The notes beneath the pieces were generated by a model. That model ran no database searches. It was not told where the DNA came from and saw only the letters and a list, made by a program, of their open reading frames with translations. Shown piece by piece: positions 1 to 32,633 of a stretch of 32,633 nucleotides of DNA. The position numbers were made by a program, and so were the translations under genes. Origin of the DNA: Methanomicrobiales archaeon (GTDB lineage Archaea > Halobacteriota > Methanomicrobia > Methanomicrobiales > Methanospirillaceae); the NCBI GenBank assembly GCA_025360805.1, contig JANYBK010000097.1, positions 1 through 32,633 on the forward strand, read 5' to 3'. How positions within the stretch are numbered: position 1 is the stretch's first letter; each line of letters opens with the position of its first letter.

Positions 1-38
1 CGGTATGTTCATGTTAGTTTCTTCTCCGGTAAATATCT

Positions 39-1310
39 ATGTACAAAATAAATAAAAATCAAAGAATTTTTACTGCCGATGGTCGGGTTGATCTTAATAT
101 GTCCAAAAAATCGGAAGTAAGTAACACATTTAACGAAAAAGGAACAAAAGCCGAAGACTTTGTTTATGAATTAGCAAAAAAAACATTTCTTAAGGACTGG
201 TGTTATTTAAGGCCACGTCTGCCGGAAAATAAAGGTAAAAAGGAACTCTGTGACTTACTGATCGTCTATGACGATATTGCGATCATTTGGCAGGTGAAGG
301 ATACAAAGTTGGACAAGAACGGTAAGAGAAAAAAAAGTGATATTGATAAAAATAAAAAACAACTTCTTGGCGCAAAAAGACAATTATTTGAGCTAAAAAC
401 TCCTGTGGAACTTGAAAATCCAAGACGGGGCAAAGAACTTTTCAATCCTGCATTAATCCAAAGAATTTTTTTAATTTCTGCTCTTGTCGGACCTGATGAA
501 GAGTCCTATGATTTTGTAGAAATTACCAACAATAATGTAATTCATATTTTTTCAAAAGAGTTTACTGAGATCGCCCTGAAGGAACTTGATACAATTTGGG
601 ATTTTATTGAATATCTCAGGAAAAAGGAAAATCTGATCAGAGTAAGTAAAAGTATCACGTTATACGGCGGGGAAAAAGAGTTATTGGCTTATTATCTCAT
701 GAACAATCGCGGGTTTGACCGGTTTGAAAAAATAGACTCAGTAATCATCGAACAATGTGGGTGGGAACAAATTAACAATCGACCCGAATATATCGCCAAA
801 AAAGAAGCCGATATGGTCAGTTATGGGTGGGATAGTTTGATTGATCGCGCCCATACTGGGGGTAGTGAATACGAAAAAGTAGCTAGAGAGTTAGCGCGTC
901 CGAATCGATTTAATCGGAGGGTTTTAGGGAGATCGTTTTACGATGCGTGGGTATCAGCAAATCAAGAATTGAAAAACAATCGTTTATTCCGTATGATTGA
1001 TGGCATTGGTACAACCTACTGTTTCGTTTTTTTAGATGAATCCTTTTCACGTGATGTGAGGAAATCAATGCTCCTACAAGTGTGTTATGTTGCGCGAGGA
1101 TCATTTAAGAAAAACAAAAAAGTCATTGGAATTGCTACAGAAATGAAGATAAAACCGGAATGTTCTTACGATTTTTTCGTTTTAGAGCAGCCAGGCTGGA
1201 CTCAAGAAAATCAAATTGCTATGGAAGCGATACAAGAAAAATACAAGATATTCGTAATGCCCAAATTGAAAAGTATACATGCATCTGAATATCCGGAGAA
1301 AATAACTTAA
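39..1310 (+). CDS. Nuclease-like hypothetical protein (possible PD-(D/E)XK fold)
   Basis: The product is 423 residues and I do not recognise a named family. Near the N-terminus there is a Glu in a helix-like stretch (EDFVYELAKK, about 39-48). It is followed by D72-LLIVYDD and then IIWQVKD, giving an Asp about 13 residues before a Q-x-K (Q85, K87). This E...D...(D/E/Q)xK spacing is the usual core of PD-(D/E)XK nucleases, including restriction and NERD-like enzymes. A Lys-rich stretch follows (about 88-115). The C-terminal 250 residues have no motif I can name. The gene is clearly richer in A+T than the core genes to its right, and no partner gene is in the window because it sits at the left edge. 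No clear Shine-Dalgarno marks the ATG at 39, and an in-frame ATG at 99 is an alternative start. The nuclease role is inferred from the motif only. Confidence 0.7.
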   Translation: MYKINKNQRIFTADGRVDLNMSKKSEVSNTFNEKGTKAEDFVYELAKKTFLKDWCYLRPRLPENKGKKELCDLLIVYDDIAIIWQVKDTKLDKNGKRKKSDIDKNKKQLLGAKRQLFELKTPVELENPRRGKELFNPALIQRIFLISALVGPDEESYDFVEITNNNVIHIFSKEFTEIALKELDTIWDFIEYLRKKENLIRVSKSITLYGGEKELLAYYLMNNRGFDRFEKIDSVIIEQCGWEQINNRPEYIAKKEADMVSYGWDSLIDRAHTGGSEYEKVARELARPNRFNRRVLGRSFYDAWVSANQELKNNRLFRMIDGIGTTYCFVFLDESFSRDVRKSMLLQVCYVARGSFKKNKKVIGIATEMKIKPECSYDFFVLEQPGWTQENQIAMEAIQEKYKIFVMPKLKSIHASEYPEKIT

Positions 1311-1514
1311 TTGAAAAAATTTACTTTTTCGATAATTTGGGTCATCAAAATTTGGAAAACTGCTGACTAATTATCTCATTTAGGATCTTCTTAATTGGTG
1401 AGGATGGAAGCACGGTGTACTGAATCCCTAGAAACGACTGCCTTGTTTATTTCGGGTACAACTGGGTGAACCCACAAGATTATACCCATTTCTTAAAATC
1501 ACAAAAAAGAGGAA
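1311..1514. other. Intergenic, no gene seen
   Basis: About 200 bases of AT-rich DNA separate the nuclease-like gene from the convergent NOG1 GTPase gene. T-rich stretches just after 1310 could end the rightward transcript. I see no convincing coding region or RNA gene. Confidence 0.5.
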
Positions 1515-2615
1515 TCAGACCGTTTCGGGATTCAAACCCGCACGATCTGTGCGTGGCTTACGGTGAAGCCGTTTCTTTTTGGGTTTTTTCACTTTCTCAG
1601 ATGAGTCGGAATCATCATCCATCTCCGGTTCCTCGGGTTCATGGATGATAGGGGATCTTATATCTGTAACAGTCCTCTTCTTTTCCACCGGTTCCGGCTT
1701 GTGTGCAAGTATCTCTGCAAGTACTGCATCGATCCCGTTTCCGGTCTGGGTTGACATTGTCATGTAACCCTCTCCTGCTACGAGATCAGACTTGTTGGCA
1801 ACAACAATCATTGGCACGTCCACCATACCTACTACTTCATCGCGCAGGTGGAGCTGGACATCCATAGGATAACCGCAGTGCTCTGAAGGGTCGAGGATGA
1901 AGAGCACCACATCTGCAACATTCATCATCGCTGAAAGTGCCTGCCGCTCGATCTGGTTGCGTTCTTCTGCCGGGCGATCAAGAATGCCCGGCGTATCCAC
2001 AAACTGGATTCGCTCGCGTGGCAGATCCCGGTGTCCGATAATGATCCCTTTGGTGGTAAACGGGTATGCTGCCACTTCAGGAGCTGCTGAGGATACCCGC
2101 TTGATAAACGAGGATTTCCCTACATTGGGGTAGCCAGCGATCACGATGGTATATGCCTCTTCTACGTTGGGGAGATGGCGCAGGACATTTCTCACTTCGT
2201 TTAAAAAGTGCAGGTCCTTATCAATCTGGTGCACCATTGAGGCGAGCCGGGCCACTGCGCGTTTACGCACAATGAGGGTATCGGCAGCCTTTCGGGACTG
2301 CACTGCCAGCTGGTTTCCGATAATCTTAGTGTGCTTGGCTGCCCAGCCGACTGCACCGAGTGACATTTTTATCCGTTCAATCCCGTATAGGATATCAGCC
2401 AGTTCCCTGTAAAAGGGGGGAAGATCATCAAATTCGGGAAATCCCCGTATTATATAAACAAGGCGATCGTGAACCGCTGCACCAACAGCCCGGACAAACT
2501 CTTCGTTTGCGCGCTCCTTGTTGGTCTTCTCTTTCATCTTCTTTGCTGCACGTCGGAAACTCCGGTCAAGGATCTCATCCGCAGTTGGTACCGTCGGCAT
2601 TTTTTCGAATTCCAT
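1515..2615 (-). CDS. NOG1-family GTPase (OBG/Nog superfamily)
   Basis: This 366-residue GTPase has a NOG1-type N-terminal helical region containing FPEFDDLPPFYREL (59-72). A G domain follows: G1 GYPNVGKSS (161-169), a PFTTKG switch I segment (185-190), G3 DTPG (207-210) and G4 NKSD (274-277). The C-terminal tail (about 315-366) is very acidic and then very basic, fitting an rRNA-binding extension. Eukaryotic Nog1 acts in 60S ribosome assembly; an equivalent role in large-subunit maturation is inferred here. The start MEFEKMPTVPTADE matches the usual beginning of archaeal homologues. No Shine-Dalgarno precedes it, so the mRNA is probably leaderless or nearly so. The gene is divergent from the CBS regulator at 2662, with only 46 bases between them. 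Confidence 0.9.
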   Translation of the reverse strand: MEFEKMPTVPTADEILDRSFRRAAKKMKEKTNKERANEEFVRAVGAAVHDRLVYIIRGFPEFDDLPPFYRELADILYGIERIKMSLGAVGWAAKHTKIIGNQLAVQSRKAADTLIVRKRAVARLASMVHQIDKDLHFLNEVRNVLRHLPNVEEAYTIVIAGYPNVGKSSFIKRVSSAAPEVAAYPFTTKGIIIGHRDLPRERIQFVDTPGILDRPAEERNQIERQALSAMMNVADVVLFILDPSEHCGYPMDVQLHLRDEVVGMVDVPMIVVANKSDLVAGEGYMTMSTQTGNGIDAVLAEILAHKPEPVEKKRTVTDIRSPIIHEPEEPEMDDDSDSSEKVKKPKKKRLHRKPRTDRAGLNPETV

Positions 2616-2627
2616 AAATCGCTTACC

Positions 2628-2637
2628 TATATATTAA
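2628..2637 (+). promoter_or_regulatory. TATA box for the wHTH-CBS regulator
   Basis: TATATATTAA is centred about 30 bases before the ATG at 2662. That spacing would start the transcript almost at the start codon, and no Shine-Dalgarno is present, so a leaderless mRNA is likely. The element lies in the 46-base divergent gap and could also affect the NOG1 gene, although its spacing to that start is too short to be the main box there. Confidence 0.55.
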
Positions 2638-2661
2638 TGGACAGTCATACGGTTTATCGTT

Positions 2662-3543
2662 ATGGACCTGTCCCTGATCCAAAAAGATATCCTGATTACA
2701 TTAATCACCCTCTACCACAGGCAGTCTCACTCAATAAAAGGCGAAGATATCGCCAACCTGATCCAGCGCAACCCGGGGACTGTGCGCAACCAGATGCAGT
2801 CATTAAAGGCGATTGGCCTTGTGGACGGTGTGCCCGGTCCTAAAGGGGGATACATGCCAACGGGGCTTGCTTACAAGGCACTCAATTTCAATGTATCCGA
2901 AGCGGGTGATTATGATGTAGCAATCAGCAGGAATGGAAACCTGGTTGCCGGGGCAAATGTCCTTGAGATCGCTTTTACTACACTTTGTCATCCTGATATC
3001 TGTCATGCGGTAATCAAACTGGTCGGGAGTGCCAAACTCTTTGAGGTTGGGGACCAGGTTACTGTTGGCCCCACACCGGTTAACAAGCTCCTGATTCGTG
3101 GCGAAGTGTTCGGTAAAGACGAATCCACACAATCGCTCCTTATCGCTACATCAGAGATCATATCGCTTCCCAAAAAGCCGATCAGGTACTATATGAGCAG
3201 CCCGCTCAAAACACTTACCCATTTAAACACGCTTTACGATGCACTTGTCCTTTTTAACCACGAACATATTCACGGAGCTCCTATACTCAAAAACGGGAAG
3301 CTGGCCGGTATTATTACTATGAGCGATATTGCAAAATCCATAGAAAAGAACCTGCCCCTGACAACAAAAGTGACAGAGGTGATGACAACTGATGTCGTGG
3401 AAGCCACTTCAGATACCCGGCTTTTTAATGTGATCAGCAGGTTCAAGGAGCGGGCGATTGGCAGATTGATCGTTGTTGAGGACGGGACACCTGTCGGGAT
3501 TATTACCCAGTCTGATATCATCAAGGTATTTCCCGCGCTCTAA
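2662..3543 (+). CDS. wHTH transcriptional regulator with C-terminal CBS pair (COG2524-like)
   Basis: The 293-residue product starts with a winged helix-turn-helix (about 1-75; SIKGEDIANLIQRNPGTVRN is the HTH, GPKGGYMPT the wing). A middle domain (about 78-170) contains two Cys (C109, C114) and a beta-rich stretch. Two CBS motifs follow (about 177-230 and 238-293), ending TPVGIITQSDIIKVF. CBS pairs usually bind adenine nucleotides or S-adenosylmethionine, so the protein probably couples DNA binding to an energy or methyl-donor signal; the ligand and targets are not visible. It is transcribed from a short divergent gap shared with the NOG1 gene, and the histone gene follows 51 bases later. Confidence 0.88.
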   Translation: MDLSLIQKDILITLITLYHRQSHSIKGEDIANLIQRNPGTVRNQMQSLKAIGLVDGVPGPKGGYMPTGLAYKALNFNVSEAGDYDVAISRNGNLVAGANVLEIAFTTLCHPDICHAVIKLVGSAKLFEVGDQVTVGPTPVNKLLIRGEVFGKDESTQSLLIATSEIISLPKKPIRYYMSSPLKTLTHLNTLYDALVLFNHEHIHGAPILKNGKLAGIITMSDIAKSIEKNLPLTTKVTEVMTTDVVEATSDTRLFNVISRFKERAIGRLIVVEDGTPVGIITQSDIIKVFPAL

Positions 3544-3594
3544 AACAACATCTTTAGATATTTTGAATGAAATTGTATGAATGGAGATGTATCA

Positions 3595-3804
3595 ATGACA
3601 GAATTATCCCAGGCAGCAGTTGAACGAATTATCAAAAATACCGGGGCCGAGCGTGTCAGTGCTGACGCCTGTGAAACCCTTGCAGAGCTAATGGAAGAAT
3701 ACGGGACATTCCTTGCAACTGAGGCCAAGAAAATGTCTGACCATGCGGGCAGAAAGACCATGCGTGGATCGGATATAAGAATGGCGGCAGATCTTTTCAA
3801 ATGA
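3595..3804 (+). CDS. Archaeal histone (HMf family)
   Basis: I place the start at the ATG at 3595, giving 69 residues, the same length as HMfB. GGAGATG at 3583-3589 is a good ribosome site 5 bases upstream of it. The in-frame ATG at 3577 would add six residues and has no such site. The histone fold is complete: RIIKNTGAERVS (11-22), a long central helix (25-50), then HAGRKT (50-55) and SDIRMAADLF. H50 and D60 correspond to the HMfB dimer-dimer interface residues H49 and D59, and R20, K54 and T55 to DNA-contacting residues. The protein should form dimers and stack into hypernucleosomes. The N-terminus (LSQAAVERIIK) differs from the common LPIAPIGRIIK. Confidence 0.95.
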   Translation: MTELSQAAVERIIKNTGAERVSADACETLAELMEEYGTFLATEAKKMSDHAGRKTMRGSDIRMAADLFK

Positions 3805-3862
3805 ACATTAAGTAAGTGATTAATCCAAAAAAACACTTTTTTGTCCTGTATTTTTAGAACAG

Positions 3863-3876
3863 TTTAAATATTTATA
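3863..3876 (+). promoter_or_regulatory. TATA box for the PRC-barrel gene
   Basis: The run TTTAAATATTTATA is centred about 26 bases before the ATG at 3893. No Shine-Dalgarno lies between them, so the transcript probably begins at or next to the start codon (leaderless). Confidence 0.65.
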
Positions 3877-3892
3877 CATCGTCAATTTTTTA

Positions 3893-4147
3893 ATGACACG
3901 TGTATTTGCCCGCACCCTATCGCGAAAGAAGATTATGAGCAACGATGGGAAACTTATCGGTACCCTGAAAAACATCAGGGTCGATTTTGATTCCGGACAG
4001 GTTGTTGAGATGCTCATCCACCCGGACCAGACATTTGACACAGCAAATTATGATATGGAAGATGACAAGATCTTAAAAATTTCCTTTGAAGCAGTCAAGG
4101 ATATAAAAGATTATATTGTCGTCGATCGCTTTGCAGCGCGAAGATAG
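3893..4147 (+). CDS. PRC-barrel domain protein
   Basis: A small 84-residue protein that is almost wholly one PRC-barrel. Its typical beginning is ARTLSRKKIMSNDGKLIGTL (6-25), followed by a beta-rich stretch, and it ends [10 protein letters not shown]. Archaea commonly encode several such free-standing PRC-barrels. The domain is related to RimM and photosynthetic reaction-centre H-subunit domains and is thought to mediate protein or RNA contacts, but no specific role can be assigned here. Its 3' end overlaps the convergent HAD phosphatase gene by 37 bases (4111-4147), so the two transcripts are antisense there. Confidence 0.88.
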   Translation: MTRVFARTLSRKKIMSNDGKLIGTLKNIRVDFDSGQVVEMLIHPDQTFDTANYDMEDDKILKISFEAVKDIKDYIVVDRFAARR

Positions 4148-4827
4148 GATTCATATTTTTTTACAACTTCTACAAATCCATCACCATATTCTTTTTTTGC
4201 AACATACTGTGCCGCTGCCTTGACTGATGCATGACCATTTGCAACGGTTGCTCCGATGCCGGCAGTTTTTAACATCTGAATGTCATTGAGAGAATCGCCA
4301 ATGGCAAGGAAATCAGAAGGTAAAAGTCCCATCTCCTGTGCCAGTGCAACAAGGGCAGTTCCCTTATCCACTCCGGGGGCTTGCAGGTGGATGGCATAAC
4401 CTGTATCAAGCACCTGTACCCGGTATTCTTTTAAGAGCATTTTCACCTCATCGACAGGCACCGTCCGGCCAAATGCTAGGTCTGCATAGCGATAGGTGGG
4501 GCTATAGAGTTCCAGTTCTATTCCCTGAGTGCGGTAATGTCTTTGCAACAATTCCAGTGCAGCACGGCATATTCCCTGATCGCCCCGGATGTGAGGGGTG
4601 CCGGTAAATCCGACCCTGAACACCCCTCCATTCTCTGCAATGAAGGTACCGTGTGTACCGATCATTTTGCAGAGAGCATCCATGAAGCAGGAAGTATTCC
4701 CGCTTGCAAGAACTACTTCAATTCCATTATCAACAAGAGACCTGATAGTATCGATTGCACCGGTGTTGATCCGGCGGGACGAATCAGTGATCGTCCCGTC
4801 AATATCTGTCAGGATTGCTTTTAACAC
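4111..4827 (-). CDS. pgp: Phosphoglycolate phosphatase, archaeal HAD type
   Basis: This 238-residue HAD hydrolase has a C2-type cap (subclass IIB). Motif I is DIDGT (nucleophile D8, acid/base D10), motif II SGN (42-44), motif III K155 and motif IV GDSLND (177-182). The sequence and size match archaeal phosphoglycolate phosphatases of the TA0175 type, which split 2-phosphoglycolate to glycolate and phosphate; related HAD proteins can act on other phospho-sugars, so the substrate is inferred. The start codon is GTG at 4827-4825 and overlaps the end of radA (TAA at 4823-4821), so translation is probably coupled. It is the last gene of the leftward dapL-lysA-RPA-radA run. Confidence 0.85.
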
Positions 4828-5798
4828 GACTTGAGACCTGCTTCTTCGACAATGAACGGGGCTTCTCCCTCGGGAAGATTGGGACTGTCCACGAGACGTG
4901 CAATACGTTTTCCGCCTTTGCTCTTGCGCAGGTAGAGACGGAAGGTGGCCGTGTGCCCGACAATGTTGCCCCCGATTGGCTTTGTCGGGTCTCCAAAGAA
5001 TACTGCCGGGTTGGACATAACCTGGTTGGTTACGAGCCCTACTCCGTTGTGCTCATCGATGAGCTTGAAGAGCTCGTGCATGTGCCGGTTCAGCTTCTGC
5101 TGGCGGGTGGCAAGCGTACCCCTGCCAGCATATTCTGCCCGGAAATGCGCAGTGAGCGAGTCGATGATGAAGAGTTTGACCGGTTTGTCGCTGTTTTTGA
5201 GTTCTGTCGCAAGGTCGCGTGAGTTCTCCACGAGCAGCATCTGGTGGTCGGAAGTGTGAGCCCGGGCAATATGGATATTTTGTAAAAATTCATCCACATC
5301 CGGGATATTATCTAATCCCAGGCCGTTTACCATCTGCTCGATACGTTCGGGACGGAAGGTATTCTCCGTATCTATGTAGATGGCGCTCCCGTCCAGTCCC
5401 CCCAGTTCGGTGGGAAGCTGCACGTTGACTGCCATCTGGTGGACGATCTGACTCTTACCGGAACCAAACTCACCGTACATCTCGGTGATTGCCTGTGTCT
5501 CCATTCCCCCGCCCAGCAGGGCATCAAGTTCAGGAACCCGGAATGACAGTTTTTTGATATCCTTTCTCTGTTCAAAGATATCTTTTCCTGTCTTGAACCC
5601 GCCGATATCTGCAGCTTCTCTTGCTGCTTTGATGATCTTTTTTGCGGTTGACTCAGAGATCTCCGAGACTTCAGAGAGTTCTGCCGGCGATGCGGTAGCG
5701 ATACTTTCCACCGAGAGGTAACCAGCTTCGCGGAGCTTGTCTGCGGTGCTCGGGCCAACGCCCGGTAAATCTTCAATGCTTAATGGTCCTTCAGCCAT
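4821..5798 (-). CDS. radA: DNA repair and recombination protein RadA
   Basis: RadA is the archaeal RecA/Rad51 recombinase, which forms ATP-dependent filaments on single-stranded DNA and drives strand exchange. I start it at the ATG at 5798 (325 residues). It begins [16 protein letters not shown], as homologues do, and GGAG lies 10 bases upstream; a longer frame reaching 5843 adds 15 residues unlike the family. It has an N-terminal helix-hairpin-helix domain (about 1-60), Walker [10 protein letters not shown] (109-117), Walker B LFIIDSL (about 209-215), and the L1/L2 region with [22 protein letters not shown] and [17 protein letters not shown]. All motifs are intact. It probably has its own promoter in the 81-base gap after RPA and shares a transcript with the phosphatase. 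Confidence 0.97.
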
Positions 5799-5840
5799 TT
5801 CTTTACAACTCCTATGGCACAACAAGATGTTATACACTCG

Positions 5841-5850
5841 CATATAACCC
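5841..5850 (-). promoter_or_regulatory. Likely TATA box for radA
   Basis: On the minus strand the sequence reads GGGTTATATG. A start about 27 bases downstream would fall near 5818, leaving a leader of about 20 bases that contains the GGAG site of radA. A 5-bp inverted repeat (CCACG-GAGTG-CGTGG, 5850-5864) lies just upstream and could be an operator or simply a chance hairpin. Confidence 0.45.
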
Positions 5851-5879
5851 CACGGAGTGCGTGGTGTGAAAGTGTTTTT

Positions 5880-7175
5880 TTAACCTTTGAGACTCTCGTT
5901 AAATCTTTGTAGATGTGCCAGAACATCATCCCGTTTGAGAACAACCGGTTCTGCCTGAGTTGGAACAATTCGGCTCCCTTTTATGAGTCCTGTTACTTTA
6001 AGTCCGGTACCGTGCGGAAAACTGCCCTCTATCAAGTAGCGGTCAGTACCATTATCGATAAATGTGCACCCCAGACCGTGAATGATGGTTCCGGAAAAAA
6101 CAATTGTGTGTGCCTCTTCATCCGGCACCCGCAATGCACTGCCTCGTCCCACTCCAAGTTCAATGCCTCCAAACCGCCCGGGTTTAGCTGTTGCGTGGTA
6201 AACTTCAACCCGTTCACCTGTCTTTAATGGCGTAAGGGCAAAATCGCCCCAGAGAACCAGTCTGAGTTCCTCTCCTTCATCAACGATTATGACATTTCTC
6301 ACCCAGGAAGCAGTACCGTTCCGGGTGGTGAAAGTGCGAGGCTGCTGCTGCTGTTTTACCTGCCCTTTCACTGAATAAATTCCCTGATCGCTCACGGAAC
6401 TAAGATGAGTGAATGGCACAGAAACCACAGTATCTGTTACTGTGACAGTACTTGTTTCATCAAGACTGTAATCCCTGCCTTCACTTTTATTGTTGGGTTT
6501 TGCACCGCTGATATGCACCGTGATACCGGGAGTGATATCGCACAATAGTTCCGGCGCCCATGCAACGAGCCGTGCCGAACCCTTATCATCGCCAATAACC
6601 GCTTCTATCATCTCACCGGCGGTCCCATCCCTCCGGTTGAACGTGCGTGGCTCGTTTATGGCAATCACAATTGCATCGAGTTCAACCGGTTCATTGGAGA
6701 GACTGCCTGCACCTTGGGCCGGCAGGTTGCAGGTGATCTCACAGCTTGCCAGGCGCAGGGCCAGGGCATAGATCTCTTTGGTACTTTTTCCCGGGTGCCG
6801 GCCGATGATCTCTAACACATCTCCAATGGCTACATCCACTGCTGCACCTGCCTTCTCGTCCCAGAGCACCACCCGCGTAGTTCCTGTTTCGTCCCCTAAT
6901 AGCAGGGTGGCAACCCAACCTTTTTCGCCATCGGCCCTGTCAAATTCTTTGGGTTCGGTCTTGTCAACTACTTTTCCGAAAAATGAAAACAGGCTGGACT
7001 TTCCGCTCAGCCCCTTGATCTTCACATGCTGCCGGCCCAGTTCACCGATTACCATCATGGCGGCGGTCGGTTCATCGACAAGGTCGCCGCAATCATCAAT
7101 CTTCTTATCTACGCGTTGCTGGAACTCGTCGGTTGTGATCAGGTCATCGACCAGTGCATAGTGAAAGAGGACCAC
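5880..7175 (-). CDS. Replication protein A, multi-OB-fold single-strand DNA-binding protein
   Basis: This 431-residue protein contains at least three consecutive OB-fold regions (about 67-165, 187-290 and 298-385). Each has the RPA-like pattern of a paired-strand core ending in VVLW, LVAW or LVLW after G-D/E-x-x-G. A fourth short beta-rich segment is at the C-terminus (about 388-420). It should coat single-stranded DNA during replication and recombination and hand it to RadA, encoded next downstream. I see no CxxC zinc-finger motif, unlike some euryarchaeal RPAs. The start is GTG at 7175, with a GGAG-type site in the 12-base gap after lysA. A PEST-like QQQQ stretch is at about 308. Placement beside radA supports a DNA-repair operon. 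Confidence 0.87.
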   Translation of the reverse strand: MVLFHYALVDDLITTDEFQQRVDKKIDDCGDLVDEPTAAMMVIGELGRQHVKIKGLSGKSSLFSFFGKVVDKTEPKEFDRADGEKGWVATLLLGDETGTTRVVLWDEKAGAAVDVAIGDVLEIIGRHPGKSTKEIYALALRLASCEITCNLPAQGAGSLSNEPVELDAIVIAINEPRTFNRRDGTAGEMIEAVIGDDKGSARLVAWAPELLCDITPGITVHISGAKPNNKSEGRDYSLDETSTVTVTDTVVSVPFTHLSSVSDQGIYSVKGQVKQQQQPRTFTTRNGTASWVRNVIIVDEGEELRLVLWGDFALTPLKTGERVEVYHATAKPGRFGGIELGVGRGSALRVPDEEAHTIVFSGTIIHGLGCTFIDNGTDRYLIEGSFPHGTGLKVTGLIKGSRIVPTQAEPVVLKRDDVLAHLQRFNESLKG

Positions 7176-7187
7176 AGGGCTCTCCGC

Positions 7188-8480
7188 TTACCGCTGCCAG
7201 TCAGGGCGTTCCATGGTGGCTGTTATATCAGCAACAGTCTCTCCCCTTCGCATAAGTCCGGCCTGTGTTCCACGGATTATTACTTCGGGGCAGCGTGGGC
7301 GGCTGTTGTATTGCGATGACATGGCAAACCCGTATGCACCTGTATCGAGCACCGCGATGATATCTCCAGCTGCCAGTTCGGGGAGTTTCCGGTCGGGTGC
7401 AAGTATGTCACCGGTCTCGCAGATCGGGCCTGTCACGGTATATTCTGTTGTGAGCGGGGCATCTGCCTTGTTTGCAACAATAACCTCATGGTATGCATCA
7501 TACATCGCGGGCCGGATGAGCAGGTTGAACCCCGCATCCACGTTGGCAAACCGCTTGTGAGCGGATTTTGTCGAATTGACCCGGGTGAGGAGGATCGTAG
7601 AATCGGCTACGAGTGAACGGCCTGGCTCTATCCAGAGTTCGGGGGTGATCCCGCAAGCCTCAACACCCGCCTTGAAGACCGGGATGACCTTTGCGGCATA
7701 GTCTTCCGGAGATGGGGACGGATCAGTATCATGGTGATACGGAATTCCCAGTCCGCCACCGAGATCAATGAACTCAAGTTTCACGCCCATGTTGGTGAGT
7801 TCCTTTGCTATGCGCACCATCACTTCAGCAGCGCGGACAAAGGGTTCAACTTCGAGGATCTGTGAGCCAATATGGCAGTGAATTCCCACCGGCTGGATAT
7901 TTTTGCATCCCATGGCTTCCCGGTATGCGGCGGGAATCTCCTTGTGGGGGATGCCGAACTTGCTGGTGGCAAGACCGGTTGCGATCTTCGGGTGGGTGGG
8001 GACTTCAAGCGCCGGGTTGACGCGGAACGCGATCTTGACGGTTTTTTCTGCAGCCCGGGCAGCTGCATCGAGCTGGTGGAGTTCGTCAAGCGAGTCCACC
8101 GATACTTTCACGCCTTTTTCAACCGCAAGTTTCAGGTCAGCCGGGGTCTTTGAACTGCCATTGAAGAGCAGTTTTTCCGGCGTCATGCCGGCTTCAAGTG
8201 CGAGATGCAGTTCTCCAGATGAGAATATGTCTGCACCCGCCCCTAGTTTTGCAAGTGCCCGCATTATCGCGAGGTTGCCGTTGGCTTTTGCTGCAAAGAG
8301 TACCTGGACTTTGGGGTAGCGGGCTCCGAAGGCTTTCCTGTAGCTCTCAAACTGCTCGACAACCCGGTCCTCGCTCGTGACATAGAGTGGAGTCCCGTAT
8401 TTTTCTGCAAGCGCAACACAGTCCTGCCCGTTAATCTTCAGGTGTCCGTTCTCGACCGTCAGGTGGTGAGCGAGTTTCAC
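7188..8480 (-). CDS. lysA: Diaminopimelate decarboxylase
   Basis: LysA decarboxylates meso-diaminopimelate to lysine, the final step of the pathway. The 430-residue product has the alanine-racemase-fold PLP enzyme motifs: AAKANGN with the PLP lysine K65, HCHIGSQ (201-207), GGGLGIPYH, EPGRSLVADS, CETGD with the catalytic cysteine, and GAYGFAMSSQYNSRPR for the second active-site face. The length is normal and nothing is missing. The start is GTG at 8480, and GTGA overlaps the stop of dapL, so the two are translationally coupled. Its partner DapL supplies LL-diaminopimelate; the epimerase that connects them (DapF) is not in this window. Confidence 0.96.
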   Translation of the reverse strand: MKLAHHLTVENGHLKINGQDCVALAEKYGTPLYVTSEDRVVEQFESYRKAFGARYPKVQVLFAAKANGNLAIMRALAKLGAGADIFSSGELHLALEAGMTPEKLLFNGSSKTPADLKLAVEKGVKVSVDSLDELHQLDAAARAAEKTVKIAFRVNPALEVPTHPKIATGLATSKFGIPHKEIPAAYREAMGCKNIQPVGIHCHIGSQILEVEPFVRAAEVMVRIAKELTNMGVKLEFIDLGGGLGIPYHHDTDPSPSPEDYAAKVIPVFKAGVEACGITPELWIEPGRSLVADSTILLTRVNSTKSAHKRFANVDAGFNLLIRPAMYDAYHEVIVANKADAPLTTEYTVTGPICETGDILAPDRKLPELAAGDIIAVLDTGAYGFAMSSQYNSRPRCPEVIIRGTQAGLMRRGETVADITATMERPDWQR

Positions 8481-9625
8481 AGGTTCAGCCTCCTCATGCG
8501 TTCGATTGCCTCGTTGATCCGTGCCACCGGGCGGGTGATAGCAAACCGTACATAGCCTTCGCCGCTGGCACCAAACCCTACTCCAGGGGTTGCAACAATG
8601 CCGGCTTCATTGAGCAGTTTTGCCGAGAAGGCCATGCAGTCATTGACAGGAACCCAGACATAGAAGGTTGCCTTGGGGGTGGGCACATCAAACCCGAGAC
8701 TCCGCATGCCGGTAATCAGCACATCGCGGCGTTCCTGGTAGATGGCGCAGGCTTCCTTTACACAGTCCTGTGAACCGCGGAGTGCGGTGATTGCCGCGTG
8801 CTGCACTGCATTGAAGACCCCGGAATCCACGTTGGTCTTGACCCGTCCGAGCCCGGCAAGGATCTCGGTGTTGCCGACTGCCATACCGATCCGCCAACCG
8901 GTCATATTGTAGGTCTTTGATAGCGAGTGCATCTCGATACCTACGTCCATGGCACCTTTAGTTTCCAAAAACGAGGGCGCCCTGTACCCGTCGAATGCGA
9001 TCTCGGAGTACGCATTGTCCGAGACTACGACAATATCATTATCGGCAGCAAAGTCCACAACCTCACGGTAGAACCCGTCCGGTGCTATTGCTGCGGTCGG
9101 GTTGTTGGGGTAATTGATGTAGATAATTTTTGCGTTTTTGGCCACATCTTTTGGAATATCCGCAAGCACAGGAATGAAATTATTCTTCCGTGTGAGCGGC
9201 ATCTCGTGTACCCGTCCCTCCGCAAAGAGGGTACCTGTCCGGTACACCGGGTAGCCGGGGCTCGGGGCAAGCACGTAATCGCCAGGATTGACAAACGCCT
9301 CGGCAATATGGGCGATACCGTCTTTAGAGCCCATAAGGGCAACAACCTCTTTACCGGCATCGAGCGTGACGCCAAACCGCTGCTTGTACCAGTCGGCAAC
9401 TGCGCTACGGTATGCGGGCATACCCACGTACGACGGGTAGTGGTGGTTCTCCGGGTTCTTTGCTGCCTGGCAGAGGGATTCTACGATATGGGGCGGGGTA
9501 GCGAGATCCGGATCCCCCACTCCAAGGTCGATGATGTCTACACCTTTTTTCTGTTGTTCAGCTTTCATCTCGTCGATCCGTGCAAAAAGATACGGCGGGA
9601 GATTGCTCATGCGTAATGCGTACAT
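8477..9625 (-). CDS. dapL: LL-diaminopimelate aminotransferase
   Basis: DapL converts tetrahydrodipicolinate directly to LL-diaminopimelate with glutamate, bypassing the acylated bacterial route. This 382-residue class I/II fold aminotransferase has IIDLGVGDPDLATPPHIVE near the start, YINYPNNPTAA (169-179), SDNAYSEIAFDGYRAPSF and the PLP lysine K237 in SLSKTYNMTGWRIG. Its linkage to lysA supports the lysine role over other aminotransferase functions; the short form fits the DapL2 group of methanogens. ATG 9625 is the longest start and M6 (9610) is possible. Neither has a Shine-Dalgarno, which suggests a leaderless mRNA. Confidence 0.92.
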   Translation of the reverse strand: MYALRMSNLPPYLFARIDEMKAEQQKKGVDIIDLGVGDPDLATPPHIVESLCQAAKNPENHHYPSYVGMPAYRSAVADWYKQRFGVTLDAGKEVVALMGSKDGIAHIAEAFVNPGDYVLAPSPGYPVYRTGTLFAEGRVHEMPLTRKNNFIPVLADIPKDVAKNAKIIYINYPNNPTAAIAPDGFYREVVDFAADNDIVVVSDNAYSEIAFDGYRAPSFLETKGAMDVGIEMHSLSKTYNMTGWRIGMAVGNTEILAGLGRVKTNVDSGVFNAVQHAAITALRGSQDCVKEACAIYQERRDVLITGMRSLGFDVPTPKATFYVWVPVNDCMAFSAKLLNEAGIVATPGVGFGASGEGYVRFAITRPVARINEAIERMRRLNL

Positions 9626-9650
9626 AAGTACTAGATTTTGTCGGTTTGAC

Positions 9651-9662
9651 GTATAGTAATTA
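9651..9662 (-). promoter_or_regulatory. Possible TATA box for the dapL-lysA-RPA operon
   Basis: On the minus strand TTAATTACTATAC is centred about 31 bases before the ATG at 9625, which fits a very short leader. It lies in the 123-base divergent gap shared with the ABC transporter genes. Confidence 0.4.
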
Positions 9663-9748
9663 ACTCAACTCCGCAATGCACCCGCAATCGGTCTGCTGAG
9701 GAATCTTCTGGTGAAATGGCATATCCTTAATACAGAACACAAAAAAAC

Positions 9749-10492
9749 ATGAGCCCTATGGAGAAGAGTCCGGGAATTATCGAAGCACTGGGACTGTTTA
9801 AGCAGTATGGGGATGTAGCTGCTGTCAACAACGTCTCTTTATCCGTGGGAAAAGGGGAGCTCTTTGGCTTGCTTGGCCCCAACGGTTCCGGAAAGACTAC
9901 AATGATAAAGATGCTGACCGGGCAGATCCGGTCTGATGGTGGTTCAGCAACTGTACTCGGTCTTGATGTGGAAAAGGATCCCATCGGCATACGGGAACTG
10001 GTAGGAATTATTCCGGAGCAGGAGACTCCTCCGAGTTTTCTTACCTCCACTGAATATCTCGATTTTGTCGGGGAGGTGCGCCATATTGCGAATGTAGAGA
10101 AGAAGGCCGACTGGTGGTTTGATTTTCTGGACTTTTCCGATAAGCGCGATGTGCTCTGTAAGGATCTATCGCGCGGTACCCGTCAGAAACTGATGTTCAC
10201 GCAGGCGTTTTTACACAAACCTGTGCTTGCCCTTATTGATGAACCCTTGATTAACTTCGATCCGATCATGCAGCACAAGGTCAAGGATTATCTGGCTGAG
10301 TACGTCCGTTCGGGTAATACGATCTTTCTCTCCACCCACATCCTCCAGATCGCAGAAGAGATCTGCACGGGATTTGCCATTCTCCACAAAGGAAAACTGC
10401 TCCATACCGGTACTGTTGCTGAACTAAAACAAAGAGATCAGCATCTTGATGATTTCTTCTTCTCACTGGTGCAGAAGGAAAGCCATGTTTAA
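9749..10492 (+). CDS. ABC transporter ATP-binding protein (ABC-2 type exporter)
   Basis: This 247-residue ATPase has Walker A GPNGSGKTT (about 44-52), a Q-loop region (GIIPEQET), a divergent signature LSRGTRQK in place of LSGGQ, Walker B LALIDEP followed by the D-loop, and a switch His in LSTHI. It should energise the membrane protein encoded next, whose ATG lies inside its last codons. Substrate is unknown; the CcmA/DrrA-like layout fits export of a small molecule, lipid or peptide. ATG at 9758 is an alternative start, three codons later. Confidence 0.9.
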   Translation: MSPMEKSPGIIEALGLFKQYGDVAAVNNVSLSVGKGELFGLLGPNGSGKTTMIKMLTGQIRSDGGSATVLGLDVEKDPIGIRELVGIIPEQETPPSFLTSTEYLDFVGEVRHIANVEKKADWWFDFLDFSDKRDVLCKDLSRGTRQKLMFTQAFLHKPVLALIDEPLINFDPIMQHKVKDYLAEYVRSGNTIFLSTHILQIAEEICTGFAILHKGKLLHTGTVAELKQRDQHLDDFFFSLVQKESHV

Positions 10493-11891
10493 GCTCTTCA
10501 CTAATATGATGAAAGAGGAGTGGCGGATCCACTCCACGATCTTCGGAAGCCTGAGTTTTGCCCTCTTTCCGGTGATGATCTTTGGCATCGCGTTCATGGG
10601 TTCATTTCTACTCCCCCTGTTCCGGACAGTGATTCCTAGAGGCGATCTCTCAACCATCGTCCACGCCCTCTTTCTCCTGCTCGGTATCATGGTCGGTGCA
10701 TTTGGTTTGATCGGTCAGGAGGCCATGAACCGGCGCTTCGGGCAGGCAAGTCTGCTTGCGTATTCTGCAAAAAGCCTGCCAATTTCTGTTCAGGAGATCT
10801 TCTGCACGTTTGTTGTAAAGGATACGGTTTATTACTTCTTTCTCTGGGTGTTGCCGTTTGTCGGGGGTTTTGCTATTGCTTCACCGTTTATTGGCATCCC
10901 GCTTCTCTTACCCGCACTGCTCCTCCTCACCCTCACTCTCGCATTTCTCACCGGGCTGTCTGTGGTATTCTTCCTCTCCACAGTTTACGCCCGTTCAAAA
11001 CCGGCCCTTGGAATAATCCTGGCACTCATCCTCATTGCGGGTGCAGGACTCTACCTGTTTGCCGGAATTAATATAGCCCTGTTCTTTCCCCCGCTCATGT
11101 TGTTTTATTCCTTCTCATGGGTTTTGTTGGGCCTCACCTGCGCAGTGATCCTGATCCTGTCAGCAGTCGCCATTCTCCTCTTTACATCGGAATACGCTGA
11201 TACCACAAAGCGCTACGACAGCGCGCTTTCACCGCTTGCACAACGATTATCATTTTTTCCATATCCCCCTCTTGCAGCCAAGGATCTTATTGATCTGAGC
11301 CGGAGCGGCAGTTTCATCGGCCAGACGATCTTCTCCTTTCTCATTCCCCTCGGGCTTCTCTGGTTCCTGTTATCAGTGCTGACACGTCTGCTCCCTCCGG
11401 GGGGTGTCCTGTTATTATTTGCAATCTTAACCGGGGTTATCGCATCAACTATGTATACCTGGATTACGGCATTTGATTCGTACAATTCGTATACCTGCCT
11501 GCCGGTCAGTGTCCGGGCTCTCCTGACAAGTAAAATGTGTAGTTTTGCGATGCTCCAGCTAATTCCATTTGTCCTGATTATTGTCGTCAGTCTCCTCACC
11601 CGCGGAGTAGCATACCTCATTCCTGCGCTCGTGCTTTGCCTTTCTGTTTCATTCTTTTCGCTTGCTATAACTGTCTGGCTCACGGGACTCTCTCCGGGTG
11701 TGATGGTCTATGACGCTAAGGTTCTTGTCACCTATCTCTTTGTACTGGGGATTGCGTTGATAGTGCTCATTGCTCTTATGTTTGTCAACCCGGATTATGC
11801 ACTGGTCTCAGTGCTGCTCTTCCTGCCGGGTTGGTTTTTTGTCCGGCAAGGTTATGCCAAATGGGACATACTCGATCAGCCAACATTTTAA
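10485..11891 (+). CDS. ABC-2 type transporter permease
   Basis: The product is 468 residues from the ATG at 10485, which follows an AGAAGGA site and overlaps the ATPase gene by 8 bases. A longer frame from 10446 adds 13 unconvincing residues. It is very hydrophobic, with roughly twelve predicted membrane spans spread over the whole length (for example 22-45, 60-82, 110-165, 180-240, 285-335 and 365-460). It is the membrane partner of the preceding ATPase. No substrate-specific motif is visible. Confidence 0.85.
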   Translation: MFKLFTNMMKEEWRIHSTIFGSLSFALFPVMIFGIAFMGSFLLPLFRTVIPRGDLSTIVHALFLLLGIMVGAFGLIGQEAMNRRFGQASLLAYSAKSLPISVQEIFCTFVVKDTVYYFFLWVLPFVGGFAIASPFIGIPLLLPALLLLTLTLAFLTGLSVVFFLSTVYARSKPALGIILALILIAGAGLYLFAGINIALFFPPLMLFYSFSWVLLGLTCAVILILSAVAILLFTSEYADTTKRYDSALSPLAQRLSFFPYPPLAAKDLIDLSRSGSFIGQTIFSFLIPLGLLWFLLSVLTRLLPPGGVLLLFAILTGVIASTMYTWITAFDSYNSYTCLPVSVRALLTSKMCSFAMLQLIPFVLIIVVSLLTRGVAYLIPALVLCLSVSFFSLAITVWLTGLSPGVMVYDAKVLVTYLFVLGIALIVLIALMFVNPDYALVSVLLFLPGWFFVRQGYAKWDILDQPTF

Positions 11892-11901
11892 GGAGGAACA
11901 T

Positions 11902-12231
11902 ATGGAAACTACACCTGAGATAGTGGTAATTTTCTGCACGATACCTGCGGCAGAATCAGAAGCCATGGCCCGTGCACTCGTGAAAAACAGGTTTGTTGCC
12001 TGTGTCAATGTGGTTCCTGTGCATTCTTACTACCAATGGAACGGGGAGTTCTGCTCGGAGTCAGAGCACCTGCTCATTGCAAAGACCAAAAAATCGATGG
12101 TAGAGATAACGATTGCTGCGATTAAGAGTATGCATAGTTACGAGGTGCCCGAGATCATTGCTGTGCCAATCATAGCTGGTTATGCCCCATACCTTGAATG
12201 GGTGCATGCCGGGACAAAGGATGATATCTGA
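11902..12231 (+). CDS. cutA: Divalent-cation tolerance protein CutA1
   Basis: The 109-residue product starts at the ATG at 11902, behind a strong AAGGAGGAACAT site. It has the CutA hallmarks: FCTIPAAESEAMARALVKNR, FVACVNVVPVHSYYQWNGE, then AKTKKSMVEIT and HSYEVPEIIAVPI. CutA proteins form ferredoxin-like trimers. They have been linked to copper tolerance in E. coli, but the cellular role is still unclear. The gene begins 10 bases after the ABC permease, so the three probably share an mRNA. Confidence 0.95.
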   Translation: METTPEIVVIFCTIPAAESEAMARALVKNRFVACVNVVPVHSYYQWNGEFCSESEHLLIAKTKKSMVEITIAAIKSMHSYEVPEIIAVPIIAGYAPYLEWVHAGTKDDI

Positions 12232-12289
12232 AACTGAAATCCTCCAGTTCCAATGGCAGGATGCGCAAGGTTATTGCCTGTAGTGAATA

Positions 12290-12799
12290 ATGAAACTATA
12301 CCAATATGCAGTGAGGGTTAAAAGCGTGACAGGAGAACCAACAACTCAACCGGCAACTGCACTTCTCGTGCTCGGGTGTCCGCAAGTGCCGGTACAGACA
12401 AGCATTGCACTGTACCTGATCAACCGTCTAAAAAAAGCGGGCATAGTGCCCACGGTTGCTGGTAACAAGGCAGCAAACACGCTTCTCGTGGTTGCAGATC
12501 CCGATCGGCATTATCTTGGCGAAGTAATGGATCTCGACCGGGCGATTGTCATGATCACCGAGAATAAACGAGACTTTGATCGATGTTTTGTCTTTATCCA
12601 CAACGATGCCGGAGTCACGTATGCCGGGACGATGAGTGCGATCTCAAAAGCTAAGGTTTACACAATCATCTACGGTGAGCATTATGAGGATCTTGTCAAA
12701 CAGATGGACTTTCCCTGCACCCCTATTGCGGCAAAAGCCGTGCATAATCCCCTGCCGTTAAAGAAAGCGCTTGATGAGGTGGCACCATGGGCTGCGTAG
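12290..12799 (+). CDS. DUF1890 protein
   Basis: The frame encodes 169 residues with the DUF1890 core ALLVLGCPQVPVQTSIALYL (about 24-43). An alternating alpha/beta pattern follows, with LLVVADPDRHYLGEV and CFVFIHNDAGVTYAGTM. The function is unknown; to my knowledge the family is essentially found in methanogens. It is followed by, and overlaps, the DUF1894 gene, a recurrent pairing that suggests a joint role. ATG 12290 has no clear ribosome site. An in-frame GTG at 12326, 12 codons later, is preceded by GAGGG and gives an N-terminus closer to the domain start, so it may be the true start. Confidence 0.85.
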   Translation: MKLYQYAVRVKSVTGEPTTQPATALLVLGCPQVPVQTSIALYLINRLKKAGIVPTVAGNKAANTLLVVADPDRHYLGEVMDLDRAIVMITENKRDFDRCFVFIHNDAGVTYAGTMSAISKAKVYTIIYGEHYEDLVKQMDFPCTPIAAKAVHNPLPLKKALDEVAPWAA

Positions 12800-13062
12800 A
12801 ATCAATGGATTATGAGATCGTGCTTCGGGATGCAACTTTTAAAGAGTCCCGCGAGTTTATAAAAAAACAGTTTAAGGAATACTTGGATGTTCAGCCCGGG
12901 TTCAAAGTCTTTGACACCCATGTAATAGGACTTCCCCCGATTGCAATTGGGCTCGATGGTGACTTTGTGATCTTTCCCTTCACCAAACCCTGCCACGGCA
13001 CATTTCTTTTAAGGGTTGAGGACAAGGAAGAGGCTGCAAGACTAAGGGCAATAAAGAAATGA
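12787..13062 (+). CDS. DUF1894 protein
   Basis: A 91-residue protein matching DUF1894: YEIVLRDATFKESREFIKK, then FDTHVIGLPPIAIGLDGD and FVIFPFTKPCHGTFLLR. The function is unknown. GAGGTGG at 12776-12782 places the start at ATG 12787, inside the last four codons of the DUF1890 gene (13-base overlap). An ATG at 12805 is less well placed. Tight overlap implies the two proteins are made together and may interact. One Cys (PCHG) is conspicuous. Confidence 0.85.
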   Translation: MGCVESMDYEIVLRDATFKESREFIKKQFKEYLDVQPGFKVFDTHVIGLPPIAIGLDGDFVIFPFTKPCHGTFLLRVEDKEEAARLRAIKK

Positions 13063-13137
13063 ATATCTGTCGTTTCAGGCTGGTAAGTATAATAAGATCC
13101 CGGTAATAAATAATGAAATAACAATTCAGGTTTTTTT

Positions 13138-13524
13138 ATGACTGACAAAGGAAAAGTGCTTCTGATGGATGATGAGCAGATCATCCTGGATGTCACTTTA
13201 GAAGTTCTTAAGTTCCTTGGCTATGGTGTGATGTTTGCCCGTGATGGTTCAGCAGCAATCGAACTTTATAAAAAAGAGAAGGCCGCAGGAGTTCCATTTG
13301 ATCTGGTCATTCTCGATCTTTCTGTTCCTGAGGGGATGGGGGGAAAAGAGACAATCGGTCTGTTGAAGGCGTTTGATCCTGATGTAAAAGCGGTGGTATC
13401 TACGGGATTTTCAAATGATCCCGTTGTGCTGGATTTTGCCAGTCATGGTTTTTCCGGCAAACTCACAAAACCCTACAAGATCAATGACCTGAAAAAAGTC
13501 CTTGAGCAATTCATCATAAAATAA
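13138..13524 (+). CDS. Stand-alone response-regulator receiver protein
   Basis: The 128-residue product is a single CheY-like receiver domain. The acidic pocket is D11-D12-E13, the phospho-acceptor D60 (VILDLSVPEGMGG), the switch residue S88/T89 (VVSTG) and the conserved K111 in LTKPY. There is no output domain, so it must act by protein contact, for example in a phosphorelay. The DLSVPEGMGGKE sequence most resembles receiver domains attached to large hybrid kinases. No histidine kinase is encoded in the window. Confidence 0.92.
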   Translation: MTDKGKVLLMDDEQIILDVTLEVLKFLGYGVMFARDGSAAIELYKKEKAAGVPFDLVILDLSVPEGMGGKETIGLLKAFDPDVKAVVSTGFSNDPVVLDFASHGFSGKLTKPYKINDLKKVLEQFIIK

Positions 13525-13835
13525 TGGAGATATAGCATTTCAGCTGTTTTTACTGTTTTTGACAAGGATTTTATTTCTCGACCTCTCTTCTGCCCTTCTG
13601 ACGTAATCGTCCTTGTCCCGGGTTAATTTTGTTATGGGTGTTATTAGTGCCCTCATTACACCGGTGTTGACGGGTAAATTTGTCGCATCCTTGTAGAAAG
13701 ATCAGTCGGAATCGGTTTTGCTATTGTACAGATGTGGGTGTGGTTGCGTTGACATTTTATTTTGAAAAAACCGGTTACCCGTATGCCAAATTATTTAGCA
13801 GCTCTAGCAGCATCAGAACATAAAGATGATCTAAA
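13525..13835. other. 311-base intergenic region with inverted repeat
   Basis: No gene is visible. A T-rich stretch after the receiver gene (13543-13560) could end that transcript. An 8-bp perfect inverted repeat follows, GACAAGGA at 13561-13568 and TCCTTGTC at 13610-13617, with a 41-base loop. A weak TATA-like AAATTATTTA near 13788-13797 would start the next operon about 18 bases before the ATG at 13836. Confidence 0.45.
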
Positions 13836-15488
13836 ATGAATGAGGTATCTGTTCTTATTGGGGGAAAGGCAGGAGATGGAATCAACAGTGCCGGGGCAAT
13901 GGTAGCACAGTTGTTAAACCATCTTGGCTATCGCATCTATCTCTATTTCGATTACCCGTCCCTGATCAGGGGCGGGCATAACTTTGCTGTCATACGGGGT
14001 TCAGAACGGGATGTCGGAACCTGTCGGAATCAGGTTGATTTTGTGCTGGCCCTCAATGAAGAAACCATTGAGCGGCATAAAGAAAAATATACACAGAAAA
14101 CTGTCATCATCTCCAATAAAGATCTGGTAAAGAATGGCAGTTATGGTATTCCGGTAAAGGCCATACTTGCAGAGGAAAAAGCTCCCGTTATCATGGGCAA
14201 TTCTGCACTCATCGGGGGATTTGCCAAAGCGGCAGGGATCGAGTGGGAGGTAGTTGATACGGTTTTCCGCAGGCATATTCCCAAAGGTGCAGACCAGAAC
14301 CTTGCTGTTGCAAAAAAAACGTTCGATCTGTTCGATCCTGTCCACCCCATAAAAAAATGTGAGAACCGTCCGCAACCTCTGGTATCGGGAAATGAAGCGA
14401 TCGGGCTGGGATTGATCCGGGGCGGGCTTAATGCCTATATCTCGTATCCCATGACCCCCTCTTCAGGAATTCTTCATTTTCTTGCCGAGCAGAAAGAGCG
14501 GTTTGGCATAACCGTTGTGCACCCGGAAAACGAGATAGCGGTGATCCTGATGGCGCTCGGGTTTGCCTATGCAGGAAAAAAGTCTGCAATCGGCTCGTCC
14601 GGCGGAGGATTCTGCCTGATGACTGAAGGGCTTTCCCTTGCCGGGATGGCAGAAATTCCTCTGGTGATCGTTGTCTCCCAGCGAACCGGCCCCTCAACGG
14701 GGCTTCCTACCTATACCGGGCAATCTGATCTCCAGTTTATTCTGCATGCAGGGCATGGGGAGTTTCCCCGTATGATCGTGGCTCCGGGGGATGCACAGGA
14801 AGCGCGGTACTGGTCAGAACGCGCAATGGACATTGCATGGAAATGCCAGTGCCCTGCGTTCATACTTGCTGACAAGACGCTCTCTGAAGGCATATACAGT
14901 CTTGATCCGGATTCTGCCATGAGTAGATCCGTATCTTTTGTCTCCCTGTGGGATGGCAAGATACCCTATCGCCGCTATGAGAATACAGAATCCGGCATCT
15001 CTCCCATGGCATTTCCCGGAGCAAAAGATGCTGTAGTGAAAGTGAACAGCTACATGCATGACGAAGCGGGAATCACTGCTGAAGATGCCGGGATCTCAAA
15101 TCAGATGACAAAAAAGCGTTTGAAAAAATGGGAGACTTTGATCGATGTGATGCAGGGCTACCCAATGGTAATCCAATCGGGGACATCTGATGCATCCACC
15201 GCTCTGCTCTGCTGGGGATCTGTTAAAGGTGTCTGTGAAGAGGCAGCTTCAGAACTCGGCCTCCGTGTCGTACGCCCGGTAGTGCTTGCCCCGTTTCCGG
15301 TTGATCCGATAAAAAAAGCGCTCTCCGGTGTAAAACGATTGATCGCTGTTGAGGAGAACGCAACTGCCCAGCTGGCAGCACTTGCAGAGCGGCACGGAAT
15401 CATTACCCATGAGAAGATCCTGCGGTATGATGGCAGGCCGTTTACCGTTGAAGATCTGGTTTTCCGGGTAAAGGAGGCGGGTATTTAA
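13836..15488 (+). CDS. 2-oxoacid:ferredoxin oxidoreductase, fused gamma-alpha subunit
   Basis: The 550-residue subunit joins a gamma domain (about 1-180; GGKAGDGINSAGAMVAQ, then DYPSLIRGGHNF) to an alpha domain (about 185-550; YISYPMTPSSGIL, HPENEIAV, IGSSGGGFCLMTEGLSLAGM and VVSQRTGPSTGLPT). With the beta subunit encoded next it should oxidise a 2-oxoacid to an acyl-CoA, reducing ferredoxin, or run in reverse to fix CO2. The layout is like KorA/IorA-type two-gene enzymes; 2-oxoglutarate, an aryl pyruvate or a branched oxoacid are all possible. No separate ferredoxin-like delta subunit is present. Confidence 0.9.
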   Translation: MNEVSVLIGGKAGDGINSAGAMVAQLLNHLGYRIYLYFDYPSLIRGGHNFAVIRGSERDVGTCRNQVDFVLALNEETIERHKEKYTQKTVIISNKDLVKNGSYGIPVKAILAEEKAPVIMGNSALIGGFAKAAGIEWEVVDTVFRRHIPKGADQNLAVAKKTFDLFDPVHPIKKCENRPQPLVSGNEAIGLGLIRGGLNAYISYPMTPSSGILHFLAEQKERFGITVVHPENEIAVILMALGFAYAGKKSAIGSSGGGFCLMTEGLSLAGMAEIPLVIVVSQRTGPSTGLPTYTGQSDLQFILHAGHGEFPRMIVAPGDAQEARYWSERAMDIAWKCQCPAFILADKTLSEGIYSLDPDSAMSRSVSFVSLWDGKIPYRRYENTESGISPMAFPGAKDAVVKVNSYMHDEAGITAEDAGISNQMTKKRLKKWETLIDVMQGYPMVIQSGTSDASTALLCWGSVKGVCEEAASELGLRVVRPVVLAPFPVDPIKKALSGVKRLIAVEENATAQLAALAERHGIITHEKILRYDGRPFTVEDLVFRVKEAGI

Positions 15489-16336
15489 TGACCCGTACAC
15501 TTATTACCAGTGCCCAGAATACGTGGTGCCCGGGCTGCGGCAATTTTGCCATCCAGCATACCTTGAAAAACCTGTTATCAGACCGGGAGATGGAAGGAAA
15601 GTCACTCGATGATGTGGTCCTTGTCTCGGGAATCGGCTGTCATGCAAAGATCGCTGATTATCTTAATATCAACAGTTTCTACTCGCTTCACGGGAGGGCT
15701 GTTCCCGCAGCTACCGGAATAAAACTTGCAAATCCAAAACTGACTGTGATCTGCTGCGTGGGAGACGGTGATGCGTATGCAGAGGGACTTGACCACCTGA
15801 TCTTTGCAGCAAAGCGCAATATCGATATCACGGTGATAGTGCACAATAACCGGGTCTATGGACTCACTACAGGGCAGTACACACCCACATCACCCCTTGG
15901 ATTTAAGGGAAGATCCACACCCACAGGTACAGCGGAATATCCTGTCAACCCTGTTGAACTCATGCTTGCGAGCGGAGCGGGATATGTCGCCCGGGGATAT
16001 ACCCGGAAGATGGATCTGTTAAAGGAGCTGATTAGGGCAGGTATCGCACACAAGGGGTTTGCATTCATTGATGTGCTACAGATCTGTGCCACGTTCTTTC
16101 CTGCCACTGACTACTATGATTCCCATGTGTACGAGTTGCCGGTGACAGTGAGTCCGGGTTTTGAAGCTGCCTGTGCACTTGCCCGGGAATGGGACTACAA
16201 CAGCGATGCAAGGATTGCGCTTGGCACTTTTTTAACAAGGGTGTCTCCATCGTTTGATGAGCGCATGGTCCCGGTTTTTGTTGGAGAAGAAGAACGTAAG
16301 CGTGCGATACGGGAGTTGCTTGACGCCAGAATGTGA
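15488..16336 (+). CDS. 2-oxoacid:ferredoxin oxidoreductase, beta subunit
   Basis: This 282-residue TPP-binding subunit has WCPGCGNF with C14 and C17, C51 in GIGCHAK, and a Cys at about 196 (QICATFFP). These four are the usual 4Fe-4S ligands. The TPP/Mg site is GDGDAYAEG (92-100) with HNNRVYGLTTGQ (119-130). TAATG makes the start share one base with the alpha stop codon, and AAAGGAGG lies upstream, so expression is coupled. It receives electrons from TPP-bound substrate and passes them to external ferredoxin. Confidence 0.93.
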   Translation: MTRTLITSAQNTWCPGCGNFAIQHTLKNLLSDREMEGKSLDDVVLVSGIGCHAKIADYLNINSFYSLHGRAVPAATGIKLANPKLTVICCVGDGDAYAEGLDHLIFAAKRNIDITVIVHNNRVYGLTTGQYTPTSPLGFKGRSTPTGTAEYPVNPVELMLASGAGYVARGYTRKMDLLKELIRAGIAHKGFAFIDVLQICATFFPATDYYDSHVYELPVTVSPGFEAACALAREWDYNSDARIALGTFLTRVSPSFDERMVPVFVGEEERKRAIRELLDARM

Positions 16337-16445
16337 TCGGTGTTCCAGGATACTCGTGGGAATGATCTGCACCCAAATAGTTCGAAGAAACCAGAATGTA
16401 CATGTGATTATTGATCCCATTACTGAAAGGGCGCAGAACGAATGA
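16320..16445 (+). CDS. Possible 41-residue CxxC peptide
   Basis: An open frame from TTG at 16320 to TGA at 16445 would encode 41 residues. It contains ECDRCSRILVGMICTQIV (a CxxC at positions 5-8, and C17) and ends IDPITERAQNE. GGGAG at 16311-16315 precedes the TTG by four bases. The frame overlaps the last codons of the beta subunit, fills the whole 105-base gap, and its stop overlaps the next ATG as ATGA. These junctions look like those of a real operon gene, but the start is non-canonical and I know no homologue. It could also be chance reading through a spacer. Confidence 0.35.
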   Translation: MTPECDRCSRILVGMICTQIVRRNQNVHVIIDPITERAQNE

Positions 16446-17269
16446 GCGAGAAACAACCCCCCGTAATCATCAGAACGTCTGAAAATACAGCATCGCGTTA
16501 CGGTCTGTTCCGTCTGCTGGTGATACCCTTTGCCATATATATCATCTGGATAATTGTTACCGCTCTGTTTGATGGGGATTACCGGTTGTTCATGTCTGCT
16601 GATCCTCCGGGCATCATATTTTACACGGTTTTTGCGTGCATCATTACGGGAATGATCATACCTGTTTACTGTATCCGGGAATCATTTGTCACCGGTGCGG
16701 TGAACATGTTCCAGATTGGGTTTTGGCCTGTGCGCAGGACGTTTTACGGATGCTTCCTGACAACCTTTTTTGGATACATGGCTATGGTGCTCTTCTCACC
16801 GTATGGGACGGACATGTTCGCATTGGGATATGCCTTCTTGCTCCTTTTGCCTACAGCAATCGCTTCAGTGATGGTCTGCGGGGTGCTTCTTGGGACTCAT
16901 GTGCAGGCATTTGTGCGGGGTGGAGGGACTGTTCTGTCGATCGCTGCCGGCAGCCTGATCACCGCATGGCTGTTTTGTATAACCTATTTTGTTCACAGCC
17001 CGTCCGTTCACCCGCAAGCCGCGCTGGCGGGGTTTCTGGTGCTCGGACTTGCAACAGCGCTCTTTTACTTTGCTGTCAGGGATATCTATTCTGCCAGTAT
17101 CTTTCTTGCGTTCGGGCTTACTTTTGTAATGGCAGACCGTATCGGGGGAGCAGGCACGCAGGCAGCGATGTTTGCAGTTTATGGTTCAGCACTCCTTGTA
17201 TTCTTCACACTTATTGGTATACACCTTTATTTCGTCCGGAATTTCAGGACCGTTAAGTTGCCGGGATAA
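16442..17269 (+). CDS. Multi-spanning membrane protein, unknown function
   Basis: The 275-residue protein has about eight hydrophobic spans (near 22-42, 58-76, 98-118, 124-150, 160-182, 192-212, 218-234 and 242-265) joined by short loops, with a polar N-terminal tail. I recognise no family. It is placed directly after the 2-oxoacid oxidoreductase genes, and its ATG overlaps the stop of the possible CxxC peptide, so it may be co-transcribed. That could suggest transport of a related acid, but this is inference only. Confidence 0.75.
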   Translation: MSEKQPPVIIRTSENTASRYGLFRLLVIPFAIYIIWIIVTALFDGDYRLFMSADPPGIIFYTVFACIITGMIIPVYCIRESFVTGAVNMFQIGFWPVRRTFYGCFLTTFFGYMAMVLFSPYGTDMFALGYAFLLLLPTAIASVMVCGVLLGTHVQAFVRGGGTVLSIAAGSLITAWLFCITYFVHSPSVHPQAALAGFLVLGLATALFYFAVRDIYSASIFLAFGLTFVMADRIGGAGTQAAMFAVYGSALLVFFTLIGIHLYFVRNFRTVKLPG

Positions 17270-17304
17270 TAAATCGCCTGTCAGCCGGATTCTGGATAAA
17301 AAAT

Positions 17305-17312
17305 CTTATACA
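17305..17312 (+). promoter_or_regulatory. TATA box for the IPT lipoprotein gene
   Basis: CTTATACA, in an A-rich setting, is centred about 27 bases before the ATG at 17336. No ribosome site lies between, so a leaderless transcript is likely. Confidence 0.5.
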
Positions 17313-17335
17313 CATATGCACCGAAAGTAATCTGT

Positions 17336-18340
17336 ATGGAGAACAACGTCAGGAACGGACTTTTGATCTGCGCACTTCTGGTTTTTGCGGTACTGATTGC
17401 CGGGTGCTCTGATCAGTCATCTGCTGGTACAACTACAACGGTGCCAACAACTGCACCTCCTGTTGCAAAGTTTGCTGTAGGAGATATCATCGCCAAATCT
17501 GCGTCATCAACGGACCAGATGTTATTTGTCATCACCCAGTACGACACGAAGAGTGGCATGTACACCCGTGCCTGGATCTACAAAAATGCTGACGGGTCAT
17601 GGGGACACTTCAGTGATAACAAAACAGAAAAAGTTGAAAGAACTCTTGTCGAGAAAAACTATCCTGTAAAAATCGCTCATGTGACCGTCTCATCAATACC
17701 CCTTATCACTCCCACCATTCCCCCAGCAGTAGTTACAACCCCCTCCGGCAATACTCCCACTGTGACCAGTATATCTCCTGCGAGCGGTGTGAAGGATGCA
17801 CTTGTGGCCGCAACGATTATTGGTACGAATTTCGAGAACGGTGCAACAGCAAAATTAGTCCGTGCCGGGTACTCGTCCATTACAGCAACGGGCTTATCTG
17901 TCTCTTCTTCAACTTCAATCAGCTGTAACTTCCGTCTTAGTGGTGTCGATGAGGGGAGTTACAATGTCATTGTTACCAACCCCGGTGGGCAGTCGGATAC
18001 CTTAATGGGGGCATTTTCAATTGGTCAGGCACCCCCGATCCTTACCGGAGTATCTCCCAATACGGCTGAGATTGGTGATACCCTGAAAAAAATAACCATC
18101 AACGGCCAGAATTTCAATGAGGGTGTGAAAGTTACCTTTGTCCAGGGAACCTCCGAATTGAACTGTGGTACTCCGACTTTTATTGATAAAACGAAGATTT
18201 CCTGTATTCTTAATGTCAGGATTATAGATGGTGCCAAATCCGGTCTTTGGGATGTGAAAGTGATGAATATCGATGGTCAGCAGACAGGTATCCTGACCGG
18301 AAAATTCACGGTTACCAATGCAACCGTTACCCGTTCCTGA
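17336..18340 (+). CDS. Surface lipoprotein with two IPT/TIG domains
   Basis: The 334-residue product has a signal peptide ending in a lipobox (LIAGC, Cys at about 24). A Thr-rich linker (about 30-45) and a short domain with an aspartate/lysine-rich centre (46-115) follow. After a Pro/Thr linker there are two immunoglobulin-like IPT/TIG repeats: TVTSISPASGVKDALVAATIIGTNF (from about 141) and ILTGVSPNTAEIGDTLKKITINGQNF (from about 232). It should be anchored outside the cell membrane and may bind other surface molecules. The exact partner is unknown. Confidence 0.82.
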   Translation: MENNVRNGLLICALLVFAVLIAGCSDQSSAGTTTTVPTTAPPVAKFAVGDIIAKSASSTDQMLFVITQYDTKSGMYTRAWIYKNADGSWGHFSDNKTEKVERTLVEKNYPVKIAHVTVSSIPLITPTIPPAVVTTPSGNTPTVTSISPASGVKDALVAATIIGTNFENGATAKLVRAGYSSITATGLSVSSSTSISCNFRLSGVDEGSYNVIVTNPGGQSDTLMGAFSIGQAPPILTGVSPNTAEIGDTLKKITINGQNFNEGVKVTFVQGTSELNCGTPTFIDKTKISCILNVRIIDGAKSGLWDVKVMNIDGQQTGILTGKFTVTNATVTRS

Positions 18341-18492
18341 TATCAAATCTTTATTTTTCGTATTCTAAGGTTTTTTAAAATTCAGGAAACCGTAACCTTT
18401 GTTACTGATATATTTCATTGCACTTCCACAGTTTCTCCCTCATCATATCACAAACTATTAACATCCGCGATCGGTAAAAAAAATAGGTAATC

Positions 18493-18729
18493 ATGGTTGA
18501 AGCATTCCTCACCTCCCCTTTGTTTGCCCTTGTGGTGCTGCCGTTCATGATCTTCTGCGCCCGCATCTGCGATGTGACGCTCGGCACTATCCGGGTCATC
18601 TTCATCTCCAAAGGGATCAAGTACCTTGCTCCCATCATTGGTTTTTTTGAAGTGATCATCTGGCTGCTCGCAATTGGGCAGGTGATGAACAACTTAACCA
18701 ACATCGTTGCATATATTTCCTATTCCTGA
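18493..18729 (+). pseudogene. UPF0316 (DUF5698-type) membrane protein, 3' part missing
   Basis: The frame encodes 78 residues of the N-terminal membrane domain of the UPF0316/DUF2179 family (FCARICDVTLGTIRVIFISK, then FFEVIIWLLAIGQVMNNLTN). Family members are usually about 170-190 residues and continue after AYISY with a C-terminal DUF2179 domain. Here the reading frame ends at TGA (18727-18729) two codons after ISY. That stop lies inside the left terminal repeat of the neighbouring IS1634-type element (TIR 18717-18733), so the gene is truncated by the insertion. The missing part is not found on the far side of the element. Confidence 0.75.
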
Positions 18730-20832
18730 CCCCTATCATGAAATGTCGATAATTATGGAATCCAATCCCATCAAACGACAGGGTGTAAATTAACTCACGT
18801 CCAAATTTTTCCAAGAACCATTCAAATCATAACACTTGTGGATAAACACAATTAGAAACCGACAGCCAGAGCTCAGCATAGCACTCAAATAATCGGATGA
18901 AAGATCAGAGCGCGGCAGGATCAAAATCAACGAGATATAAGATCTGTTCCAGCTGCGCACGTCTTTCTGGCATTTTACTCCGTATTGAAACTGCGTCTCC
19001 ATTGGAAACGAACTCAAACAGAGCAAGAATATTAAGCATCGTATCAGACTTCGGTCGAACCAGCGGTCGGTTCTCCGGACCGAGGCGGGGCGGGTCCTCA
19101 CAGTCAGCAATCCGAGAGCGGGATATCAGTTGCAAGAGCCCGTGCATCAGGACACTAAAATACAAAAGCGTCATCATCGCTTCAATCCGCTCCGGCTTCT
19201 CCAGGAACAGAGTTGACGCAAGTAACGGTTCCTTGAGCACACTGAAATTATGTTCAACTTTCTGTTGACCCTTGTACTTCAGCAGAACATCCCGGCTATC
19301 GATGGTAGCCGTGTCAACATTCGTCAAAAGAATAAATGATTCGTCTTTCTGGCGTTGTTTTTCGATAAGAACTTCATCCGGAAGGATCTCTTCTGCGCTG
19401 ACAGCCCAAGTCACCGTTTGGATTTTTGGTTTTGGAGGGTCTGACGGTCTGCCCACCGGACTCTTTTCTGTGACTGTAGCAGTACACGATAAATTTACGT
19501 CAAAGAAAGATTTTTTATGGGAGTTCCGGAATGCTTTCAATTCTGTGCGTGCATCCGGTTCACAGGCAAATTGTTTTCCGGTTAACTCTTTGAGCTCTAA
19601 CTCGAAAACTGCACGCTCCTTTTTGAGTTTTTCTTGTAGTTTGCGCTCTGTATCACCACTTTTGTAGATGTGAGCCCAGACCGGGATATCAAATACTTCC
19701 CGTTGATACGTCTGAACCCAATATTCAGGTTCTGCACCATTCCCTGCCGGATATTCGCAGCATATGCCCAGATGGCGCCAGTCCTGATCTTCATATGCCA
19801 GTTTCCGGATCCTGCCTGCCAGTTTGTTGTTGAAATTTTCGGGTATACGGGATATGATCTTTACCGGTTTGGCAGTATCCGATATGACTGTCAGGTTCTT
19901 TTTTGTCAGTAATTTGCTGTCCGCAATGTAGAAGTATCGATGAAATTCGTCGCCATAGACTTCCTGCAGAGTTTTTAACATCATGTGGTTATACTCACAA
20001 TCGGCAGTATTTCCATCAAGGACGTGACAGACTCGGATCAGACCGTCTCCATCGGTTACCATTCCAGTCATGATCTGTTTGAGATCCTTCCGCTTGTCCT
20101 TACTTAATCCATATATTATCCGGATACGGAACGGTTCTGTCGTTGTTTCTGTAGATTCATAATCCCCATACATGACGTGAGAGGTGGTGTCTGAGTGAAG
20201 CGTATAGTCCGGGGGCAGAGCAAAGATCGTGCGGACTGTGAGGGCAATGGAACTGAAAAAAAATTCACATCCGGCTTCCCAGAGCCGGTCCAGCATGGCA
20301 GCAAATAGTTCGTCTGATAATCCGGCTGGATCAATTGGTTCACCGACTAGTAGTTCAAGGTCCATTCCGGCATATGCCAGATGAATACGGCTTAATGCGG
20401 TTTTTTTATTCGCTGGGATGAACGCCGCGAGCACCAGTAACTGGGCTAATATTCCCGGGCTGAATTTCCATTGGGTCGGGTCCCACCGGACTTTCTGGTT
20501 GACACTATCGATAAAATTGAGCCGGTTCAGATACGTTGCAATGACGATAAGTGATGCCGGTGTCCTGAGGGCTGTGTCTTCTGCACTTTTGACGATCTGT
20601 TCCAACTGGTGCCGGAGAGTATTCATTTTCCTTGGGGATGCCGGACCACGGAATTTCTTTCGGGTTACAGGATGCTTGGAAGAAGTCATTCTGCATATAT
20701 AATATTGTTTTCTGAAATATAAATCTAAGTTTTTTAGAGTGTGTTACGGCACATCTCCGACGTTTTACTTAGGAATAAAACTGACACCGCAGAAATTATC
20801 TCTATTTTTTTGGGGGGGGTCAGGAATAGGAA
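18717..20832 (-). mobile_element. IS1634-type insertion sequence
   Basis: The element carries one intact transposase gene (18905-20689, minus strand). A perfect 17-bp inverted repeat, TTCCTATTCCTGACCCC at 18717-18733, has its exact reverse complement at 20816-20832. A second match, GATAATT, lies 14-15 bases further in at each end, so the TIR is a longer imperfect one. A match of 17 bases over 2 kb is unlikely by chance. I see no clear target duplication; IS1634 itself is known for variable and sometimes very long duplications. The right end lies 71 bases before a MITE-like element, and the left end truncates the UPF0316 gene. Confidence 0.7.
18905..20689 (-). CDS. IS1634-family transposase (IS4 superfamily)
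   Basis: A full-length 594-residue DDE transposase. The first catalytic Asp is probably in TLHSDTTSHVMYGDYE (about 164-179). A second conserved region is YIADSKLLTKKN (the family D-S-K). The C-terminal Y-(2)-R-(3)-E-(6)-K-type block appears as YKGQQKVEHNFSVLK with flanking LFLEKPERIEAMMTLLYFSV. It should cut and join the ends of the element around it. No frameshift or early stop is visible, so the element may be active. Start MTSSKHPVTRKKFRG. Confidence 0.93.
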   Translation of the reverse strand: MTSSKHPVTRKKFRGPASPRKMNTLRHQLEQIVKSAEDTALRTPASLIVIATYLNRLNFIDSVNQKVRWDPTQWKFSPGILAQLLVLAAFIPANKKTALSRIHLAYAGMDLELLVGEPIDPAGLSDELFAAMLDRLWEAGCEFFFSSIALTVRTIFALPPDYTLHSDTTSHVMYGDYESTETTTEPFRIRIIYGLSKDKRKDLKQIMTGMVTDGDGLIRVCHVLDGNTADCEYNHMMLKTLQEVYGDEFHRYFYIADSKLLTKKNLTVISDTAKPVKIISRIPENFNNKLAGRIRKLAYEDQDWRHLGICCEYPAGNGAEPEYWVQTYQREVFDIPVWAHIYKSGDTERKLQEKLKKERAVFELELKELTGKQFACEPDARTELKAFRNSHKKSFFDVNLSCTATVTEKSPVGRPSDPPKPKIQTVTWAVSAEEILPDEVLIEKQRQKDESFILLTNVDTATIDSRDVLLKYKGQQKVEHNFSVLKEPLLASTLFLEKPERIEAMMTLLYFSVLMHGLLQLISRSRIADCEDPPRLGPENRPLVRPKSDTMLNILALFEFVSNGDAVSIRSKMPERRAQLEQILYLVDFDPAAL

Positions 20833-20903
20833 TTGGACTAACAATGAGATCATCCCATTCAGGATATTATCTTAGCCGATCTTTGGACACAATCAAAAAA
20901 TTA
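20833..20903. other. Remnant DNA between the two mobile elements
   Basis: About 70 bases lie between the IS1634-type TIR and the MITE-like element. One plus-strand frame is open across it (translating to GLTMRSSHSGYYLSRSLDTI), continuing into the MITE. I cannot assign it to a family, and it does not look like the missing end of the UPF0316 gene. Confidence 0.3.
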
Positions 20904-21180
20904 GGGTATAGTCCCATTCTAGCGACTAAAAATTTCATGTTTGTTGAATGAAGATTGCTCATTCAGACGCTCCTGGGGACTTCGCCATTGGCTCGTCCCC
21001 GCCGCTGTGGCGTCCCCAAATTGCGATAGAACGGATACCTTCATCAAATTCTGAATTCACATTACTTTACATCAAGGATTCACTTTTTTGAAAACAATTC
21101 TGGTTATATGATTATCGCATTTTTTCCGTCGCATATTTTAAAAAAGTTAGTGGTTAAAATGACACTATACCCAAAAATTA
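20896..21180. mobile_element. MITE-like non-autonomous element with 8-bp target duplication
   Basis: The element is 269 bp (20904-21172), bounded by an imperfect 26-bp inverted repeat. The left end begins GGGTATAGTCCCATT (20904-20918). The right end, read on the other strand, begins GGGTATAGTGTCATT (21172-21158). Both continue with similar spacing to ACTAA. It is flanked by a perfect 8-bp direct repeat AAAAATTA (20896-20903 and 21173-21180). It contains no gene but several hairpins (20945-20965; TGGGGAC at 20974-20980 with GTCCCCA at 21012-21018). An 8-bp duplication suits the IS256 family or another DDE group. Its right copy abuts the stop codon of the PKD protein (21181-21183). Confidence 0.72.
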
Positions 21181-23448
21181 TTATTTTCTGTGAGCAATCA
21201 CGATCGCAAGCAGACCCATGACAGAGCCAACAATGGCCACTATGGGTGACATCGAAGCTTTTGTGGGGATTGGTGCAATGGTTGTTACAGTTGTCTTAAC
21301 GATCGTTGGGGCTTGTGTGACAACAACAGTCGGCTGAACTGTCGGTGCTACTGTCTCTACTGCTGAACCGGTCTTGTATGCGGTATCGCTTCCATAATTA
21401 TTGGAAACGGTTAACCTGACATCATATGCTCCTTCCTGAGGGTAGAGATGGCGTGGGTTCTGTTCGGAAGATGTTGTTCCGTCACCAAACTGCCAGCTCC
21501 ATGAAGTCGGGTTGTTGGTTGAGAGATCTTTGAACTGGACAATGAATGGTGCCTTGCCTAATCGCTGGTCTACCATAAAGCTAGCCACTGGCGCCATGGT
21601 TGTTACAATATATCCTTCCTTTGAGGTGGTGTCCTTTCCGTTGGTATTAGATACGGTCAGGGTAACGGTATAGGATCCCAGTGCTGTATAGGTATGAGAC
21701 GGATTTTTCATTGGTGATGTTGTACCATCGCCAAAGTCCCAGTTCCATGATGTGGGCTCACCAAGAGATTTATCAGTGAACTGGACAGTCATGGGTGCGC
21801 CGCCCCGGGTCTTGTCTGCGACAAAGTCGGAACGCGGGATGTTGAGAACTGTGATATACTGATTCTTTGTCCGGCTGTTTGTGACTGCCGGGTTAGATGC
21901 GGTCAGTGTTACATCATATACACCGGTTTTCTGGTAAACATGGTCGGGTTTTGATCCGGTACCTAAAGAACCGTCACCAAATTCCCAGACCCAGTCGGTG
22001 GGTGAATTTGATGAGAGATCGGTAAATGTAACGAATCTTCCTACACCAACCGTTGTTTTGTCTGCTGTAAAGTCAACCGCAGGACCTTTACCGACATTGA
22101 TGATATCGGTCATCACTTTAGTATCTTGCCCGAATTTATTTTGAACAGTAAGGGTGACCGTATATGTGCCTTCTTTCATATACGTGTGGGCGGGATTCTG
22201 CTCAGTTGATGTTTGTCCGTCTCCAAAATTCCATAGCCATGAGGTTGGCAGGCCTGTGGACTGGTCCACGAACCTTACACTCATTGGAACCTTGTTCATT
22301 TCGAAGGGGACTATGACCGGCCTGAAGTCGGCTTTAGGCCCAACGCCAACATTGATGTAGTTGGTTTTGATCTCTGTATCTTTGCCATTGTTATTGCTTG
22401 CAGTCAGGGAAACGGTATATATTCCTTTCAGCTGGTATGCGTATGTCGGATTCTGAGTGGTCACTGTTTTTGTGTCCCCAAAGTCCCACGACCACTGATT
22501 CGGTGAGTTTGTGGATTTATCGGTAAAGGAAACCATTTCCCCAACATTTACTGATAATGGAGCACCGACAAAATCAGCAGCCGGGACGCCACCCACATTG
22601 ACTACCTGTGTTGAAGTGGCAGTAGTTGTATCACGTGCAACCTCAAGTTTTACATCGAACGCACCAGCGCTGGTGAAAGTATGGGTCGGATTTTGTACAG
22701 TGGAAGTCGTACCATCTCCGAAATTCCAGTTCCATGAAGTGGGAGATCCAATAGAGCGGTCAGTAAATTTTACTAATAGTGGCGCTTTTCCAGTGCTGGG
22801 GTCGGCAATAAACTTAGATGTAAGTGGGCCGACAACTGTAATTAAGTTGTATTTTGTTGCATCTGAGGATCCATAATCATTGGATACTGTCAGAATCACA
22901 TTGTACACTCCGGCAGTCCAATATGTGTGTACGGGATCTTTTTCATTCGATCTTTTTCCGTCACCAAAGTCCCATTGCCATGTTGCAACCTGACCTTGTG
23001 ATTTGTCTGTGAATTGCACGGATAACGGTACATTGCCGCTTGAGGGGGTTGCAGCAAAGTCCGCTTTGGGTCCCATCCCGATTGAAATATAATCCTTCTT
23101 AATCTCTGTACTGGAACCGAACTGGTTTGTCACGGTAAGTTTTACGGTGTACATACCACGCAGGGTATACATATGCGAGGGGTTCTGTTCAGTTGATGTG
23201 GAACCATCTCCAAAATCCCACTGGTATGTCATAGGTGTCGAACCCATTGAATTGTCAACAAACATTACCTTTGTCGGCACCGTGGCAAATGCGTAGTGAG
23301 CGTCGAATTGCGCTATTGGTGCAACGCCAACGACAATGTAGCCGGGCTGATTTGCACTTGCAGCAGTCACAACAGGTACCATAAGAGCGAGAAGCAGGAC
23401 AAGTATTCCTGCAGATAAAATACAAGTGTTTCGTGTCATAATGATCAC
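21181..23448 (-). CDS. Surface protein with eight PKD domains
   Basis: The 755-residue product has a signal peptide (about 1-29), then eight consecutive PKD repeats of about 80-85 residues. Each carries a version of W-x-W-D/N-F-G-D followed by H-x-Y and a Gly/Thr-rich beta pattern (for example TWQWDFGDG and SWNWNFGDGTTSTVQNPTHTF). A Thr/Pro-rich linker (about 695-725) leads to one C-terminal membrane span and a short basic tail (IAHRK). It is a typical methanogen surface or adhesion protein; PKD arrays in other archaea form S-layer-associated or cell-contact structures. ATG 23448 lies 26 bases after a TATA box, and M4 (23439) is an alternative. A MITE-like element sits directly after the stop codon. 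Confidence 0.93.
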   Translation of the reverse strand: MIIMTRNTCILSAGILVLLLALMVPVVTAASANQPGYIVVGVAPIAQFDAHYAFATVPTKVMFVDNSMGSTPMTYQWDFGDGSTSTEQNPSHMYTLRGMYTVKLTVTNQFGSSTEIKKDYISIGMGPKADFAATPSSGNVPLSVQFTDKSQGQVATWQWDFGDGKRSNEKDPVHTYWTAGVYNVILTVSNDYGSSDATKYNLITVVGPLTSKFIADPSTGKAPLLVKFTDRSIGSPTSWNWNFGDGTTSTVQNPTHTFTSAGAFDVKLEVARDTTTATSTQVVNVGGVPAADFVGAPLSVNVGEMVSFTDKSTNSPNQWSWDFGDTKTVTTQNPTYAYQLKGIYTVSLTASNNNGKDTEIKTNYINVGVGPKADFRPVIVPFEMNKVPMSVRFVDQSTGLPTSWLWNFGDGQTSTEQNPAHTYMKEGTYTVTLTVQNKFGQDTKVMTDIINVGKGPAVDFTADKTTVGVGRFVTFTDLSSNSPTDWVWEFGDGSLGTGSKPDHVYQKTGVYDVTLTASNPAVTNSRTKNQYITVLNIPRSDFVADKTRGGAPMTVQFTDKSLGEPTSWNWDFGDGTTSPMKNPSHTYTALGSYTVTLTVSNTNGKDTTSKEGYIVTTMAPVASFMVDQRLGKAPFIVQFKDLSTNNPTSWSWQFGDGTTSSEQNPRHLYPQEGAYDVRLTVSNNYGSDTAYKTGSAVETVAPTVQPTVVVTQAPTIVKTTVTTIAPIPTKASMSPIVAIVGSVMGLLAIVIAHRK

Positions 23449-23467
23449 AAACAGATGTTATTTCACG

Positions 23468-23481
23468 TTTAATTATTTAAA
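23468..23481 (-). promoter_or_regulatory. TATA box for the PKD protein
   Basis: TTTAAATAATTAAA on the minus strand is centred 26 bases before the ATG at 23448, so transcription likely starts at the start codon. The box lies close to the left end of the IS256-type element (23539), which therefore left this promoter intact. Confidence 0.6.
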
Positions 23482-23612
23482 CTACGTCTTAATCAGTTCA
23501 GTCATTTCTATAATTGAATACGCTTTATATTGCACAAAGATAGTGTAAACAATTTGCTGTAAAAACAAAAACGCCCTGATCTCTAATCATGCAACAAAAG
23601 GAGACCAGAGCA

Positions 23613-24821
23613 ATGGAACTTAATGACTTAATCCAAGATTATCTTGGCGATAAGGATGAGGGTCTGAAATCCCTTGTCACTTTTTTTCTGAACCTTGTAA
23701 TGCAGTATGAATCAGAACAGCAGTCTGGAGCAAAACGATATGAACGAACGAAGGATCGAGTTGCTCATAGAAATGGTAGTAAACCGAGAACGTTGCTAAC
23801 GAAACTTGGAACGTTAACACTAACCAAACCAGAATTTAGGGAGAAATCATTTGAAACCGTAGTATTTGAAAAATATAGTCGTGTAGAAAAAGCACTCATC
23901 AATGCAATTCTTGAATCGTATATCCAGGGAGTATCAACCCGAAAGGTTCGCCATATCATGGAAGAATTCGGAGTCACGGGTATTTCGGCAGAGACGGTAT
24001 CCCACATGGGAAAAGCACTTGATGAAAAAGTGAATGAGTTTCTCAATCGTCCGATTGAACAGCCGGTTGTTTACCTTATTGTTGATGCGGTGTACGTTAA
24101 AGTCCGGCATCAGAGCAGATATGTGAGCCAGGCGATATTGATTATAGCCGGTATCCGGGAGGATGGATATCGGGAGATCCTTGGGATTCGTGTAGCCGAT
24201 TGCGAAGATGAGGGTTTTTGGTTTTCACTTTTTGAAGATCTCAAGTTACGGGGATTACGAGGGGTCCAACTGGTAATATCCGATGGGCATAAAGGAATAC
24301 AACAAGCAGTAAAAACCACATTCCTTGGTGCGAGTTGGCAAATGTGCCAGGTCCATTTCCTTCGCGCGATTCTCCGTAATATCCCAAATAAACGTAAATC
24401 TGAAGTAATTTCGTTGGTGAACTCTGCGTTGCACGGATATGAAGTTGGTTTACCGGAGGTAGCGGATAAACTCGAACGTATGGGGTTTCATAAGGCCGCA
24501 GATACGGTCGAGTTGTTTATGCTGGATGTTGGAAACTATCGTGCTTTTCCGAAGGCCCATTGGAAACGGATCCGGACAACGAACATGGTTGAACGAGTGA
24601 ATGCTGAGATTAAACGAAGAACTAAAGTAGTAGCTGCATTCCCAAGTCGTGAATCGCTCATGCGTCTCATCGGTTCGATTCTCATTGACCTGAATGAAGA
24701 ATGGGTTACCGGATACCGATATCTCAATATGGCGGAATTCCTCGATGAACGAAGTTCTGAGGCAGAGTTTGTAGTTTGTACCTCTCCGGAACTTCCTGTT
24801 GTATCGATTGCGGATCTCTAA
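23613..24821 (+). CDS. IS256-family (MULE) transposase
   Basis: A complete transposase of 402 residues from the ATG at 23613, where AAAAGGAG (23596-23603) lies 9 bases upstream. An ATG at 23589 would add eight residues. The DDE triad is visible: D158 (YLIVDAVYVKV), D224 (LVISDGHKG) and E327 (TNMVERVNAEIKRRTK), with the C/H residues MCQVHFLR between. Length and motifs are normal for the family. It moves the surrounding element and probably uses a circular intermediate, as other IS256 members do. Confidence 0.95.
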   Translation: MELNDLIQDYLGDKDEGLKSLVTFFLNLVMQYESEQQSGAKRYERTKDRVAHRNGSKPRTLLTKLGTLTLTKPEFREKSFETVVFEKYSRVEKALINAILESYIQGVSTRKVRHIMEEFGVTGISAETVSHMGKALDEKVNEFLNRPIEQPVVYLIVDAVYVKVRHQSRYVSQAILIIAGIREDGYREILGIRVADCEDEGFWFSLFEDLKLRGLRGVQLVISDGHKGIQQAVKTTFLGASWQMCQVHFLRAILRNIPNKRKSEVISLVNSALHGYEVGLPEVADKLERMGFHKAADTVELFMLDVGNYRAFPKAHWKRIRTTNMVERVNAEIKRRTKVVAAFPSRESLMRLIGSILIDLNEEWVTGYRYLNMAEFLDERSSEAEFVVCTSPELPVVSIADL

Positions 24822-24841
24822 CTTTATTCGATAATCAGTTC

Positions 24842-24863
24842 GGGGGATGGACAAGCATCCCCC
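24842..24863 (+). terminator. Hairpin after the IS256 transposase gene
   Basis: GGGGGATG, a 6-base loop, then CATCCCCC form a perfect 8-bp stem (24842-24849 and 24856-24863), 20 bases after the stop codon. No T-run follows, so it may stabilise or regulate the transcript rather than terminate it. Confidence 0.4.
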
Positions 24864-25005
24864 TCACAATGGAGGGATTGCTCCCAAGGTTGTTTAGTAG
24901 CGAAGCTGGCTCATTGCTTCTTACCGATTCGATGGATTTATGTTGCGCCGATAGGATACATTTGATCTGTTTAGAGTCAGGGTTGTCTAATTTACAGTTG
25001 AATCT

Positions 25006-25584
25006 TTACACTACCAATATTTTTGCAATTTGAGGGTTTTTTTGTTGAATCTTATAACGCTCTAAAAAAAAGAGCCCTTCATATATTAAGAACCCAAAAT
25101 ATCCTAAAAACGCAGAAACTATACCAGAGAATCCGGCAAATTCTGGTCCACCGATTATGTTAAAAATTATCAAACTGACGCCAGAAATCGAAAATGGAAA
25201 AACAATAAAAAATAGTATTAACGATCGATAAAATCCATCCTCAATCCTATCATTCTCAGTCGGGAATAACCAAAATGTTTCTATAATGAAAATCGAAACA
25301 ACCAGAATTAAATACACTTCGATATTGTTCAGGCAATGTGTCCAATCAATGTGTGTGTAATTCGAAAGAAAAAGACTAGGAATACTCGGGTTTGTGGTAT
25401 TTGTATAAAATAATAAACGCGAAGTATCTGGTAATATCGTACCTGAATTGATACCGTTAATAAAAACCTGAACCGCGATCAAAAAAATTGGAACCACAAA
25501 AAACAGGGATATCCAGACAATAAACCATAATTTTGATCTATTTTGTAATTGATTGACGATCTTTTCGAAAAATATTGATTTCAT
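25006..25584 (-). pseudogene. Rhomboid-like membrane protease, truncated by IS256
   Basis: The frame encodes an AT-rich membrane protein of about 192 residues from the ATG at 25584, which has GGATGATG (25597-25590) 5 bases upstream; ATG 25599 and TTG 25602 are alternatives. It resembles rhomboid proteases: SNYTHIDWTHCLNN matches the H-x(4)-H-x-x-N element, and AGFSGIVSAFLGYFGF resembles the GxSG catalytic-serine segment. The membrane helix that should carry the catalytic His after it is absent. The coding sequence runs into the IS256 right TIR (ends 25015), and the last codons TTG GTA GTG TAA are supplied by the element. The protein is thus probably inactive. Confidence 0.6.
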
Positions 25585-25617
25585 TGAGTCATCATCCATC
25601 AAAGGATTTCTGGGAAT

Positions 25618-25821
25618 TCATAATGGCTGGATTGTTCTGGATTTCCGGAGCGTGTCGACAAAGTCCGCACTATCGACATCATACCCCCATGCCCCCCGGA
25701 GTGCAGCGACCGGTTTCTTCTCAATAATTTTTACAAAAACCTTATCACCGGTTTTCGTCTGGATCCCTTTCTCCAGTTCGAGATGAAAACCATCGATGAC
25801 TTTTGCCTTGATCGTAGTCAT
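25618..25821 (-). CDS. AF2212-like antitoxin (VapB-type), apparently orphan
   Basis: The 67-residue protein begins with a short beta-rich domain (TIKAKVIDGFHLELEKGIQTKTGDKVFVKI). It ends in a helix-rich tail with the family pattern G-A-W...D..DF...LRKSR, seen in AF2212-like antitoxins, which normally repress their own operon and block a VapC PIN-domain toxin. The expected toxin gene is missing. ATGA overlaps the antitoxin stop (25621-25618) and opens a frame of only nine codons. The DNA beyond is the rhomboid gene, so the toxin may have been lost. The family assignment is by sequence pattern and is tentative. Confidence 0.55.
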   Translation of the reverse strand: MTTIKAKVIDGFHLELEKGIQTKTGDKVFVKIIEKKPVAALRGAWGYDVDSADFVDTLRKSRTIQPL

Positions 25822-26211
25822 ACCGTACCCTACGTATCACGCCCGTTGCCATTAAGGTTTGTGCGAACGACGGGCAACGATCCCCATCGACCGATGAGTC
25901 CGGACCGGGGATGATTGCCGGCCCCGGAGGAGGCCTGATGAGCTGATGTGATCGGTCTCTGTCTCCCAGAAATCCGGACATAACCATACATACCATAACC
26001 GCGTTACCTTCTGGAATAAACTATACCAGGTATCTCGCATTTTGCACCCCATCACTTCTGATATCACCGTTTTAAGAACAGGTCGGCGGCAGTAACCAGG
26101 TTTTTTCTGGCTGTCCAATCGTGCAGAAATCCGGATTACTCCATCCGCAATTTTGAAGAGCGATCGTAAAGTTTAATCTCCTGAAGGAGAATTGGTGAAT
26201 CAGGGGGCATC
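25822..26211. other. 390-base non-coding region before the first DUF1254 gene
   Basis: No convincing gene is seen. From about 26031 the DNA matches the region upstream of the second DUF1254 copy. It includes CCCATCACTTCTGATATCAC (26048-26067) and the palindrome AATCCGGATT (26128-26137). A partial third copy, CAGAAATCCGGA, lies at 25967-25978. A TTTAAT element at about 26173-26178 could be the promoter of the DUF1254 gene, and AGGGGG (26200-26205) a ribosome site. Confidence 0.55.
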
Positions 26212-27765
26212 ATGAGCAAAGTATTCAGTTTTACATATATCAGCCTGGCCGCTGTCATGTTCATTGCCATTGGCATCATCGTTGCCGGTTGCATCTCAGC
26301 AAATCAGGGAAATCCTGTCCCAACTACACCAACCCCGGCAGAAGCCCGTGTAATCGCCAAAGAAGCCTATATCTACGGCTTCCCGATGGTGGACAATTAC
26401 CGCATCGAGTACTCCTATTTCGTGAATACCACAGATCCCGCCCATAAGGCGGCGTGGAACCAGATTGAAAGCACGGCCCGCGTTTACACGCCGGATGACA
26501 CGACCGTTCAGACTCCAAACTCGGACACACCGTACTCAATGCTTGGCATGGATTTGCGTACCGAACCCCTCGTGCTCACCGTGCCTCCGATGGATGACGG
26601 GCGCTATTTCAGCGTCCAGCTCGTCGACGCCTACACCTACAACTTTGCCTATATCGGGAGCCGCGCCACCGGCAATGACGGCGGCACCTTCATGATTGCC
26701 GGACCGGACTGGCAGGGCCCGGTCCTTCCCGGGGTGAAGCAGGTATTCCGCTCCGAGACCAACCTGGTACTCGCCGTGTACCGCACCCAGCTCTTCAACG
26801 CGAGCGATATCGATAACGTGAAGAAGATCCAGGCCGGTTACAAAGTACAGCCGCTCTCGACATTCCGCGGCTCCCCGGCACCCACGGCTGCGCCAGCGAT
26901 TCATTTTATCCAGCCGCTCTCGCGCGATGCAGAGAAGACCGATCCGGAGTTTTTCAACGAACTGAATTTTGTCCTGCAGTTCTGCCAGCCGCCAAACCCG
27001 TCGGAGAAAACCCTTCTGGCGAATTTCTCCCGGATCGGCGTCGGTGCAGGGAAACACTTTGACTTTACCAACCTCTCGCCGGAAATGCAGACCGCCGTCA
27101 AGCAGGGAATGGCCGACGCCTGGGTCGAATTTGATAATTTGGAAACGACCGGGATCGATACGGGGAATCCGAATGCAGGCGATTTTTTTGGCACGCGGGA
27201 GTACCTGAACGGCAATTACCTCTACCGCATGGCCGGCGCAGTGCTTGGGATCTATGGGAATTCGAAAGAGGAGACATTGTATCCGCTCTATACTATTGAC
27301 TCTGGAGGGCAGGCACTAAGCGGGGCCAGCAATTACACCCTCCGGTTTGCGCCGGGGCAACTCCCTCCTGTCAACGCATTCTGGTCGCTGACCATGTATC
27401 AGCTGCCGGAGAGCCTGCTGGTGGAAAATCCCATCGACCGCTACCTGATCAACTCGCCGATGGTACCGCAGCTGAAGACCGACGCCGACGGCGGGATCAC
27501 GCTGTATATCCGGCACGCATCTCCCGGCACGGATCGGGAATCGAACTGGCTGCCCGCCCCGGATGGGCCGTTCGATATGTCCCTGCGCCTTTACTGGCCG
27601 AAACAGGAAACACTCAACGGTACGTGGAAACAGCCACCGCTGCTCCGGGTGTCATAAGAGAAACGAGAATTCCTTTTTTCCCTTCCCGTGTGTTGCATGG
27701 ATCCCGCTTCATGTATCCTCACCGGTTCCGGGGTTTTCATGCCCGATTTCCCACGAATCCGGCCG
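26031..27765 (+). repeat. Segmental duplication, copy 1 (DUF1254 unit)
   Basis: The stretch from TATCTCGCA (26031) through the DUF1254 gene and about 110 bases after it matches 29268 to about 30990. The homology covers non-coding DNA at both ends (such as the 20 identical bases at 26048-26067 and the shared TGTGTTGC and ATTTCCCAC after the gene). The two copies therefore arose by duplication of a whole unit and not merely from related genes. Confidence 0.75.
26212..27657 (+). CDS. DUF1254/DUF1214 lipoprotein, intact copy
   Basis: The 481-residue product has a membrane-targeting start with a lipobox (IIVAGC, Cys at about 27) and a Pro/Thr linker. A DUF1254 domain follows (about 45-190; EAYIYGFPMVDNYR, VQTPNSDTPYSMLGMDLR, PPMDDGRYFSVQLVDAYTYN), then a DUF1214 domain near the C-terminus (about 350-470; PPVNAFWSLTMY, YLINSP, WLPAPDGPFDMSLRLYWP). 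The biochemical role of the family is unknown. It should be exported and anchored at the outer face of the membrane. It has a second, broken copy 1.8 kb downstream, with an MFS transporter between them. Confidence 0.9.
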   Translation: MSKVFSFTYISLAAVMFIAIGIIVAGCISANQGNPVPTTPTPAEARVIAKEAYIYGFPMVDNYRIEYSYFVNTTDPAHKAAWNQIESTARVYTPDDTTVQTPNSDTPYSMLGMDLRTEPLVLTVPPMDDGRYFSVQLVDAYTYNFAYIGSRATGNDGGTFMIAGPDWQGPVLPGVKQVFRSETNLVLAVYRTQLFNASDIDNVKKIQAGYKVQPLSTFRGSPAPTAAPAIHFIQPLSRDAEKTDPEFFNELNFVLQFCQPPNPSEKTLLANFSRIGVGAGKHFDFTNLSPEMQTAVKQGMADAWVEFDNLETTGIDTGNPNAGDFFGTREYLNGNYLYRMAGAVLGIYGNSKEETLYPLYTIDSGGQALSGASNYTLRFAPGQLPPVNAFWSLTMYQLPESLLVENPIDRYLINSPMVPQLKTDADGGITLYIRHASPGTDRESNWLPAPDGPFDMSLRLYWPKQETLNGTWKQPPLLRVS

Positions 27766-27778
27766 CCCCGTTGCCGTT

Positions 27779-29232
27779 TCAGAACCCGGCCATGGCCGCG
27801 TCCTCCTCTTCTTGCCCTCCGGTCTCCTTCCTGCCCTCCTTCCGGTCCCGTGCAAGGAAACCGAAGAGGAGAGCCGGCAGGGCGACGAGGACGGCGGCGG
27901 CGAACGTGGCATGGTAGCCGGTCCGCATTAGTTCCTCCGTGAGCCGCGGGAGGATGGGCGTCCCATCATTCGGGAGGCCGGCGCCGTAGACCGCTCCTTC
28001 TAAGATGAGGACGAAGAGCGCGATCCCGACGGTATAGGCTGCGTTCCGGCTGGTCTGCATGATCCCGGATGCGGCTCCCTCCCGGCCCGGGGGGCTGTGA
28101 TCGAGAATGAGTTTGGAGGACGGGGACGAGTAGATCGAGAAGCTGATCCGGAAGAGGACGATGAGCAGGATACCTGCATAGGGCATCTCCCCGTTCACCA
28201 GGGTGAGCCCGCCAAGAGTGATGAGCGTGAGGAGCGATGCGGCAATGCAGAGCGGACGCGACCCGAAACGGTCGGCAAGATGCCCGGCAACCGGTGAGAT
28301 AAGGATCGCAAAGCCGGCCGCTGCCATCAGGATGAGGCCGGAGGCTGATACGGACAGGCCAAGGCCCTGCGTGAGGATGAACGGAATGAGGAACGTGATC
28401 CCGCCGAGCGTAATATCCATGATCGTCTTTCCGATCATGGCGAAGGAGAACTGGCGGTTCTTAAAAAGGGCGATGTCCAGGACCGGCCCGGACGTGCGCC
28501 GGGCATGCAGGATGAACGCACCCCAGAAGAGGAACGAGAGGAGGTACAGGGAATGCGGTATCAGGTCGGATACCGCCGGCTGGTAGTCCAGCGAGAGACC
28601 GGTAAGAAGGGTTGTCATGGCTGAGAAGAGGAGGACGGACCCGGCGATATCGAAGGAGGATCCTGAGGGTTGCGCGGGGATCTCGGGGATATATCGCTTC
28701 CCGATCAGGAACGCGGCAAGACCTGAGAGGAGCATCAGAAGAAAGAGTGCTCTCCACCCGAAGGTGCCGCTGATGATACCGCCGATGCCGACCCCGGCAA
28801 CGGACCCGGCCAGGGACGCTGCACCGATCCAGGAGAGCCCGGCTCCCCGTTCCGAGAGCGGGAGCCCGGCAGCGACCAGTGCCAGTCCCGTTGCAATGAA
28901 CATTGCAGCGCCGGCTGCCTGAGGAAGCGGCCGGCAATCAGGACGGAGATGTCCCCGGCAGAGAAGCAGAGGACCGATGCGGCCGAGAAGAGAAGGAGCC
29001 CCTCGAGGAATATCCGTTTCAGGCCATGGATGTCCGCGATCCTCCCGATAATGATGCTGAACCCGGCAATGATGAGCAGGTACCCGCTGATGACCCACGA
29101 GACCGTGCTCAGGGTGGCATGGAGATCTGCGGCGATCAGGGGGATGGCGATGTTGACGCTTGCAAGACCGGCCGTGCCAAGGAATCCCGCGAGGGCAAGG
29201 GCAGTGAGGGCAAGGCGGTCTTTCTGGATCAT
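27779..29232 (-). pseudogene. MFS drug/proton antiporter (DHA2-like), frameshifted
   Basis: The N-terminal part (from MIQKDRLALTALALAGFLG at 29232) and the C-terminal part (AAGAAMFIATGLALVAAGLP onward) are in different frames. They join at about 28920-28922, where TTC CT|CAG GCA implies the loss of one base: homologous order would read RFLQAAGAAMF. The total span of 1,454 bases becomes 485 codons if one base is restored, giving a normal full-length 12-14-span MFS protein. Motif A-like GRIADIHGLKR is present. The gene faces leftward between the DUF1254 copies and its upstream region is the shared duplicated DNA. A sequencing error is possible, otherwise the gene is broken. Confidence 0.75.
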
Positions 29233-29267
29233 AGGTATATGCTCGTATGGGTGTTTTAGGTTATAGT

Positions 29268-30990
29268 TATCTCGCAATTTGCAGCCCATCACTTCTGATA
29301 TCACTGTTTTAAAAATAGGTTGGGGGTAGTAAGCAGGTTTTTTCTGTTTTGTAAATCGTGCAGAAATCCGGATTCTTCCCTCGAAATTTAAAAAAAAAGT
29401 GCTCGTAAAGTTTAATATCCCAAAGGGGAATTTGTAAATTAGAGGGCATAATGAACAAAGGATTAAAATTAACGTATTTCAGCCTGGCCGCTGTCATGTT
29501 CATTGTCATTGGCATTATCGTTGCCGGTTGCATCTCAACAAGTCAGGGAACACCTACCCCAGACACACTGACCCCGGCAGAAGTCCGCGCAATCGCCAAA
29601 TAAGCCTACATATACGGCTTCCCGATGGTGGACAACTACCGCATTGAGCACTCCTATTTCGTGAATACCACAGATCCCACCCATAAAGTGGGGTGGAACC
29701 AGATCGAAAGCACGGCCCAGGTTTACACGCCGGATGACACGACCGTCCAGACACCAAACTCGGATACACCTTACTCAATGCTTGGCATGGATTTGCGTAC
29801 CGAACCCCTCGTGCTCACCGTGCCTCCGATGGATGACGGGCGCTATTTCAGCGTCCAGCTCATCGATGCCTACACCTTCAACTTTGCCTATATCGGAAGC
29901 CGCACCACCGGCAATGACGGCGGCAGCTTCATGACTGCCGGGCCGGACTGGCAAGGTCCGATTCCTCCCAGGGTGAAGCAGGTGATCCGCCCGGAGACCA
30001 ATCTGGTAATCGCCGTCTACCGCACCCAGCTCTTCAACGCGAGCGATATTGATAATGTAAAGAAGATCCAGGCCGGTTATAAAGTACAGCCGCTCTCGGC
30101 GTTTCTCGGTAACCCTGCACCCCCTGCTGCGCCGGCGATTCATTTTATCAGGCCGCTGACGCCCGATGCGGAGAGAACCGATCCGGAGTTTTTTGACGAG
30201 CTGAATTTTGTCCTGCAGTTCTGCCAGCCGGCAAACCCGTCCGAGAAAGACCTTATGGCGAATTTCTCCAGGATCGGCGTCGGTACAGGCAGGAACTTTG
30301 ACTTTAACAACCTATCGCCGGAAATGCAGACCGCTGTCACGCAGGGAATGGCCGACGCCTGGGTCGAATTTGGTAATTTCAAAACAACCGAGATCGATAC
30401 GGGGAATCGTACTGCAGGCGACTTTTTTGGCACGCGGGAGTATCTGAATGGCAATTACCTCTACCGCATGGCCGGCGCTGTGCTCGGGATCTATGGGAAT
30501 TCAAAAGAGGAAGCGTTGTATCCACTCTATACGGTTGACTCTGAAGGGCAGGCACTGAGCGGGGCCAGCAATTACACCCTCCGGTTTGGGCCGGGCCAAC
30601 TGCCGCCTGTCAACGCATTCTGGTCGCTGACCATGTATAAAATGCCGCAGAGCCAGCTGGTGGCTAATCCCATCAACCGCTACCTGATCAACTCGCCGAT
30701 GTTGCCGCAGTTGAAAACCGACGCCGATAGCGGGATCACGCTCTCTATCCAGCACGAATCCCCCGGCGCTGACCTGGAATCGAATTGGCTGCCCGCCCCG
30801 GATGGGCCGTTCGTTATGTCCATGCGCCTTTACTGGCCGAAACAAGAAGCGCTCAACGGTACGTGGAAACAGCCACCGCTGCTACGGGTGTCATAGGAGA
30901 AACGAAAAATCTTAATTTACCCTCCTGTGTGTTGCCTGATGGATCCATTTTCATTCTTCCTCATCAATTCTTTAGTTTTTAATCCAATTT
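29268..30990 (+). repeat. Segmental duplication, copy 2 (DUF1254 unit)
   Basis: This copy matches 26031-27765, including upstream CCCATCACTTCTGATATCAC (29285-29304), AATCCGGATT (29365-29374) and the flanking 3' DNA, although with point differences and small gaps. The upstream part also forms the promoter region of the MFS gene, which faces the other way. Confidence 0.75.
29451..30896 (+). pseudogene. DUF1254/DUF1214 lipoprotein, copy with a nonsense codon
   Basis: The reading frame starts at the ATG at 29451 (MNKGLKLTYFSLAAVMFIVI, lipobox VAGC) and aligns with copy 1 from end to end. Codon 51 is TAA (29601-29603) where copy 1 has GAA, a single G to T change. After it, 431 codons remain open with no frameshift, and the amino-acid sequence keeps the DUF1254 and DUF1214 motifs (TPNSDTPYSMLGMDLR, NAFWSLTMY, APDGPFVMSMRLYWP). 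The stop therefore looks recent, or is an error. An internal start such as ATG 29625 would lose the signal peptide. Confidence 0.8.
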
Positions 30991-31003
30991 CCCACTCCGG
31001 AAA

Positions 31004-31691
31004 TTAATCGTCCGGCGCCCCGATACCGCACCACCTGTCCTCAAAGAAGAGCTTCCGATCTGCCACGACGATTGAAGCAGCAACGATGAGCAGCAGCAGG
31101 GTGATGATACACTTTGTGAACTGCTCCGCCGGGATAAAACTCATGGCGATGTTTGCGGAAAGGTGGAAGAGGAAACAGGCGATAACGCTCCGGTTGTTTT
31201 TGTAGAACAGCCAGTTGATGATGAATGCCAGCACGAAGGCGCTGACAAAGAAGTTTGCCGTGTAGAGCCCGCTGGAGAGGAGGGTGTTATGATAGAAATC
31301 GCTGATAAAGAAGAGCGGCGTGTGCCAGAACGCCCAGAGGAGGCCAAAAGAGAGCGAGGTTACAAACAGCGTGGACCGGCTCCTGAGGCTGTCAACCCCG
31401 TATCCTCGCCACCCCGCCTCCTCAAAGGCCGGGGCAACGAAGAGACCGATGAGTCCGGGCAGGGTCAGAAAGGCCGGGCCGAGCAGGATCGCAAACTGGT
31501 CCGGAGATTTCCCGAAGATGACGAGAGCTGCAACAAAGGGGACCGCACAGCCCGAGGAACATCAGCAATCCTAGCAGTCCTTCAGTGCCCCCGTGATAAC
31601 TGAAGTACGCGGCGGTGAACCAGAAGACCCAGGCAATGCTGTACGCGATCAGGAAATACTGCGCCGGTTTATAGAGGTCCCGGGTAATCAT
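31004..31691 (-). pseudogene. CPBP intramembrane protease (CAAX/Abi), frameshifted
   Basis: The N-terminal frame (MITRDLYKPAQYFLIAYSIA from 31691) stops being related at about 31546-31538. The rest of the protein continues in another frame: VAALVIFGKSPDQF, PAFEEAGWRGYGV, FGLLWAFWHTPLFF and the last motif HLSANIAMS. EExxxR, FxxxH and HxxxN are the CPBP metal-site motifs and are all intact, as is the region between. A lost block of about 8 bases near GGTCCCC would restore the frame (688 + 8 = 696). The family includes CAAX-type proteases and bacteriocin-immunity proteins; the role here is unknown. Confidence 0.65.
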
Positions 31692-31733
31692 GTGTGTTTC
31701 CCCCATCCATGTTCCCTGTTTGGGAATATGTCA

Positions 31734-32178
31734 GCGGTTTACAAAATCGTATGCCATGACCGGCTGGAGGCTCGGTTATGCGGTGGCACCGGTTGAGATC
31801 ATCCGCGAGATGTCCAAGGTGCAGCAGCACTCCATCAGCCAGGCAACCACGTTTGCGATGTGGGGCGGGGTGGCGGCGCTCAAAGGGGACCAGCATTGTG
31901 TTGAAACCATGCGCACCGAGTTTGACAAACGGAGAAAATACATAATCTCTGAACTGAACCTGATGGGTTACGAAACGGCGCCGGCAGATGGTGCCTTCTA
32001 TGCGTTTGTCAAAGTTGGTGGCGATGATGTGGAGATGGCAAACCGCTGGCTTGAAAAGGGGCATGTAGCCGCAACCCCGGGCAGTGCTTTCTACGCCCCC
32101 GGGTGGATACGACTTTCATATGCAACCTCGATGGACCGGCTCAAGGAAGCGATGGGTCGGATTAAGAGAGTTGGTTAA
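31734..32178 (+). pseudogene. Class I/II aminotransferase, 5'-truncated remnant
   Basis: The DNA encodes only the last third of an aspartate-aminotransferase-like protein: FTKSYAMTGWRLGYAVAP (the PLP-lysine region, with Thr where Ser is normal), then SQATTFAMWGGVAALKG, APADGAFYAFVKV and AATPGSAFYAPGWIRLSYA. About 230 N-terminal residues are missing. The homology begins abruptly near 31734, just after a 5-bp hairpin (31712-31726), next to the start of the broken CPBP gene. This is a decayed gene and not the product of the upstream dapL. Confidence 0.75.
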
Positions 32179-32633
32179 AAATTTGAATTTCTTTTTAACA
32201 ACTAATGTGTTGCTAGTGAAAAAGAAAGCCTATTATTAGTCCGATTTGATCTCCAAATCGCGTCGTTCTTTTGCAGGTTTGATATTTTTAGGTGATTAAT
32301 CAATTGCGATCCATGACTTTGCGAAAAGGACAAGACCACCCCCTCCTCACAGACCGGCTGTCCTTCTGAAAGGACTATCCGTGTTGCCTCGCTAGGATTT
32401 CCTGGCCCGGAATTGCGGCCCGGTTTCCAGGGATTTTTTTTAGTCCGGCTATTTATAAATTTTAGTGACTGTCTACAACGACCCCTTCGCGTCTGATGGG
32501 ATAAATGGTTCTCCATTAAATGCATATTTAATCGATGCAAGGACTGGTCGATCATTCTTTCGTACTGTTGAGATATATCCCCTGATGCGACAGAACCAAT
32601 CAGCCCCCTCTTCACTTCGGAATGTACCGGAAA
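32179..32633. other. Right-end region, no gene seen, several hairpins
   Basis: A minus-strand frame of 137 codons (32615-32202) exists but has no recognisable family. The region holds a 7-bp hairpin (CGATTTG/CAAATCG, 32242-32260), a 6-bp hairpin (GTCCTT/AAGGAC, 32360-32375) and a two-part stem (CCTGG...CCAGG, 32401-32431). The last is followed on the plus strand by eight T. See the RNA candidate entry. Confidence 0.45.
32215..32432 (-). ncRNA. Candidate structured RNA on the minus strand
   Basis: TTTATAAA (32452-32459) is a near-ideal archaeal TATA box that would start a minus-strand transcript around 32430. The first 75 bases of it can fold into two stems (32431-32401 and 32375-32360), and a third stem lies at 32260-32242, before a T-rich stretch near 32215 that could end it. 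No known RNA family is recognised. The opposite strand has hairpin-plus-T8 at 32401-32440, so the direction is uncertain. Confidence 0.25.

Follow-up and report, generated by a model that had tools for sequence, protein, structure and literature searches.

What is the 269-bp block that lies directly behind a PKD-domain protein gene in this archaeal genome, and if it is mobile, which transposase moves it? The block is bounded by inverted ends and by a short perfect direct repeat, and we analyzed it within the window (the whole 32,633-nt stretch of DNA) and across 199 genomes, the host (G000; 2.5 Mb, 253 contigs, 88% complete) included. The 269-bp element is almost certainly a mini-transposon (MITE) of the IS1595 family that was moved by an IS1595-type transposase supplied in trans and inserted behind the PKD stop codon. 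The initial annotation had read the block as MITE-like, and this reading held up: relatives carry further copies, a full element is bounded by the same ends, and the insert is missing at the end of orthologous PKD genes. Coordinates are collected in Table 1.

Table 1. Features at the insertion site, by position in the window
Feature	Coordinates	Strand	Remarks
Non-autonomous mini-transposon (MITE), almost certainly of IS1595 type	20904..21172	.	269 bp; 16 full-length copies; no ORF of at least 80 aa
Left target-site duplication AAAAATTA	20896..20903	.	Read directly; perfect 8 bp
Right target-site duplication AAAAATTA	21173..21180	.	Directly after PKD stop codon, in 3' A/T tract of gene; T-tract there in relatives
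Left terminal inverted repeat	20904..20929	+	Corresponds to end downstream of transposase in IS1595 relatives; first 27 bases equal 857-bp IS end in L056
Right terminal inverted repeat	21147..21172	-	Corresponds to end upstream of transposase; 28/28 to G042 contigs 42 and 19; 96% to 853-bp IS ends in L063, L065
Internal structured module, two GC-rich hairpins, common to other MITE families	20966..21027	.	Most conserved interior part; compensatory changes; in IS5-ended MITEs
Host PKD-domain protein gene	21181..23448	-	755 aa, 8 PKD_4 domains, intact; last 460 bp including stop codon 76-81% identical to relatives (DNA)

Structure of the element and its target site

The inverted ends of the element, GGGTATAGTCCCATTCTAGCGACTAA and GGGTATAGTGTCATTTTAACCACTAA, are 26 bp long and identical at 21 positions, and AAAAATTA is repeated perfectly on either side. 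The initial annotation had described a gene-less 269-bp block with imperfect inverted ends, an 8-bp duplication and several hairpins, and all of these features are present in the sequence; no ORF of at least 80 aa was found inside the element. An 8-mer scan of the window returned 1221 identical pairs spaced 150 to 1500 bp apart, and only the AAAAATTA pair encloses ends that match at 16 or more of 26 positions. The RNA fold energy of the element was 3.3 to 4.3 SD below that of shuffled sequences (two strands), partly because the ends pair with each other.

The stop codon of the PKD gene (TAA at 21183-21181, minus strand) lies immediately next to the right copy of AAAAATTA. Insertion had been placed one base before this stop codon with the gene left unbroken. 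The gene is indeed intact, with a reading frame that relatives match up to the stop codon, while the position has to be corrected, as the element proper starts 8 bp after the stop. The orthologous loci that the initial annotation proposed to compare were found in three relatives (L156, L157 and L158), which carry the gene end without the insert; a T-tract, with no insert, comes after the stop codon in G021 (TAATTTCTTTTTTTC), G007 (TAATCACTTTTTTTT) and G014 (TAATCTTTTTTTA). Homology between the host and these relatives ends soon after the stop and the DNA beyond it is not alignable, so that the comparison establishes absence of the insert at the gene end and supports one side of the empty site, not both.

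Other mobile DNA lies close by. An IS1634-family element (18717-20832) with a 594-aa transposase (18905-20689, minus strand) has perfect 17-bp inverted ends (TTCCTATTCCTGACCCC) and lacks a clear target duplication; 63 bp separate its right end from the left AAAAATTA copy. An IS256-family element (approximately 23539-25015; transposase 23589-24821) lies upstream of the PKD gene, which is therefore flanked by insertion elements on both sides. Further along the window, two genes for DUF1254/DUF1214 proteins (26212-27657 and 29625-30896) have an MFS transporter gene (27779-29098) between them.

Copies in the host and its relatives

Matches to the element were present in 62 of the 199 genomes, and exact matches in named genomes fell in Methanoregula, Methanospirillum, Methanoregulaceae and other Methanomicrobiales. 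Outside the host, full-length matches occurred in five congeneric genomes (the genus is apparently Methanoregula). A deeper search of seven genomes brought the full-length copies, the window copy included, to 16 in six genomes (250-272 bp, 64-97% pairwise identity), which supplies the other copies that the initial annotation had suggested looking for. The element is repeated at several loci in G025 (six copies), G035 (four) and G027 (three) and is single in G014, G031 and the host. No second copy was found in the host genome, where the match at L003 is of a 3-mismatch type that is equally frequent with a control pattern. A degenerate pattern of the ends was found in 38 of 108 genomes of the family; the reversed control pattern had zero hits in the genomes listed. 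A search of the literature on Methanomicrobiales MITEs and on Methanoregula repeats found nothing directly relevant.

Complete IS1595 elements with the same ends

The full element with matching ends, also proposed as a check, exists in relatives. Five elements (L056, L063, L065, L072 and L135), all complete and 853-858 bp long, have the same ends, and each encodes a protein of 260-262 aa. The left end of the window element is identical to that of the L056 IS at 27 of 27 positions, and the right end matches the G042 contigs at 28 of 28 and the L063 and L065 IS at 96%. The likeness is limited to the ends: homology stops within 27-52 bp, and the interior of the element is not derived from the IS.

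The three partner proteins that were scanned (L056, L063 and L072) scored 150-159 bits (cut-off 75; E 1e-43 to 2e-46) against the NCBIfam IS1595 transposase model NF033547 and 113-122 bits (cut-off 27; E 1e-32 to 2e-35) against Pfam DDE_Tnp_IS1595. Zinc-ribbon cysteines (CPxC...CSxC) are present in all five, the Pfam Zn_ribbon_IS1595 match in L063 falling just under the cut-off (21.1 vs 25.4 bits), and an alignment of the partner transposases shows the motifs VDETY, CSD and HINGLEGFW. The family features of the element and its partners agree with the published description, in which IS1595 elements make 8-bp duplications and have an N-terminal zinc finger outside the IS1016 group, and the termini of their Merlin relatives are GG (PMC8101967).

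The host itself has two IS1595-type genes. One (L075) is intact and lacks these ends, and was rejected as the host parent. The other (L076) is a truncated fragment; it shares 68-78% identity with the partner transposases and has a related end that differs by 8 mismatches. The host assembly (88% complete, 253 contigs) yielded no intact IS1595 partner transposase, and we infer that none is present in the unassembled portion of approximately 12% either. Because the host has a single copy and only a truncated fragment of the subgroup's transposase, the element is probably stranded in this genome. The single copy gives no sign of recent movement in the host lineage.

Mobility and the sites where copies land

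The window element and those of relatives gave 40 end-bounded elements in which flanking duplications could be counted. Perfect duplications of 7-9 bp flanked 23 of the 40, compared to a mean of 1.5 and a maximum of 7 when flanks were mispaired (2000 trials). Fifteen of these were 7 bp and eight were 8 bp long, the latter against a mean of 0.5 with mispaired flanks.

The flanks of the end-bounded elements are 93% A+T. When ORFs were called at 35 loci, 15 stops and 1 start lay no more than 60 bp from a copy. A preference for landing behind stops was rejected, as 13 such insertions were observed and 10.9 expected from A/T-rich sites between genes at these loci (p 0.22). Avoidance of the 60 bp before start codons was significant by the same control (0 observed, 5.3 expected, p 0.001). 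The simplest reading of this pattern is that copies insert into A/T-rich DNA between genes and that those which disturb promoters are then lost.

An interior module common to MITEs of two transposase families

Conservation in the interior peaks in a module of two GC-rich hairpins. Mean pairwise identity was 0.84 at element positions 63-128, compared to 0.70-0.73 in the rest of the interior and 0.84-0.86 at the ends. In 44 copies of the module, 89% of the cells in the hairpins were paired and no more than 60% when the pairing was slid. Compensatory changes, almost all of them located in the first hairpin and its inner stem, gave 25 both-side cells versus 10.5 in shuffles. Relatedness inflates this count, so that few of the events are independent. 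A long-range alternative pairing (5' GGGGAC with the second CCCC tract) showed no covariation and was discarded.

A version of the module also lies inside MITEs of 216-478 bp with the ends TGCTCTGTAGAAA, many of which hold a second GC-rich block that is common to a subfamily of IS1595 MITEs of approximately 300 bp. The TGCTCTGTAGAAA ends match those of a 998-bp element in the host (L172; contig 176, 349-1346) that has an 8-bp duplication and encodes an IS5-family transposase (NF033579, 190 bits). The detectable match between the window element and the IS5-ended MITEs is short (approximately 36 bp, E 1e-6). The module is inside both IS1595- and IS5-ended MITEs, so that mini-transposons belonging to two transposase families have an interior in common. 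In G016, TGCTCTGTAGAAA ends numbered 144, compared to 2 for the reversed control. This 2.2-Mb genome of the same genus holds a large second MITE family with 8-bp duplications (e.g., L101, L106 and L173-L180). One locus on its contig 4 (L096) is an apparent chimera, in which the left half of an IS1595-type MITE and the right half of an IS5-ended repeat are joined across the module, and this suggests recombination between the two families.

The orientation of the module relative to the ends is one way in the 269-bp subfamily and the opposite way in the ~300-bp IS1595 subfamily. Tentatively, the module of ~62 nt might be a selected or selfish cassette that was taken up, in both orientations among the IS1595 MITEs, by mini-transposons of two or more unrelated transposases (IS1595 and IS5) and kept by selection on its structure, e.g., as a putative RNA, or a site where a host factor binds, that promotes spread or tolerance. 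We regard this as less likely than not. Less probable still, the module could be a third, independently mobile palindromic element (REP/IS200-like) nested inside the MITEs. Its opposite orientations, its presence inside IS5-ended MITEs, the copies with neither end type nearby and the tandem copies at L073 are all consistent with such an element, yet its position is fixed within each MITE subfamily, not scattered, and the copies without ends may be decayed MITEs. The L073 array (1000-1800; G058 contig 163) consists of tandem units of ~165-180 bp, each with a version of the module, and most of the units also carry a GGTATAG-type string that resembles a MITE end.

Alternative origins of the element

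The folding of the 269 bp and their position directly behind a gene would suit a functional, immobile host element of the PKD gene, such as a terminator, a regulatory RNA or a protein-binding array, as would the conservation and compensatory changes of the central module. However, orthologous PKD genes lack the element, copies elsewhere adjoin other genes and have flanking duplications of their own, and neither the element nor the module loci exceeded a family threshold in Rfam, which also removes a known RNA family as a candidate. Such a host element in place of a mobile one is very improbable. We dismiss virtually outright an origin of the MITE by deletion within the nearby IS256-type element (2.4 kb away), the family link that the initial annotation had suggested: the two elements share a region and a TAGTGT-like string in their ends, but the ends of the neighbor (GATAGTGTAAACAATTTGC / GGTAGTGTAAAGATTCAAC) are not of the GGGTATAGT type and have no match past this string, while IS1595 elements match at 27 of 27 and 28 of 28 positions.

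Proposed course of the insertion

For the IS1595 MITE favored here, we infer mobilization in trans and the following order of events. A full IS of ~855 bp with the same end type would supply the transposase, which would bind the 26-bp ends and move the 269-bp element. Insertion would then have been into an A/T-rich 8-bp target, the T-tract right after the PKD stop codon, and repair of the gaps would have duplicated AAAAATTA. The element, which encodes nothing, would rely on that transposase.

The assignment places in IS1595 a repeat of Methanoregula-type methanogens that had been without a family, and points to the transposase most likely to move such repeats. The element is of an ordinary mobile kind, and the shared interior module is the part that merits more work. 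That interior suggests that the interiors of MITEs can pass between unrelated transposase systems, of which we know of no documented case in archaea.

Comparison with known systems

With the IS1595 family (DDE_Tnp_IS1595; relatives of eukaryotic Merlin) the window element shares the ends and the 8-bp duplication seen in the ~855-bp partner elements, and it differs from an IS of this family in having no transposase gene. The IS5-ended MITEs of the same genus (TGCTCTGTAGAAA, 216-478 bp) have the internal hairpin module in common with it, but their ends are unrelated and belong to a different transposase family (IS5, NF033579). A comparable system is the ISHwa6-related MITE of Haloquadratum walsbyi, which is 165 bp long, is present in 7 copies and has a 25-bp inverted repeat and an 8-bp direct repeat (PMC3852290). 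Both are archaeal, non-autonomous and of the IS1595 family, with ends of ~25 bp and an 8-bp target duplication, a likeness drawn from the published description of the H. walsbyi element. While that element belongs to Halobacteria, the window element is found in Methanomicrobiales, is longer (269 bp) and contains a GC-rich internal module.
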